Source: Roseobacter fucihabitans
GTDB lineage: Bacteria > Pseudomonadota > Alphaproteobacteria > Rhodobacterales > Rhodobacteraceae
Assembly (NCBI RefSeq): GCF_014337925.2
Contig: NZ_CP143423.1
Coordinates: 3,688,501-3,752,500, forward strand
Length of the DNA: 64,000 bases
Reading direction: 5' to 3'
The position numbers and the translations under genes are program-made. The notes beneath the pieces were generated by a model. It worked only from the letters and a program-made list of their open reading frames with translations. It did no database searches and had not been told where the DNA came from. Below are positions 1 through 64,000 of the stretch, one piece after another; the stretch's first letter is position 1, and each line of letters opens with the position of its first letter.

Positions 1-50
1 TCGGGCAGTGGCAGGCACAGACAATGCAGGGTGACGCGATCGGATACCGA

Positions 51-521
51 TCATGCCTCGCCTTGATCATAGCGCTGCTTCATTTCATCAAGATATTGCG
101 CCACGCGCGCCTCAAATCGTTGATCCAGGCTCGTTTTTCCAAGTTTCAGAGGTTGCAGCAAAACACGCGCGGCGAAGGTAGTCGCCCGCAGATCCACCTC
201 AAAAAGAACACGCGTCTTTTCCGCTGACAACGCGACCAGGCTAAGGCGCGTATCGCCCTGCACGCCCTGCGACACCAGAATGGCACCCATGCGCGCAGGC
301 GGATCAAAGGCGACTATTTCGACATCGACCGCGCGCATGCCCCCTGCCAACTCAACGCGCACGTGCCATTTCAGGCCCGCACCGGGACCCACCGGGTCGT
401 CCATCCGCGCTACATCCGCGCCGCGCCGCCGCAGCGCAGCTTCAAGCGCGTCAAACTCAGATAACATTGCAAAAACAACAGCAATCGGCGCATCGATCTC
501 CTGTTGCGTGGAAAATTTCAT
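51..521 (-). CDS. SRPBCC (START-like) family protein
   Basis: 156-residue protein with the layout of the SRPBCC/polyketide-cyclase fold: an N-terminal strand (MKFSTQQEIDAP) leading into a helix (VVFAMLSEFDALEAAL), a central antiparallel sheet and a long C-terminal helix (LDQRFEARVAQYLDEMKQRY). No signal peptide or membrane segment is visible, so it is probably cytoplasmic. Such proteins bind small hydrophobic ligands, but no ligand can be inferred here. It lies 37 bases downstream of the NAD+ diphosphatase gene on the same strand, so the two are probably co-transcribed. Fold call is moderately firm; function is unknown. Confidence 0.8.
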   Translation of the reverse strand: MKFSTQQEIDAPIAVVFAMLSEFDALEAALRRRGADVARMDDPVGPGAGLKWHVRVELAGGMRAVDVEIVAFDPPARMGAILVSQGVQGDTRLSLVALSAEKTRVLFEVDLRATTFAARVLLQPLKLGKTSLDQRFEARVAQYLDEMKQRYDQGEA

Positions 522-558
522 ATCAACGTCAGCCTTTCATGCCCGACCCAATGTCCGG

Positions 559-1527
559 TTAATCCAGCCTGTCTGCAAGCCAGTTTTCCAACAGGAAATG
601 CGCAATCGCGCCCTTGCGCGCGGGCAGGATTTTGGGGTGATCGCCGGCAAAAACCTGCATCATATCCTCGCGGCTGATCCAGAGCGCGTCTTCGATCTCC
701 ACCGGATCAATCGTGATTTCATCACTGAGCGCCACGCCCGCACAGCCAAACATCAAGGACGCCGGAAACGGCCAGGGCTGGCTCGCCAGATAGCTGACCT
801 GCCCGATACGCACACCCGATTCCTCGAACACTTCACGCCTGACCGCCGCCTCCAGGGTCTCCCCCGGCTCCACAAAACCCGCCAAAAGCGAGTACATCCC
901 CTCCGGCCACCCCGGCGACCGCCCCATCAGGACGTTGTTGCCATGGGTAATCAGCATGATCACCACCGGATCTGTGCGCGGGAAATGGGAGGCACCACAG
1001 GCCGGGCATTTGCGCTGCCAGCCGCCTTGAGTGATCTGAGACTTTTCGCCGCACCTGGCACAAAACCCATGACTTTCGTGCCAGCCAAAGACCGCCTTGC
1101 CCGTCGCCGCCAGCTCCGCTTCGCGCGGCGTCAGCCAGGTCATGACCCGGCGCAATTCGGCAAATACCATCGTTTCGGGCAATTCGGGGTGATGCTGCTC
1201 GGACGGGTCCAGAAAGCCGCCAAGGCTCTCGGCATCCAGATCATCCGGCTCCCAGGCAGACAGATCACAGGCGAAACGCGCGGCTCCGTCTTCCTTGCCC
1301 AGATAGATGCCTTCCAGGCTGGCTTGGGCCAATACCGGATGATCCATCGGCAACAGCGCAAGGCTGGCCGGGTTTTCATTTTTGATCAAAGGCTTGCCAC
1401 GCCAGAACAGAATAGCACGGGCCGCCGGGTGGCGCGCGGCTGCCGCAAGCGCATCCGCATCATCACGCAGCGCGCCGTCCCGGTCCAAAGCGGAGCCCCC
1501 AAATGTAACCGTTTCCGCGTGTTTCAT
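559..1527 (-). CDS. nudC: NAD+ diphosphatase (NADH pyrophosphatase, Nudix)
   Basis: Hydrolyses NAD(H) to NMN(H) and AMP; the family also removes NAD caps from RNA. A zinc ribbon is visible (CARCG followed by CPACG about 15 residues later), then a complete Nudix box (GFVEPGETLEAAVRREVFEESG) and, after it, the NADH-pyrophosphatase signature SQPWPFPAS. The reading frame extends 30 bases further upstream, but the ATG at 1527 is preceded by GGAGG at good spacing and begins MKHAETVTF, so that start is preferred (322 residues). It heads a probable two-gene unit with the SRPBCC gene downstream. Divergent from cpdB. Confidence 0.95.
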   Translation of the reverse strand: MKHAETVTFGGSALDRDGALRDDADALAAAARHPAARAILFWRGKPLIKNENPASLALLPMDHPVLAQASLEGIYLGKEDGAARFACDLSAWEPDDLDAESLGGFLDPSEQHHPELPETMVFAELRRVMTWLTPREAELAATGKAVFGWHESHGFCARCGEKSQITQGGWQRKCPACGASHFPRTDPVVIMLITHGNNVLMGRSPGWPEGMYSLLAGFVEPGETLEAAVRREVFEESGVRIGQVSYLASQPWPFPASLMFGCAGVALSDEITIDPVEIEDALWISREDMMQVFAGDHPKILPARKGAIAHFLLENWLADRLD

Positions 1528-1673
1528 ATCATCCTCCGCTTGGCGGAGAACTGGCACGCACCCTGTGATCTTGCAAGTTCAAAGCATCATCGCGTGATCT
1601 CTGCCCTTGCCAACCCCTGCGTGATCTGTTGGAAATCAACTCGTGTATTAGTTGATAAGCAACCTTTGAGGAA

Positions 1674-3545
1674 ATGACCAAGATCGCCTTCGCATCTGAT
1701 CCCAATACCACAGACGCAACATTGACGTTGCGACTCTTGGCGACGAGCGATCTTCATATGCAGTTGATTGCCTATGACTACGCGAATGATCGCACCACGT
1801 CGGGTGACAGCCTTGCACGACTGGCAAGCGTCATACGTCAGGCCAGATCGGAAGCCCAAGTCGCAAATGCAATTTGCCTGCTGGTGGACAATGGCGACAC
1901 GCTTCAGGGCACACCTTTGGGGGGGTATCTGGTCGATCATCCGGTCGCCGCGCACCCCATGATCGCCGCGATGAACGCGCTTGGATATGACGCCCTTGGT
2001 ATTGGGAACCATGATTTCGATCATGGGTTGGATCATCTCTCGCACTGCCTCGCACAGTCGAAGGCACCGGTTCTTTGCGCTAATCTGCGATCTGGCAAAC
2101 TGCCGATGGTGCAGGGGTTCACGGTACTGGAACGGAGTTGCACAACCTCTCTGGGTGTCGCGCACACCCTGCGCATCGGCATCGTATCCGTTTTGCCGCA
2201 ACAGACCGCAGCGTGGAATCGCCATCAGCTGGAAGGACAGGCGGAGGTGGACCCGCCCCTGCCCGCTCTCAGCGCTGCCGTGGCGGCTGCGAGAGCTGCG
2301 GGTGCAGATGTCATCATCGTCCTTGCTCATATGGGTATTGCTCAATTTGATGAGGGCGAGGATGCCCAGAATCAGATCGCCGAAGTTGCAAGGGTCAAGG
2401 GCGTCGACGCCGTTGTCGCCGGGCACACACACTTGCGATTTCCCGGCCCCGATCATGGTGATGTCACGGGAATCGACTGCGACACTGGCATGATCGGTGA
2501 TGTTCCGGTTGTCATGCCCGGTTGCAGCGCATCCGAACTCGGTGTGATTGATCTGAGCCTCAGCCAAACAGGCCCGCAAACCGGTTGGCGCATTTGCGCA
2601 CGCGCGTCGGTCTTGCGCAAGCCAGACGGCGCATCCGCGACCGATCGCACCATCGAAACTCTGGTGCAGGACGCGCATGACAAGACCCGCGCGCACCTGC
2701 GCCAACCGGTGGCGGCGCTGTCGCGCCCCATGCACAGCTATTTTGCCCTGGCGCAACCGAGCCCCATCCCCGCGATGATCGCGGCAGCAAAAAGGCTGGC
2801 GATTGAGCGCGCCGTTGCAGGCACCGAAATGGCGCAACTCCCGCTGCTCGCAGCGGTGGCGACCACGGCGACAGGCGGCTTCGACGGGCCGGAGAATTTT
2901 GTCTCACTGCCCGCAGGACAGTTGGAAAGACGCCATATCGCGGGCCTCATTCCTTACGCGAATCAGGTTTGGGCGGTCAGGGCCTCTGGGGCCCGCCTGC
3001 GGGATTGGCTGGAACGCTCCGCCTTGCTGTTCAATGTATTATGTCGCGATGTTCCCGATCAGATGCTGGTCGACCCAAAGGTACCGGGTTTTCGGTTCGA
3101 CGCGATCTATGGGCTGACCTATCAGATTGATCTGGCGTCGCCACCCCGCTTTGACGCAGCGGGCCGCGCCATCAGCGGGGCGGCGGGGCGCGTGCGTGAT
3201 ATCCGCTGGCAGGGGGCACCGCTTGATCCCGATCAGGAGTTTTTGGTTGCCGTAACCGATCACCGCGCGGGCGGGGGCGGCGCATTTCGCGCTTTCAATG
3301 ACGCGGACACGATGGTGCGCGATGAACTCGCTCTGGATCAGGCGCTGATCGACTACCTCAAGGACCCCGACTGCGCCGTCGAGCCGGCATGTGACCCGTG
3401 GCATTTCAAATCGGGCACGGGAATGAGCGCGTTTTTGCACACGGCACCGGATGCCCTCAATCATCTAGGCGATATTGCGAGGATGCGCCCGGAGGCTTGC
3501 GGCTATTCCGCGGATGGTTTCATCAGACTGCGCCTGCATCTTTAG
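1674..3545 (+). CDS. cpdB: 2',3'-cyclic-nucleotide 2'-phosphodiesterase / 3'-nucleotidase
   Basis: Two-domain 5'-nucleotidase-family enzyme of 623 residues. The N-terminal calcineurin-like metallophosphoesterase domain shows its metal-binding motifs in order: SDLHMQ, the GDTLQG region, GNHDFDHG, AHMG and GHTHLRF. The C-terminal nucleotidase domain includes the NQVWAVRASGARL region. CpdB normally acts in the periplasm on 2',3'-cyclic nucleotides and 3'-nucleotides for phosphate and nucleoside scavenging. Here no convincing signal peptide precedes the catalytic domain (MTKIAFASDPNTTDATLTLRLLATSD), which is odd. The start codon has GAGG only two bases upstream, so the true start is not certain, but no in-frame alternative precedes the metal motifs. 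Confidence 0.9.
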   Translation: MTKIAFASDPNTTDATLTLRLLATSDLHMQLIAYDYANDRTTSGDSLARLASVIRQARSEAQVANAICLLVDNGDTLQGTPLGGYLVDHPVAAHPMIAAMNALGYDALGIGNHDFDHGLDHLSHCLAQSKAPVLCANLRSGKLPMVQGFTVLERSCTTSLGVAHTLRIGIVSVLPQQTAAWNRHQLEGQAEVDPPLPALSAAVAAARAAGADVIIVLAHMGIAQFDEGEDAQNQIAEVARVKGVDAVVAGHTHLRFPGPDHGDVTGIDCDTGMIGDVPVVMPGCSASELGVIDLSLSQTGPQTGWRICARASVLRKPDGASATDRTIETLVQDAHDKTRAHLRQPVAALSRPMHSYFALAQPSPIPAMIAAAKRLAIERAVAGTEMAQLPLLAAVATTATGGFDGPENFVSLPAGQLERRHIAGLIPYANQVWAVRASGARLRDWLERSALLFNVLCRDVPDQMLVDPKVPGFRFDAIYGLTYQIDLASPPRFDAAGRAISGAAGRVRDIRWQGAPLDPDQEFLVAVTDHRAGGGGAFRAFNDADTMVRDELALDQALIDYLKDPDCAVEPACDPWHFKSGTGMSAFLHTAPDALNHLGDIARMRPEACGYSADGFIRLRLHL

Positions 3546-3587
3546 CCCAGAGGCTTGCGTCCCGGCGCGCCCTTGCCTATATCCAGC

Positions 3588-3690
3588 CTTGAGAGGTTGG
3601 CGCGGGCGAGCGCCTCGCCAACCCGGTCAGAGCCGGAAGGCAGCAGCCGTAACGAGCCCCGCTTGGGTCGTTGTCCAGCCTCTCACCCGC
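3588..3690 (+). ncRNA. ffs: Signal recognition particle RNA, bacterial small (4.5S) type
   Basis: The hallmark apical region is present: GGTCAGAGCCGGAAGGCAGCAGCC followed by GAGCCC, which forms the GGAA-capped SRP54/Ffh-binding hairpin with its symmetric internal loop. The outer arms close: GAGAGG at 3591-3596 pairs with CCTCTC at 3679-3684, giving a hairpin of about 100 nt, the usual alphaproteobacterial small form. Position upstream of dnaX is also a common arrangement. Ends are estimated from the stem. Partner is Ffh in co-translational membrane targeting. Confidence 0.93.
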
Positions 3691-4119
3691 CTCTCATCCA
3701 TTGGCTTTGTCCTGGATCGCCACGACATCCGCAGCGAGATGACATCACCAAGATGTCGCCCCTTTGCTGGCAAGCACGCGCCATCCGGCAAGCCATGCGG
3801 GCACCGCCGGACCTGGGCCCCCTCTCCGCTAACCGCGCAATCGAACCTTGATCGGCTTCCCGCGCCAAAAAAATCCAATGACCGCCCATTTCCCAGGGGC
3901 TTTTGATCTTGCGGAACTGTCCCGCAGGCATCGATGTACAGGTGGATCAGATACCAAAAACACCGCCTCTGCTAGGATGACTGGTTGCCAAATACGCTAT
4001 CCGGCTCCTCCTCAACCAACAGGTCGGGGTCAATGCAACCTGTTCAATGCCACCGCAGCTTCCAGATACCTTGAACCTTACCGCTTGCATCTCATCGCCG
4101 ACGCGCCATCTAATTCTGC
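3691..4119. other. Intergenic region, no gene recognised
   Basis: About 430 bases between the SRP RNA and the DUF202 gene. Short open frames on both strands have no recognisable domain and no ribosome site. No tRNA, repeat or strong hairpin was seen. It may hold the DUF202 promoter. Confidence 0.5.
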
Positions 4120-4482
4120 ATGTCCAAAAGCAATGAAATGGCCAAAGAGCGCACCCATTGGGCCGAAGACCGCACGGTTCTGGCAAATGAACGTACTTTC
4201 GCAGGGTGGATGCGGACCGGCATGGCCTGCGTGGCGATTGCCCTCGGGCTTCGGGCTCTTTTTGCCCCGTTTGAACCGGATTGGGTGCCAAAATTTGTGT
4301 CATCCCTGTTCATATGTATTGCCGTCTTCACTTTCTGGGCGGCCCGCCGTCAGGCATGCGCAACCCTAAAAAGGTTGGATCAACATGATGCACAGGCGCA
4401 ACCGACGCTCTATTTTACCATATTGAGCCTGACGCTGAGCCTCGCATCGCTGGCGACGGGCGGTATTCTTTTGTGGCTCTAG
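4120..4482 (+). CDS. DUF202 (YidH-like) membrane protein
   Basis: 120 residues with the DUF202 signature near the N-terminus (ERTHWAEDRTVLANERTFAGWMRTGMA) and three hydrophobic segments at about residues 30-48, 56-75 and 96-118. This places it in the inner membrane. The molecular role of the family is not established. No clear ribosome-binding site precedes the ATG at 4120; a second ATG seven codons in would also keep the whole domain. It sits 68 bases upstream of dnaX on the same strand. Confidence 0.85.
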   Translation: MSKSNEMAKERTHWAEDRTVLANERTFAGWMRTGMACVAIALGLRALFAPFEPDWVPKFVSSLFICIAVFTFWAARRQACATLKRLDQHDAQAQPTLYFTILSLTLSLASLATGGILLWL

Positions 4483-4550
4483 TTTACGTCCTTGGGCGGG
4501 GCGCATACCCTGAGGGTTGAACATCGAATCCCCTGCCACAAGGCCATTGC

Positions 4551-6317
4551 ATGAGCGATACGGAAAAAACTCAATATCAGGTGTTGGCGCGCAAGTACCG
4601 GCCGGAGACATTTGCCGACCTTGTGGGCCAGGACGCGATGGTGCGCACGCTGAAGAACGCCTTTGAGGCGGATCGGATCGCGCAGGCTTTCGTGATGACG
4701 GGTATCCGTGGGACCGGCAAAACGACCACGGCGCGGATCATTGCGAAGGGCATGAATTGCATCGGAACGGATGGTGCCGGCGGGCCGACAACCGATCCCT
4801 GTGGGGTCTGTGAGCATTGCACCGCGATCATGGAGGGACGTCATGTCGATGTGATGGAAATGGATGCCGCCTCCAACACCGGCGTGGCCAATATCCGCGA
4901 AATCATCGATTCCGTGCATTACCGGGCCGCGTCAGCGCGATACAAAGTCTATATCATCGATGAAGTGCATATGCTGAGCACCGGGGCCTTCAACGCGCTT
5001 TTGAAGACGCTCGAAGAGCCGCCCGCCCATGTGAAGTTCATTTTTGCCACCACAGAAATCCGCAAAGTGCCGGTGACGGTTCTGTCGCGGTGCCAGCGGT
5101 TTGACCTGCGCCGGATCGAGCCGGAAGTGATGATTGCCCTGATGCGCAAGATCGCGACATCTGAAGGGGCCGAGATTGCCGAAGATGCATTGGCGCTGAT
5201 CGCGCGGGCGGCGGAAGGGTCGGCGCGCGATGCCACGTCGCTTCTGGATCAGGCCATCAGCCATGGGGCTGGTGAGACCAGCGCGCTTCAGGTGCGTGCC
5301 ATGCTCGGGTTGGCGGACCGGGGGCGTGTGCTCGACCTGTTCGATATGATCCTGAAGGGCGATGCGGCGGGGGCTTTGAGCGAATTATCCGCACAATACG
5401 CCGAAGGGGCGGACCCGATGGCGGTGCTGCGTGATCTGGCCGAGATTACTCATTGGGTGTCGGTTGTAAAAATCACGCCGGAGGCTGCGGAAGACCCCAC
5501 CGTTTCGCCGGATGAGCGCAACCGGGGGCTGGCCATGGCCGAAGCCTTGCCGATGCGTGTTCTGACGCGGTTGTGGCAGATGCTGCTCAAGGCCCTGGAC
5601 GAGGTGGCAAGCGCGCCAAATGCCATGATGGCCGCAGAAATGGCGATCATCCGGCTGACGCATGTGGCCGATTTGCCCAGTCCGGAAGAGTTGGTGCGTA
5701 AACTGCAAGGCGCAACGCCTCCCTCGACGCCTGCGCCCGGTCGCAGCGGTGGGGAACCTGCACAGGGTGCAGGCGCGCGTGCCGCGGGCGGGGGGGCCTC
5801 GGCTATCGCCTCGGCCCGCACCAACGCAAGCGGGGGTGGTGGCGCGGCGACCGCGCAGGCGCTTGATGTGGATGCGTCCCTCGCCAGATATCCAACCTTT
5901 GAGCATGTGGTTGAGTTGATCCGCGCGAAAAAGGATGAAGTCTTGCGGCTCCATGTGGTGCAATATGTGCGGCTTGTAAGCTATCAGCCTGGCCGGATTG
6001 AATTTGAGCCCACAAGTAATGCACCCAAAGACCTGTCGCAGCGGTTGGGAAGGCAATTGCAGAACTGGACAGGAAACCGATGGGCCATTTCCGTCGTCAG
6101 CGAAGGTGGCGGCAAGACAATTGATGAGATCGAAAACGCGCAGAAATATGCGCTCGAAGCGAAGGTCAATGAGCACCCTCTGATGCAGGCGGTCTTGGCG
6201 CAATTTCCCAAAGCCACAATCAAGGACATCCGCACGCCCGATCAGATCGCCGCCGCCGCCGTGCAGGAGGCCTTGCCGGAAGTCGAGGATGAATGGGACC
6301 CTTTCGAGGATCGATGA
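4551..6317 (+). CDS. dnaX: DNA polymerase III subunits gamma/tau
   Basis: Clamp-loader ATPase that assembles the sliding clamp at the replication fork. AAA+ features in order: LARKYRPETFADLVGQ at the N-terminus, Walker A GTGKTTTA at about residues 54-61, a zinc module (CGVCEHC, with an earlier Cys), Walker B DEVHML near residue 140 and the SRC sensor-1/arginine-finger region (TVLSRCQRFDLRRI). A low-complexity Ala/Gly/Pro hinge at about residues 390-430 separates this from a C-terminal tau-type domain. AAGG lies 8 bases before the ATG. It forms the conserved dnaX-ybaB-recR series with the next two genes. Confidence 0.97.
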   Translation: MSDTEKTQYQVLARKYRPETFADLVGQDAMVRTLKNAFEADRIAQAFVMTGIRGTGKTTTARIIAKGMNCIGTDGAGGPTTDPCGVCEHCTAIMEGRHVDVMEMDAASNTGVANIREIIDSVHYRAASARYKVYIIDEVHMLSTGAFNALLKTLEEPPAHVKFIFATTEIRKVPVTVLSRCQRFDLRRIEPEVMIALMRKIATSEGAEIAEDALALIARAAEGSARDATSLLDQAISHGAGETSALQVRAMLGLADRGRVLDLFDMILKGDAAGALSELSAQYAEGADPMAVLRDLAEITHWVSVVKITPEAAEDPTVSPDERNRGLAMAEALPMRVLTRLWQMLLKALDEVASAPNAMMAAEMAIIRLTHVADLPSPEELVRKLQGATPPSTPAPGRSGGEPAQGAGARAAGGGASAIASARTNASGGGGAATAQALDVDASLARYPTFEHVVELIRAKKDEVLRLHVVQYVRLVSYQPGRIEFEPTSNAPKDLSQRLGRQLQNWTGNRWAISVVSEGGGKTIDEIENAQKYALEAKVNEHPLMQAVLAQFPKATIKDIRTPDQIAAAAVQEALPEVEDEWDPFEDR

Positions 6318-6398
6318 GCGCAATTACGCGCGCCTCTTGCCCCAAGCGGGCCTAACCCGCATATAACCGTTAACAGAAATACGAAAAAGGACGACAGG

Positions 6399-6743
6399 AT
6401 GCTCAAAGGATTAGGTGGTCTCGGCGATATGGCCGGTATGATGAAGAAGGCCCAGGAGATGCAGGGCAAGATGGCTCAGTTACAAGAAGATATGGCCAGC
6501 CTGATGGTCGAAGGGTCGTCGGGCGCCGGTCTGGTAAAAGCCACCTGCACCGCGAAAGGCGAGCTGAAGACGCTGGATATTGATCCGTCGATTTTCAACG
6601 GAGATGACAAGGAAGTCGTGGAGGATTTGATCCTTGCCGCGATCAAGGATGCACAGACAAAGGCCTCCGAACGTGCACAGCAAGAGATGGCGAAACTGAC
6701 CGAAGGGCTGGGATTGCCCGCCGATATGAAGCTGCCGTTTTAA
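6399..6743 (+). CDS. YbaB/EbfC family nucleoid-associated protein
   Basis: 114 residues of the usual YbaB size and layout: an N-terminal helix rich in Met, Lys and Gln (MMKKAQEMQGKMAQLQEDMA), a central sheet (VKATCTAKGELKTLDIDPSIF) and a C-terminal helix (DLILAAIKDAQTKASERAQQEMAKLT). The family forms small dimers that bind DNA without strict sequence preference. The ATG has AAGGA with suitable spacing. It is placed between dnaX and recR, the standard neighbourhood, and is probably co-transcribed with both. Confidence 0.93.
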   Translation: MLKGLGGLGDMAGMMKKAQEMQGKMAQLQEDMASLMVEGSSGAGLVKATCTAKGELKTLDIDPSIFNGDDKEVVEDLILAAIKDAQTKASERAQQEMAKLTEGLGLPADMKLPF

Positions 6744-6792
6744 GCCGCGTGTTGAATAGGGCGCGCGGGCAGGCGCGCCGGAGCCCGCGCGT

Positions 6793-7386
6793 ATGAGCAG
6801 CACCAAGGACATCGACGCCCTGATTGATCTGATGGCGAAGCTGCCAGGCCTTGGGCCGCGCTCGGCCCGGCGCGCGGTGCTGCACCTCATTCGCAAACGC
6901 AGCCTGCTGCTCACGCCGCTGGCGGATGTCATGCAGACCGTCGCCGCCACGGCGCGCGAATGCCTCAATTGCGGCAACGTAGGCACGCTGGATGTCTGTG
7001 ACATCTGCACCTCAGAAAAGCGCGCCAATGGCGAATTATGTGTGGTGGAGGATGTCGCCGACCTCTGGGCGATGGAGCGGTCGGGCGTGTTCAAAGGGCG
7101 GTATCATGTGCTGGGCGGCACTCTTTCCGCGCTTGATGCGATCGGCCCGCAGGAGTTGCGCATCCCGCGCCTGATCGACCGGGTGCCGTCGGAAAATATC
7201 ACCGAGGTGATCCTCGCGCTCAACGCCACCATCGACGGGCAAACCACCGCGCATTACATCGCCGATCAGCTTGAGGATCAGGTACGCCTGACCTCACTGG
7301 CGCAAGGCGTCCCCATCGGGGGAGAGCTGGATTATCTGGACGACGGCACAATTACCGCCGCCATGCGGGCACGAAAACCGCTCTAA
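6793..7386 (+). CDS. recR: Recombination mediator protein RecR
   Basis: 197 residues, normal length for RecR, which with RecF and RecO loads RecA at gaps. Visible features: an N-terminal helix-hairpin-helix ([20 protein letters not shown]), a four-Cys zinc finger (CLNCGN then CDIC), a Toprim domain beginning at [15 protein letters not shown], and the Walker-B-like C-terminal region ([16 protein letters not shown]). It follows the YbaB gene by 49 bases and ends 6 bases from the convergent RidA gene. Confidence 0.97.
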
Positions 7387-7392
7387 TCAGGC

Positions 7393-7734
7393 TCAGGTAT
7401 AAGCCGCATCCACGATGATCTCGACCTTCAACTCGGGACGCGCCAGTTTGGCTTCGCCGCAAGCGCGTGCGGGCGCGTAACCCTCGGGCACCCAGGCATT
7501 CCAGACCTCGTTCAAACCGGCAAAGTCACTCATATCGGCAAGCCAGATGGTGGCACGCAGCATGTGTTCACGTGAAGACCCCGCCTGGATCAACAAAGCG
7601 TCCAACCGACGCAGACACTCTTCGGTCTGCGCCTGGATCGTCTCGCCTTCGCCCACCTGACCGGTGATATAGGCCACACCCTGATGTTTTACGATCTTCG
7701 AGGATCTGACACCGGTTTCAATACGTTCGATCAT
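7393..7734 (-). CDS. RidA family protein
   Basis: About 113 residues from the preferred ATG at 7734, which has AAGGA eight bases upstream; longer in-frame starts lack this site. The YjgF/RidA fold is clear: [45 protein letters not shown] and a C-terminal stretch with [20 protein letters not shown]. The region contains the conserved Arg (MLRATIW) used by RidA proteins to deaminate reactive enamines. It belongs to a paralogue subgroup, so exact substrate is not known. Convergent with recR. Confidence 0.88.
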
Positions 7735-7824
7735 GTTGGGTTCCTTGCGCTGGGTCATGTTGCGCTTGAATGACGCGAAACCGCGCAGAGCACAAGGCGG
7801 CATCACGACCCCTCAAATGCAAAT

Positions 7825-7854
7825 GGCCGCCTGCCCCTCCCGAAGCAGACGGCC
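7825..7854 (-). terminator. Hairpin downstream of the decarboxylase gene
   Basis: GGCCGCCTGC at 7825-7834 pairs with GCAGACGGCC at 7845-7854 (one mismatch). It lies 26 bases beyond the stop of the decarboxylase on the minus strand. The following minus-strand sequence is only moderately T-rich, while the plus-strand side has CTTTTC, so it may be bidirectional or a weak terminator. Confidence 0.45.
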
Positions 7855-7879
7855 CTTTTCCACCGCGATAGGGTCTCGT

Positions 7880-9052
7880 TTACAAAACGACCACGTCAAG
7901 AGGTGGAAACCCGTTGAAGCCGATCGACGAATAGCTGGAGGTATAGGCCCCACAATTGCGGATCACGATACGGTCGCCATCCCGCAAGGCCAAAGGCAAT
8001 TGCACAGGGCGTTTTTCGTAGAGGATGTCGGCGCTGTCGCAAGACGGACCGGCAAGCACGCAGGGGCCTGTTTCACCCCCATCATGGCGGGTGATGAATT
8101 GATAGCGGATCGCTTCGCCTTCGGTTTCGGCCAGCCCGGAAAAACGCCCCACATCAAGGTAAACCCAGCGATGCAAATCATCCTCGGACTTGCGCGACAC
8201 CAACATCACTTCGGCCACGATATGCCCGGCTTCGGCCACCATGCCACGACCCGGTTCCGCCATGATCTGCGGCACATCGCCGAAACGGGCGCGGATCGCC
8301 CCCATCACAGCCGCCGCATAGGCGCGGGGGGCCTGTATCGTCTGGCCATAAAACGCCGGAAAACCGCCGCCGATATTGAGCAATTGCAAATCGTGGCCCG
8401 CAGCGCGCGCGGCGTGCCAAAGCGGTGCGATCTGATCCAGAACCGGGTTCCAGAACGCGGCCTCGCGGGTTTGCGAGCCCACGTGGAAGGATAGCCCGTA
8501 GGGTTGCAGGCCAACGGCCACGGCATGATCGAGCAAAGCTGGCAGGGAAGAGGCAGAACATCCGAATTTCCGGCTAAGCGGCCAGTCGGCAAGCGCGTTT
8601 TCGACGATCAGACGCACGTAGACCCGCGCGCCGGGCGCGTGTTTGGCGATCTTGTCGAGCTCTGCCTCGGAGTCGGCGGCAAAGAGGGTCACGCCCGCGC
8701 TGTGGGCAAAGGCGATGTCGGAGGCACGTTTGATGGTGTTCCCGAAGGAGATCGAGGACGCCTTGGCACCCTGCCCCAGGCAAAGCTCGATTTCCTGACG
8801 CGAGGCGGCGTCGAAACCGGAACCCTTCTTGACCAATGTGCGAATGATTTCCGGTGCCGGGTTCGCCTTGACCGCGTAATGGATGTGCGCTTGACCGAGG
8901 CCCGCTTGCAGCGTGTCATATTGCGCGGCGACGCGGTCCCGGCTGATGACCAGGGTGGGTTTGTCAAAACCGTTCGCAGCGATGAAGGCGGCGGCGGCAT
9001 CGGCGAATACGGGAGCGGCGGCGCGTAATGCGCCGGGGATTGTAGCGTTCAT
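7880..9052 (-). CDS. Ornithine/lysine-type PLP decarboxylase (fold III)
   Basis: About 390 residues of the alanine-racemase-fold group IV decarboxylases, which make putrescine or cadaverine. The PLP lysine lies in YAVKANP near the N-terminus, a glycine-rich phosphate loop in LNIGGGFP, the EPGRGMVAEAG segment in the middle, and the substrate/dimer motif GPSCDSADILYE with the catalytic Cys near the C-terminus. This last motif fits ornithine decarboxylase rather than diaminopimelate decarboxylase. The ATG at 9052 is chosen because GGAG lies six bases upstream; an in-frame ATG two codons earlier is not excluded. A structured leader lies upstream. Confidence 0.92.
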   Translation of the reverse strand: MNATIPGALRAAAPVFADAAAAFIAANGFDKPTLVISRDRVAAQYDTLQAGLGQAHIHYAVKANPAPEIIRTLVKKGSGFDAASRQEIELCLGQGAKASSISFGNTIKRASDIAFAHSAGVTLFAADSEAELDKIAKHAPGARVYVRLIVENALADWPLSRKFGCSASSLPALLDHAVAVGLQPYGLSFHVGSQTREAAFWNPVLDQIAPLWHAARAAGHDLQLLNIGGGFPAFYGQTIQAPRAYAAAVMGAIRARFGDVPQIMAEPGRGMVAEAGHIVAEVMLVSRKSEDDLHRWVYLDVGRFSGLAETEGEAIRYQFITRHDGGETGPCVLAGPSCDSADILYEKRPVQLPLALRDGDRIVIRNCGAYTSSYSSIGFNGFPPLDVVVL

Positions 9053-9120
9053 GGTCATCTCCAAAGAGCAGGTGGGGCGTAAACCCCAGAAGTCGTTTCA
9101 AGAGACGTTACCGTCGCTAC

Positions 9121-9205
9121 ATAAACGCGGGTCAGTCGGAAACCGACCGGCCAGAGGCGCGTGCGTTGGCGTCTGTGAATCGGCGTTTATCCTCTTTGAA
9201 GATTC
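9121..9205 (-). promoter_or_regulatory. Structured 5' leader of the decarboxylase, candidate speF motif
   Basis: On the minus strand the leader holds an 8-bp long-range pair, ATAAACGC (9190-9183) with GCGTTTAT (9128-9121). This closes around a GCCA...TGGC pair and a compact GTCGG-TTT-CCGAC hairpin. The alphaproteobacterial speF RNA motif is known from leaders of ornithine decarboxylase genes, and location and architecture fit. I could not compare with the family model, so the name is an inference. Confidence 0.45.
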
Positions 9206-9639
9206 GCGCAAGTGTTTTTTTGCTGCATTTTTAGGGATGTGATCAAAGCTGGCAATTTAGGTATGACCCAACCTAATACGAGTCACCTTCGCAGGCTTGC
9301 GCAAATGCCTGAAAAGCGGACAGGTTTCCCGTTCGTTTGTCTTGATGATGCCAATCGCCGTTTTGGATGGTTGTTGTTGGAAATGGCAAAAACCAACCTC
9401 GGCCAAGCGGCACCCCACTCCCTATGCCCTTGTAGTCGCAGCTTTGCTTTGTGCATGGTTTGGCCACAACATACCGACCCATGTCGTATTTGAGGCCACT
9501 GGCTCTAATTCTAGACGTTGAACGCATATTTTCGCGACAGCGCTGCATAACTGCAACGGTTCTGGGGCCGCGATGTGACCCGCTCAGTCGATGTGTTTTT
9601 TTCGTCGTGATCTGGTCCGTGCCGATGCCTCCTGCCGGT

Positions 9640-9850
9640 TTTCGTTTCACTCAGCGCTGTCGTTGCCGATCTCGAGAATGTGACAGCTGTGGTGAGCTGA
9701 TCGGGCAAGGCAGTGGTCATTTTAGCGTCACAAAAGACAATTGCCCATTCGCGGCAACTGAGGTTGGTGATGATAAGCACGCTGATGCGCGCGTAGAGCT
9801 TGCGCAGAAGCTGAACAGCGCGCCCGCTTTGCGGTTGGACCACCGCCGGA
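9640..9850 (-). pseudogene. istB: IS21-family istB remnant (C-terminal part)
   Basis: A minus-strand stretch reads LLRKLYARISVLIITNLS then REWAIVFCDAKMTTALPDQLT, which matches the C-terminal third of IstB ATPases (pattern KLYERTSVIVTTNLSFGEW..VFGDAKMTTALLDRL). The match continues in a different frame as HSCHILEIGNDS, and the residues before it (GALF) are in yet another frame, so at least two frameshifts are present. The N-terminal ATP-binding part was not found. It is a dead fragment in an IS-rich gap. Confidence 0.65.
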
Positions 9851-10541
9851 TCATGCCGCCGGTCATAAAGCTCTCGGGCAGGGCTGTCGCCGAACAACCG
9901 AACACGCACAAATCATGCCAGGGGGCTTCACACAGCATCCATGGGGCGGCAGAGGCTTAGGACGCACATTTCCATTGGAAATTCCACGCGCGGGATGGGC
10001 GTTTGCAACACATAGGCTCGCACCTGAAAACGCCCTGATATGTGGTAGCTTGAAAGGGGCGAGCCGAAACTCAACGCGCTCACCGTCGATAGGGGAGGTT
10101 TCCGTTAAAAAAACCATTGGGTTTTGTGCTTTGAGGTTAAGCACGGCGCATATTTTGTGGAGCAATGAGAGGCGGCAGCCGCCGGACCATTGGGGCCGTG
10201 TTGGGAGGCTCGAGCTTCGCGGGATTCGAGCCGGTTTTGGGCGATTGCTGCGAGGTGAAAGCGTCTTGGACCGCTTCGCGCCAATCGAACTGGAATACCC
10301 CGTCTTATGCCTTTGAACACGCGCCCCTCGGATATGATAGCAAGACCGTTAAAAGCTATGTTGAGAGGGCTTTACAGGCACCGTGTTAGGGGCGCTTGCG
10401 GCCTAGCGGCGCGTTTGACCCCACGCATCACAAAGCGCCCCCCCTTCAGCGCGTGTTGCAACGGTCCCTAGGTATCGCGCGCCGATCTTTGGAGTTTACT
10501 GGTGCTGGCCGTGAGCGGATGGCAGCACAGGGAATAGGACA
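9851..10541. other. Non-coding debris between two IS21 remnants
   Basis: About 690 bases with short open frames on both strands, none with a recognisable domain or ribosome site. Position between two unrelated istB fragments suggests further decayed transposon sequence, but no specific match could be made by eye. Confidence 0.5.
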
Positions 10542-10830
10542 ATGAGCGCGGCACTGGGACGATTCGACTTCAGCTTCCAGCCCTCACCGGATCACGAGCG
10601 CATTGACACGCTCGCCCAGCTCGACTTCATGACGACACAATGGCCCACTGCGGGCATCCGATCGAGTATTTACAAAATAGAGAGATGTCTTCCGCGACCC
10701 CGCCGTCGCAACCGCGCTGCTCAATCGCCTGCTTCATCACGCCGTCGTCGTCCAGATTGACGGAGCCCATTACCGGATGCGGGCCCACTCGGATCTGATC
10801 CCGGAACATGCCCCCACAAACGCTCAATAA
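10542..10830 (+). pseudogene. istB: Second IS21-family istB remnant, internally deleted
   Basis: The first 30 codons read like an IstB N-terminus (RFDFSFQPSPDHERIDTLAQLDFM). About 50 bases later, from 10683, another frame reads DVFRDPAVATALLNRLLHH then VVVQIDGAHYRMRAHSDLIPEH up to a stop at 10828-10830, which is the IstB C-terminus. The whole ATPase core between them is missing. This is a deletion derivative, and its type differs from the istB fragment on the other strand at 9.7 kb. Confidence 0.68.
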
Positions 10831-10845
10831 CACCGCCGCCCACCC

Positions 10846-10998
10846 GAAAAATGGCACTGCAAGTCACATCAACAGCTGACAGCCGAAACCGCCGAACTGG
10901 GAAAATTTGAACTCCCGTTCACGGCGGAATACTTGCTCGCCAGCCGAGGCCATGATGCAGATCGGCTCCGCGAAGCCTATCAACAAAGCGCCATCTGA
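10846..10998 (+). pseudogene. Orphan C-terminal coding fragment, family unknown
   Basis: An open stretch without start codon encodes WHCKSHQQLTAETAELG then KFELPFTAEYLLASRGHDAD and ends in REAYQQSAI before TGA at 10996. Codon use resembles the host's genes and the sequence reads like a real protein tail, but I do not recognise the family. It lies between the istB remnant and the IS1111-type element, so its 5' part was probably lost by IS-mediated rearrangement. Confidence 0.3.
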
Positions 10999-11070
10999 CA
11001 CCGGCACCGAAATACTTTCTTTAGAACTCAAAAATATCTCAAATAATTAATAACAGCAACTCTGGCACTA

Positions 11071-12480
11071 AACCACGACCGCCTTTTATGGTTACCGCCT
11101 ATGGTGCAAGTTGTTTTTGACGCTGTAAGCATGTGATTGAGTGCGGTCTTCTATCAGGCCTTTGAGTGCGGCACTTCAGCAGCCGCTGGCCGGTATGGTG
11201 ATCTGCGGATCAGGTCCAAATCTGACGTACGAGCTTTGCTGCTCAGCCGGTAGTCTTGGTTTTCCTAATCCAGGTCTATTCGATCAATTTGCCCATTCAG
11301 GTCATCGACTTCTCACACCTCCTTCACCGACGTCAGATTGCTGTGCGCAGAGCTAGCGTCATACTGCTGCTGCCGCCTGCGTCGGATCTCTGTAATCTTC
11401 ATTATGCGTCATCATGGCCCAGATCGCGCGCGCCATTTTGTTTGCCAATGCGATTGCCACCAGCATCCGAGGCTTTCTCTCTAACATTCGCGCCAGCCAC
11501 GAGCCTGGCCGGATCGACTTGCGTCCAAGCCAGTTGAGCCGCATCATTGCTCCAATGATCAAAAGCCGGCGAATGTCAGCCTGCCCTGCTTTTGAGATCC
11601 GCCCAAGCCGGGCCTTGCCGCCTGAGGAATGTTGACGGGGCACCAAACCAAGCCAGGCGGCAAAATCCCGCCCACATTTAAAACTGCTCATCGGCGGAGC
11701 AAAAGCTTCAATAGCTAACGCCGTTAGAGGTCCAACGCCTGGCATCGTCTGTAATTGCCGGGTTAAATCCGCATTCTTTGACAGGACCTTGGCTTTCTTC
11801 GTTTTGGCTTCAATTCGGGCTGTCTTCTCGGCGATCTGTAAAATGAGATCTCGGCACGCTTCAAGGGCCAGTTCAGGTAGCTCTCCGTTCGATCCCTCAA
11901 GGGTGGCCTCGATACGCTTGAGGTTCGCAATGCCTAGCGGAAAAACATGGCCATATTCATACATCACCGCCCGAAGAGCATTCACCAATTCTGTCCGATG
12001 GCGAACAAGGCGTTCTCTGGCTCGGAACAATACCGCCCGGGCCTGCTGCTCTTGTGTTTTAGGCTCGACAAAGCGCATCTCAGGGCGCTGTGCTGCAATC
12101 ACAATGGCTTCTGCGTCCGCCGCATCATTCTTCTGCCGCTTTACGAAGGGCTTTACATACTGAGGAGCAATTAACTTTACCCTATGTCCAAATTTTACCA
12201 TCTGACGAGCCCAGTAGTGAGCACCACCACAGGATTCCAGAACCACTACACAAGGTGGGTGATCTGCCATAAATTTATGAAACTGCGGTCGCGAGAGCTT
12301 CTTTCGAAACTTGACCTCCCCAGTCATAGATGCTCCGTGAACTTGGAGCACATTCTTTGCTAAATCCACCCCGATCATAGTATCTTTCATCCTGCCGCCC
12401 TTTCCGTATTGTGAGTTTCAACACCACATATTGGCACATTGCGATGCCGTCTGGGGAGGGCGGCAACCATCCCGTCTGGC
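11071..12480 (-). mobile_element. IS110-family element, IS1111-type, copy 1
   Basis: A 1410-base segment that matches 37131-38540 at every position I compared. Subterminal inverted repeats of 12 bases (11 matching) are visible: ATGGTTACCGCC at 11088-11099 and, on the other strand, ATGGTTGCCGCC at 12470-12459. Short subterminal repeats and a long non-coding end downstream of the transposase (11071-11358, 288 bases) are typical of the IS1111 group. No target duplication is evident, as expected for IS110. It is inserted into the 3' part of a broken IS200-type transposase gene. Sequence shared by the two copies reaches 17 and 10 bases beyond the inverted repeats, so exact ends are uncertain. Confidence 0.9.
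11359..12390 (-). CDS. IS110-family (IS1111-type) transposase, copy 1
   Basis: 343-residue DEDD transposase. The N-terminal RuvC-like domain shows D9 (IGVDLAKN), E52 (VVLESCGG) and the KNDAADAEAI motif at about 87-96. A helical, Lys-rich linker follows, then the C-terminal Tnp20 domain with MPGVGPLTALAIEAF and the catalytic serine region RQHSSGGKARLG at about 252-263. Full length, no lesion seen, so probably active. The same protein is encoded at 37419-38450. These enzymes act with a structured guide RNA encoded in the non-coding end of the element. Confidence 0.95.
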   Translation of the reverse strand: MKDTMIGVDLAKNVLQVHGASMTGEVKFRKKLSRPQFHKFMADHPPCVVVLESCGGAHYWARQMVKFGHRVKLIAPQYVKPFVKRQKNDAADAEAIVIAAQRPEMRFVEPKTQEQQARAVLFRARERLVRHRTELVNALRAVMYEYGHVFPLGIANLKRIEATLEGSNGELPELALEACRDLILQIAEKTARIEAKTKKAKVLSKNADLTRQLQTMPGVGPLTALAIEAFAPPMSSFKCGRDFAAWLGLVPRQHSSGGKARLGRISKAGQADIRRLLIIGAMMRLNWLGRKSIRPGSWLARMLERKPRMLVAIALANKMARAIWAMMTHNEDYRDPTQAAAAV

Positions 12481-12926
12481 GTCGGTAGGATTGGTGATAT
12501 GCTGTTCCAGATACTGAAGTACGATGTCTTTGGTCCCTCTCGGGATCATGCTGCGCATGACCCTGTCGGGCAATGGATGGCACCGTTGGTGGTTGAAAAG
12601 TACCCACGGCCCCAAAAGTGCCTGCCCCAATAGCGTTTTTTGAGATGGGGGAACCCTTGCTGTATTTTGTGGGACGACCTGCCCTTCATCAGCCGTACCA
12701 GATCACTGATTGCCAGTTTCGGTGGGACCGACACGAACATATGAACGTGATCGCTCGACAAAACGCCCTTGATGATCTCGACGCCGCTCTGCGCACAAAC
12801 CTGGCGGAAGATATCACGGACCCGCAAGCGCAACAGGCCGCACAGTACCTTGAACCGGTATTTCGTCGACCAGACCAGGTGATATCTGTGATAGTAAACG
12901 CAATGTTTGCCGGTCGAGTATTGCAT
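12481..12926 (-). pseudogene. tnpA: IS200-type transposase tnpA, disrupted
   Basis: Y1 transposase. Residues 1-118 are in frame: MQYSTGKHCVYYHRYHLVWSTKYR at the N-terminus, the HUH motif in SSDHVHMFVSVPP and the catalytic-Tyr region FWGRGYFSTTNGAI. Then a 41-base hairpin element (12535-12575) shifts the frame. The true continuation, TKDIVLQYLEQHITNPTD, is found in another frame beyond it before the IS1111-type element cuts the gene. Active-site residues are preserved, so loss of function is due to the frame lesion and the truncation. Confidence 0.85.
12535..12575 (+). repeat. Hairpin mini-element, copy A (in IS200 tnpA)
   Basis: 41 nt beginning CCCTCTCGGGATCATGCTGC and ending CCTGTCGGGCAATG. 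It folds as GGG-A-TCATGC / GCATGA-CCC with loop TGC and one bulged A. Removing it joins the tnpA frame exactly (N-G-A-I / T-K-D-I-V-L), so it is an insertion. On the gene's strand it follows CATC. Related copies lie at 60721, 60801, 61005 (partial) and 61371. Confidence 0.75.
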
Positions 12927-12929
12927 GTT

Positions 12930-12989
12930 CTTATCCTCCCCGGAAATGAGCCTTAAGACCTGCGACGGCTCATTTCTGGGGAGGATAAG
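12930..12989 (-). promoter_or_regulatory. Long leader hairpin masking the tnpA ribosome site
   Basis: Bases 12930-12952 pair with 12967-12989, 23 positions with one mismatch, around a 14-base loop. On the minus strand the distal arm contains GGGGAGG, the only good ribosome-binding site, 8 bases before the tnpA ATG. Sequestering of the ribosome site by a leader hairpin is a known way in which IS200 limits its own transposase. Confidence 0.7.
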
Positions 12990-13180
12990 ATCATAAGACG
13001 ATTCTTCGTGCTAAAGCACTCCCGTCTGGAAGACGGGGGGTTTAGACCAATAAGTGGATACTAAATTCTACGCCTAACACCTAAAAAACGCCATTTGAGT
13101 CGGATATGCTCATAAATCTTGATTCCCAAAACCAGATTTTTGCGCTAGTGTCAGACAAAATAAAAAAGAGCGAGAGGCAG

Positions 13181-13768
13181 ATGAGCAGAACTCTTCGCGC
13201 GATGACACTGGTTTTATTGGTCGCCTCTTGCGGGGGTGGACAGGGAACTGCGCCGCGTCACCTTGACGATGCGTGCAGAATTGCCAGCGAGCGCCCAGAA
13301 TACCTTAAGGCATTCCGAAAAACGGAACGGAAATGGGGCGTACCCGTTCACGTACAAATGGCGACGATGCATCAGGAAAGTAAGTTCATTTCCAACGCCC
13401 GAACGCCTCAAAAATACGCATTGGGTGTGATTCCGATGGGTCGGGTATCAACGGCTTATGGGTATGCTCAGGCGCTGGACGGCACCTGGGATGATTACAA
13501 GAAAGCAACCGGCAAACGATTCGCCCGCCGCGACCGCATCCGGGATGCGTCTGATTTCATGGGCTGGTATATGGTTACAAGCCGGTCGAAAAATGGCATT
13601 CCGCTGACGGACACACGCAACCAATATCTCGCTTATCACGAAGGCCACACAGGCTACGCCCGTGGCAGTTATAATCGAAAATCATGGTTGCTGAATGTCG
13701 CCAACAAGGTAGACCAGCGCGCCGACGTCTACCAAGCGCAGCTTGCGACATGTAACCTCAGACGCTGA
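13181..13768 (+). CDS. Lytic-transglycosylase-like (SLT) lipoprotein
   Basis: 195 residues from the ATG at 13181, chosen because GAGAGG lies just upstream and the protein then begins with a lipoprotein signal (MSRTLRAMTLVLLVASC, lipobox VASC). The mature part resembles SLT-domain proteins: a candidate catalytic Glu in MHQESKF, then STAYGYAQALDGTWDDYKKATG and a C-terminal YLAYHEGHTGYARGSY. Expected to be anchored at the periplasmic face of a membrane and to act on peptidoglycan; catalytic activity is inferred. Convergent with lolA, 4 bases apart. Confidence 0.82.
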   Translation: MSRTLRAMTLVLLVASCGGGQGTAPRHLDDACRIASERPEYLKAFRKTERKWGVPVHVQMATMHQESKFISNARTPQKYALGVIPMGRVSTAYGYAQALDGTWDDYKKATGKRFARRDRIRDASDFMGWYMVTSRSKNGIPLTDTRNQYLAYHEGHTGYARGSYNRKSWLLNVANKVDQRADVYQAQLATCNLRR

Positions 13769-13772
13769 CCGG

Positions 13773-14378
13773 CTACCGATCCCGGTGCTGCAGTGCCACG
13801 CCGGGATCAAACAACGTGTTACGCAGGCTCATACCCGTTTCAAATGCCCCGAGAACGACCGTCGTCTGGCCACCATTTGCGTCGTTGATGACCCACTGGC
13901 GCAATTGTGTCGGCGCATCTGTGAAGCTCATCTGTATCGTCCCATATTCGGAGTTTTTAGGGTCCTGCGCCGTCACAATGGTCGCCGTGCCGTCATAGTC
14001 ATGACCCGTCACCATCCGCGCCTGCTTCAAGTTGACCTGGCGTGCCAAAATAAGGGACAAAGGCGTTTTGCTCAGCGGATAGGTTTCGGGCGGTTGGTTC
14101 GATTTTTTGTCAATAATAACAACGGCGTTTGCGCTGGCGAGCACAAGCGCCTGTTCGGGGGGGTCATATTCAAAACGCATCTTTCCAGGGCGGCTGATGT
14201 AAAGCGTCCCACTGCTCGTCGTGCCGTCATCATTGACCTGCGTAAATCTGCTCTGCGCCGTTTTCAAGCCGTTGAAATAGTTTGATATTTCATCCAGAGA
14301 GAGTTTATCCGCCAGAGCCGGAAACGCGGAGAACGCCGCGCAGAAAACCGCCCAAACGGCCATACGAAGATGTTGCAT
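13773..14378 (-). CDS. lolA: Outer-membrane lipoprotein carrier LolA
   Basis: 201 residues with a Sec signal peptide (MQHLRMAVWAVFCAAFSAFPALA, cleavage before DKLS). The mature part has the LolA layout: YFNGLKTAQSRFTQVNDDG, SGTLYISRPGKMRFEYDPP and LVLASANAVVIIDKKSNQ. LolA ferries lipoproteins through the periplasm from the LolCDE complex to the outer membrane. A TTG one codon upstream is also open, but ATG at 14378 is preferred. It lies about 100 bases downstream of ftsK, an order common in this bacterial group. Confidence 0.95.
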   Translation of the reverse strand: MQHLRMAVWAVFCAAFSAFPALADKLSLDEISNYFNGLKTAQSRFTQVNDDGTTSSGTLYISRPGKMRFEYDPPEQALVLASANAVVIIDKKSNQPPETYPLSKTPLSLILARQVNLKQARMVTGHDYDGTATIVTAQDPKNSEYGTIQMSFTDAPTQLRQWVINDANGGQTTVVLGAFETGMSLRNTLFDPGVALQHRDR

Positions 14379-14484
14379 CAAACACTCCCAAACAATCCTA
14401 CCTTCGATATGTAAACACGGCAGGCTCGTTATACGATGCCACTGACGGAATTTTTACCGCTGCCCACCCATGTTCCCGGCAAGA

Positions 14485-17307
14485 TCAGCCCTGTTCCGGC
14501 ACCAGAATCTCGCGTTTGCCCACGTGGTTGGCGGGGGACACCAGCCCCTGCTCTTCCATCTGCTCGACCAGACGTGCGGCCTTGTTATACCCAATCGCCA
14601 GTTTGCGCTGGATATAGCTGGTAGAACACTTGCGATCCTTGATCACAACTTGCACCGCCGTGTCATAAAGCGCGTCTTCACCGTCAGTATTGCCGCCCAG
14701 ACCCAGCACCAGATCAATGTCGTTTTCCTTATCATCAGACGGGCCTTCAACCACGCCGGAAATATAATCCGGTGCGCCGTAGGCCTTGAGGTGGTTGACG
14801 ATTTCTTCGACCTCTTCGTCCGACACAAACGGCCCGTGACAGCGCGTAATTTTCGCGCCCCCCGCCATATAAAGCATGTCGCCCATGCCCAAGAGCTGCT
14901 CTGCGCCCATCTCACCCAAGATCGTACGGCTGTCGATTTTCGATGTCACCTGGAACGAAATTCGCGTGGGGAAATTCGCCTTGATCGTACCAGTGATTAC
15001 ATCAACGGACGGGCGTTGCGTGGCCATGATCAGGTGGATGCCGGAGGCGCGCGCCATCTGCGCGAGACGCTGGATGCAGGCCTCGATTTCCTTGCCCGCG
15101 ACCATCATCAAATCGGCCATTTCGTCCACGATCACCACGATATAGGGCAATGCGACGGGCGTGTTTTCCTCCGTCTCAAACACCGGCTCACCGGTCTCCT
15201 CGTCAAACCCGGTTTGCACCGTGCGGGTGAACAACTCGCCCTTGGACAGCGCCTCGCGGACGCGGCCGTTGTAGCCTTCGATGTTGCGCACACCCATCTT
15301 GGACATCTTGCGATAGCGCTCTTCCATCTCGCCCACGACCCACTTCAGGGCGACAACCGCCTTTTTGGGGTCCGTTACGACGGGGGACAGCAGGTGTGGA
15401 ATACCGTCATAAACGCTGAGTTCCAGCATCTTTGGGTCGATCATGATCATGCGGCATTCATCAGGGCTGAGCTTGTAAAGCAACGACAGGATCATGGTGT
15501 TGATGGCCACCGATTTCCCCGAACCGGTGGTCCCCGCGATCAACAGGTGGGGCATTTTCGCCAGGTTCGCCACCATGGGATCGCCCCCGATATCCTTGCC
15601 CAAGGCCAGCGGCAGGCGCATGTTGCTATCGCCAAAATCACGCGCGGCGAGGATTTCGCGCAGAACGACTTTCTCGCGGGTCTCATTGGGCAATTCGATC
15701 CCGATCACGGAACGTCCCGGCACCGTCGACACCCGCGCGGACAGCGCCGCCATGGAGCGCGCGATATCATCCGCAAGACCGATCACACGGGAGGCTTTTA
15801 GACCGGGCGCGGGTTCCAATTCATACATCGTGACGACGGGACCGGGGCGCACCGCAACGATTTCACCTTTCACGCCATAGTCATCCAGCACGGATTCCAG
15901 CATGCGGGCGTTTTCTTCCAAGGCTTCATCGCTCAGATGCAGACGCGGCACTTCAATAGGGTTTTCCAGTAGATTCAGGGGCGGCAATTCGAAACCGGGA
16001 TGGCTGTCTTCAAAGGACAAGGCGGGTTGCGCCTCTTGCTTTGCACGGGTCGAGGGTTGCACCGGTTTGCGGTTCAGTTGCTGCACAACACGGCGTGGCT
16101 CTGGCGTCGGGATCACCGGGGCGACCGGCAGCGGCAGGTCCTCTTCGAGGTCGTCGATCGGATCCATCCCTTCCGGGGCAGGCGGAATTGATGTCATGTG
16201 CGATGCGGTCAGGGGCGGCTCGACACGCCCTGTAGCCGGGTCCAACAGCAATGGATCCGGGCCGCGGCCCCGCCCCTTGGTTAAGGGTGCCGTGATCGGC
16301 AATTGAATGGATTTACTGCTGCGCGCCCGCGATTTAATCACATCTGCAATGCGGGCCTTGATACGGTCCTCGCCGGGGGCACCTTCGAAATCTTCCGTCA
16401 GGTCGTATTCAACCAATTCAGGTTCCGGCAGGGTTTCGGGACGTTTTACCAGCCCCGGCATCCGCGCAAACAAGCCGACTTTGGGCTCAACACGGGTTTG
16501 CTGAAACGCCGGTGCGTCCTCCATCGGGGCGACTTCGGAATGAACTGTTTCATCTGCGGCCATCTGCGCCGCCGCTGCGCGTGCTTCACGCGCCTGTTCA
16601 CGTTTTTCTGCGTGGCGAGCCGAAAGAGTGTGCGCCGTACTCAATGCACCGCTCGCACCGCGCCCGAGCAACGCCATGACACCCGCATAGACCATCACCA
16701 GCCCGACCAACAAGAAGCGGCCAATGCGCACCAGTTCCGCACGCGTGAAACCGGTTACAAATGCGCCAATCGCCAGGATACCAACCGCCATAAGCACCGA
16801 CATAAGCTTGACCGTAAAGGTCGAGCCGATCGGCAACAGCGTCAGCAAAGCCCCCATGACGGTATCACCGAACAAGCCCCCAAGGCCAAAGCTATGGGTG
16901 TCCAGCCAATTGCCATCCGGCGTCAGCGTCGCCGCATAAATCGAGCCAAGCGCGATCGCAATCGGTACAAAAATCAACCGCCCCAACGCGCGTTCCGCCC
17001 CCTGGTGCAGCGCAAACCGTGCGCCCCATGCTAGCAAAGCGACACCAATGCCCCAGGCTCCCCAGCCGACAATCATGAACAGCGGTGCGGCCAGCGAGGC
17101 CCCGGTGCGCCCCAGCCAGTTTTGCACGGGCGCATCCGTCGAGACCATCCAGTTGGGATCATCCGGCGTATAAGAAGCGATCATCGCGCAGGCCATGAGG
17201 CCCAGAGCGATCAGGACCAGACCCAACAGTTCCTTGCCCCGTTTTTCGACCGCCGCCGCCATGTTGCTGTCCAGCAGTGGGTCGCGCCCCCGTGTTTGAT
17301 ATGCCAT
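14485..17307 (-). CDS. ftsK: DNA translocase FtsK
   Basis: 940 residues. Four or more membrane helices occupy about residues 30-210 (for example [21 protein letters not shown]). A Pro/Glu-rich linker follows, then the motor domain with Walker [17 protein letters not shown], Walker [15 protein letters not shown] and the FtsK segment [18 protein letters not shown] winged-helix gamma domain ([28 protein letters not shown]) at the C-terminus binds KOPS sequences. It pumps chromosome ends to the septum and activates XerCD at dif. GAGGA precedes the ATG. Preceded by the aminotransferase gene with an 18-base gap. Confidence 0.97.
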
Positions 17308-17325
17308 GCTCTGATTCCTCGTTAA

Positions 17326-18510
17326 TTACTGCGGATAAAGGCAGTCGCGGATCAATTCGATCCCACGCGCCGTTTCCGCTTTTGGGGCCACCATCGCAGC
17401 CCTGATATATCTCTGACCCGGATTTATGCCGTTCCAGTCCTGCGCCAGATAGCCACCGGGCAAGACCCGCACGCCCGTCTCGCGCCACAGCTTCACCGCT
17501 GCGGCCTCGTCATTTTCTACCGGCAGCCACAGAAAAAAGCCGGCCTCCGGGCTGGCGTATCCTGGCACATTGCCCAAAATGCGATCCGCGATATCGTATT
17601 TCTCAACATACATCGCGCGGTTTTCGATGGCATGCGCTTCGTCATTCCAGACCGCAGCTGCGGCCGCCTGCAACGGCAGTGGCAAGGGCGCGCCCGCAAA
17701 ATTGCGCAGCTGTTTGATTTCGCGAATATTATCCGCCCCGCTGGCGACAAAACCGGACCGTAATCCGGGCAGGTTGGAACGTTTGGACAGCGAGTGAAAA
17801 ATCACCACCCGGTTGAGATCCGCGCCCAGTTCATGGGCGACCTGCAGGGCTCCGACGGGCGGCGTGTCACGGTAAATCTCGGAATAACATTCATCGGCGA
17901 AGATTTTGAAATCAAACTTCTCTGCCAGATGGATCAGGTCGCGCCAATATTCCCGGCTCGCCACAGCACCCTGCGGATTGGCCGGGGAGCAAATAAACGC
18001 CGCCGTCGTGCGGTTCAGCACGTGATCGGGCAGATTGGCAAAATCCGGCAGATGCCCGTTTTCCAACGTCGCCGGGACCATGATTGGATCGGATGTGACC
18101 GACAGCGCCGCAATCATATAGACCTGATAGAACGGGTTCGGCATCAAAATCGCGGGCCGTTCGCCATTTTTGGTTTCAGGACAAAGCGCCATGACGGCGT
18201 TATAGAGCCCCTCGCGCGTGCCATTGAGCGCCATGACCTGTGTGTCGGGATCGAGCACAACATCGTAACGGCGTTTCACAAAACCGCTGATGGCCGCGCG
18301 CAATTCCGGCGAGCCATCATTCGGGGGATAACTGTTAAAACCGCTGGCATTCTCGGCGATCACATCCATGACCCAGGCCGGAAAGACATGTTTCGGTTCG
18401 CCAATGGTCATGTGGATCGTCGGCCCACCGCCCTCGTGTACGTCCAAAAGAGCACGCAAACGTGGCCACGCATGTGCCGGAAGGTTCGAAAACCGCTCAG
18501 GATACACCAT
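17326..18510 (-). CDS. Class I/II aminotransferase, probable DapC
   Basis: About 394 residues, PLP fold type I. The aspartate-aminotransferase-like motifs are visible: PNDGSPELRAAI, an NPFYQVY segment, SPANPQGAV, the cofactor-binding DECYSEIY and the PLP lysine in FHSLSKRSNLPGLRSGF. The pattern resembles N-succinyldiaminopimelate aminotransferases (DapC), which act in lysine and peptidoglycan precursor synthesis. Substrate is inferred only from resemblance. The ATG at 18510 has GAGG nine bases upstream. Probably co-transcribed with ftsK. Confidence 0.88.
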   Translation of the reverse strand: MVYPERFSNLPAHAWPRLRALLDVHEGGGPTIHMTIGEPKHVFPAWVMDVIAENASGFNSYPPNDGSPELRAAISGFVKRRYDVVLDPDTQVMALNGTREGLYNAVMALCPETKNGERPAILMPNPFYQVYMIAALSVTSDPIMVPATLENGHLPDFANLPDHVLNRTTAAFICSPANPQGAVASREYWRDLIHLAEKFDFKIFADECYSEIYRDTPPVGALQVAHELGADLNRVVIFHSLSKRSNLPGLRSGFVASGADNIREIKQLRNFAGAPLPLPLQAAAAAVWNDEAHAIENRAMYVEKYDIADRILGNVPGYASPEAGFFLWLPVENDEAAAVKLWRETGVRVLPGGYLAQDWNGINPGQRYIRAAMVAPKAETARGIELIRDCLYPQ

Positions 18511-18616
18511 CAAAACTGCCTCAGATCGGGATCATTCACGTCCCGTTTAACCTAAACTACCCAAGGCGGCGGCCTGCGTCCACAAAAACGCGAAGTATAT
18601 TCGCGATTTGTGGCTT

Positions 18617-19945
18617 TTACGCCAGTGCCCGTTCCGCCGCGATGCCCAGACGCAAAAGGGCGGCCTCGCCATTTGGGGGTGCCATCAGCATGATCCCGCA
18701 GCTTGGCGTGCCCGTCGGCAGGGTCAGGGCGCAGAGCCCCATCAGATTGCCAATTCGCGTGTTGCGCAGGGCCATCAGGTTTTCCGTTATGTAATAGTCA
18801 TGATCGGTGTTGAGCCGTTCCAGATTTGGTGGCAGAATCGGCGCTGTCGGGAGGATCACCGCATCATATTGCGCCGTCGCTTGCCCGTAAGCCAGACGCG
18901 CGGCCTCCAAGGTTGCCCAGGCCGCGACATAGTCAGGTCCGGATTGATTTTTTCCCAAACGGAAACGTTCCAGAATTTCGCTGTACATCGCCTGCGGGTT
19001 GGCCTCGATGACATCACGCCAGAGGCCATAAGCCTCTGATGTATAAAGACAAGTGCTCTGCGCCAGGGCGGTTTCGACTTCTGGAACGTCTATGGTTTCG
19101 ATCTGCGCACCAGCGGCTTGCAACCTGTCGCTGGCGTCCTGAAAGGCGCGCATCGGCGCATCGCGCACGTCCTGAAGCACCACCGTGTTCAAGACCGCAA
19201 AACGTTTATCCGCGAGCGTGGCACCGCGCAGATCGAAGGGGGCACGCCCCTCCAGAGCTGCCGTAATCAGGTTGGCGTCCTCAACCGAACGGCAGAGCGG
19301 CCCGACCGTGTCGAATTTCAACGCAAGCGGCACGACACCCTCAAGGCTCAACCGGCCCGAGGTGGTTTTCAGCCCGACCAGATCGTTCCACGCGGACGGA
19401 ATGCGCACGGACCCGCCGGTATCCGAGCCAATACCCGCCGCCGCCAACCCAAAAGCGACCGAGGCCGCCGCACCCGAGGAGGACCCCCCCGGCACGGCAC
19501 CCGCGTCATTGACGCAGGGCGGCGTATTAGTGCTGGGGTTATAGCCGAGGCCCGAGAACGCCAGTTCACTCATATGGGTCTTGCCCAGACAGACCAGCCC
19601 CGCAGCGGTTGCGTTTTTCAACACGCGTGCATCATGTTCCGGCACGCGGCCCTGCAACAGGTTCGACCCCGCTTCGGTGCCGATGCCCGCCGTGTCGAAC
19701 AGATCCTTCCAACTGATCGGCACACCATCGAGCAGGGATAGGCGCTGGCCCGAAGCGGCACGCATAGCAGCGCCCACCGCTTCCGCCAAAGCGCGCTCCG
19801 GCGTGAGACGCGCGTAAATCCGGTCCCTCAGATCATGCCTTTCAATCGCATCCAGAAAGCTCTGCGCCAAGGCAACCGGGTCGATCTCGCCCGCGCCAAT
19901 GCCGCGTCCAAGATCCGCCGCCGTCATTTGCAACCATGCCTGCAT
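18617..19945 (-). CDS. Amidase (amidase-signature family)
   Basis: 442 residues. The Ser-cisSer-Lys triad of the amidase-signature family can be placed: Lys in GVPISWKDLFDTAG, cis-Ser in VPGGSSSGAAASVA and the nucleophile Ser in GSDTGGSVRIPS. There is no neighbouring gatB or gatC, so it is more likely a stand-alone amidase than GatA. No signal peptide, hence cytoplasmic. Substrate unknown. Divergent from the UbiH-type gene, with an 82-base gap holding both promoters. Confidence 0.88.
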   Translation of the reverse strand: MQAWLQMTAADLGRGIGAGEIDPVALAQSFLDAIERHDLRDRIYARLTPERALAEAVGAAMRAASGQRLSLLDGVPISWKDLFDTAGIGTEAGSNLLQGRVPEHDARVLKNATAAGLVCLGKTHMSELAFSGLGYNPSTNTPPCVNDAGAVPGGSSSGAAASVAFGLAAAGIGSDTGGSVRIPSAWNDLVGLKTTSGRLSLEGVVPLALKFDTVGPLCRSVEDANLITAALEGRAPFDLRGATLADKRFAVLNTVVLQDVRDAPMRAFQDASDRLQAAGAQIETIDVPEVETALAQSTCLYTSEAYGLWRDVIEANPQAMYSEILERFRLGKNQSGPDYVAAWATLEAARLAYGQATAQYDAVILPTAPILPPNLERLNTDHDYYITENLMALRNTRIGNLMGLCALTLPTGTPSCGIMLMAPPNGEAALLRLGIAAERALA

Positions 19946-20027
19946 ACCATCATCCCCGGTGTTTTAGCACAGGGTAGCGACGCTAGCGCGCATGGACAAT
20001 CCCCCGCTGTGCACCCTATTGAAGGGT

Positions 20028-21254
20028 ATGGATTTTGAGAGTGACATCATCATTGTGGGCGGCGGGTTGAACGGTCCCGCCTTGGCCTTGGCGCTGGCCA
20101 GCGCGGGCCAATCGGTGACGCTCATCGACGCGCTCCCCCTCAAAACCCGCAAAAACGTGGCGTTTGACGGGCGATCCTATGCGTTGGCCTTGACCTCGGC
20201 GCGTTTATTCCGGGCCTTGGGGGTTTGGGACACCATCGAAAATCACGCACAACCCATGCTCGACATCAAGGTCAGTGACGGGCGCGCGGGCGAAGGCCCC
20301 TCCCCCTTCTTCATGCACTTTGATCATGCGGAGATCGAAGAAGGTCCGATGGGCTATATGGTCGAAGATCGCCACCTGCGTCCCGCGCTGCTTGACGCGG
20401 TGAAACAGGTCAAGGCGATCCGGCAGATCAATGCGAATCCGGTTATCGCGCAAGAGGTCGACACAACCGGCGTTACGGCGCATCTGGCCTCCGGCAAATC
20501 CCTGCGCGCCAGGCTTCTGGTGGGATGCGACGGGCGCGGTTCCGGCACAGCGCAGCGGGCGGGTATTGCGCGAACCGGGTGGAACTATGACCAGACGGCG
20601 CTGGTGTGCGCGTTGAACCACAGCTTGCCGCATCACGGTATTGCACATCAGTTTTTCATGCCCGCCGGACCGCTCGCGATCTTGCCGCTTACAAGCAACC
20701 GTTCCTCTATCGTATGGAGCGAAACCACGCAAAATGCGCGTGATATCAATGCGATGGACGATGCTGATTATCTGAATGTCCTGCGTCCGCGGTTTGGCAG
20801 TTTCCTGGGTGACATATCGCTCGCGGGCGCGCGCTTTACCTATCCGCTCTCCCTTTCGCTCGCCAATGATCTGGTGGCGCAACGGGTGGCGTTGGTGGGA
20901 GATGCCGCACATGGCGTACACCCGATTGCCGGGCAAGGCCTGAATGCCGGGATCCGCGATATCGCCGCCCTGGCTGATGTCATCGCTGATGCGACGCGGC
21001 GGGGCGAAGACATCGGCGCCGCACCGGTTCTGTCGCGTTATCAACAATGGCGCCGCTTTGACAATACGGCACTGGCGCTGGCCACAGATACATTCAACCG
21101 TTTGTTTTCAAACGATAATACCATTCTACGCGGGATACGTGATGTTGGTATGGGAGTAATCGCCAGCATGCCGGGCTTGCGCCGCAGTTTCATCCGCGAA
21201 GCGGCCGGGTTGACCGGCGACCTGCCGCGTTTGCTCAGGGGCGAGCCACTTTAA
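20028..21254 (+). CDS. UbiH/UbiF/VisC/COQ6-family FAD hydroxylase
   Basis: About 408 residues. N-terminal FAD dinucleotide fold [22 protein letters not shown], a mid DG-type motif [18 protein letters not shown] and the C-terminal [21 protein letters not shown] typical of ubiquinone hydroxylases. Expected to hydroxylate the aromatic ring in ubiquinone synthesis; which ring position cannot be told. The frame is open from an ATG at 19992, but the ATG at 20028 starts directly at the FAD fold as in related proteins. Neither has an ideal ribosome site. Overlaps the convergent trm112-like gene by 4 bases. Confidence 0.9.
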
Positions 21255-21436
21255 TCCAGCCTGCGCGCTTCATCGACAAGCAGAATGGGGATACCGTTGC
21301 GGATCGGATAGGCGAGGTTCGCGGTCTGCGAGACAAGCTCCTGCCGGTCACTGTCATATCTCAGAGTGGCGTGGCTGCGCGGGCAAATCAGCGCCTCCAG
21401 CATCCGCCGATCAAACGTGACCTCGGTCTCGCTCAC
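21251..21436 (-). CDS. Trm112 family protein
   Basis: 61 residues, the usual size. The family motif [41 protein letters not shown] is complete. Trm112-like proteins stabilise methyltransferases in other organisms; the bacterial partner is unknown. The zinc cysteines are largely missing (one Cys in ICP), which is common in the bacterial members. Its start overlaps the stop of the Lon-like gene by 4 bases, indicating translational coupling. Confidence 0.9.
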
Positions 21437-22077
21437 TGGATCATTTCGCTCTCGTTACCGCCTCTGAGCTGATATTCGATAAGCGTCACAAGTGTTTCGC
21501 GGCGCGTCGACAGCGACGGTGCCTCCAACAGCGCCTGTTTATCCTCGGGGTCGAAATCGAGCATCATGGATAGTGAATTTATCAAAAGCTCATCATCAGC
21601 TTCTTTCAACGTATCCCAATCCGCGGACAACTGCTGGGCATCGAAATACCGCTCCAAAAGGATGGTGAAACGGTCCCGGTTGAACCCCGCGTCCGTCTCG
21701 TCCGGCCCAAGGTCCCGATCAAACCCGTCCCATTTGACTTCGCAGCGCCGATAAGGCGTGAAGCCCTGCACTTCCTGAACCACACGAAACCGCGACATGC
21801 CGCCCAGCGTAATCAAATAACGCCCGTCTTCGGTTTCGGAAAACTGCGTAATGCGGCCCGCGCAGCCGATGGATTGCAACCCATGACCGCCGCGTCCCGG
21901 CACCTCATTGGGTTGCACCATGCCGATCAGACGCGTGGGCGTCTTGAGCGCGTCTTCGAGCATCTGCAAATAGCGCGGCTCGAAAATATGCAGTGGCAAA
22001 CGCGACCGGGGCAACAGCAAAGCGCCGGGCAACGGAAATATCGCAATCGTGTCGGGGAGCTCTGCGGCTTTTATCAT
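21433..22077 (-). CDS. Lon N-terminal substrate-binding domain protein
   Basis: 214 residues made only of the LON/PUA-like domain: [34 protein letters not shown], then [30 protein letters not shown] and a helical C-terminus. The ATPase and protease parts of Lon are absent, as is normal for this stand-alone family. Role unknown. In a minus-strand run xth, YbbN-like, this gene, trm112 with short gaps or overlaps. Confidence 0.9.
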
Positions 22078-22104
22078 ATCTAGAGACCTAGCCCGCGCCG
22101 TGCA

Positions 22105-23022
22105 TCAGGCAAATATCATCGAGCTCAATTTACGTCGTCCGTTCAACATGATCGGATCATTGGCCTTCAGCGCTTCAAAAATGGTGAAAAGCTGCGCCTT
22201 CGCCGCGCCGTCATTCCACTCGCGGTCTCGACGGAAAAGCTCTAGCAACTCCCCAACCGCCCCTTCGACGTCACCATTCGCATGCAGGGCCAGCGCCAGA
22301 TCGAACCGCGCCTGCGGATCGCCGGGATTGGCCGCGACGGCGGCGCGCAATTCATCGACCGGGCCAGCGCCTTCGGCTTGGCGCGCCAATTCCAATTGCG
22401 CATGGGCCGCTTCAAGTTCGGGGGCCTTAGAAATCTCGGCGGGCGCACCGTTCAGGATCGCCTCGGCCTGATCAAACTCGCCCATCGCGATATGGGCGCG
22501 CACCATGCCACCATAGGCCGCCGCATGATTGGGATCCTCGCCCAGGATCGCGGCAAAGGTCTGCGCCGCATCCGTCGCGGCCCCCTCCGCGAGCATTTCT
22601 TCTGCGGCGGTCACGGCTTCGGCCAGGGCCTCCCCAGGGGCTTCACCACCGCCAAGCTTTGCCACACGGTCCACAAATTGCTTGATCTCCGACTGTGGCA
22701 CGGCCCCTTGGAACCCGTCCACGGGCTGGCCCTTATGAAACGCGTAAACCGTCGGGATCGATTGAATTTGCAGCTGCCCCGCGATCATCTGCGCTTCGTC
22801 TATATTGACCTTGACCATCTTGACCGCGCCCTTGGCACCGCGCACGGCCTCTTCCAACTGAGGTCCCAGCGTCTTGCACGGGCCGCACCAGGGCGCCCAG
22901 AAATCCACAATAACTGGCGTGCTCTGGGACGCTTCGACCACATCGGCCATAAAGCTCGCTTCGCTCGTGTCTTTGATCAGATCATCCGCCGCCGGGGCAG
23001 CACTCAGGTTCAGGTCCATCAT
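22105..23022 (-). CDS. Thioredoxin-TPR co-chaperone (YbbN/CnoX-like)
   Basis: 305 residues. An N-terminal thioredoxin domain with active site WAPWCGPCK at about residues 44-52 is followed by helical repeats (EDPNHAAAYGGMVRAHIAMGEFDQAEAIL, NPGDPQARFDLALALHANGDVEGAVGELLELF) of TPR type. This is the layout of YbbN/CnoX, a holdase and redox co-chaperone. Unlike E. coli YbbN, both active-site cysteines are present, so a disulfide-reductase activity is possible. It follows xth by 52 bases. Confidence 0.92.
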   Translation of the reverse strand: MMDLNLSAAPAADDLIKDTSEASFMADVVEASQSTPVIVDFWAPWCGPCKTLGPQLEEAVRGAKGAVKMVKVNIDEAQMIAGQLQIQSIPTVYAFHKGQPVDGFQGAVPQSEIKQFVDRVAKLGGGEAPGEALAEAVTAAEEMLAEGAATDAAQTFAAILGEDPNHAAAYGGMVRAHIAMGEFDQAEAILNGAPAEISKAPELEAAHAQLELARQAEGAGPVDELRAAVAANPGDPQARFDLALALHANGDVEGAVGELLELFRRDREWNDGAAKAQLFTIFEALKANDPIMLNGRRKLSSMIFA

Positions 23023-23074
23023 CTTGTCGTCCTTACGCTTGCGTCAGGTTTTATATGGGCGTGTATCGGGTTTT

Positions 23075-23863
23075 TCAAAGGTCAAAGCTGGCAAATACCG
23101 GCGCATGATCACTGGGTTTCTCCCATCCGCGCGCAGACCGCAAGACGCGACTTGAATGTGCCGCCTGGGATATATCCCCGCTGGCCCAGATATGATCAAG
23201 CCTGCGCCCCTTATCGGCTGCGTCCCAATCGCGCGCCCGGTAAGACCACCAGCTATAGAGCAGACCTTCCGGAATGTCCTGGCGCGTGATGTCCACCCAA
23301 TTGCCTGCCTCCTGCGTCTCGGCCAGATGGGCGACCTCGATGGGCGTGTGGCTGACCACCTTCAACAGTTTTTTGTGGTCCCAAACATCATCTTCGCGCG
23401 GCGCGATGTTCAAATCTCCGACAAGGATGGATTTTTCGGGCCGGTTGCCCCGAAACCAGTCCCGCATATCAGTGAGGTAGTCCAGTTTCTGGCCGAATTT
23501 TTCATTAACGGTTCGATCCGCGACATCCCCCCCGGCGGGGACATAGAAATTATGAACGGTAACGCCGCTTTCCAACTTGCCCGCGATGTGGCGCGCATGG
23601 CCGAGGGCCGCAAAATCATGCGCGCCAGCTTCTTGCATCGGGATTTTCGACAGGATGGCGACGCCGTTATACCCTTTCTGGCCCCGCGCGACGATGTGCT
23701 TGTACCCAATGGCTGCAAAGGCCTCAAACGGCATTTTGTCCACCGGGCTTTTGCATTCCTGCAAGCACAGAACGTCCGGACCTTCTTCGGCCAGTAGTTT
23801 GACCACCAATTCTTCGCGCAGGCGGACCGAATTAATATTCCAGGTGGCGAGAGAAAAAGTCAT
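23075..23863 (-). CDS. xth: Exodeoxyribonuclease III
   Basis: 262 residues of the Xth/ExoA endonuclease-exonuclease-phosphatase fold: ATWNINSVRLR at the start, LCLQECKSP (metal-binding Glu), HNFYVPAGGD, LVGDLNIAP and the terminal SDHAPVFASF with the catalytic His. AP endonuclease and 3'-5' exonuclease in base-excision repair. First gene of the minus-strand run that continues into the thioredoxin-TPR gene. Confidence 0.95.
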   Translation of the reverse strand: MTFSLATWNINSVRLREELVVKLLAEEGPDVLCLQECKSPVDKMPFEAFAAIGYKHIVARGQKGYNGVAILSKIPMQEAGAHDFAALGHARHIAGKLESGVTVHNFYVPAGGDVADRTVNEKFGQKLDYLTDMRDWFRGNRPEKSILVGDLNIAPREDDVWDHKKLLKVVSHTPIEVAHLAETQEAGNWVDITRQDIPEGLLYSWWSYRARDWDAADKGRRLDHIWASGDISQAAHSSRVLRSARGWEKPSDHAPVFASFDL

Positions 23864-23986
23864 TGGGGGCTCCGTTTCAAATCACAGCGCACCCTAACGC
23901 AGGTCGCATGGCTCCGCCACGCGATTCACAAGATACGGGTCTCGGCTTGGATGCATGTGGTGTAATGGGGTACGGAAGGCGTCAGA

Positions 23987-24015
23987 CAAAAAAGGACCGG
24001 GCACAAGGCCCGGCC
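23987..24015 (-). terminator. Rho-independent terminator of the CenR-like gene
   Basis: On the minus strand GGCCGGGCC-TTGT-GCCCGGTCC is followed by TTTTTTGT. It lies about 125 bases beyond the stop of the response-regulator gene and before the divergent xth gene. Confidence 0.75.
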
Positions 24016-24138
24016 AAGTCCAACAGGGAGGTGCACGTCAAACACCCGGACGTGCGCGGGATTCGATTACCGGATCAGCATGACTGCCATCCGATAAGAT
24101 TAATATAGAGACAAAATGGTTAACAAAAACCAAACATC

Positions 24139-24825
24139 TTACGACATGAGACGATAACCGCCCGATTCTGTGACCAAAAGGCGCGCATTGGAGGGGTCAG
24201 GCTCGATTTTCTGGCGCAAACGGTAAATATGCGTCTCCAGCGTATGTGTCGTCACCCCTGCATTATAGCCCCAGACCTCATGCAGCAGAACATCGCGTGC
24301 GACCACACCGTCCGTGGATCTATACAGGTATTTCAATATGTTGGTCTCTTTTTCTGTCAGGCGCACCTTCTTGTCGTCTTCGGTGATCAGCATTTTCATC
24401 GAAGGCTTGAACGTATAGGGGCCCAATTGGAACACTGCGTCCTCGGATTGTTCATGTTGACGCAATTGAGCACGAATACGCGCAAGCAAAACCGGAAATT
24501 TGAACGGTTTGCTGACATAATCATTCGCGCCCGCATCCAGACCCAGAATCGTATCGGCATCACTGTCATGACCTGTGAGCATCAGGATCGGGCTTTTGAC
24601 GCCTTGTTTGCGCATCAACCGGCACAGCTCACGCCCATCCGTGTCGGGCAATCCGACATCCAGTATCACCAGATCATAGAGCGCCTCCTTGGCGCGGACC
24701 ATGGCATCGGCACCATCGGCCGCCTCGAAGACATCGAAGTCTTCGGTCATGATCAATTGCTCGCTCAAAGCTTCGCGCAGATCATCATCATCGTCGACCA
24801 AGAGTATCTTTTTCAATTGTGCCAT
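24139..24825 (-). CDS. OmpR-family response regulator, CenR-like
   Basis: 228 residues. Receiver domain with acidic pocket (LLVDDDDDL), phosphoacceptor Asp in LVILDVGLPDTDG, Thr in MLTGHDSD and Lys in YVSKPFKFPVLL; then a winged-helix domain (VRLTEKETNILKYLYRS then TTHTLETHIYRLRQKIEP). The sequence resembles the alphaproteobacterial CenR regulator of envelope functions, including the unusual DDDDDLREALSEQL start. No sensor kinase gene is adjacent. Divergent from ribA. The name is by resemblance only. Confidence 0.88.
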   Translation of the reverse strand: MAQLKKILLVDDDDDLREALSEQLIMTEDFDVFEAADGADAMVRAKEALYDLVILDVGLPDTDGRELCRLMRKQGVKSPILMLTGHDSDADTILGLDAGANDYVSKPFKFPVLLARIRAQLRQHEQSEDAVFQLGPYTFKPSMKMLITEDDKKVRLTEKETNILKYLYRSTDGVVARDVLLHEVWGYNAGVTTHTLETHIYRLRQKIEPDPSNARLLVTESGGYRLMS

Positions 24826-24986
24826 TCTGTCTCTCCCTTACGTAGCTTAGAAATGTGCGTTCACGGGCCATCTCGCAAGCATGTTGCAGTTTCTTTCACG
24901 CGCTCGTGTTACAATGCCCGGTAAATGTTTCAATTCGGACATAATTAACCTAGATCAGGGACATAATATGCGGGCGTTGTAACATC

Positions 24987-26075
24987 ATGAGCATCAAACC
25001 AGACATTACCGAATTGATTGCGCGGGCGCGTTCGGACCTGCGCATGGGGGTGCCGGTTGTGCTCAATGGCCCCCATCCGGTGGTAATCGCCGCGCTGGAA
25101 ACGCTGGATGCAAAACGGTTCCCGTCGCTATTGTCGGTCGGCGACGATACCGTCATCGCGATCACGGCGCGCCGGGCGGAAACCCTGAAAGCCCGTGCCT
25201 ATGACGGGGATCTCGCGCGCGTTATAGTGCCAAAGGGGGCGACCCTGTCCTGGGTGCATGGCATTGCAGATCCTGCGGGAGATCTGAGGACCCCGATGAA
25301 AGGCCCGCTGAACTGCGCCCGCGGGGGTGACGCTGCGGCGCATCGCGTGGCGTTGACGTTGTGTAAGACCGCCCGGCTGCTGCCGGCTTGCCTCGTCACG
25401 GCAGTAAGCGATTCGTCAGAGTTTGCGCGACGCAACGGCCTGACCTTGCTGTCCCTCTCTGACGTGTTGCCACATTTATCGACACGCAGCCCGCTGAGCG
25501 ATGTCATCAGCGCGCGATTGCCGCTGGAGGTGTCCGAAACCGGCCGGTTGCATGTCTTTCGCCCCCAGGACGGTGGCGAGGAACACTACGCCGTCGAAAT
25601 CGGCAGGCCGAATCGCAGCCAGCCGGTCCTGACCCGCCTGCATTCCGCCTGTTTTACCGGGGATCTGATGGGGTCGTTGAAATGCGACTGCGGTCCCCAA
25701 CTGCGCGCGGCTCTGGCGCAGATGGGACAGGAAGGGCATGGCATCCTGCTCTACATGAACCAGGAGGGGCGCGGCATCGGTCTGGCCAATAAAATGCGCG
25801 CCTATTCGCTTCAAGATCAAGGGTTTGACACTGTGCAGGCCAATCATCGACTGGGATTTGAGGATGACGAAAGAGATTTTCGTCTGGGCGCGGATATTTT
25901 GAGCGCCATGGGATTCTCTGCGGTGCGGCTTCTGACAAATAACCCCAAAAAGGTCGAAATGATGCAATCCAGCGGCATTGATGTGGTCGAGCGCGTACCG
26001 CTCAAAACGGGCGGGAACCGACATAATCACGCATATCTGGCAACCAAAGCCCTTAAATCGGGGCATTTACTGTGA
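24987..26075 (+). CDS. ribA: GTP cyclohydrolase II
   Basis: 362 residues. The C-terminal half is a complete GTP cyclohydrolase [25 protein letters not shown] with its three zinc cysteines, the [18 protein letters not shown] motif, [11 protein letters not shown] and [11 protein letters not shown]. It opens GTP to the first pyrimidine intermediate of riboflavin synthesis. The N-terminal 170 residues form an extra domain of the size of RibB but without evident RibB catalytic motifs; this long form is common in Alphaproteobacteria. Its stop overlaps the start of the L,D-transpeptidase gene. Confidence 0.93.
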
Positions 26076-26581
26076 CGCCTGATGATCTCGTGCTCACGCC
26101 CATGGGCTTGCGGTTTCAGGGGCGCATTTATCCCTGCACGCTTGGCAAGACCGGGGTGACAGTGCGCAAACGTGAAGGCGATGGCGCAACTCCGATCGGG
26201 ACACACCGCATTGTGGGCATGCTCTATCGACCCGACCGCATCGCGCGCCCGGTGGGTTGGGCGCTGCCCATTGGTCCGCGGGATTTATGGTCGGACGATC
26301 CATCGGATGACGATTACAACATGATGGTGCGCGCACCTTTTGGCCCGAGCCATGAAAAGCTGCGCCGCGCCGACCCGCTCTATGATCTGGTGATCCTGAC
26401 GGATTGGAACTGGCCCTATGCTATCAAGGGGCGCGGCTCCGCAATATTCATCCACCAACACCGCAGAGCAGGGTTCCCGACCGAGGGCTGCATCGCCCTG
26501 TCGCGCGGACATTTGCACAGCATCGCCCCGCGCATACGCTATCGGACACGCTTGGTGATCAAGGCGCAGCGCACCCCGTAA
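26072..26581 (+). CDS. L,D-transpeptidase (YkuD) family protein
   Basis: 169 residues. The catalytic motif [22 protein letters not shown] contains the His and Cys of the YkuD fold. The start is GTG overlapping the ribA stop (GTGA), so translation is coupled. No signal peptide is evident, unusual for an enzyme expected to cross-link or trim peptidoglycan in the periplasm; this short subgroup often lacks one. Exact role uncertain. Confidence 0.85.
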
Positions 26582-26589
26582 GGTGGGCT

Positions 26590-27243
26590 TCAGGCCACCA
26601 CCCGGTCCCCAAAGATTGCCGAGCCGACACGAATATGCGTCGCCCCCAAGGCAATCGCCTTCTCGAAATCCCCACTCATGCCCATGCTCAGCCCCTTGAG
26701 CCCATTGCGTGCCGCAATCTTGGCCAGAAGTGCAAAATGCAGCGCGGCTTCTTCATCGGCGGGTGGTATGCTCATCACACCAACAACGGGCAGGTCCATT
26801 GCACGGCACGCGTTGATAAATGCATCGCTATCGGCAGGTAAAACCCCCGCCTTTTGCGGCTCTTCACCGGTGTTGACCTGAATGAAAAGCTGCGGACAAT
26901 GCCCTGTCTCCTGGGCGAGACGTGCAAAGGTTTTCGCCAGTTTTGGTCGATCCAGCGCATGGATGGATTGAAACAACTCGAACGCCTGGCGCGCCTTGTT
27001 GGTTTGCAAAGGCCCAATCAAATGTAGGTCAATATCTTCAAATGTGTCGCGAAACCCCGGCCATTTCCCCGCAGCTTCCTGCACGCGGTTCTCACCAAAA
27101 CATCGGTGCCCCTGTTCCAGGACCGCTTGCACACGCGCATCGGGCTGGATTTTGGACACAGCGATCAATTTGACCGATCCCACGGCACGACCCGCATCTT
27201 TTTCTGCCTGCGTTACGCGCTGTTGAATATCCTGCAATCCCAT
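26590..27243 (-). CDS. YggS-family PLP homeostasis protein
   Basis: 217 residues. The PLP lysine lies in KLIAVSKIQPDARVQAVLEQG, followed by FGENRVQEAAGKW, LHLIGPLQTNK and the C-terminal LSMGMSGDFEKAIALGATHIRVGSAIFG. This single-domain alanine-racemase-fold family (PLPBP) buffers pyridoxal phosphate and has no known catalytic activity. Convergent with the L,D-transpeptidase gene, 8 bases apart. Confidence 0.95.
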   Translation of the reverse strand: MGLQDIQQRVTQAEKDAGRAVGSVKLIAVSKIQPDARVQAVLEQGHRCFGENRVQEAAGKWPGFRDTFEDIDLHLIGPLQTNKARQAFELFQSIHALDRPKLAKTFARLAQETGHCPQLFIQVNTGEEPQKAGVLPADSDAFINACRAMDLPVVGVMSIPPADEEAALHFALLAKIAARNGLKGLSMGMSGDFEKAIALGATHIRVGSAIFGDRVVA

Positions 27244-27293
27244 GTCGTACCTCCGCTTGGTTTCGTTGAATAAAGATAACGCCCTGCGCCAAC

Positions 27294-27321
27294 AGAAAAA
27301 GGGCAGACCCGAAGGCCTGCC
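27294..27321 (-). terminator. Rho-independent terminator of the porin gene
   Basis: On the minus strand GGGCAGGCC-TTCG-GGTCTGCCC is followed by TTTTTC. It begins about 25 bases beyond the porin stop. A UUCG-type tetraloop and a strong GC stem make this a confident call. Confidence 0.88.
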
Positions 27322-27346
27322 CCAAATTCAGGTCGTGACGTTTGAC

Positions 27347-28366
27347 TTAGAAGTCGAAACGAACACCCAAGTCAGCAATTGTGTTGCCGGATGCGTTCTG
27401 ACCGGCCATGCCGGACAGGGATACACCGCCACCCAGGGAGTGGGTGAAACCCAGACCGAAGGATGTGTCATTTGTCGCTGCACCACCATCGGAGACGGAA
27501 GCAACCACATTTGTTGCAGCACCAACCGGAATGGAGGCGGATGCACCAAATACGGTGTCAGCATCTGCTTCAAAGTCGGAGACCAAGAAGGAAACATCTG
27601 CAACACCCAGCGAACCGTTTGCTGTGATGACCCAGAAGTCGTTGTCCGAAGCAGCTACTGCAGGGATTGCAGCAGTGAAGGTTGTGGCATCAGCAGCAAC
27701 TGCGGCACGCGCGGTCTGCTCGAACTTGCCGTAAGCTGCGCCAACGGTCCAGCCGCTGAACGTGTAGGATGCACCGATTTCATATGAGTCGCTGAAATCA
27801 CCGCCGGCTGCTGTGCTGCCGTCATTTGTGTCGTGGTCATCTGTCCACGAACCCATAACTGCGAAATCACCGATTTCATACTTGACGTTGATGCCGTTGT
27901 TACCCGCGCCTGTGCTTGCGAAAGCTGGCAGGGAAACGCCGCTGTTTGCATACTGACCGGTTTGACCAACGAGACCTGGCTCGAAGCCGAAGTAGTTTAC
28001 AACTTCTGCGGAGTCTGTAACGCCGGAGATGTTACCAACGCGAACGCGCAGGCCACCGGAGGATGCTTGGAAACGCGCGCCGGAGAATACACCCTGGTTT
28101 GCGGAGTTGTCGGCATTTTCGTTCGCTTCAACACGGATACGTGCGGCGAAGCGGATGCCACCGTCTGTTGTTGTCGACGAGTCGATGTTCAACCGGTAGC
28201 GGCTTTCCAGGCGGGTCTCTTCCTGCATGACGCCATCAGACGCACGATCTTCTTCGTACAGGATACCAAAACGGCCGTAACCGCTGAAGTTGAAGTTTGC
28301 GATGTCAGCGCCTGCTACGCTGGCTGTTCCGACCAGTGCTGTAGTGGCAATGAGAAGTTTTTTCAT
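27347..28366 (-). CDS. Outer-membrane porin, Rhodobacter type
   Basis: 339 residues with a signal peptide (MKKLLIATTALVGTASVAGA, then DIANFNFSGYGRFG). The mature protein alternates polar and apolar residues as in a 16-strand beta-barrel, contains an acidic loop region (DDHDTNDGSTAAGGDFSDSY) and ends in Phe (LGVRFDF), the usual outer-membrane assembly signal. A strong terminator follows and the upstream gap of about 280 bases is large enough for a regulated promoter. Likely a major general porin. Confidence 0.93.
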   Translation of the reverse strand: MKKLLIATTALVGTASVAGADIANFNFSGYGRFGILYEEDRASDGVMQEETRLESRYRLNIDSSTTTDGGIRFAARIRVEANENADNSANQGVFSGARFQASSGGLRVRVGNISGVTDSAEVVNYFGFEPGLVGQTGQYANSGVSLPAFASTGAGNNGINVKYEIGDFAVMGSWTDDHDTNDGSTAAGGDFSDSYEIGASYTFSGWTVGAAYGKFEQTARAAVAADATTFTAAIPAVAASDNDFWVITANGSLGVADVSFLVSDFEADADTVFGASASIPVGAATNVVASVSDGGAATNDTSFGLGFTHSLGGGVSLSGMAGQNASGNTIADLGVRFDF

Positions 28367-28650
28367 GAACTTGTCCTCAGGTTTCTATTCGTTGTTCAAT
28401 GGGGGAATCCCTTTTGAACCTGAGCCGTGTTTGGCCGCTAACCGCCCCCTTTGGCAAGAACTTGAACAAGGCTGAGGTGAGAGGCGCAGGAAATGGTGCA
28501 GCTTTGCCACACTCTTTGCACCCCAATGCCCCATTGCCACCCGATTAAGATGATCCAGCACAACCGGGCGATGAAACCCATCACATCGCCCTTGTCCCTG
28601 CGCCCTCAGATGGACTAACCTGCACGCCAAATGGATTAGCGGGCACTCAC

Positions 28651-29157
28651 ATGAAACGAGCAACACTATCAAGGGTTTTGGGCCTCATCGCCGTCACGGG
28701 CGCTTTGACCGCTTGCGGATCGGGGACGGGTACATCAAGCAGCGCACCCGTCGTGGGTTCCCAGGATGCGCGCACATTAGACAATGACACAACACGCATT
28801 GTTGAGGGTGCCGGGGCGAGCACGATCTGGGACGCTTTTCGCGGGCAGAACACTGAAACCGTTGTCGCCGTGAACAAGTACCTGTGGTCCGCGTCGCTTG
28901 AGGTGTTGAACTTCCTGCCGGTCCAGACGGTCGATCCCTTCACCGGCGTGATCGTAACGGGCTACGGCACACCGCCCGGCAGTGGGCGATCTTATCGCGC
29001 GACGGTCCTGATCAAGGACCCGGCTCTGGATGCGCGCTCCCTTAACGTGGCATTGCAGACCCGAAACGGCCCTGCGGATGCGGCAACCGTGCGCGCGGTG
29101 GAAAACGCCATCCTGAGCCGGGCACGCCAGTTGCGGATTGCAGACAATAAGCTTTGA
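28651..29157 (+). CDS. DUF3576 lipoprotein
   Basis: 168 residues beginning with a lipoprotein signal (MKRATLSRVLGLIAVTGALTAC, lipobox LTAC). The mature part matches DUF3576: TIWDAFRGQNTETVVAVNKYLWSASLEVLNFLPV, then SYRATVLIKDPALDARSLNVAL. Role unknown; probably envelope-associated. It precedes leuS by 92 bases on the same strand, the standard alphaproteobacterial context. Confidence 0.9.
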   Translation: MKRATLSRVLGLIAVTGALTACGSGTGTSSSAPVVGSQDARTLDNDTTRIVEGAGASTIWDAFRGQNTETVVAVNKYLWSASLEVLNFLPVQTVDPFTGVIVTGYGTPPGSGRSYRATVLIKDPALDARSLNVALQTRNGPADAATVRAVENAILSRARQLRIADNKL

Positions 29158-29249
29158 GACCGGCCCAGAGACGAGGTCAAAAATAATTTCTGCGCCGGTG
29201 CCCGTGTAAACTGCGGCCCCGGCGCTCTGACGTTAAGAAGGTCGCTCAT

Positions 29250-31841
29250 ATGACGCGTTACACCCCAGCCGAGATCGAAGCCCGCTGGCAGGAAGTCTGG
29301 AACCGGGACGAGGTCTTCAAGGCCGTGCGCTCCGCAGATAAACCCAAATATTACGTGCTGGAAATGTTCCCCTACCCATCGGGGCGCATCCACATGGGGC
29401 ATGTGCGCAACTATACCATGGGCGATGTGATCGCGCGCTACAAGCTGGCGACGGGGCACAACGTATTGCACCCCTTTGGCTTTGACGCCTTTGGGCTGGC
29501 GGCGGAAAACGCGGCGATGGAGCGCAAGATCCACCCCAAGGATTGGACCTACCAGAACATCGACGACATGATTACACAGATGAAACCGCTTGGATTTGGC
29601 CTGGACTGGTCACGTCTCTTTGCGACCTGCGACGTGGATTATTACGGCCAGCAACAGGCGCTGTTTCTGGATTTCCTCAAGGCCGGGCTGGTGTATCGCA
29701 AAAACGCTGTGGTGAATTGGGACCCTGTGGATATGACCGTTCTGGCCAATGAGCAGGTCGAACAGGGGCGCGGCTGGCGGTCCGGCGCTTTGGTCGAGCG
29801 GCGCGAGCTGACGCAGTGGTTCTTCAAGATCAGCGATTATTCCGAAGAGCTGCTGGACGCGCTGGACACGTTGGAGCATTGGCCCGCCAAGGTGCGCCTG
29901 ATGCAGGAAAACTGGATCGGCAAATCGCGCGGGCTGCAATTTGCGTTTTCCACCATCGATGGCCCCGATGGGCATGACCGGATCGAGGTTTATACCACGC
30001 GGCCCGATACGCTGTTGGGCGCATCCTTTGTCGGGATTTCACCAGATCATCCGTTGGCCAAACTGCTGGAGCGCGACAACCCGGAGGTGGCTGCGTTCTG
30101 CGCCGAATGTCGTAAGGGTGGCACGACCGAGGAGGCCATTGAGACGGCGGAAAAGCTGGGGATGGATACCGGCATCCGCGTGCGCCATCCCTTTGACACC
30201 GCGCATGAATTGCCAGTCTATATCGCGAATTTCATCCTAATGGAGTATGGCACCGGCGCGATCTTTGGCTGCCCAGCGCATGACCAACGCGATTTTGAAT
30301 TCGCCACCAAATACGACCTGCCGATCATTTCGACCTATCTGCCCGATGAGGATGCGGCGGATAAATTGAGCGAGGCCTATGTGCCCGCAAAGACCGAGCG
30401 CGTGTTTTACAACCGTGGCTTTGCCGGGGAAGCGCATCAAACCGGGCTGGAGGCCATCGACGCCGCCATCGCCTTTTGCGAGGCAAATGGCATCGGTCAG
30501 GGTGTCACGAAATTCCGCCTGCGTGATTGGGGGCTGTCACGGCAACGCTATTGGGGATGCCCGATCCCGGTTGTCCATTGCGAAGACTGCGGTGTGGTGC
30601 CGGAGAAGAAAGAAAACCTGCCGATTGAATTGCCCTATGACGTGACCTTCGACACGCCGGGCAATCCGCTGGACCGTCACCCAACCTGGCGCGACACGCC
30701 CTGCCCGGCCTGTGGCAAACCAGCCAAACGCGAAACCGACACGATGGACACTTTCGTTGACAGTTCGTGGTATTTCGCCCGCTTCACCGCGCCGGACGCG
30801 AAAACGCCGACGGTGATGGAGGACGCGCAATATTGGATGAACGTCGATCAATATATCGGCGGGGTGGAGCATGCGATTTTGCACCTGCTCTATTCGCGCT
30901 TTTTCGCCCGCGCGATGCAGATCACCGGCCATTTGCCGGAGAGTGCGATTGAACCCTTTGATGCATTGTTTACGCAGGGAATGGTGACGCATGAAATTTA
31001 TCAAATTTCGGAACGTGAATACAACGAAGATGGATCGCCTAAGGCGAAGCGTACAGAATACGCGTTACCTGAAGAGGTAGAGCGTCGCGAGGATGGCAAA
31101 ACGTATCAAAAGATAACTGGAAAAACCGTAGTAACGCTGCCTTCCGCCAAAATGTCCAAATCCAAGAAAAACGTCGTCGACCCGCTCAACATCATCTCTG
31201 CCTATGGTGCCGATACCGCGCGCTGGTTCGTGCTGAGCGACAGCCCGCCCGAACGCGACGTGGAATGGACCGCAAGCGGGGCTGAAGCGGCCTATAAACA
31301 TCTTGGCCGGGTCTGGAACCTGTCCGAACGCGTCGCAGAGATGGATCAGGATACGCAGGGAAGCGGCGACCAGGATCTGCTGCGCGCCATGCATGTCTGC
31401 ATCCATGACGTGACCATGGGGATCGAAAGCTTTGGCTTCAACGCGGCCATCGCGAAACTCTATGCCTTCACCGCCACATTACAGAAATCAAAGGCCGGAT
31501 ATGCCGCCCAACGTCAGGCGATCAAGACGCTAGCACAATTGATGTCGCCCATGACGCCGCATCTGGCCGAGGATATCTGGGCGCGTCAGGGCGGCGAGGG
31601 GCTCGTGACCACCGCCGATTGGCCCAAAGCGGATGAGAAAATGCTTGTCTCAGACACCATCACTCTGCCCATCCAGGTCAACGGCAAACGGCGCGCCGAA
31701 ATCACCGTGCCCGCCGATATGCCCAAAGAAGAGGTTGAAAAGCTGGCACTGGCGGACCCCGCTGTGCTACGAACCCTCGACGGTGCCACGCCCAAAAAGA
31801 TCATCGTCGTTCCCGGACGGATCGTGAATGTTGTCATTTAG
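29250..31841 (+). CDS. leuS: Leucine-tRNA ligase
   Basis: 863 residues, normal length for bacterial LeuRS. HIGH motif in [14 protein letters not shown] at about residue 45, the CP1 editing domain with its Thr-rich stretch and [16 protein letters not shown], a zinc-binding C-x2-C region, and the KMSKS loop [13 protein letters not shown] at about 630. Around 31.0 kb lies a segment with fewer of the usual host codons ([23 protein letters not shown]), but the frame is intact. Its last 14 bases overlap lptE. Confidence 0.97.
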
Positions 31842-32307
31842 CCGAAACCTCCTCCTTGTCCTCCCGCTCGCGCTGGCCGCCTGCGGGTTTACCCCGGTCT
31901 ATGCGCCGGGCGGGGCGGGATCGCAGGTGCAACACAACATCGCCGTGCAGGCCCCGACCACGCGAGATGGCTTCCTGCTGACGCAGCGGCTCGAAGAGCG
32001 TCTGGGGCGCGCGGGTGATGCGGCCTATTCGCTCAGCTATACAATTGCCAGCGGTCTGGAGAGCCTCGCCGTGGACCGCGAAGGCATCACCACACGTTTC
32101 AACCTGGTTGGTTCCGCCAATTATGCGCTGACCGAGGCCAGCACGGGCCGGGTCATCACCTCCGGGTCGGTGGACAATTTCGCCGGGCTTTCCGCCGCAG
32201 GGACGACGGTGGCCACTTTTGCCGCCGAACGCGACGCGCAAAAACGCCTGATGGTGTTGCTCGCTGATCAGATCGTCACGCGGGTTCTGACCACGGACCT
32301 GCCATGA
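31828..32307 (+). CDS. lptE: LPS-assembly lipoprotein LptE
   Basis: 159 residues with lipoprotein signal [19 protein letters not shown] followed by [10 protein letters not shown], the typical LptE start. LptE plugs the LptD barrel in the outer membrane for lipopolysaccharide export. Starts inside the last codons of leuS and overlaps holA by 4 bases (ATGA), so the three genes are translationally coupled. This order is conserved in many Proteobacteria. Confidence 0.92.
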
Positions 32308-33305
32308 AACTCGCGCCCCGCGATGCGAATGCCTATTTCACCAAACCGGATGCGCGTAAAACCGGCCTTCTGATCTATGGCACCGACGCGATGCGCGTGG
32401 CGCTCAAACGACAACAGTTGCTGGCGGCCCTGCTGGGCGCGCAAGCCGAAGAGGAGATGCGCATGACCCGCATGGGTGGTGCGCAGGTCCGCAAGGATCC
32501 GGCCCTTTTGGTGGATGCAATCAAATCCATCGGTTTTTTTCCGGGCGCGCGGGCCGTTTTTGTCGAGGAGGTAAATGAAACCTGTGCGCCTGCGGTTCTG
32601 GCCGCCCTGAGCGACTGGCAGGAGGGCGATGCGCAGATCATCGTAACCGCCGGTGCTCTGAAACCCACCTCGAAACTGCGCAAGGCCTTTGAGGCACATC
32701 CCAACGCCTATGCCGCCGCGATCTATGACAACCCGCCCACGCGCGAGGAGATCGAAACCGCTTTGCGCGCGGCGGGTCTGGCCCAGGTTCCCGGCGATGC
32801 GCTGGCCGCACTCAATGATCTGGCGCAGGCGATTGATCCCGGTGATTTCCGCCAGACCGTCGAGAAACTCGCACTCTACAAGATCGGCGATGCCACGCCC
32901 CTGTCGCTGCTGGATATTGCCGCCTGTGCGCCAACCTCAACCGAAGCCGATGTCGATGACGTTCTGATGGTCGTGGCGGAGGCGCGCGCGCATGACATTG
33001 GTCCGGTGATGCAGAAACTCGTGGCACAAGGGGCCACGCCCGTCGGGCTTTGTATCGGTGCCATGCGCCATTTTCGCGCCCTGCACCGCGCGGCCTGTGA
33101 CACTTCCGGGCGACCCACGATCTTTGGTCCCAACCGCGACAGGATGCTGGCGCAATCACGGCGCTGGGGTCCGGCGAAACTCGAAAGCGCAATCACGCTT
33201 TTGACGGATACCGATCTACAGTTGCGCTCCGCCGGTCAACACGCGCCCGGCATGGCCCTTGTCGAACGCGCTTTTATCCGGCTTGCGATGATGGGCAATC
33301 GCTAG
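32304..33305 (+). CDS. holA: DNA polymerase III subunit delta
   Basis: 333 residues with HolA features: LLIYGTDAMRVALKRQQLL near the N-terminus (degenerate P-loop region), ALSDWQEGDAQIIVTAGALKPTSKLRKAFE and a helical C-terminal collar domain (HFRALHRAACDTSGRPTIFGPNRDRMLAQSRRWG). Delta opens the sliding clamp within the clamp loader encoded in part by dnaX in this window. Convergent with and overlapping the GFA gene by 4 bases. Confidence 0.94.
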   Translation: MKLAPRDANAYFTKPDARKTGLLIYGTDAMRVALKRQQLLAALLGAQAEEEMRMTRMGGAQVRKDPALLVDAIKSIGFFPGARAVFVEEVNETCAPAVLAALSDWQEGDAQIIVTAGALKPTSKLRKAFEAHPNAYAAAIYDNPPTREEIETALRAAGLAQVPGDALAALNDLAQAIDPGDFRQTVEKLALYKIGDATPLSLLDIAACAPTSTEADVDDVLMVVAEARAHDIGPVMQKLVAQGATPVGLCIGAMRHFRALHRAACDTSGRPTIFGPNRDRMLAQSRRWGPAKLESAITLLTDTDLQLRSAGQHAPGMALVERAFIRLAMMGNR

Positions 33306-33736
33306 GACTGTGCTGACGCCGCAAACATCGCCATGACCTCATCCGTGCTCATCTGCTGTGTCTTTTCTGCAAAGCTGTATCCTTTTGGCTTTTCGTCGAT
33401 GAATAATTCTCCCGTCAGAGGCACGTCGCCCAGATCATCCAGCGTGCCGGCACCAAAGTAGCAGGTGCCTTGATGCGCACCCGGCGCCGTCACGCGATAA
33501 AAGATGCTGCTACCACAGGTTTTGCAGAAGACCCGTTCCGCCCATTCCGATGAGGCATAGGCGGTCAGGTTTTCCGCGCCTTTGATCTCCACACCACCGG
33601 CGGGAACTTCGAGCGCGAGAAAAATACCACCACTCCATTTGCGACACATGCCGCAATGGCATGCACCGACCTCCTTTGGTGCCTCGGCCAAGGTATAGGT
33701 GAGTGCACCGCACAGGCAGCTTCCGAATTTTGACAT
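33302..33736 (-). CDS. GFA (Mss4-like) family zinc protein
   Basis: 144 residues. Zinc cysteines are all visible: CLCGAL near residue 7, CHCGMC at about 26-31 and CKTCGSS further on, the pattern of the glutathione-dependent formaldehyde-activating family fold. AGGGAGAG precedes the ATG. The presence of the fold does not prove a formaldehyde reaction; many members have unknown substrates. Confidence 0.9.
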   Translation of the reverse strand: MSKFGSCLCGALTYTLAEAPKEVGACHCGMCRKWSGGIFLALEVPAGGVEIKGAENLTAYASSEWAERVFCKTCGSSIFYRVTAPGAHQGTCYFGAGTLDDLGDVPLTGELFIDEKPKGYSFAEKTQQMSTDEVMAMFAASAQS

Positions 33737-33868
33737 AGCGACTCTCCCTTATGATCAAATCTCGCCTGCGATCCTGCCACACCTTACTGGCAATTTCTGT
33801 CAGGAGTTGTCATCGCCGGTCGTCCATGACAATTTTCCGCCATGCGCATGCCAGAAAAGGACGTCGCA

Positions 33869-34453
33869 ATGTATAAAGTGATCGGAACGAGCAAATCCCG
33901 CGCCTTTCGCGTGTTGTGGGCCTTGCAGGAAATGGGCGAACCTTACGAGCAGATCGCCGCCAACCCGCGCTCAGAGGAAGCCAGGCAGTATAACCCCTCT
34001 GGCAAGATCCCCGCATTGCTCGACGGTGATGAGGTGTTGACCGATTCCTTGGCAATCATGACCTATCTGGCGGATAAACACAGCAAGCTGACGGCCCCGG
34101 CAGGCACGCCCGCGCGCGCAAGACAGGACGCGATGACCTTCTGGTTGATCGACGAATTTGATGCGATCCTCTGGGCGGCGGCCAAACATAGTTTCGTTCT
34201 CCCCGAACACCTGCGGCTGCCCGCCGTCAAAGAGGCTCTGAAGTTTGAATTCGAAGCATCGGCCGCTCAATTGTCCGAACGCCTTGAGGGGCCGTTTTTG
34301 ATGGGGGACGCGATCACGCTGCCGGATATTCTGGCCTGTCACTGTCTGAACTGGGCGCATGGCGCGAAGTTTCCGCGCACGGATGACAAGCTTTTCAACT
34401 ATGCCAAATCCCTGCGCGAGCGTCCTGCGTATCAGGCGGTTTCAGGCACGTAA
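33869..34453 (+). CDS. Glutathione S-transferase family protein
   Basis: 194 residues from the ATG at 33869, which has AAGGA seven bases upstream; an ATG nine codons earlier lacks such a site. Thioredoxin-like N-terminal domain with the conserved NPSGKIPALLDGDEVLTDSLAIMTYL (cis-Pro and Ser-binding region), then an all-helical C-terminal domain ending with the FLMGDAITLPDILACHCLNW motif. Cytoplasmic. Substrate unknown. Overlaps the convergent flavoprotein gene by about 20 bases. Confidence 0.92.
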   Translation: MYKVIGTSKSRAFRVLWALQEMGEPYEQIAANPRSEEARQYNPSGKIPALLDGDEVLTDSLAIMTYLADKHSKLTAPAGTPARARQDAMTFWLIDEFDAILWAAAKHSFVLPEHLRLPAVKEALKFEFEASAAQLSERLEGPFLMGDAITLPDILACHCLNWAHGAKFPRTDDKLFNYAKSLRERPAYQAVSGT

Positions 34454-35615
34454 GCCGCCGCTGCCCGGCCCGCCCAACGCCCGGTGGCAAGGCATCCGTT
34501 GATAAGGTATCCGCCTGTCGGGGCCTCCCAATCGAGCATTTCACCCGCGCAGAAAACGCCCGGAATATCCTTGAGCATCAGCTCCGGCGTCAGGGCCTCG
34601 AAGGCGACGCCGCCCGCAACCGAAATCGCCTGATCCAGAGGATGCAGCCCATCATAACGGATCGCCAGGTGCTTGAGCCTCTGTGCCAGAGCCATCGGTT
34701 CAAGCGGCAGGGGGCGCGCGTATTCCAGCGCCAGCGCCAGTTTCGCCGGGTCCAGCTTCAGCGTCTTGCGCAGGTGGTTGGACAGGCTCGTCTTGCCTCT
34801 GGGCCGGGCGAACCGGCGCGCCACCTCTTCCCCTGTCAGATCAGGCAAAAGATCAACATAAAGACGGTGGTCCTGACGCAGGGCGCGGCTGACCTCATAA
34901 AGCCCCCCGCCCTCCAGCCCGGTTTGGCTGATCACGGCCTCCCCCGCGACGTCATGGGGCCAGCGGAAAACTGCACGCCCTTGAGCGCAGTCCCGGCGCG
35001 CGCCAGCATATGGCGCGACCAGGCGATATGCAGGCCGACATTCGCAGGCGCAAATCGCGACAGAGGCACGCCCCGTTTCGCCAGATGATCCACCCAGCCC
35101 CCATCCGATCCCAACCGCGCCCAGCTTGCACCACCAAGCGCCAGAACGGTGACATCGGCCCTGATCCCATCGCGCCCGTCGGGGCCCTCGAACAGGGTTT
35201 CGCCGTCCTCCCACCCTTGCCACCGCATGTTGGTGCGCAGTTCAACACCGATCTGGTCGAGCCGGTGCAGCCAGGCGCGCAAAAGCGGCGAGGCCTTCAT
35301 CGCGCGAGGGAACACGCGCCCGGTCGAGCCGGTGAAAATCTCTTGGCCCAACCCGCGCGTCCAATCCTGTACAGCACCCGCATCAAAGCCCGCCAAAATC
35401 GGGCGCAACCGGTCGGCGGCTTCATAAAAATGCGGCAGCATTTTCTCAATCGGTTCATCCTTGGTCAGGTTCAGACCGGATTTACCCGCCATCAGAAACT
35501 TGCGCCCAACGGATGGTTTGGCCTCGCAAATGGTGACACGCAGGCCGCGCGCGGCGAGCTCTTGTGCGGCCATCAAGCCTGCGGGGCCTGCGCCAATCAC
35601 CAGGGCATGGCTCAC
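34432..35615 (-). pseudogene. HI0933-type flavoprotein (TIGR03862-like), frameshifted
   Basis: The N-terminal 227 codons carry the FAD fold (HALVIGAGPAGLMAAQELAARGLRVTICEAKPSVGRKFLMAGKSGLNLT) and run out of frame at about 34957. The remainder, in another frame, continues exactly where it should (HDVAGEAVISQTGLEGGGLYEVSRALR) to the C-terminal FAD motif GVFCAGEMLDWEAPTGGYLINGCLATG. The break falls in a run of four G on the plus strand (34956-34959); one more base would restore a protein of about 394 residues. Could be a recent mutation or a sequencing error. Its start overlaps the mscS stop. Confidence 0.88.
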
Positions 35616-36946
35616 ACCTCCACCTGCGGCAGCGCGCCTTTGATTTCCACAACGCGGTGCGGATAGGGGATTTCGATGCCATTGTCCCGGAGCGCGTTCC
35701 AGATCAGAAACAGCACATCCGACGTGTATTTGTTGGGCCCGTCATCCAGCCCGTTGACCCAGAATTCCACCGCGAAATCTATCCCGCTGTCGCCAAACCC
35801 GCGCAGCTCGCAATCCGGCGGATAGGGCAGATCCAGCACGTCGGGATGCGTCGCAACCGCCGCCTCGATGATCGCGGGGACGCGATTGATGTCGGTGTCA
35901 TAGCTGACGGAAAAAGGTGCCTCATAGCGATTTGCCGAGCCGGAGTCCGAATAGTTGATGACCCGCGTGGTGATGAAATCCTCGTTCGGTACGACAATCC
36001 ATCGCCCATCGAAGGTTTCAAGCACAGCAGCCCGCGCGGTCATCTTGACGATCTGGCCGGATTCACCCCCGTCCAATTCGACGAAATCGCCCACCGTCGC
36101 CTGCCCCTCGATCAACAAAATCACTCCGGAGATGAAATTCGAGGCGATCTTTTGCAAGCCGAACCCCAAGCCAACCCCGATCGCCCCCCCGATCACCGCC
36201 AGCGCGCTGAGGTTGATCCCCATAATGTTGAGCAGCAGTAAAAACGCGATGGCAAAGATCGTGAATTCGATCGCCTTGGACGTCAGTTGCCGCAAAGAGG
36301 GGCGCATTTCTTTCTGGTTTTCGATGAATTGCGTGGTTTGTCGGTTCGACCACCCCCCCAGCCAGAACAGCACACCTCCCGCGATGACACCACGGATCAG
36401 CGCCATGACGGAGAAGGAGATGTTGCCGAGCGAAATCGTCATCTCGCCCAGCTTGGCCATCAGCGGATCCAGCACCCCGAACATATAAAGTGCTGCCACC
36501 GGCACCAGGGCATAACGCCCCAGAAGTTTCAGGAAGGGATCGGCGATGACATCACGCACAAGGATGCGTACGGCCAAAAACAGAAAAACCCGCTTGCCGA
36601 AAGCAATCACCGCGCCGCTGTCAAACAGGGACCGCACGACGCTTTCGCCGATCGCCGTGAACAAATAGGCCAGCAATGGGAGCAACAGGGGCAACGTCAG
36701 GAGTGATGTGCGCCGCGCGCGCGCCAGAAGGTTTTCCAAGCCCTCGGCGGGGGTCAGGATCCGTGTCAAAAATCCGCGCAGGCGGCGAGACACGAGGATG
36801 GCCAACACATAGGCCAACACCAGGAGCGCAAATTGCGACCATGCCGCCGGGCTCAGCGCCCAGGATTTGGCAAGTTCCCAGGCAATAATAGCGTATTCGG
36901 CCCCGCGCTGAACGATCTCTGGCTGAGTGGACAGGTCAAATTCCAC
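35612..36946 (-). CDS. MscS-family mechanosensitive channel
   Basis: 444 residues. Several membrane helices fill the first 250 residues. The pore helix and beta-domain are recognisable: IGGAIGVGLGFGLQKIASNFISGVILLIEGQATVGDFVEL, then TFDGRWIVVPNEDFITTRVINYS. It releases solutes on hypo-osmotic shock, relevant to a marine cell. The N-terminal extension of about 150 residues beyond the three-helix MscS core places it among the larger homologues. Translationally coupled (ATGA) to the flavoprotein gene downstream. Confidence 0.92.
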   Translation of the reverse strand: MEFDLSTQPEIVQRGAEYAIIAWELAKSWALSPAAWSQFALLVLAYVLAILVSRRLRGFLTRILTPAEGLENLLARARRTSLLTLPLLLPLLAYLFTAIGESVVRSLFDSGAVIAFGKRVFLFLAVRILVRDVIADPFLKLLGRYALVPVAALYMFGVLDPLMAKLGEMTISLGNISFSVMALIRGVIAGGVLFWLGGWSNRQTTQFIENQKEMRPSLRQLTSKAIEFTIFAIAFLLLLNIMGINLSALAVIGGAIGVGLGFGLQKIASNFISGVILLIEGQATVGDFVELDGGESGQIVKMTARAAVLETFDGRWIVVPNEDFITTRVINYSDSGSANRYEAPFSVSYDTDINRVPAIIEAAVATHPDVLDLPYPPDCELRGFGDSGIDFAVEFWVNGLDDGPNKYTSDVLFLIWNALRDNGIEIPYPHRVVEIKGALPQVEV

Positions 36947-37130
36947 GGATACCCCCTCTTTTCATCCTGAAAACCACCCCTGGACTCATGCCTGCACGCG
37001 CCGCACGGAGCAAGCCCGGATATCTGGCCTTGCGTCCCCCAATGTGATCACACCTGACCGGCGGTGGCCAAACGATGCACACATCATTTGATCCTAAGCG
37101 TCTGTCAAATGCGTCAAAAGTGATTAATGC

Positions 37131-38540
37131 AACCACGACCGCCTTTTATGGTTACCGCCTATGGTGCAAGTTGTTTTTGACGCTGTAAGCATGTGATTGA
37201 GTGCGGTCTTCTATCAGGCCTTTGAGTGCGGCACTTCAGCAGCCGCTGGCCGGTATGGTGATCTGCGGATCAGGTCCAAATCTGACGTACGAGCTTTGCT
37301 GCTCAGCCGGTAGTCTTGGTTTTCCTAATCCAGGTCTATTCGATCAATTTGCCCATTCAGGTCATCGACTTCTCACACCTCCTTCACCGACGTCAGATTG
37401 CTGTGCGCAGAGCTAGCGTCATACTGCTGCTGCCGCCTGCGTCGGATCTCTGTAATCTTCATTATGCGTCATCATGGCCCAGATCGCGCGCGCCATTTTG
37501 TTTGCCAATGCGATTGCCACCAGCATCCGAGGCTTTCTCTCTAACATTCGCGCCAGCCACGAGCCTGGCCGGATCGACTTGCGTCCAAGCCAGTTGAGCC
37601 GCATCATTGCTCCAATGATCAAAAGCCGGCGAATGTCAGCCTGCCCTGCTTTTGAGATCCGCCCAAGCCGGGCCTTGCCGCCTGAGGAATGTTGACGGGG
37701 CACCAAACCAAGCCAGGCGGCAAAATCCCGCCCACATTTAAAACTGCTCATCGGCGGAGCAAAAGCTTCAATAGCTAACGCCGTTAGAGGTCCAACGCCT
37801 GGCATCGTCTGTAATTGCCGGGTTAAATCCGCATTCTTTGACAGGACCTTGGCTTTCTTCGTTTTGGCTTCAATTCGGGCTGTCTTCTCGGCGATCTGTA
37901 AAATGAGATCTCGGCACGCTTCAAGGGCCAGTTCAGGTAGCTCTCCGTTCGATCCCTCAAGGGTGGCCTCGATACGCTTGAGGTTCGCAATGCCTAGCGG
38001 AAAAACATGGCCATATTCATACATCACCGCCCGAAGAGCATTCACCAATTCTGTCCGATGGCGAACAAGGCGTTCTCTGGCTCGGAACAATACCGCCCGG
38101 GCCTGCTGCTCTTGTGTTTTAGGCTCGACAAAGCGCATCTCAGGGCGCTGTGCTGCAATCACAATGGCTTCTGCGTCCGCCGCATCATTCTTCTGCCGCT
38201 TTACGAAGGGCTTTACATACTGAGGAGCAATTAACTTTACCCTATGTCCAAATTTTACCATCTGACGAGCCCAGTAGTGAGCACCACCACAGGATTCCAG
38301 AACCACTACACAAGGTGGGTGATCTGCCATAAATTTATGAAACTGCGGTCGCGAGAGCTTCTTTCGAAACTTGACCTCCCCAGTCATAGATGCTCCGTGA
38401 ACTTGGAGCACATTCTTTGCTAAATCCACCCCGATCATAGTATCTTTCATCCTGCCGCCCTTTCCGTATTGTGAGTTTCAACACCACATATTGGCACATT
38501 GCGATGCCGTCTGGGGAGGGCGGCAACCATCCCGTCTGGC
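37131..38540 (-). mobile_element. IS110-family element, IS1111-type, copy 2
   Basis: Matches 11071-12480 along the 1410 bases compared. Subterminal inverted repeats lie at 37148-37159 and 38519-38530. Flanks differ completely from copy 1 (left GATTAATGC, right ATTGCGCC), so this is an independent insertion, here in the gap between mscS and the enoyl-CoA hydratase gene. No reading frame appears to be interrupted. Apparent identity of the copies argues for recent transposition. Confidence 0.9.
37419..38450 (-). CDS. IS110-family (IS1111-type) transposase, copy 2
   Basis: Same 343-residue protein as the copy at 11359-12390, with DEDD residues D9, E52 and the NDAAD motif and the HSSGGK serine region in the Tnp20 domain. 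Intact, probably functional. The ATG follows AGGG at suitable spacing within the element, so it carries its own ribosome site. Confidence 0.95.
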   Translation of the reverse strand: MKDTMIGVDLAKNVLQVHGASMTGEVKFRKKLSRPQFHKFMADHPPCVVVLESCGGAHYWARQMVKFGHRVKLIAPQYVKPFVKRQKNDAADAEAIVIAAQRPEMRFVEPKTQEQQARAVLFRARERLVRHRTELVNALRAVMYEYGHVFPLGIANLKRIEATLEGSNGELPELALEACRDLILQIAEKTARIEAKTKKAKVLSKNADLTRQLQTMPGVGPLTALAIEAFAPPMSSFKCGRDFAAWLGLVPRQHSSGGKARLGRISKAGQADIRRLLIIGAMMRLNWLGRKSIRPGSWLARMLERKPRMLVAIALANKMARAIWAMMTHNEDYRDPTQAAAAV

Positions 38541-38641
38541 ATTGCGCCAAAGCACGCAAATGCCTGCACAAGGCCATTTACCAGGCACAAAAGCGCCCGG
38601 CCTGATAGTAAGGACAGGCAAATCAATCATCTCGGGCAACC

Positions 38642-39259
38642 TCAGCCTGACGTCGCGCACATCTGCTTGATCCGTTGCGCATGCGCGGGTTTGGCGGCGA
38701 TCACATCAGCAACCAGACCTCTCGCGTGATCCATGATATCCTCAGGCGCTACGATCCGGTCGATCAACCCAAACCGCAAGGCCTCCTCAGCGCCGATTTT
38801 CTGCCCCCCCATCAGGATCAGCTTGGTGCGCGCCGGCCCGATCAGCCGGGACATGCGCAGGGGATCGCTCGGTTGTGGCAGGAAGCCCAGCTTCATCACC
38901 GGATAGAAAAACGTCGCCTGTGGCGGCGCGATCCGAATATCACAGGCCAGCGCCATACCCATGGCACCCCCCGCCAACGTGCCATTCAGCGCGGCGACCG
39001 TCAGCCCCGAACATGCCGCTACAGCAGCCGAAAGCGCCTCCCACAACGATGACGTGGCAAGCCCTGCACGCGCCGCCTCCAGATCCGCACCGGCACTGAA
39101 CACACGGCCCCGCCCGGTCAAAATGACGGCCGGGGCGTCCTGCGCCGCGCGCATGGCATCGACCAGTTGCGTCAACATCTGCGCGTTCAGCGCATTGGCC
39201 TTGTCCGGGCGGTTCAGAGTGACAATAAAAACGCCGTCCTCCCGCTCAACGTCAATCAT
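38642..39259 (-). CDS. Enoyl-CoA hydratase/isomerase family protein
   Basis: 205 residues, shorter than the usual 260, but the crotonase core is present: VFIVTLNRPDKANALNAQM, the first oxyanion-hole region RVFSAGADLEA and the second in LNGTLAGGAMGMALACDIRIA. The C-terminal helical part is shortened. Start overlaps the stop of the SDR gene (ATGA), so the pair is one unit, perhaps in fatty-acid or acyl-CoA metabolism. Substrate unknown. The IS copy lies 100 bases beyond its stop. Confidence 0.88.
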   Translation of the reverse strand: MIDVEREDGVFIVTLNRPDKANALNAQMLTQLVDAMRAAQDAPAVILTGRGRVFSAGADLEAARAGLATSSLWEALSAAVAACSGLTVAALNGTLAGGAMGMALACDIRIAPPQATFFYPVMKLGFLPQPSDPLRMSRLIGPARTKLILMGGQKIGAEEALRFGLIDRIVAPEDIMDHARGLVADVIAAKPAHAQRIKQMCATSG

Positions 39260-40005
39260 ACCAACCCCACCTTGGCGCGCACATCCTCATCGCGCAGGGA
39301 TATTTCCTGACCGCACCATGGATTCGCCGCCGGGCTGCACATCCACAACAACGCTCTTGCAGGCCAATCCGCAGGAATATGAACGTCCCAATCCAGCTGG
39401 CTGACCGGATTGATCCCGCTGGTTTTAATCTCGCGCTGCATTTGCGTGGCCACGGTGCCGGGGGATAATCCAATCGCGCGGATGCCATGTGCGGCCTCTT
39501 CCTTATCCAGACAACGGGTCAACATATTCACCGCCGCCTTGGAGGCGCAATAATGGCTCCAGGCCTCGACAGGTCCATGTGCTGCGCCCGAACTGATGGT
39601 CAGAACGGAGCCGCCGCCCTGGGCCTTCATCACCGGAACCACCGCACGCATCCCATAGAAAACACCCTTGAGATTGATGTCGATCACATCCCCCCAGGCG
39701 TCCATATCGGCCTCAGACAAATGCGCAATCGGCTCGATCACGCCCGCGTTGTTGATCAACACATCCAACGCCCCAAAGGTCTCGACCGTGGCGTCCACGG
39801 CGGCGGCAACCTCGCGGGCGTTGGCGACATTGCAGGGGATGGCCAGCGCCTTGTCGCCGATTTCACCGGCCAGATCCGCGATGTCGCCCTGCCCGCGTGC
39901 GACCAGCGCCACATTGGCACCCGCACGCGCAAACACCCGTGCGGCTTCTGCGCCAATACCCCGGCTCGCACCCGTGATCAGAACCGTTTTTCCGCTCATA
40001 TCCAT
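39256..40005 (-). CDS. SDR-family oxidoreductase
   Basis: Classical short-chain dehydrogenase of about 249 residues: cofactor motif TGASRGIGAEAARVFARAG, NNAG in VLINNAGVIEP, catalytic Ser in LTISSGAAHGPV, and the YCASK motif with catalytic Tyr and Lys. The ATG at 40005 has GGGAG eight bases upstream; a GTG two codons earlier is open but too close to that site. Cytoplasmic. Coupled to the enoyl-CoA hydratase gene. Substrate not predictable. Confidence 0.92.
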   Translation of the reverse strand: MDMSGKTVLITGASRGIGAEAARVFARAGANVALVARGQGDIADLAGEIGDKALAIPCNVANAREVAAAVDATVETFGALDVLINNAGVIEPIAHLSEADMDAWGDVIDINLKGVFYGMRAVVPVMKAQGGGSVLTISSGAAHGPVEAWSHYCASKAAVNMLTRCLDKEEAAHGIRAIGLSPGTVATQMQREIKTSGINPVSQLDWDVHIPADWPARALLWMCSPAANPWCGQEISLRDEDVRAKVGLV

Positions 40006-40137
40006 TTGCACTACTCCCTGAGGCTGTTGCCCTGTGTTAATGTGCCGCGCAAGAGGCGTCCAGCCTGCGGTTCCGCTTGACCATTGCAGGACCGTGCCTG
40101 ACTATACGCGCCAAACCGGCTTGTTAAGGATTACCAT

Positions 40138-41649
40138 ATGTCATTTCTGAGTTTTCGTAGTATCGCGAGTGTCACCCTTGCCCTATCGATGGGCCACGCA
40201 GCGCATGCGGATTTGACCGCACAGAACGTCTGGTCGGATTGGCAATCACAGTTTGAGGGGTTCGGCAACGACGTTTCAGCGACAGAAACGCAATCCGGTG
40301 ACACGCTGATATTGAATGATCTGACGATCAGCACCCCTGGTTCCGAAGAGGCGGCGGCGACACGGCTTCAGATGGGACAAGTGACCTTCACGGAAAACAA
40401 CGACGGCACGGTGAGCATCGCACTCCCCGACCTGATGCCTTTCCAGATGCAGATCATTGGCGAAGACGGCAAACCTGCAGATATCGAAATGGAAATTCGT
40501 CAATCGGGCCTGGTTTCGACAGTTTCCGGTGTGCCGACCCAGATGACCAACAGCTATACCGCGCAGAGCATGGATATCGTTCTGACGGACCTGACCCTTG
40601 ATGGTGAAAAACTGAGCTCGGAGACGGCCCGCTTCAACCTGGGTCTGACGGATTTGGCGGGCAGCACAACATCGACCGTCGGTGGCAAGCGTGTCATGGA
40701 TCAAAACATGCAAGCCAGCACCGTCACCTATAGCCTGGCTTTCACGGACCCCGAAGGCGGTGGCGATCTGCAAGCGAATGGCCAGATGGCAGACATCAGC
40801 TTTGAGGGCTCAAGCCAATCGCCGCTCTCAAAGGTGGCGTCGGGTGATATCTCTGCCCTGTTGGCCGCGGGTATGGGCGGGGGCGGGACATTTGCCTATG
40901 CCGCTGGTGCCTCCAACATGACCGTGACCGAAAATGCCGCCGAAGTTTTCTCCAGCACGACGACCTCTACTGGCGGCACGCTGAACGTCGAATTTTCTCC
41001 TGAGGGTCTGGCTTATTCCGGAGATCAAAATAACCTCAAACTCGCCATGACATCACCGGATTTTCCAGTGCCTGTGGATCTTGATATGGTGAAATCCAGC
41101 TTCAACCTTGCCGTGCCTGTGCAGAAATCCGAGGCGGCGGAAGACTTCGCCCTTGGGTTTTCGTTGAACGATTTCTCCGTATCAGACACGCTGTGGGGTC
41201 TGTTTGATCCGAGCGCGCAACTGCCCCGTAATCCGGCGACGATCGCGCTTGATCTGACGGGCAAGGCCAGGGTTCTGGCTAATATTTTTGATCCGGCTCT
41301 AGAAGAGTTCGAGGGGCCACCTGCGGCGCTGGAAACCCTGGATATCAAAAAATTGCAGATTACCATCGCCGGTGCCGAATTGACCGGAGAGGGCGCATTC
41401 CGTTTTGACAACAACACGCCCGACGCCATGCCCCAACCGGTCGGCATTGCGGATTTGTCTTTGGTGGGGGGCAACAAGCTGATCGACACGCTGGTTGCCA
41501 TGGGTCTTCTGCCCGAAGATCAGGCGATGGGGGCGCGTATGATGATGGGGCTTCTCGCGGCACCCGGCGCGCAGCCCGATACGTTGAACTCTCGCATCGA
41601 GATCAACGCGCAGGGCCATGTGCTGGCCAATGGTCAGCGGATCCAATAG
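40138..41649 (+). CDS. DUF2125 domain protein
   Basis: 503 residues with a signal peptide (MSFLSFRSIASVTLALSMGHAAHA, then DLTAQ). The rest is beta-rich with repeated short strands (LILNDLTISTPG, MDIVLTDLTLDGEKL, LQITIAGAELTGEGAF), as in DUF2125, an alphaproteobacterial family with unknown function. Exported, likely periplasmic or membrane-facing. It stands alone between divergent SDR and the pmbA operon. Confidence 0.88.
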   Translation: MSFLSFRSIASVTLALSMGHAAHADLTAQNVWSDWQSQFEGFGNDVSATETQSGDTLILNDLTISTPGSEEAAATRLQMGQVTFTENNDGTVSIALPDLMPFQMQIIGEDGKPADIEMEIRQSGLVSTVSGVPTQMTNSYTAQSMDIVLTDLTLDGEKLSSETARFNLGLTDLAGSTTSTVGGKRVMDQNMQASTVTYSLAFTDPEGGGDLQANGQMADISFEGSSQSPLSKVASGDISALLAAGMGGGGTFAYAAGASNMTVTENAAEVFSSTTTSTGGTLNVEFSPEGLAYSGDQNNLKLAMTSPDFPVPVDLDMVKSSFNLAVPVQKSEAAEDFALGFSLNDFSVSDTLWGLFDPSAQLPRNPATIALDLTGKARVLANIFDPALEEFEGPPAALETLDIKKLQITIAGAELTGEGAFRFDNNTPDAMPQPVGIADLSLVGGNKLIDTLVAMGLLPEDQAMGARMMMGLLAAPGAQPDTLNSRIEINAQGHVLANGQRIQ

Positions 41650-41768
41650 CGGTTGTTTCCATTTTTCGGACATAACAGGGGCGCGGGCTGCGTCCCATTT
41701 TGTCACGCGCCCTTGCGGTAGGGCGAGCGCGCGGCTACCTGAGGTGGAACCGCTTTGGAGCACTGTTT

Positions 41769-43115
41769 ATGACCCTGTCCCCCGAAAAACTGACCGAAAG
41801 GTTGTTGCAAGCCGCCTTGGACGCCGGTGCCGATGCCGCTGATGCCATGGCGCTTCAGGGCGCGTCGCTCAGCATCGAAGTCCGCGCAGGCACGCTGGAG
41901 CACGCAGAGCGCTCCGAAGGTGTTGATCTGGGGTTGCGGGTATTTATCGGCCACAAAAGCGCGACGGTCTCCGCTTCGGATGTGCGGCCCGAAACCCTGT
42001 CTGACATGGCGGTGCGCGCCGTCGCCATGGCGCGCGAAGCCCCTGAGGATGAATTTTCGGGCCTGGCCTCTCGCGATCAACTGGTCCGCGATTTTGACAC
42101 GGCATCTCTCGAATTGCATGACCCGGCGCCGGAACCTTCCCCTGCACAGCTCCAGGAAGATGCCGCAAGGGCCGAAGCCGCAGCGCTTGAGAACAATGGT
42201 GTCAGCCAGGTGCAATCCGCCAGTGCCGGGTATTCCGCGCGCCAAGTGCACCTCGCCGCGACCAACGGTTTCTCGGGCGGTTACACCAGGACGGGCTGTG
42301 GTTTATCCTGTGTCGCCATCGCAGGCACAGGCGCGGGCATGGAGCGCGACTACGACGGGGACAGCCGCACGTTTCAAGCCGACCTGCGCGGCCCAGAGGA
42401 GATCGGCAAACGCGCCGCCGAGCGGGCCGTGGAGCGGCTGGATGCGCGCAAGCCCCCCACCGGCCGGTTCAACGTGCTGTTCGACGAACGGGTGTCGGCC
42501 TCGCTGATCGGGCATTTGCTGATGGCGGTGAACGGATCGTCAGTGGCGCGCGGTGGTTCGTGGTTGCGCGATGCCATGGGCGAGGCGATCTTGCCCGACC
42601 ACCTGTCCCTGATCGAGGACCCCCATCGCCCCCGCGCTTCAAGTTCGCGCCCCTTTGACGCCGAAGGCCTGCCCACCAAGGCCCGCACCATCGTTGAAAA
42701 CGGTGTTCTCACCGGCTGGACCCTGGATCTGGCGACAGGGCGCAAACTGGGGATGCCCTCCACCGCAAATGCGGGGCGCGGCACCTCTTCTGCGCCCTCA
42801 CCCTCCAGCTGGAACGTGGCTTTGACCCAAGGCACCGCCACCCGCGAAGACCTGATCCGCGATATGGGAACCGGGTTGCTGGTCACCTCCATGATCGGTT
42901 CAACCATCAACCCCAATACCGGCGATTACTCGCGCGGGGCGGCCGGGTTCTGGGTCGAAAACGGTCAAATCGCCGGGGCGATCAATGAATGCACCATTGC
43001 CGGGAACCTGCGCGATATGCTGCGCAGCATCGTGCCTGCAAATGACGCGCGCGCGCACCTGAGCCGGGTCGTGCCCTCGCTGCTGGTGCCGGGGATGACC
43101 CTTGCAGGCAACTGA
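41769..43115 (+). CDS. pmbA: TldE/PmbA-type metalloprotease subunit
   Basis: 448 residues from the ATG at 41769, preferred because GGAG lies eight bases upstream and the protein starts at the family N-terminus (SPEKLTERLLQAALDAGADAADA). Family features: SIEVRAGTLEHAERSEGVDLGLRVF, a central substrate region and the C-terminal NTGDYSRGAAGFWVENGQI. TldE forms a heterodimer with TldD and processes modified peptides; tldD is not in this window. First gene of a five-gene plus-strand run into lpxK. Confidence 0.93.
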   Translation: MTLSPEKLTERLLQAALDAGADAADAMALQGASLSIEVRAGTLEHAERSEGVDLGLRVFIGHKSATVSASDVRPETLSDMAVRAVAMAREAPEDEFSGLASRDQLVRDFDTASLELHDPAPEPSPAQLQEDAARAEAAALENNGVSQVQSASAGYSARQVHLAATNGFSGGYTRTGCGLSCVAIAGTGAGMERDYDGDSRTFQADLRGPEEIGKRAAERAVERLDARKPPTGRFNVLFDERVSASLIGHLLMAVNGSSVARGGSWLRDAMGEAILPDHLSLIEDPHRPRASSSRPFDAEGLPTKARTIVENGVLTGWTLDLATGRKLGMPSTANAGRGTSSAPSPSSWNVALTQGTATREDLIRDMGTGLLVTSMIGSTINPNTGDYSRGAAGFWVENGQIAGAINECTIAGNLRDMLRSIVPANDARAHLSRVVPSLLVPGMTLAGN

Positions 43116-43890
43116 TCTCGACTTGCTTAGGGATGCCGCGCGCCTAGCGGGCCGTGTCGCCACAAGTTTCGCGGGCAAAACCGCGCAGTCCTGGGACAAA
43201 CCGGATGGCGCGGGTCCCGTGACGGAAGCCGATCTGGCCGTAAATGACGCGCTGGAAGCGGTTTTGCGCACCGCGCGCCCCGATTACGGCTGGCTGTCCG
43301 AAGAATCGCAAGACACGGGCGCGCGCCTGGCACATGATACGGTCTTCATTATCGATCCGATCGACGGGACGCGCAGCTTTGTTGAGGGCTCCCGCACCTG
43401 GGCGCATTCCATCGCGATTGCGCATCAGGGCGTGGTCACGGCGGCGGCGATTTTCCTGCCATTGCGCGACAAACTCTATTCCGCGGCACTGGGGCGGGGG
43501 GCGTTTCGTAACGGAGCGCGATTATTGATCAGCCCACGAAACGACCTCAGCGGCGCGAAGGTTCTGGCGACCAAACCGGTGATGAACCCGGAACACTGGC
43601 CCACTGGCTTGCCAGCGTTTGACCGCGCGCACCGCCCATCGCTCGCTTATCGGTTGGGACTGGTGGCCGAAGCCCGGTTTGACGCCATGCTGACGTTTCG
43701 CCCAAGCTGGGAGTGGGACATCGCCGCAGGGGCCTTGATCGTGACCGAGGCGGGCGGGCTGTGCACCGACAAGACCGGTGTCCCGCTGCGTTTCAACAAT
43801 CCCGAACCGCTGCTCAATGGCGTCATCGCTGCCGGACCCGCCCTGCACGGCGATGTCCTGGCCGCACTTGCGCCGGCAGGCGCGCCTTGA
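43102..43890 (+). CDS. Inositol-monophosphatase family protein, CysQ-like
   Basis: 262 residues. Metal-binding motifs of the family: DGAGPVTEADLAVND, WLSEESQD (Glu), the core IIDPIDGTRSFVEG and the C-terminal WEWDIAAGALIVTEAGG. This pattern fits 3'(2'),5'-bisphosphate nucleotidase CysQ, which removes PAP from sulfate assimilation. Start is TTG at 43102 inside the end of pmbA; an ATG in this frame is not available upstream of the first motif. Translation is therefore probably coupled to pmbA. Confidence 0.88.
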   Translation: MQATDLDLLRDAARLAGRVATSFAGKTAQSWDKPDGAGPVTEADLAVNDALEAVLRTARPDYGWLSEESQDTGARLAHDTVFIIDPIDGTRSFVEGSRTWAHSIAIAHQGVVTAAAIFLPLRDKLYSAALGRGAFRNGARLLISPRNDLSGAKVLATKPVMNPEHWPTGLPAFDRAHRPSLAYRLGLVAEARFDAMLTFRPSWEWDIAAGALIVTEAGGLCTDKTGVPLRFNNPEPLLNGVIAAGPALHGDVLAALAPAGAP

Positions 43891-43948
43891 CCCCGCCGCG
43901 CGGATCGGCAATTTTCCGTCGATCCTCTCATACTCAAAGGAACAGCCC

Positions 43949-44191
43949 ATGACCCAACGCCTGCATCTCGTTTTCGGAGGGGAACTCGTTGATCCGAGCA
44001 AGAACACTTTCAAGGCTGTCGATGATTTGCACATCGTCGGGATTTTTCCAAACTATGAGGCCGCTTTCAACGCATGGAAGTCCGAAGCCCAGCGCACCGT
44101 AGACAATGCCCATATGCGGTATTTCATCGCCCACCTGCACCGCCTGCGCGATGAGGAGACCGAAGCCTCCACGACAGAAGAACTGGAATAG
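43949..44191 (+). CDS. DUF4170 small protein
   Basis: 80 residues: TQRLHLVFGGELVDPSKNTFKAVDDLHIVGIFPNYEAAFNAWKSEAQRTVDNAHMRYFIAHLHRL, a match to the whole DUF4170 family. AAAGGA precedes the ATG at 43949. Function unknown. It is nested between the CysQ-like gene and the Kdo transferase gene in Rhodobacterales; the conserved place suggests a link with lipopolysaccharide or envelope work. Confidence 0.9.
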   Translation: MTQRLHLVFGGELVDPSKNTFKAVDDLHIVGIFPNYEAAFNAWKSEAQRTVDNAHMRYFIAHLHRLRDEETEASTTEELE

Positions 44192-44197
44192 AACGTC

Positions 44198-45445
44198 ATG
44201 GGCCATTCACTGGGGCTGGCGGCCTATCGGGCGCTAACCCACAGATCGGCCAAGCGGTCCTTCACGCCCAATGGCACACGCCCCAAAGGGGAGCTTGTCT
44301 GGATCCATGCCGCGGAGCCTTCCAACCTGCTGGCTCTTCAGGACCTTGCCGAGCGCCTGTGCACCACACGCGATGGTTTGAGCATTCTGATCACCCTGCC
44401 GGATCGCGAAACACTGGATCGCGCTGATGCGATCCATCCGCAACATCCGATGATTGTGAAGGAGGAGATTCCTTCCGAACACCCCGCGGCCGTGCAGGCT
44501 TTTCTTGCCCATTGGATGCCGGATATGTGTATCTGGACCTGGGGGCAGCTGCGACCGAACCTACTGCTTGCGGCGTATGACGCCAAATGTCCAATGGTGC
44601 TGATTGATGCGGATAAGGATGGTTTTGACGGCCAGCGCGACCGATGGCTTCCCGATCTGTCGCGCGACTTGCTGACAAATTTCACCGCCGTGATGAGCAG
44701 ATCACCGCAAGCGGTGCAGCGTCTCGAAGCGCTCGGCCTTAAGTCCCGCCACATTCAGATGACGCCGCCGCTGCAAGCAGGCGGACAAGCACTCCCCTGC
44801 AAGGATTCGATATTCTCTGCGATGACGAGCTCGCTTGCGGGGCGCCCGGTGTGGCTGGCGACGCGTGTTCAGGAACATGAAGCTGGGATTATTCTGGCGG
44901 CCCACCGTCAAGCGCTGCGCTATTCACACCGGCTTTTGCTGATCCTACACCCCGCAGAACGTCACCTGGCGCCCCTTTTTACCGACAAGGCCGAGGCCGA
45001 AGGGTTTCGCGTCTGCGATTGGGTCAATGATGGCGACCCGACCGAGGCAACACAGGTCATGCTCGCCGAAGATGGCTCAGATCTGGGTCTGTTTTACCGG
45101 CTGGCTCCGGTATCCTTTCTGGGCAGCTCTCTGGTATCGGGGTATGGTGGATGCAACCCTTTCGAGGCGGCTGCGCTTGGCTCTGCCGTGCTTTATGGGC
45201 CGAATGTGCGGCGTTACTTACCATTTTACACGCGGCTCGCGAACGCAGGTGCCGCACGGATCGTGAATGATACCCACTCGCTGGGCACCGCCGTGACGCG
45301 CCTGATTGCGCCGGATCAGGCCGCCACCATGGCGCATGCGGGCTGGGACGTGATCAGCAGCGGTGCCGAGTTGGTCGATAAGGTCATCGATCTGGTGGAA
45401 ACCACGCTGGATCACCGGTTGGAGCCCTCCAATGCGCACCCCTGA
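44198..45445 (+). CDS. waaA: 3-deoxy-D-manno-octulosonic acid (Kdo) transferase
   Basis: 415 residues with a GT-B layout: an N-terminal glycosyltransferase domain ([23 protein letters not shown], then [29 protein letters not shown]) and a C-terminal half with the [23 protein letters not shown] motif that contacts CMP-Kdo. It attaches Kdo to lipid A at the inner face of the inner membrane. The N-terminal membrane anchor seen in E. coli WaaA is missing or shortened, as in related alphaproteobacteria. Ends 14 bases inside lpxK. Confidence 0.87.
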
Positions 45446-46418
45446 GTTTTGGTTTACAGCCCCCGACAAACCTACGCGGCTGGCACGCCTGCTTGCCCCG
45501 CTTGGCTGGCTCTATGCCAAGGCTACGGCGCGCCGACTGGCCAAGACCGCACCGCTTAAACTCGATATCCCGGTAATCTGTGTCGGGAATATCAATGCCG
45601 GCGGGACTGGCAAAACACCTACCGTGATCGCCGTCGCCGCGCATCTGATGAACCGCTTTCACCGACCCCATATCGTTACGCGCGGCTATGGCGGGCGTCT
45701 CAAAGGCCCCCTGCGCGTTGATCCCGCGCAGCATCGCGCCGCCGATGTCGGGGATGAGCCTCTATTGCTCGCGGCCTTTGCCGAAGTCTGGGTCGCGCAA
45801 GACCGGGCGGCGGGCGGACGGGCTGCACAGGATGCCGGGGCCAGTGTGGTCATATTGGATGATGGTTTTCAGAACCCCGCGCTGCATAAGGACATCAACA
45901 TCGTCGTCGTGGACGCTTTGCGCGGGTTCGGTAACGGGCTCTGCTTGCCTGCCGGGCCACTGCGCGAACCCGTTGATGTCGGTCTGGCGCGGGCTGATCT
46001 TTTGCTCTCCATCGGGGAGGCACCGGCGCAGGATCGCTTTGACACAACCGTCACGATACCGCACGTCCGGGCTGCCTTGCGCCCGTTACAGACAGGTATG
46101 GATTGGCGTGGCGAACGGGTTGTTGCATTTGCCGGAATTGGCCATCCCGAAAAGTTCTTTACCACATTGCGCGGATTGGGGGCCGATCTGGTGCATGCCG
46201 AACCGCTGGAAGATCACCAGCCGCTGACCCCTGCCCTGATGGCGCGACTGGAGGCTGACGCCAAGGGTCATCGCGCACAACTTGTGACAACTGAAAAAGA
46301 TGCGGTAAGGCTGCCCGCCAGTTTTCGCACCAAGGTCATCACCCTGCCGGTACGGCTGGCCTTTGAGCAAGAAAACAACGCGTTGATTGATCAACTGAAC
46401 GCGCTTCCAGCTCCGTGA
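45432..46418 (+). CDS. lpxK: Tetraacyldisaccharide 4'-kinase
   Basis: 328 residues from ATG at 45432, within the end of waaA. P-loop [22 protein letters not shown] at about residues 52-73, the [10 protein letters not shown] segment, [20 protein letters not shown] with the catalytic Asp, and a C-terminal [10 protein letters not shown] motif. It adds the 4'-phosphate to make lipid IVA, next to the Kdo transferase that uses this product. Convergent with the CoA-transferase gene with no gap. Confidence 0.94.
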
Positions 46419-47534
46419 TCATTGATCGTTTTCGCCCAGCTTGGGTGCGGGGCGATGCAGCGCCAGTTCTGCGCCCGAAAAGGTAAACGGCGAGCGCACC
46501 CCCGGCACACCACCAAGCGCCACCTGCATCCCACGCGCCTGCACCTGCGGGTCGGCCATGACATCATCCATGTGGTTGATCGGCCCGGCGGGTACGCCCT
46601 CCCCCTCGCAAGCCGCCAGCAAATCATCGCGTGTGCGCAACCGCGTTGCCGCACTCAGACGCGAAATCATCTCTTCGCGATGCGCCAACCGGTCCACGTT
46701 TTTCAGGAAACGCGGTGCTGTGATCATATCATCAAGCCCCAGCAATTTACACAGCCGCTGGTATTGCCCGTCATTCCCGGTGGCGATGATGATATGCCCA
46801 TCCGCGCAGTCAAACACCTGATAGGGGGCCAGATTGACATGCGCGTTGCCCATGCGTTTGGGCGGCGTGCCGGTGGTCAAATAATTCATCGCCTGATTTG
46901 ACGTGACCGCCACCGCGACATCCATCAGGGACATGTCGATATGTTGACCGACCCCGGTGCTGTGGCGCTGGTGCACAGCGGCCAGAATGGCGGTGGTCGC
47001 ATAGATCCCGGTGAGTATATCGGTGATCGCGATGCCGTATTTCTGCGGTTGCCCCTCCGGCTCGCCGGTCAGGGACATCAGCCCGGACATGCCCTGAATG
47101 ATGAAATCATAGCCCGCACGCGCCGCATAAGGCCCGGTATGCCCGAAGCCGGTGATCGAACAGTAAATCAGGCGCGGGAAATCCACCGCAAGGCTGGCGT
47201 AATCGAGCCCGTATTTCGCCAGCCCGCCGGTCTTGAAGTTCTCAACCAGAATGTCCGCATCGCCCAGCAGGTCCCGGACCTTTTGCCGGCCTGCCTCCGT
47301 GCGGAAATCCGCCGTAACAGACCGCTTGCCACGGTTTGTCGAGTGGAAATAGGCCGCTGATACGTCGTCATCACGCGTCACGAAGGGTGGACCCCACTGG
47401 CGCGTGTCATCGCCTGCGGGGCTTTCCACCTTGATCACATCACAGCCCAGATCCGACAATGTCTGACCGGCCCAGGGACCCGCCAAGACACGGGCCAGTT
47501 CAACAACCTTCAGACCGGCAAGCGGGGCGCTCAT
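46419..47534 (-). CDS. Class III (CaiB/BaiF) CoA-transferase
   Basis: 371 residues. Family III motifs: LAGLKVVELARVLAGPWAGQTLSDLGCDVIKVE, a GKRSVTADFRTEAGRQKVRDL segment, the catalytic Asp region SLMDVAVAVTSNQ and a C-terminal GEGVPAGPINHMDDVMADPQVQARGM. Transfers CoA between carboxylic acids; substrate unknown. Its start codon overlaps the stop of the DsbA gene by one base (TAATG), suggesting coupling, though functions seem unrelated. Confidence 0.92.
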   Translation of the reverse strand: MSAPLAGLKVVELARVLAGPWAGQTLSDLGCDVIKVESPAGDDTRQWGPPFVTRDDDVSAAYFHSTNRGKRSVTADFRTEAGRQKVRDLLGDADILVENFKTGGLAKYGLDYASLAVDFPRLIYCSITGFGHTGPYAARAGYDFIIQGMSGLMSLTGEPEGQPQKYGIAITDILTGIYATTAILAAVHQRHSTGVGQHIDMSLMDVAVAVTSNQAMNYLTTGTPPKRMGNAHVNLAPYQVFDCADGHIIIATGNDGQYQRLCKLLGLDDMITAPRFLKNVDRLAHREEMISRLSAATRLRTRDDLLAACEGEGVPAGPINHMDDVMADPQVQARGMQVALGGVPGVRSPFTFSGAELALHRPAPKLGENDQ

Positions 47535-48205
47535 TACTCGGCTGCGGCGTCTATGATCGCGGCCATATCAGCATAGGGCATGTTGGAGTGCTTTTCGCCG
47601 TTGATCACGAAAGTTGGCGTGCTCTCGACACCGTCAGCTTCGGCGTTCTCCTGATACCAGGCGACCAATGTCTGTGCCTTGGCACCGTCCTGCAAGCAGG
47701 CCTCCATGGTATCCCCGTCAAGCCCGGCCAAGCGACCAATCTTGCGCAATTCCTCCACGATGGCGGTTGGCTCACCGGCGCGCGCCCATTCAGATTGGCC
47801 CGCATAGATCAGATCAGCCATGCCAAAGAACTTATCCGGCGTGCCTGCACAGCGCGCAATCATCGACGCCCAGAGGCCATAGCGGTCAAAATAGACCTCG
47901 CGGTAGACAAAATTGATTTTGCCCGTGTCGATGTAATCCGCCTTCAGCTCTTTATAGGCTCCGGCATGAAAGGAGGCGCAATGGGGGCAGGTAAAGGAGG
48001 CATATTCGATCACCGTCACCGGTGCATCGGGGTTGCCCTGAGACATTTCAACGATGCTGGATGTATCAATATCCGCGCTGGCCTCTTGCGCATTCGCGGC
48101 ACCCAGCGGGTTTGCGGGCGTGACAGATGTGCCTGGCGAGGTCACGAAATACGCCCCGACCCCCAGGGCGGCCACAGCGGCAGAAACGATCATTAAACGC
48201 GACAT
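47534..48205 (-). CDS. DsbA-family thiol:disulfide oxidoreductase
   Basis: 223 residues. A signal peptide or anchor (MSRLMIVSAAVAALGVGAYFVTS) is followed after a linker by a thioredoxin fold with the active site FTCPHCASFH, a helical insert and the cis-Pro region VESTPTFVINGEKH. Expected to introduce or isomerise disulfides in the periplasm. Sits 13 bases downstream of the DciA gene in the conserved mutY/dciA/dsbA neighbourhood. Confidence 0.93.
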   Translation of the reverse strand: MSRLMIVSAAVAALGVGAYFVTSPGTSVTPANPLGAANAQEASADIDTSSIVEMSQGNPDAPVTVIEYASFTCPHCASFHAGAYKELKADYIDTGKINFVYREVYFDRYGLWASMIARCAGTPDKFFGMADLIYAGQSEWARAGEPTAIVEELRKIGRLAGLDGDTMEACLQDGAKAQTLVAWYQENAEADGVESTPTFVINGEKHSNMPYADMAAIIDAAAE

Positions 48206-48218
48206 CGATATTTCCTCT

Positions 48219-48728
48219 TCAACGGTTTGTTTTGTTCAGAATGTTTTCGCCAAGCTGCGCGAGGGCATCGCGTAATCCGGCATCCCGCACCGGGCTGGCA
48301 GTCTCAACGGCCTGTTGGCGGATTTCCGGCGTGGAAACGGGCTCGGGTGTACCCGGTTTCGCGGGATCAAACAGCGCGCGCCCTTCGGCGAACCCTTGGC
48401 CGGCAGTCTGCGTAATGCGCACCCGCGCGATGGCATTATAACCATAGACAGCGTTGACCTTGGCACGCATCTGTTCCTTTTGCATCTCAAGCATCGGCGC
48501 ATTGGCCCCCGTGGTCAAAAGCGTCAGCGTGGCACCCATCCCGCCCCGGCCATAGCTGACTTCAACGGGACGTGAAATCGAGGAGATGTCCTTCCCCATG
48601 ATTTCGTTCCATTGCGTCAACAACCGGCTTTGCGCGAATCCTCGGCTTTCTGATGCCGCCCTGATCCGACCGGTCAGAAGACTGGAGGTTCGGGTAAACC
48701 CTTTTGTGCTGGCGCGTCGGGGAGGCAT
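48219..48728 (-). CDS. DciA-like (DUF721) helicase-loader protein
   Basis: 169 residues. The N-terminal DciA/DUF721 domain is recognisable: GFAQSRLLTQWNEIMGKDISSISRPVEVSYG, then GATLTLLTTGANAPMLEMQKEQMRAKVNAVYGYNAIARVRI. DciA assists loading of the DnaB helicase in most bacteria that lack DnaC. The C-terminal tail is Ala/Pro-rich and probably disordered. Divergent from mutY. Confidence 0.88.
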   Translation of the reverse strand: MPPRRASTKGFTRTSSLLTGRIRAASESRGFAQSRLLTQWNEIMGKDISSISRPVEVSYGRGGMGATLTLLTTGANAPMLEMQKEQMRAKVNAVYGYNAIARVRITQTAGQGFAEGRALFDPAKPGTPEPVSTPEIRQQAVETASPVRDAGLRDALAQLGENILNKTNR

Positions 48729-48812
48729 CGCTATCTTTCAACAGATCGGTTGCCGTACCATAACCAATTGGCGGGGCCGCAACCAGTCAAAGCCGATGGA
48801 TGATTATAAACA

Positions 48813-49889
48813 TTGCGTGAAAAAGCCCAAAATCCCGTAACCCTGAGCGATGAATTGCTGGGCTGGTACGACATCCATGCCCGTATCATGCCCTGGCGTG
48901 TGCCTCCACAGAATCGCCGCGCAGGACAAACCCCCGACCCCTATCGCGTCTGGCTCTCCGAGGTGATGTTGCAACAAACCACGGTCGTGACGGTCAGAGA
49001 CTACTTTGAGAGATTCACGGCCCGCTGGCCAACGGTCACGGATCTTGCCCGCGCGCGCGATGCAGACGTCATGGGGGAATGGGCTGGATTGGGGTATTAC
49101 GCCCGTGCGCGCAATCTGCTGAAATGCGCGCGCGCAGTCGTGGCCGATCATGACGGCGCATTCCCGGCGGATCACAGCGTGCTCCTGAAACTGCCCGGAA
49201 TTGGTCCCTATACGGCGGCGGCCATCAGCTCGATCGCCTTTGATCTGCCCCATGCGGTGCTGGACGGCAATGTCGAGCGGGTCATGGCACGGCTGCATGA
49301 TATTCACACGCCCCTGCCCGACGCCAAACCGCTTTTGATGACACAGGCAGAGGCCCTGACCCCACAACAACGGCCCGGCGATTACGCTCAGGCGGTCATG
49401 GATCTCGGGGCGACGATCTGCACCCCGAAATCGCCCGCCTGCGGTATTTGTCCCTGGCGCGCGCCCTGCCTTGCGCGTGCGCGCGGCACCGCGGCTGATC
49501 TGCCCAGAAAGACCCCAAAAAAGCCAAAACCCACCCGGCGAGGCACGGTCTATCTGGGCCAGCGCGAAGATGGCGCTTGGCTTTTGGAGACCCGCCCGGA
49601 AAAAGGCTTGCTGGGCGGGATGCTCGGCTGGCCCGGCTCGGAGTGGGTGGACATCACCCAGCCCCCGCCTCAGACCACACCCCCGGCGGACGCGCAGTGG
49701 GTTCAGCTGAACGCCGAGGTCCGCCATACATTTACCCATTTCCACCTGACATTGGCGGTTTTTACAGCACAGATCGATCCCTCCACCGAACCCCATCAAG
49801 GCCGTTTCATCCCCCGTTCAGAATTTCGCCCCTCCGACCTGCCCACGGTGATGCGCAAAGCTCTCAATCTGGCAAAAGATGCGCTGTGA
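48813..49889 (+). CDS. mutY: A/G-specific adenine glycosylase
   Basis: 358 residues. Glycosylase domain with WRVPPQNRRAGQTPDPYRVWLSEVMLQQTTV (catalytic Glu), helix-hairpin-helix LLKLPGIGPYTAAAISSIAF with following Asp, and the 4Fe-4S cluster cysteines CTPKSPACGICPWRAPC. A C-terminal Nudix-like domain (RGTVYLGQREDGAWLLETRPEKGLLGGMLGWPG) reads 8-oxoG. Removes A opposite 8-oxoG. The only in-frame start before the domain is TTG at 48813; no ATG is available. Confidence 0.94.
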   Translation: MREKAQNPVTLSDELLGWYDIHARIMPWRVPPQNRRAGQTPDPYRVWLSEVMLQQTTVVTVRDYFERFTARWPTVTDLARARDADVMGEWAGLGYYARARNLLKCARAVVADHDGAFPADHSVLLKLPGIGPYTAAAISSIAFDLPHAVLDGNVERVMARLHDIHTPLPDAKPLLMTQAEALTPQQRPGDYAQAVMDLGATICTPKSPACGICPWRAPCLARARGTAADLPRKTPKKPKPTRRGTVYLGQREDGAWLLETRPEKGLLGGMLGWPGSEWVDITQPPPQTTPPADAQWVQLNAEVRHTFTHFHLTLAVFTAQIDPSTEPHQGRFIPRSEFRPSDLPTVMRKALNLAKDAL

Positions 49890-49949
49890 AAGCCGCACTT
49901 GTGTCTAAACCCTTCCCCAAACCCGCGCGCGCGATTTAGGGTTGATGCG

Positions 49950-51095
49950 ATGACACCTCATACCATTCCTCCTGCTGATATGGTCCGGATCTCGCGGGTT
50001 GCGCCGTTCTGGATCACGCTGCTGCTTGTCCCCATCGCATGGCTGGGTGCGATCAAGGGGGGCTGGAGCGTTCTTCTGCTGCCGCTGGTGTCGTGGTATT
50101 TCTTTTCTCTGATGGACGCGCTTTTGGGCCGGGATACGGCGAATGCGGACCTTGATACGCCACAAACCGCGCTGTTCTGGTACCGCGCCGTCACCCTGAT
50201 CTGGGCACCGATCCAGTTTTGCCTGCTGTTCAGCCTGATCTGGTACGTTCCACAGGCCGACCACCTCAGCGCATTGGAAAAAATCGTTCTATTTTTCGGT
50301 GTTGGTGTGATCACCGGTACGGTGGGCATCAATTACAGCCACGAATTGATGCATCAGAAAAACAGAGCCGAACGCCGGATGGCGGACCTGCTGCTCGCCA
50401 TGGTGCTCTATTCGCACTTTCGCTCCGAACATCTGCTCGTCCACCACCGCCATGTCGCCACGCCGCGCGACGCGGTGACAGCGCGTTACAACGAAGGGTT
50501 CCACAGGTTTTACCCCCGCGTCTTGAAACAATCCCTGCGCTCTGCTTTTGAGGCTGAAAAAGCGATGCTGCATCGGCGTGGCAAGGCCTGGCATGATCCG
50601 TCCAATCCGTTTTTTCGCTATTGGGCCTTGCAGGCGCTGATGCTGTTCTTCGCCTTCTTACTAGCGGGTTGGGTGGGTATCGGGCTGTTTTTGATCCAAG
50701 CGGGCACGGCGGTCTGGCAGTTGGAGTTGGTCAATTATATTGAACATTACGGGCTGACCCGAAAACACCTTGGAAATGGCAAATACGAACACGTCAAACC
50801 ACATCATTCCTGGAATTCAGACCACCGCATGTCGAATTGGTTGTTGATTAACCTGCAACGCCATTCCGACCACCATTATAAACCCGACCGCCGGTTTCCG
50901 GTGTTGCAAACCTATTCCAGCGCAGATGCGCCGCAACTGCCCTTTGGCTATCCCGTCATGACGATGTTGGCGATGATGCCCCCGCTCTGGTGCCGGATAA
51001 TGAACCCAAAGGTTCAGCAATGGCGCAGAGCGCATTATCCCGAGATCACGGAGTGGCACCCCTATGAGCGGGGCGAAAACCCGCTGCCGGGTTGA
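49950..51095 (+). CDS. alkB: Alkane 1-monooxygenase (AlkB type)
   Basis: 381 residues, an integral membrane di-iron hydroxylase. All histidine boxes are present: HELMHQ, EHLLVHHRHV, NYIEHYG and LQRHSDHH, the last two being diagnostic of AlkB rather than fatty-acid desaturases. Six hydrophobic segments surround them. It oxidises medium-chain alkanes to 1-alkanols using rubredoxin; no rubredoxin, rubredoxin reductase or alkane regulator gene is in this window. The ATG at 49950 has AGGGT upstream. Lies next to mutY with a 60-base gap. Confidence 0.95.
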   Translation: MTPHTIPPADMVRISRVAPFWITLLLVPIAWLGAIKGGWSVLLLPLVSWYFFSLMDALLGRDTANADLDTPQTALFWYRAVTLIWAPIQFCLLFSLIWYVPQADHLSALEKIVLFFGVGVITGTVGINYSHELMHQKNRAERRMADLLLAMVLYSHFRSEHLLVHHRHVATPRDAVTARYNEGFHRFYPRVLKQSLRSAFEAEKAMLHRRGKAWHDPSNPFFRYWALQALMLFFAFLLAGWVGIGLFLIQAGTAVWQLELVNYIEHYGLTRKHLGNGKYEHVKPHHSWNSDHRMSNWLLINLQRHSDHHYKPDRRFPVLQTYSSADAPQLPFGYPVMTMLAMMPPLWCRIMNPKVQQWRRAHYPEITEWHPYERGENPLPG

Positions 51096-51165
51096 CAATC
51101 CACATCATATATTAACGCTTTTATGTGAAACAAACCCCTCGAGAGTTTCAAGGTGAGGGACAAGC

Positions 51166-51591
51166 ATGCCACAACAACATAGCGCGACATATTCGAGCAA
51201 GGCGACGCAAACCTGCCTGGTGGTCGAAGATAACCTCTTTGATCAGGAACGCATCAAACGCATCATGGACAAGAGCTTTCAGGGCGTCTTTGTCGCCATA
51301 GTCTCAACAATTGAGCAGGCGCGCCTGCACATGGCGCGCTATCAGACCAGCATGATCCTGCTCGACAATAATTTACCTGACGGTACGGGTGCCAATTTCG
51401 CCATCGAACTCGCAAAAGTGCCGGAATTTGCGGAGATTCCGATTATCATGGTCAGCGATTGGCCGTCTCCTTTCATGTTTGACAAAGCGGAATCCGCTGG
51501 CGTGATCCATGTCGTTAACAAGTCCGATTTTGGCGCGCGTTATATCCATGCAGCGCTCAATCACAAACCCTCCAAAAGGTTGCTGAACTAA
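51166..51591 (+). CDS. Stand-alone response-regulator receiver protein
   Basis: 141 residues made of one receiver domain: acidic pair in LVVEDNLFDQ, phosphoacceptor Asp in MILLDNNLPDGTG, Ser in IIMVSDWPS and Lys in VVNKSDFG. No output domain and no adjacent kinase. The N-terminal 15 residues are an extra tail. AAGGTGAGGGA precedes the ATG. Such single-domain regulators act as phosphate shuttles or by protein contact. Partner unknown. Confidence 0.9.
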   Translation: MPQQHSATYSSKATQTCLVVEDNLFDQERIKRIMDKSFQGVFVAIVSTIEQARLHMARYQTSMILLDNNLPDGTGANFAIELAKVPEFAEIPIIMVSDWPSPFMFDKAESAGVIHVVNKSDFGARYIHAALNHKPSKRLLN

Positions 51592-52310
51592 GCCGGTCGC
51601 GCCATCTTCAGCCTCGGGCACCAGTCCTGTGCGGTCTGTTACTTCTCCAACGTCAGATGCTAACAGACCAATCCATATATTTGGGATTATCCGCACGACA
51701 CAGGAGTCCGTCTCGTTTTTAGACGCCAAGAGGGGGCAAGTTAACGGGCGATTGCGTCTACTCCATTGGTCGTAGGCACTTTTGGGATAGGGCTGGTTTT
51801 ACTTGGTTCCGCCTTAGACGCTCCAAAATAAGAGGCAACGCATCAAAACCCAATAATTTCAATATAAATCTAAGCTCCCCAGGAGGGTGGCAAACCTTGC
51901 CATATATTGCCTGTCGGGAATCTTATTGGCACCGGCACATACCAGTCACATTCTTACGGCCCCCTACCGAGGAGGGTCACTACGCATCGCGCCCGCCCTT
52001 GGGTTGCGCGATGCGCCGACAGGACACTCTGATCCTTCAGAGAAAAGCGCGCGATACCTCGTTGAAGGCAACCCGCGAATTTCGACCCCGTCAGGCGGAA
52101 ACGGTATTTACATTAAATCCCGCCAGAGCCAGGCAGCTGAAACGATCATGACGTCTCATGCCGTGGCGGCTCTGTGTCACCTTGCTAATAGCAAAGCGCG
52201 TTCTTCAAACAAAAAAACCCCGCCACAATGGGCGGGGTCAGGTGAGTGCCTTGACGAGGCAGCCTCTTGCGAGGGCCGCAGGCACCGGCGGTGTTCGAAT
52301 TAGAATGGGG
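51592..52310. other. Long intergenic region, no gene recognised
   Basis: About 720 bases between the receiver gene and ccrM. It contains the ccrM terminator at 52211-52237. A 138-codon open frame from a GTG at 51887, preceded by AGGAG, runs straight through that terminator hairpin and has no recognisable domain, so I do not call it a gene. No tRNA or repeat array was seen. Confidence 0.5.
52211..52237 (-). terminator. Rho-independent terminator of ccrM
   Basis: On the minus strand CCCCGCC-CATTGT-GGCGGGG is followed by seven T. It starts about 70 bases beyond the ccrM stop codon. Confidence 0.87.
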
Positions 52311-53495
<1,185 letters not shown>

Positions 53496-53497
<2 letters not shown>

Positions 53498-54125
53498 AAT
53501 ACCTTATGTTTTTACCTTGATACAAGATATTGTGTACCGGCTTGAAGCTACGTCTATGGTGTGGGGTCACCCCCAGATTTTGGAGCGCAGACATGTGGCT
53601 TTTTGATCCATAACCCATGTTGGTCTCCCAGCCATACCCCGGATGCTGTTGCGCCAAATCCACCATCAGGCGGTCACGGCAATTTTTGGCGACAATAGAA
53701 GCCGCCGAAATCGACAAACACCTTGCGTCACCTTTGATGACCGCCTGTGCGGGAATCGCCAGATCACGCGGGATCATCGACCCGTCCACCAGCACATGAT
53801 CCGGCGGGCGCTTCAATCCGGCCAACGCACGACACATCGCGATATGGCTTGCCCGCAGAATATTATGCGTATCAATTTCCTCCACACTGGCATGTGCGAT
53901 GGAAACGTCGGCATGCTCCATCAAGATATCCGCAAGATATGTCCGCTTCGTAATTGACAGCTTTTTGGAATCGTTGAGCCCATCGGGAATAAAACCGGGA
54001 TCAAGCACCACAGCCGCCGCTGTAACCGGCCCTGCCAGCGGCCCGCGGCCGACCTCATCCACGCCTGCCACGCGCAAGAAACCAGCGGAGATTGCCGCGT
54101 CTTCCATTGTAAAATCCGGTGTCAT
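53496..54125 (-). CDS. rnhB: Ribonuclease HII
   Basis: 209 residues from the ATG at 54125. Catalytic acids are visible: AGVDEVGRGPLAGPV (Asp, Glu), LNDSKKLS, VLVDGSMIP and the SISAASIVAKNCRDRLM segment with the final Asp. A YGWETNMGYGSKSHMSALQNLGVTPHHRRSF block closes the domain. Removes single ribonucleotides and RNA from DNA. The frame is open for another 56 codons upstream, but that part does not resemble RNase HII; GGAGAGG exists but lies 19 bases from this ATG, so the start remains tentative. Confidence 0.93.
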
Positions 54126-54568
54126 GTCTTGGTAATCTAACGAACCTCTCCAAAGAGCAAGCATGAAGTCTGAAGATTTCACCCATCGCTGCGGGCAAGG
54201 GGCAATCACTGAAACGCGGTGGGCGCGGGCCCCTTGCGACGGTTGGCGGCGAACGGCCTTCTTCAAATTGCAAATGCCCCGCGATATGATCACTGAACCC
54301 TATTCTGCCTTGCGATTTGATCTCTTTGTCGAGTGTCACGCCAAACTCAGCCCTTCCCTGTTGCAAACCTGTTCCGTCCTCGCCTGAGCGATCCGCATTG
54401 CGAATAATGCGGCGGGCATCGCCAACACTTCTAAGCCGGTGAGGCTCTGGGGGACCTTTAAAACCAAAAGCGCAGTGGGATTTTTGACGCCAGCACTCAG
54501 CGGATAAATCGCGCGCTGTAACCCCGGTGCGGTTACTTCAAAAGGGGCACTCGTTGCAGACCCCACAC
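54126..54568. other. Gap between rnhB and dnaE2 debris, no gene recognised
   Basis: About 440 bases. A minus-strand open frame of 76 codons (from a GTG at 54566: GSATSAPFEVTAPGLQRAIYPL and so on) has no domain I recognise. It begins right after the stop of the dnaE2 remnant and may be part of the same decayed region. Confidence 0.4.
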
Positions 54569-55592
54569 TTAATGGAAATCACGGGACTTCGGGATCACGC
54601 GCACATCACGCGGGTGCCGGTGAGAGCTGCTTGGCAAGGCGCGCTTGACTTCATCGGTACGCGCCAGAGGCGGGACCATCGTGTCGTTCGATAGGTGTTC
54701 CAACGCGTCACTGCGGTCCGTAAGACAATGCACAACCACACGGATCACGTCCTCACTGCGCTGCACGATGCCACGCACATCAATGACGCGGGCCTGCATA
54801 ATCACTTTGGGCCAGACCACCAGATTGGCGCTTTCCCCTTCGTCTTCGAGGGTTATGAAACAGACACCTTTCGCGCTGCCCGGACGTTGGCGGATCAGAA
54901 CAATTCCCGCCAGTTTCACCGCCTGCTCATTGCGCATATGCGCCAAGGCCTCTGTTTGATCTATAGCCCTGTTTGGCCATGCTTTTTCGCAAGAAAGACA
55001 TCGAATGCGCCTTGAGCGACAACCGCATCGTTTGGTTATCTGCAACAACATGCTCGCAGATGGGCATCTGTGGCAGATCAAAGGGCACTTCATCCCCCTC
55101 ATGCTTTTTCTCCGCAAAAAGCGGTAAATTCGGCGCATCCTAAAGCGCGCGCCTGTCCCTGAGTGCCTGCCTGTGATCCAGCGTCATCGACCGCACCGCA
55201 TCCGCTACCGCCAGTTTGCGCATTGATCCCGCGTCCAGCTTCGCGCGTCTTTTAAGATCGGCAAGATCGGTGAAGGGCGTGTTGCGGGCGGCAACAATAA
55301 GGTGGGCCTTATCCTGTCGCATACCGTCGATCTGCCGCAATCCCAGGCGAACTGCGAAGGTGCCAATGCTCAAAGGCTCCAACGTCGTGTCCCACTCACT
55401 ATAATTCACATCAACCGCACGCATGATAACATCATGCTCACGTGCATCGCGTACAATCTGCGCGGGGCAAAAAACTCCATGGGCTGGGAATTCACCAGCC
55501 TTACGTGCCAAACGCACCAATAATATGGCTGAACAATCGGGCCGCGTGAATCCATAATGCGGCATGGAGCATACGATATTCGGACTGATCAA
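54569..55592 (-). pseudogene. dnaE2: Error-prone DNA polymerase DnaE2 (ImuC), C-terminal remnant
   Basis: Only the last third of the roughly 1050-residue polymerase remains. The first piece reads PAQIVRDAREHDV then VNYSEWDTTLEP, AVRLGLRQIDGM and MRKLAVADAVRSM. It ends in an in-frame TAG at 55140-55142, after which the same frame goes on DAPNLPLFAEKKHEGDEVPF then EHVVADNQTMRLSLKAHSMSFLR. A frameshift near 54965 then leads to the OB-fold piece KLAGIVLIRQRPGSAKGVCF to the stop. The N-terminal PHP and catalytic parts are gone. No imuA or imuB is present, so this mutasome is lost here. Confidence 0.88.
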
Positions 55593-56201
55593 AAAAACAC
55601 AGCAAGATAGCAGGCCAGCATAAGGTCGCGGTAGAGGCCGCTGACGGCCTCAAGAGCATAGCGCCGCGTGGCAAGCGCGCTCCTGTCGTAGCAAAACTCA
55701 AAAGCGGGATTGGTCGCGGCCATCAAGTCCCATACCCCTCCATCAACCAGATTGATGGACCCAAAAGCATCATCATCATTGTCGAACGGGTAGGCGTCCT
55801 TGACCGGCTCGGGCGCAATCAATTGCGTCACCGCCCCTGCCGTCTTTTATATGGCGTGGCCTTCGGCGGGACCATCAGCAAGGTCCTGATGATCCGCTAA
55901 ATCCATACATCCAGAATTCGGAATTCGGAATTTTTGGATCCGGCTTGGGATCATCCTTGCCCCTTTGAACGATCAGTTATGGTACGAAATCCGCGGCGAA
56001 CTGCGGGTGTTTCATGCGGTCGAGACGCGCTGGCGCATATAAGAATTGCTGTTCATGTTCGATGCGTGTACGCAGCCCAAGCTCTTTTTCGACAACCAGA
56101 TGACCGCCGTCGACGTCCTTGTCAGCGGATAGGAACCGAGCCTTCACGCGGGTCCGGGGATCAGTCAATCTCTCCTTTCGTAACAGCATCCTGCACTGCT
56201 T
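55593..56201. other. Degenerate region between dnaE2 and hyuB remnants
   Basis: About 600 bases. A minus-strand frame at 55589-55831 encodes MTQLIAPEPVKDAYPFDNDD then GSINLVDGGVWDLMAATNPA and reads like protein but matches no family I know. Minus-strand 55977-56189 is similar in that respect. Around 55915-55930 the heptamer GAATTCG occurs in tandem (ATCCAGAATTCGGAATTCGG). Probably decayed coding DNA. Confidence 0.4.
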
Positions 56202-57893
56202 TTATGTCTTTTGAAGATATGCCGTATGCGCGGGCTGCAGTCGCCGCTGAGATGTATCCAGGGCCAGGTCACGTAATACGTGTTCTTTTGGCCGCTCGCT
56301 GGGATCGCCGTAGCCAGCGCCCCCTGGGAAGGCCATCACAACTCTGCGCCCGAACTGTTTGCCCTTGCCGTTCATCGCACTGCGATCATCCCGGGCGATT
56401 GTTGTGCGCGCTCCGGCCATTCCACCGCGCCATCCGCGTACGGGATGATCAACGCGGTCAAACATCGCTTGGATATCGAACTCATACCCCTCCATCGCGC
56501 CGACCTCCATATATTGCCCCAAACCGCCGCGTGTCTTGCCAGCACCGCCGCTGTCAAGGCGCAGCTCTTTGCGCCAGATGATGACGGGACAGGCGTGTTC
56601 TGTCGCCTCGATTGGCATGGTCATCACACCCGATACACCCGATGGAAAGGCGGTCGCATTCAGCCCGTCGAACTCTGGCCGTGCACCCGAACCGCCGGAG
56701 TTGAAGGTCAGCACCTCAAACCGGCGGGCATCTGCGGACACCGGGGCATCGGCGCGCGGGCGCCGCCACACTTGAAAATTGTACAAACACCCCGCCCCTT
56801 CGGCTGGCACCAGACCCGGAACGATTTTGTCAAAGGCGGCATAGACCGCATCAGGAACCAAGTGACCCACGATATGGCGCAACGCAACCGGTGCGGGGTG
56901 CTGTGCGTTGACGATGGAATTGATGGGCGCTTCGATCTCGAAAAATGCCAGAGACGCCGGTTATTCGGGATCTCAGGCGCAATCGCGACTTTCAGCGCAT
57001 AACAGACATAGGCCTTGGCATAGACCAGCGGGCAATTGATGCCTTTCTTGTCCAGACCAGATGAACCCGTGAAATCGGAACCGATGCGATCTTCATGGAC
57101 AGTCACTTTGACCATCAGCGTGATTGGCGCATCAAAACTGTCGACGGTCATTTCGCCCTCTGCGGACATCTGCGGCAAGGCGGCAATCGCTTCAATCGCT
57201 TCAATCGTCGCACGACGAGAATGTTCGAGGATAAAATCGGCAATGCCATCCAGATGAGCGAGATCAAATTCTTGCATCATTTCAATCAGGCGGCGGTGGC
57301 CAATCTCATTGCATGTCGCCAGCGCATAGATGTCACCAATCAATTGATCAGGTTCGCGCACATTACCCCGGATGATCCGCGTCAATGTCGCATCCACCTC
57401 GCCTCTGTGAGCGAATTTCCTGATGGGGATGTAGAGCCCCTCTTCATAAACGCTATGCGCATCCGCACCAAAACCGCGCCCACCGATATCCACGACATGC
57501 GCGGTGCAGGCAAAAAATCCGACCAAAACGCCGTTGTGAAAAGACGGCGTTACCATCGTGATGTCATGAAGATGACCCGTGCCTTCCCATGGATCATTGG
57601 TGATATAGACGTCGCCCTCAAAAATGTTCTGACGTCCAATGCGGCGGATGAAATGGGCAATCGCATCCGCCATCGCATTGACATGGCCCGGTGTGCCGGT
57701 CACGGCCTAGGCCAGCATGTTGCCTTGGGTGTCATAAACGCCCGCGGATAAATCACCTGCTTCGCGCACCGACGTCGAAAAAGCCGTGCGCACCAAGGCC
57801 TGCGCCTGTTCTTCCACAACGGAGATCAAACGGTTCCACATGACCTGATATGCAACTATGCAACTATGCAACTTTTGAATGTTCTTGTGCCAT
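56202..57893 (-). pseudogene. hyuB: Hydantoinase/oxoprolinase subunit B (HyuB), dead
   Basis: Encodes most of a HyuB protein but with three lesions. The start ATG at 57893 has AGGAGG and gives MAQEHSKVA, then stops because an 8-base unit is triplicated (57849-57872); with a single unit it would read KVAYQVMWNRLISVVEEQAQ. An in-frame TAG (57707-57709) interrupts NMLA/AVTGTPGHVNAM. A frameshift lies near 56955, after EIPNN. Intact blocks include GDVYITNDPWEGTGHLHDITMV and HACPVIIWRKELRLDSGGAGKTRGGLGQYMEV. Would have formed an ATP-dependent 5-oxoprolinase/N-methylhydantoinase complex with HyuA. Confidence 0.9.
57849..57872. repeat. Tandem repeat, 3 x 8 bases, in hyuB 5' end
   Basis: Three perfect copies of TATGCAAC (GTTGCATA on the gene's strand), seven codons after the hyuB start. 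Two extra copies add 16 bases and break the frame. One copy restores the reading frame into the conserved HyuB N-terminus. Confidence 0.9.
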
Positions 57894-57904
57894 ATCTGTG
57901 CCTC

Positions 57905-58545
57905 CTATCCCCTTATCACAACGTCGATGCAGCCGTCAGGCTGACGGATCGCGTCGCGGCTTGAGGGAATGATAATTGTCGTCTCATCTTCGACCACCGC
58001 TGCCGGGCCGTGCACACGCTGACCCGTTTGCAGCGTCATTCTGTCGATGACATCGGCCTCAAGATATTGGCCCGCCGCCGCATCAAACAAGGACCGCTGC
58101 ACTTGGCTGTGAGCGCGATCCGCGCCAATCGTGGGTTCGATCCGCGCCACGCTTTCTTTGGGCGTTGTCGCATTCACCGACCAGACGGTGATCTCGATAT
58201 CCATCCCCGAAACCGTGCGCCCAAAGAGTTTGGCATAGTCTTCTTCAAACCTCGCTTTGAACGTCGCGGCATCGGGGTCCATTGCCTGATCATGGCTCAA
58301 TTTAATCGGGATTTCCCACCCCTGACCAGAATAGCGCATGTAGACTTTGAACACTGACAGGATGTCCGCAGCCGCGTCACAGCTGCGCACAAAGCCTGTC
58401 GCCTCCACCTGAAGATCGGTCAGTAGCTTGCGAATGGCATCCGCATTGAAATCGCCTAACTTCATAAAAACAGAGCGGTTCGCCTCGAAGCTATAAGGTG
58501 CGCGCAGGAAGCCGATGGCTGAGCCGACAGCCGAATTGATGACGT
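57905..58545 (-). pseudogene. hyuA: Hydantoinase/oxoprolinase subunit A (HyuA), C-terminal fragment
   Basis: The open frame encodes NSAVGSAIGFLRAPYSFEANRSV then FVRSCDAAADILSVFKVYMRYSGQGWEIPIKL and ends GPAAVVEDETTIIIPSSRDAIRQPDGCIDVVIRG, the last 210 or so residues of HyuA. The first two thirds, including the ATP-binding part, are absent; recognisable sequence stops at about 58545. It ends 12 bases before the hyuB start, the usual hyuA-hyuB order. Together these are the remains of one operon. Confidence 0.85.
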
Positions 58546-58689
58546 CTTCATCTTTGAAGTTCCTTTCAAATCACAAGTCCAAGGACATCAAGATCGTTTC
58601 TTGCGGGTCCCTTTGAGAAACCTGTGCCGCCCGTAACAGAACTGAAATTTCTTATTTTCTCTATGCGTGGTTACTGTCCGTTATGTTCT

Positions 58690-59034
58690 GGGTCCTGCGG
58701 TTGTTTGGCTCGCACTCTGTGATGCATGCCTGACAAATCGTGCCATGCGTTTATCTTCAAAGCGAGCAAACACGACCAGCGCCATGGAGCTCGGGAGACC
58801 AAACGGTTCAAAACAGCGCCTAATCAGCTTTTTGGGCCACAGGTTTTCCCAGGATTGCACGGCCTGTGTCACGGTTTTCCGGCCCATTTCGGGCAAATGC
58901 CAATCGATGGCATAGCGCCCAATGATCAACGTCAATTCCACAGAGTCCAAACTGTACAAAATCTGGTCTCGCCAAGCCGGAGCACATTCACCGCGCGGCG
59001 GTAGATCGCCACTTTTCCCGGTGCCTGAAAAAAG
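58690..59034 (-). pseudogene. Uracil-DNA-glycosylase-like gene, C-terminal half
   Basis: Minus-strand sequence reads SGTGKSGDLPPRGECAPAWRDQ then LDSVELTLIIGRYAIDWHLPEMGRKTVTQAVQSWENLWP, matching the second half of the intact homologue at 59162-59758. The expected catalytic PHPSWRN segment is destroyed by frame changes, although NAW can still be read in another frame downstream. No start codon or N-terminal half adjoins. A matching N-terminal half lies at 61957-62232. Confidence 0.78.
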
Positions 59035-59119
59035 CGGTTATGTAACATCCAAATTGTCCATATCTCCCCTAAGAGCATGATATATTTATCAAGTTTTTCG
59101 CATTCCAAAAATAGCCGTC

Positions 59120-59132
59120 TATAGACAGTTTC
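59120..59132 (+). repeat. 13-base direct repeat, left copy
   Basis: TATAGACAGTTTC, found again in the same orientation at 61939-61951. The pair frames a segment of about 2.8 kb containing the intact glycosylase-like gene and the IS3 debris, and lies near both breakpoints of the split glycosylase-like gene. Confidence 0.6.
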
Positions 59133-59161
59133 TCGTCAAAACCCGCTTTACGAAGCCTGTC

Positions 59162-59758
59162 TCAATTCTCCGAAAGTCCACTTAGGTTTTGCCTTACTCG
59201 TTCCCGAATTCTCGGAACGACATCCGTTTCAAACCAGGCGTTTTGCCGAAGCCACCGATTGTTTCTCGGACTGGGATGCGGCAGTACAAATATGCCGTCT
59301 CCGCAGGTAGAAGATTGTCGGACCGCTTCTGCGACCGTCTTCCCTCTAAGTTGAGGCAGGTGCCATGCGAGGGCATAAGCGCCCAGCACGAGAGTCAGCT
59401 CGACATTTTCGAGAGTTTGCAGAGTTCTTTTGCGCCATGTCGTTGCGCAAATTTTCGGCGGTGGATTGTCGCCCGTGGAGCCAGTTCCGGGAAAACAAAG
59501 CCCCATTGGGAAAATGCCGATCCGAGGGTCGTAATAAAACGCAGACTTGTCGATCCCCAGCCAATCTCGCAATCGATCTCCAGAAGGATCATCAAATGGG
59601 CAATTTTTCAAATGCGCAATTCGGCCAGGGGCCTGGCCAACAATCAGAATTTTTGCTCGCTCATCCAGTTGAAATATTGGGTTTGGACCAAGCGGCAAAT
59701 CCTTACACAAGGTGCAGGCCTGCATCTGTAATTTGAGATTATGAAATTCCTGTTGCAT
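59162..59758 (-). CDS. Uracil-DNA glycosylase superfamily protein
   Basis: 198 residues, complete. Residues from the family: CTLCKDLPLGPNPIFQL, AKILIVGQAPGRIAHLKNCPFDDPSGDRLRDWLGI (motif with GQAPG), IGIFPMGLCFPG, VELTLVLGAYALAWHLP and the HPSPRNNRW catalytic-type segment. This single-domain family is related to UDG but its base specificity has not been defined, and the motif-2 variant HPSPRNN supports a distinct subgroup. It lies inside the segment that separates two halves of a paralogue. Confidence 0.87.
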   Translation of the reverse strand: MQQEFHNLKLQMQACTLCKDLPLGPNPIFQLDERAKILIVGQAPGRIAHLKNCPFDDPSGDRLRDWLGIDKSAFYYDPRIGIFPMGLCFPGTGSTGDNPPPKICATTWRKRTLQTLENVELTLVLGAYALAWHLPQLRGKTVAEAVRQSSTCGDGIFVLPHPSPRNNRWLRQNAWFETDVVPRIRERVRQNLSGLSEN

Positions 59759-59828
59759 CCAAACCTAACCACACAGCTAGCAGAACCTAAAAAAGAGAAT
59801 TCTGTTCATAGTTCTTTTCACATAGAAC

Positions 59829-60242
59829 TTAACCCTTGTCAGCAATGTGCTTTCGCAATCGTTTGTTGTCTTGAGCCAACCTTTCATGCGTTTCGATTGC
59901 TTACTGCAACGCGCGCTCGGCTTGTAGGGCCCTGATGTCTGCATGGCTTAACTGCAGTTCAGAACGTTCTAGATTCTTCTGCAAACTACGACATTCAGTT
60001 TTTGACTCTTCTAATAGTCCCGTCTTGTCGGGCTTATGCCGGGTGCCGGAAATAAACTGTTTGAGATCACTATACTTAGCTGTGTGAAGGGTTGAAAGTC
60101 CGCGCGATGTCTCCAGGGCGACCGTCGAATTGTTAAGCTTAAGTTTACCTTGTTTAACCTTCAACTTGAGCGCATCGTTTGTCGGATTCCCTGATCTCAT
60201 CCGCTCAATCGCAGCCAAAAAATCTTGCCTAAAAATTTCCAT
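59829..60242 (-). pseudogene. Small coiled-coil protein gene with premature TAA, family unknown
   Basis: From ATG 60242 (GGGAG upstream) 113 codons are open: IERMRSGNPTNDALKLKVKQGKLKLNNSTVALETSRG, then a charged coiled-coil (EESKTECRSLQKNLERSELQL). An in-frame TAA at 59901-59903 stops it after RALQAERALQ. Beyond the TAA the same frame continues AIETHERLAQDNKRLRKHIADKG to a stop at 59829, preserving the coiled-coil, so the TAA looks like a nonsense mutation in a gene of about 137 codons. The N-terminal part resembles small DNA-associated accessory proteins, but I cannot name the family. Confidence 0.55.
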
Positions 60243-60720
60243 TAAAAATGCTCCCCGTCAGTGATCTTCAATGTTGCCTTTGTCACCGGTTTTAAACTGA
60301 ATCGTCAAAAGGCAGCGACACTACGATACCCCGTAGAAGTGACTCAGCTTGCTTTGTTCTGTCTTGAACAATGCGAAGTGACTCGGATTTCGAACCTTGA
60401 GCTAGCGCACTCTCAGAGGTTGTCGCAAGATTTCGGACCAGTCGTTAAGGTGGATTAATTTGTGAAAGAAGTGATCCCAAATGACGAAACGAAAGAATTA
60501 TTCGCCCGATTTCAAAGCTAAGGTTGCGCTTGAAGCAATTCGCGAGGAGATGACGTTGGCGGAGCTGTCCAAGAAATATGGCATTCACCCGACGCAGATT
60601 GGGACATGGAAATGCGCGGCGATAGAGAACCTGGCGACGGCCTTTACGCGCCGAGGGTCCGTCGCTGAGCAGGTGCAGCCCCAGAACAGGTGAGCATTGC
60701 GGACGTCGACAAGTTGCATT

Positions 60721-60761
60721 CTGTCAACCGGCAGGTGATTGCCTGCAATCACTGAGAGGGG
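60721..60761 (-). repeat. Hairpin mini-element, copy E
   Basis: 41 nt on plus strand from CTGTCAACCGGCAGG to GAGAGGGG. Stem GTGATTGC / GCAATCAC, 8 perfect pairs, in a sequence different from the other copies. It interrupts IS3 orfA between K-L-H-S and K-I-G-Q, following CATT(C). Confidence 0.6.
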
Positions 60762-60800
60762 AAGATCGGCCAGCTGGTGGTGGAGCGGGATTTTTTGGCC

Positions 60801-60841
60801 CCCTCCCGGCAGCATGCTGCGCATGCGCCTGTCGGGCAGTG
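60801..60841 (+). repeat. Hairpin mini-element, copy B
   Basis: 41 nt from CCCTCCCGGCAGCATGC to CTGTCGGGCAGTG. Folds as GGC-A-GCATGC / GCATGC-GCC, loop TGC, bulged A, the same shape as copy A with both arms changed in step. It is 40 bases downstream of copy E in the same IS3 orfA, before GATG. Confidence 0.75.
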
Positions 60842-61004
60842 GATGCCTCGCATCAGTTGCTCGGGACGCGAGGCAAAAATGGTGAGTAAGGAGCACAAGC
60901 TGAGTGTACGCCGTCAATGCAAGCTGCTGACGCTGACCCGATCCCACTTGTACTATGAACCGAAGGGGGAGAGCGCTGAGAACCTACGGTTCATGGAAAT
61001 CATT

Positions 61005-61019
61005 CACTGCCCGGCAGGG
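61005..61019 (-). repeat. Hairpin mini-element, partial copy C
   Basis: CACTGCCCGGCAGGG, the conserved flank of the family, directly after ATCATT in IS3 orfB. The rest of the element and of orfB are absent, so this copy sits at a rearrangement breakpoint. Confidence 0.5.
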
Positions 61020-61205
61020 TTATCCCCCATTCGTAAGACCAGTAATACTTGCAGCCGAGAAAGGGAAAACGCGTGTTGCTTGTAAAAAGAGTCGATTGGA
61101 TTCAGCAATTTTCTGCCAATTTCTGAAGAGAGCTGCAGCAACCTTGCCCTGATCCCCAAGTCTCATCCGGCTTTGCGCGGAATCCTTTGGGTTAGATCTT
61201 TGGCG

Positions 61206-61910
61206 TTAGGCGGCCATTTTGTCCATCGCCTTTCTGTGCGAGAATTCCATCGGGGTCAGGTTTCCCGAGCCTGAATGTGGTCTTTGCCAGTTGTAATCCT
61301 CCTGCCATTCCTCGAGCGTTTTGCGAGCATCGCCTAAAGCACCAAACAGCGTTTCGTTGAGGCATTCATCCACTGCCCGGCAGTGCATGTTTACATGCAC
61401 GAGAGGGGCGCAGCTTGCCGTTGAAGCTTTCAATGAAACCGTTCTGCCGGGGCCTTCCGGGCGCGATGTAGTGCCAGTCAATGCCGGTATCCTGAACCCA
61501 TTTGAGAGGATCGCCATGCTGGTGAACTCGGTACCGTTGTCCGATACAATCGTCGTTGGCATGCCGCGTTCAGTAATGATCTGATCCAGTTCACGCGCGA
61601 CCGTTGACCAGACAGCGACGTGTCGGCCACCAGCACCAAGTTCTCGCGGCTGAAGCCATCGACAACTGCCAAAATGCGAAACCGACGTCCATCTGTCAGC
61701 GCGTCAGACACGAAATCCAACGACCAATGCTGGTTCGGTCCGTTGGGCAATACATTGGCTTCCTCGTTCCCAACGCGCGCTTCCTGCCACCCCTGCGACA
61801 CACCTGAAGCTTCTCTTCACGATAGATGCGCCGCACTTTCTTGTGGTTCACCTCAAAGCCCTCCCGCGCAATCATCACGTGGATGCGGCGGCACCCAAAC
61901 AAAAAGGTCA
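61206..61910 (-). pseudogene. IS3-family element remnant 2 (orfB, decayed)
   Basis: The integrase-type OrfB is spread over three frames: GCRRIHVMIAREGFEVNHKKVRRIYREEKLQVCRRGG, then NQHWSLDFVSDALTDGRRFRILAVVDGFS (first Asp), then [19 protein letters not shown] (second Asp), then [33 protein letters not shown] and MEFSHRKAMDKMAA. Extra bases include a CT after MAIL and a 37-nt hairpin element at 61371-61407. It faces remnant 1 in opposite direction. A different IS3 type from remnant 1. Confidence 0.87.
61371..61407 (-). repeat. Hairpin mini-element, copy D
   Basis: 37 nt from CACTGCCCGGCAGTGC to GAGAGGG. Stem GTGCATG / CATGCAC with loop TTTA. Inserted after CATC in IS3 orfB, between the codons for K-L-R and D-E-C-L-N-E. 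Removing it restores the protein match. Confidence 0.75.
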
Positions 61911-61938
61911 GTTGGGGACTGTTGGTACGGCACTAGTG

Positions 61939-61951
61939 TATAGACAGTTTC
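61939..61951 (+). repeat. 13-base direct repeat, right copy
   Basis: TATAGACAGTTTC, the same as 59120-59132. It abuts the break in the N-terminal half of the glycosylase-like gene. Confidence 0.6.
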
Positions 61952-61956
61952 GACAT

Positions 61957-62232
61957 GAGATAACAGAACCCCATCGGCACAATGGCAAGCTTTTGTGCAT
62001 CGTAAAATACGTCACGCCCGACCCCCATCCATGATCGCAACCGGTCACCAGATGGGTCATCAAATGGAATTCCCTTGTTATGTGTCATGCGACCCGGAGC
62101 TTGGCCAACGATCAACAGTTTCGCCGCTGAACTGAATTGAAGGATCGGCCGCCGCCCCAAGGGTAAATCGCGGCATATCTGACAGCCCCGAACCGCGTGA
62201 AGCAAGTCAGCCGAATTGAGTGTGTCGGTCAT
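61957..62232 (-). pseudogene. Uracil-DNA-glycosylase-like gene, N-terminal half
   Basis: From ATG 62232: DLLHAVRGCQICRDLPLGRRPILQF, AKLLIVGQAPGRMTHNKGIPFDDPSGDRLRSWMGV and VPMGFCY, matching the first half of the intact homologue at 59162-59758. The match stops at about 61957, then a stop follows. The missing part corresponds to the C-terminal half found on the same strand at 58690-59034, about 2.9 kb away, so the two are probably one gene split by an insertion or rearrangement. Confidence 0.82.
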
Positions 62233-62495
62233 AATGCCATCCAGATCGAAGGGATCACCAGCATGCGACGGCCCGGTGCCGTTTTGCAAATCACTTTGGA
62301 GTTTGGAGTGTCTTCTTGCTTGTGTGGTCCAACGACCACAAACACCATCAATCCAAGAAATAAATCACAGCAGAATTCTATTCCGGTGAGCCCGCAGCGA
62401 TGCGCCAAAACACCAGCCTCTTCCCCGCGCTTTAGCCAACAAACAATGGCATTTCGCGCATTCCAATCGCTACGGACTGCTCAAAGGCTGCGGTT

Positions 62496-64000
62496 CTAGA
62501 CCAATCGACTTTTCAACAGATCGCCAGATTTCAACAAAATCGGGTAGCCCACCATCGAAAACGCCGTGTTGACCTGTTTCAAGGCGCGCAGCGTTTCTTG
62601 GTGGATATTGCTGGTTTCAATGCTCTCGGCCAGCCCCTCGCGCAGACGTCCGATGTGATTGCGTTGCAGCTTTTGCTCAACTTTACGCACCTTTTCCTTG
62701 GCAGCGACCAGCTCGCGGGCTTCTGCGGGGTTCTGGTTCATCATGACATTCAAGGCCAGTTGCACGTTGCTTTGAACCTGATCCGAGAAATCGGCGATTT
62801 CGGCGCGGCCCTGGGCGGAGAATTGCAGCTTTTGTGTATCCAGCCGTTTGGCCAGTTCCAGCATGATGCGCGCGATGGCGTCGGATCCGGAATCCAGGCT
62901 GGAGGAGATCGAGGCGAGGTCCATGGAGCGGCGGCCAAGCTCTTCATCCAGCCCGTTTTGCCCCAGCCGCGCCAGATAGAGTTTCACATCAAGATGCATC
63001 TTCTTGATCGCGCTATCCTCCTCCCGGATTGATTTGGCGGCCTGCGCGTTCCATTGATCATAAAGCGGTTCCACCGTCACCAGCATGTGCTCGATCTTCT
63101 GCCCCATGCCCAGCAGTTCACGTGCGGCGCAGTCCAGAGCGCGCTGGGGCCGGTCAAGCGCCGATGTATCCAAAGCGGTGACGGTCACCAGCGGCGTTTC
63201 ATTTGCGACTTTATCTGGCATGAGGTGGGTCAGAACTTTGGTCAGCACCCCGACAAAGGGAAGTGCGATAACGGCCAAGGCCAGGTTGAACACAAGATGC
63301 AGATTGATTGCCTGTCGTGCCGGGGTTGCGCCCAAACGGTCCAGCAGTTCGGGGAGTGTCGATATGAGGAAACTCGCCAAAATGGCACCGCCACCGCGCA
63401 ACGCCAGATTGGCCACAATCATCCGGCGCGCGTCCACCGGTGCCGATAGCGTCAAAATATACGCAATGCAGGCCCCGCCCAGATTGGCCCCAAGGATCAT
63501 GGCCGCAGCAGCAGGTGTGGGCAAAACCGCCTGTGCGGCCAAGGTTACGAACAACAACACAGCCGCCACGCTGGAATGCACAACCCATGCAAACCCGGCG
63601 CCCAAGATGAAAGCCGTCACCAGATCGCGCCCGAGATAGGCCATGACGGTCTGTGTCCCCGGACTGGCCACCAGGGGCCCCGTGGCCGCACGGATCATGT
63701 CCAGCGATACGAAAATAAGGGCAAGCCCGATCAGAATGCGACCGACCTGGCGCGTATTGCCGCTGCCCCGCTGAAAAATCACAACACCGATCAACAGCAA
63801 AAGCGGGATCAGAATGGGCTGGCGCACCATCAAAAGCTGCGTCACCACGGCGGAACCGACATCCGCGCCAAGAAGGATCGCAAGCCCCACAGCCGTAACG
63901 AGCCCGCCCTTAGCCACAAAGTTGGATACTAAAACGGCAACGGCGGTCGAGCTTTGCAGGAAGACCGCCGCCCCCATGCCACTCGCGGCCGCAAGCAAAC
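62496..64000 (-). CDS. Na/Pi cotransporter family protein, partial
   Basis: At least 500 residues; the 5' end lies beyond the right edge. Repeated NptA-type motifs in the membrane domain: GAAVFLQSSTAVAVLVSNFVAKGGL and HSSVAAVLLFVTLAAQ with following GANLGGACIAYIL. The C-terminal 220 residues form a PhoU-like helical domain (ELLGMGQKIEHMLVTVEPLYDQW, then VRKVEQKLQRNHIGRLREG). Expected in the inner membrane, moving phosphate with sodium. Downstream lies the decayed region; no pst or pho genes are in view. Confidence 0.9.
   Translation of the reverse strand, partial: LLAAASGMGAAVFLQSSTAVAVLVSNFVAKGGLVTAVGLAILLGADVGSAVVTQLLMVRQPILIPLLLLIGVVIFQRGSGNTRQVGRILIGLALIFVSLDMIRAATGPLVASPGTQTVMAYLGRDLVTAFILGAGFAWVVHSSVAAVLLFVTLAAQAVLPTPAAAAMILGANLGGACIAYILTLSAPVDARRMIVANLALRGGGAILASFLISTLPELLDRLGATPARQAINLHLVFNLALAVIALPFVGVLTKVLTHLMPDKVANETPLVTVTALDTSALDRPQRALDCAARELLGMGQKIEHMLVTVEPLYDQWNAQAAKSIREEDSAIKKMHLDVKLYLARLGQNGLDEELGRRSMDLASISSSLDSGSDAIARIMLELAKRLDTQKLQFSAQGRAEIADFSDQVQSNVQLALNVMMNQNPAEARELVAAKEKVRKVEQKLQRNHIGRLREGLAESIETSNIHQETLRALKQVNTAFSMVGYPILLKSGDLLKSRLV

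What the first reader, a model, noticed from the sequence alone, without database searches (positions are those of the whole stretch)
60721..61407. Family of 37-41-nt hairpin elements inside dead transposase genes
Three full copies (E 60721-60761, B 60801-60841, D 61371-61407) and a partial one (C 61005-61019) lie in two different IS3 remnants, and a fifth (A) lies in an IS200 gene at 12.5 kb. Seen directly: conserved outer parts (CCCTCYC on one side, CTGYCGG and usually GCARTG on the other), and a central stem whose arms differ between copies yet still pair (TCATGC/GCATGA, GCATGC/GCATGC, GTGCATG/CATGCAC, GTGATTGC/GCAATCAC). Copies A and B share the loop TGC and a bulged A. Removing copies A and D restores the protein match. 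Inference: a mobile palindromic repeat, comparable in logic to REP or Rickettsia palindromic elements, which selects for structure. I know of no described family with these flanks.
Basis: partly seen in the sequence, partly recalled or inferred. Interest (0 to 1): 0.78.

Follow-up and report, generated by a model that had tools for sequence, protein, structure and literature searches.

The report
Tiny hairpin parasites of insertion sequences
Short DNA hairpins of about 36 to 45 letters have spread through Rhodobacter-group bacteria by inserting precisely and repeatedly into other jumping genes, and the enzyme that moves them is still unknown.

Summary
All five window copies lie in transposase remnants, and for each a plasmid relative without it was aligned. 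Elements have a conserved foot, CCCTCYC...TGYCGGGCARTG, around a highly variable self-complementary middle (106 different middles in 146 copies). Insertion is exact, without target duplication, just before GAYG (just after CRTC on the other strand): 31 of 74 sites have an element-free homolog with no gap near the junction, and 13 of those 31 show GATG or GACG against 1.1% background. Hosts are mostly insertion sequences of at least nine families: 77 of 130 copies lie in IS homology against 1.9% of control positions. In an IS110 group, two lineages carry different hairpins at one position that is empty in each one's close relative. Y1 transposases are undetected in 19 of 24 element-bearing relatives, so a RAYT is not evidently needed. 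I read it as a non-autonomous mobile hairpin specialised on insertion sequences, moved in trans by an unidentified enzyme.

The parts
12535..12575 (+). Element A, 41 nt, inside the 3' part of an IS200 tnpA (gene on the minus strand), before GATG
   Evidence: R1 hit at G000:C1:3701035-3701079; empty site in Leisingera IS200 L140
12472..12954 (-). IS200/IS605-type tnpA stretch that hosts A
   Evidence: blastn match to annotated tnpA; PF01797 hit
60415..61023 (+). IS3 remnant 1, host of E, B and C; same unit complete in L104
   Evidence: 100% identity to L104 10773-11381; alignment with annotated IS3 copies L164, L165
60722..60760 (-). Element E, about 39 nt, divergent at the end that should read GGGCARTG
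   Evidence: 39-nt gap in L164 and L165
60801..60841 (+). Element B, 41 nt, before GATG
   Evidence: R1 hit; 41-nt gap in L164 and L165
61005..61023 (-). Element C, truncated copy
   Evidence: Complete in L104 at the same place; empty in L164 and L165
61192..61896 (-). IS3 remnant 2, host of D
   Evidence: blastn match to plasmid IS3 copies; alignment with L166, L167
61371..61407 (-). Element D, 37 nt
   Evidence: R1 hit in L125; 37-nt gap in L166 and L167

Best explanation
A family of non-autonomous mobile hairpins of about 36-45 nt (range seen 34-48). Shown: a conserved foot, CCCTCYC on one side and TGYCGGGCARTG on the other, around a self-complementary middle that varies widely in sequence and length; insertion without target duplication immediately 5' of GAYG (3' of CRTC on the other strand); hosts that are mostly insertion sequences of many families; host ISs present in several near-identical copies with the hairpins inside. 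Inferred: the element moves as a folded single strand; an enzyme reads the foot and a paired stem and joins the hairpin beside a CRTC tetranucleotide, as IS200/IS605 enzymes do at their own tetranucleotides. The enzyme acts in trans and is not evidently a standard Y1 transposase, reverse transcriptase or IS91 enzyme. Insertion is biased towards ISs and other repeats, and copies also spread by riding on those ISs.
For: 31 of 35 matched empty sites (74 sites tried) are gap-free around the junction; target GAYG 13 of 31 against 1.1%. Filled and empty paralogs of an intergenic repeat 235 bp apart in L065. Reuse of one site: in an IS110 group L237 (37-nt hairpin) is 87.8% identical to the empty L298, L217 (41-nt hairpin) is 91.2% identical to the empty L299, but L237 and L217 only 67.7%; in istB of IS21 different hairpins in L118 and L127 precede the same GACG. 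Covariation. 106 different middles among 146 copies; 75% have a perfect stem of 5 bp or more against 6.4% of shuffles. IS bias 77 of 130 against 1.9%, 64 of 105 after collapsing like flanks. Five full copies of an IS3 that carries five elements.
Against: No mover gene and no autonomous parent was found. The single-strand step is not shown; strand preference against replication is 20 of 30, not significant (my tally). Target preference is loose: 18 of 31 empty sites do not show GATG or GACG. IS91 genes occur in 7 of 15 element-bearing and 0 of 4 element-free genus-mates or near relatives, so a past role of that enzyme is not excluded. Some copies are not in ISs, and the reference ISs behind the bias figure were partly chosen because they carry elements.
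Confidence: 0.6

Rival explanations
1. Random insertion with selection: the hairpin lands anywhere before GAYG, but mainly insertions into dispensable DNA, mostly ISs, survive. The element is mobile as in the main reading, but has no IS targeting.
For: GAYG is common; hits in ordinary genes would be purged; some copies lie in intergenic repeats.
Against: Control positions in the same loci, spacers included, are IS in only 1.9% of cases, so neutral spacer DNA should hold many copies too. The IS21 in L118 gained three elements with no other disabling change, and the IS3 in L102 four plus one deletion; at such a rate neutral spacers should be full of them. I did not measure how much spacer DNA is truly neutral.
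Confidence: 0.28
2. A host brake on ISs: the hairpins are inserted by a cellular system that recognises mobile or repeated DNA and so switches transposases off.
For: Many unrelated IS families hit, several hits per IS, hosts otherwise intact in part.
Against: No system found; interrupted ISs still spread; an IS3 of 19 matched copies has no interruption in the match; distribution is patchy.
Confidence: 0.07
3. RNA-level removal: the hairpins are spliced out or hopped over by ribosomes (like the bypass elements of yeast mitochondria, recalled), so interrupted transposases still work.
For: IS3 with five elements is in five full copies; some hosts have no other damage.
Against: Both orientations occur within one gene: seven of eight on the sense strand in the IS21 of L127, four of five on the other strand in the IS3 of L102. 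The fifth element in that IS3 goes with a deletion of about 138 bp of coding sequence, yet the IS spread. Related copies L090 and L103 carry ordinary frameshifts or stops. Copies in non-coding repeats and in the non-coding end of IS110 do not need it.
Confidence: 0.03
4. Native part of the host ISs, not an insertion.
For: In one IS110 group the element sits at one place in all seven copies aligned.
Against: Element-free relatives were found for that group too and for the ISs; the same foot occurs in unrelated ISs; the motif TGYCGGGCARTGG occurs 93 times against 1 for the reversed control.
Confidence: 0.02

Closest known systems
CGTC-tagged palindromic repeats, which include Rickettsia RPE-4 and RPE-6 (PMC3733652, passages read)
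   Same: Short palindromes frequent in Alphaproteobacteria, a terminal CGTC-like tag on one strand (here CRTC), stems that vary within families, no dedicated transposase known.
   Different: By the passages read, those have 8-9 bp stems that almost always start with A/T pairs, and a CCA-type tail; here the foot is CAYTGCC.../...GAGAGGG and hosts are ISs. Here the tag is shown to be pre-existing target sequence in many element-free relatives.
REP elements with RAYT transposases (GTAG-tagged; PMC3733652 passages, PMC8266576 and PMC2817692 abstracts in listings only)
   Same: Small imperfect hairpins, high copy number, tetranucleotide at one end, thought to move by a single-strand route.
   Different: No GTAG; mostly not extragenic; no Y1 gene detected in 19 of 24 element-bearing relatives.
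IS200/IS605 insertion (recalled)
   Same: No target duplication, insertion beside a tetranucleotide, hairpin substrate.
   Different: No gene inside; ends of the Y1 copies inspected in this genome do not resemble the foot.
Rickettsia palindromic elements as a group (recalled; search listings)
   Same: Palindromes inside coding sequence.
   Different: Those are kept in frame in working genes (recalled); here removed lengths of 36, 37, 40, 41 nt and others mix in one gene and often shift the frame.
Hairpin elements of fungal mitochondria, GC clusters and bypass elements (recalled; one yeast paper, PMC4478555, in a listing)
   Same: Tiny mobile hairpins inside genes, stems that change while pairing is kept.
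   Different: Bacterial, IS-directed, with a defined target tetranucleotide; no sign of RNA-level removal.

Membership tests
REP / RAYT | GTAG tetranucleotide beside the hairpin | tested here: not met
   Flank consensus is GATG/GACG (CRTC on the other strand)
REP / RAYT | Y1 (RAYT) transposase gene in the genome | tested here: not met
   PF01797 undetected in 19 of 24 element-bearing relatives, among them G016 (33 hits, one contig), G031 (32), G020 (14), G009 (13), G010 (8); present in G003, G012, G014, G025, G033 and the own genome
REP / RAYT | Mainly extragenic location | tested here: not met
   77 of 130 copies inside IS homology
CGTC-tagged repeats | Terminal CGTC or close variant | tested here: inconclusive
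   CRTC at 13 of 31 empty sites; CATC commoner than CGTC
CGTC-tagged repeats | A/T pairs at the first two stem positions and CCA-type tail | tested here: not met
   Consensus of alignments A3 and A4 against the paper's description
IS200/IS605-type mobile element | No target duplication, insertion beside a tetranucleotide | tested here: met
   preference for the tetranucleotide is partial
IS200/IS605-type mobile element | Y1 transposase at work | tested here: not met
   with the limit that a past or distant enzyme is not excluded
IS91-type (Y2) derivative | Y2 transposase in element-bearing genomes | tested here: inconclusive
   PF04986 undetected in 8 of 15 element-bearing relatives searched, found in 7 of 15 and in 0 of 4 element-free genus-mates
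Rickettsia palindromic element | In-frame insertion kept in a working gene | tested here: not met
   41-nt and 37-nt insertions shift the frame, 36-nt ones carry an in-frame TGA
Integron attC site | RYYYAAC / GTTRRRY boxes (recalled) | tested here: not met
   Not in the consensus, by eye
MITE with terminal repeats and target duplication | Target duplication | tested here: not met
Any Rfam family | Match at the gathering score | tested here: not met
   No match at elements in the window, in 3 and in 15 further loci

The most novel reading that the evidence does not exclude
A new class of hyperparasite: hairpins with a fixed foot and a rewritable palindrome that home on mobile and repeated DNA of any family, moved by an enzyme outside the known single-strand transposase families; the cell may benefit because the hairpins switch insertion sequences off.
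Probability: 0.25. Interest if true: 0.9.

Novelty: new variant of a known kind. Interest (0 to 1): 0.74.

Why it matters
Small palindromic repeats are long known, but how kinds without a RAYT move is open (the CGTC-tagged repeats are an example, PMC3733652 passages). This family gives exact empty sites, a defined target, reuse of the same site, and IS hosts that order the events in time, which makes the question directly testable. If the IS preference comes from targeting, it would be a natural brake on insertion sequences and a new way of recognising mobile DNA. The stem that changes freely while pairing is kept also asks for an explanation, such as copying one arm from the other or exchange of hairpins at the foot.

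Tried and rejected
Y1/RAYT as a required mover: PF01797 undetected in 19 of 24 element-bearing relatives (element-bearing), and the IS200-type copies inspected here do not share the foot. Reverse transcriptase: RVT_1 undetected in 14 of 24. IS91 enzyme: undetected in 8 of 15 searched, but found in none of 4 element-free genus-mates, so left open. Autonomous parent with separated feet: one search looked for right feet without a left partner in 66 loci of this genome; what it listed I read as palindromic read-backs of known copies, truncated or older copies, or chance. Intron or bypass reading: see rivals. ORF-restoration statistic: weak, as noise frames are long in high-GC DNA (median 453 nt with exact removal, 423-432 with errors of 1-2 nt, 393.5 with the element left in; 38, 32-33 and 28 of 74 sites at 450 nt or more); single cases and empty-site alignments carry the argument instead. 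Replication-strand preference: 20 of 30 single-copy chromosomal sites, my tally, not significant. Misreadings on the way: the R1 match L125 4502-4564 is not a full copy, only remnant C; the conserved flank of the L241 group is a separate repeat, as the empty paralog in L065 shows. I first listed IS6 and IS1595 as hosts, but those frames only neighbour the elements. Literature: seven searches, for the foot sequences themselves, held 0 papers; passages read in PMC3733652 and PMC5082802, all else seen as listings. Only open-licence PubMed Central papers are held.

Full report
Observation. The window copies are real and more than chance. Element-free relatives fix the borders: A (41 nt) in an IS200 tnpA against a Leisingera plasmid copy; E, B and C in one IS3 against Roseovarius and Phaeobacter plasmid copies; D (37 nt) in a second IS3 against two plasmid copies, one of them annotated as IS3. 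C is a truncated version of an element that is complete in L104.

Size of the family. A covariance model from 11 copies lists 150 places in the genome, which is the number scored, so a lower bound. In 60 fetched loci, chosen because they held hits, it finds 209 hits that fall into 74 flank clusters, 36 of them single-copy. Six further places with the foot lay outside these loci, and five of them gave a model hit. In the relatives set 25 of 59 genomes including the own one have a hit at E <= 0.01, so 24 of 58 others, with 1 to 51 hits each (stricter filters, at most 106 candidates scored per genome). In a draw of the class 11 of 385 genomes including the own one have a hit at E <= 1e-4, six of them in other families. 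Ten phage-collection contigs also hold the pattern; one of them, L293, has no clear hairpin.

Anatomy. In one orientation: CCCTCYC, a self-complementary middle, TGYCGGGCARTG. The commonest form is 41 nt with the middle GGN-A-NNNTGC-TNC-GCANNN-NCC, where the A is a bulge kept in at least 90% of 39 copies. The pairing is supported by changes on both sides in 7 of 9 central pairs and by slid controls; the outer helix is less certain. Other forms keep the feet and replace the middle: 106 different middles among 146 copies with distinct flanks; 75% of these middles have a perfect stem of 5 bp or more against 6.4% of shuffled ones. That search fixed the feet, so it says nothing on their variation; the CM hits show some.

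Insertion. For 35 of the 74 sites a homolog without the element was among held loci, and for 31 the joined flanks align with no gap within 10 columns of the junction. The removed piece is the model match minus its last four bases, so these four (GATG in consensus) belong to the target. In the element-free homologs the four bases are GATG 10 times and GACG 3 times of 31; GAYG makes up 1.1% of positions in six plasmid loci. The other 18 have varied four-mers. No duplication is seen. In contig L065 two paralogs of an intergenic repeat lie 235 bp apart, one filled and one empty. In an IS110 group L237 carries a 37-nt hairpin and L217 a 41-nt one at the same position, while their close relatives L298 (87.8% identical to L237) and L299 (91.2% identical to L217) are empty there; L237 and L217 are 67.7% identical. 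In istB of IS21, L118 and L127 carry different hairpins before the same GACG. These are repeated insertions at one site, precise losses, or hairpin exchange in place; all need precise mobility.

Hosts. Pfam domains on frames inside or directly beside sites show IS3 (rve, HTH_21), IS21 (IstB, Mu-type C domain), IS66, IS5/IS1182-type (DDE_Tnp_1, DUF772, DDE_Tnp_1_6), IS256 (Transposase_mut), IS110, IS91 (Y2_Tnp) and a tyrosine integrase; IS200 and IS30 come from annotated matches. That is at least nine IS families. IS481 and ISAs1 are names I gave by eye, and IS630 rests on a DDE_3 match below its cut-off. I did not classify all 74 sites strictly; L088 is a weak hit (30.4 bits) with no IS assigned. 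In loci of other genera 77 of 130 elements (copies near locus ends left out) lie inside homology to 38 reference IS stretches, against 1.9% of random positions at least 2 kb away in 113 of the same loci. Collapsing like flanks leaves 64 of 105, with a median protein identity of 58% to the best reference, so these are largely different ISs. The figure misses IS families absent from the reference (more transposases turned up among the rest), but is helped by reference ISs that were partly chosen for carrying elements. Not all hosts are ISs: ten loci share an intergenic repeat in which the element sits, and several have no assignment.

State of the hosts. The IS21 in L118 has three elements and, leaving them out, istA and istB open over 520 and 270 codons. 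The IS3 in L102 has five elements; leaving them out, orfB has no stop or frameshift up to the fifth, where a deletion of about 138 bp ends at the element. That deletion and one in L090 I read as recombination between two elements (inference). Older hosts carry ordinary mutations too (L090, L103). The five-element IS3 exists in five full copies with the same ends and different flanks, more than 99% identical; other element-bearing units are 99.5-100% identical over about 1.4 kb in several places. So interrupted ISs still moved, most simply with transposase made elsewhere. Another IS3, 19 copies with an uninterrupted 1148-nt match, persists in the same genome.

Mover. No gene was found. Among 24 element-bearing relatives Y1 is undetected in 19 and RVT_1 in 14; among 15 searched, IS91-type Y2 is undetected in 8, including G012 with 28 hits. 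Y2 was also found in none of 4 element-free genus-mates, which leaves a loose association open. Draft assemblies may hide genes, but G016 (33 hits, no Y1) is a single contig. Absence today does not exclude a mover in the past.

Mechanism and verdict. Exact joins beside a short tetranucleotide without duplication, a hairpin with a bulged base, and a middle in which pairing counts are what single-strand hairpin transposition would leave; this step is inferred. Sense and antisense insertions occur in one gene, so the element seems to act as DNA and not as RNA of the host gene. The bias to ISs is shown; whether targeting or selection makes it is open, and I lean to targeting because of several insertions in otherwise intact ISs and the scarcity elsewhere. 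The family works like REP or RPE elements but fails features that define them; it shares a tag with the CGTC-tagged repeats, for which no transposase is known (PMC3733652, passages), but not their stem or tail. Seven literature searches found no description.

Noticed in passing
L127, istB region of the nine-element IS21 (alignment): An extra stretch of about 41 nt relative to L144 and L145 that the model does not report, with two small hairpins (CTCGCC/GGCGAG and GCGCACC/GGTGCG): perhaps another small palindromic family.
   Followed up: no
L241, L201, L193, L177, L280, L179, L192, L256, L278, L065: A GC-rich intergenic repeat shared by these loci of several genera, with no Rfam match, often holding an element at the same GATG.
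   Followed up: partly
Non-coding end next to an IS110 transposase in L237, L229, L178, L217 and relatives: Hairpins enter the stretch downstream of the transposase, where IS1111-type bridge RNA would be expected (recalled); effect on the IS unknown.
   Followed up: partly
G000, e.g. C1:592192-593339: Nineteen copies of an IS3 with an uninterrupted 1148-nt match, in contrast to the element-laden IS3s.
   Followed up: no
window 23989-24062 and 3591-3687: SorX small RNA and bacterial small SRP RNA (Rfam).
   Followed up: no
L102 fifth element; L090 near 3770: Deletions that end exactly at an element, as expected from recombination between two elements.
   Followed up: partly
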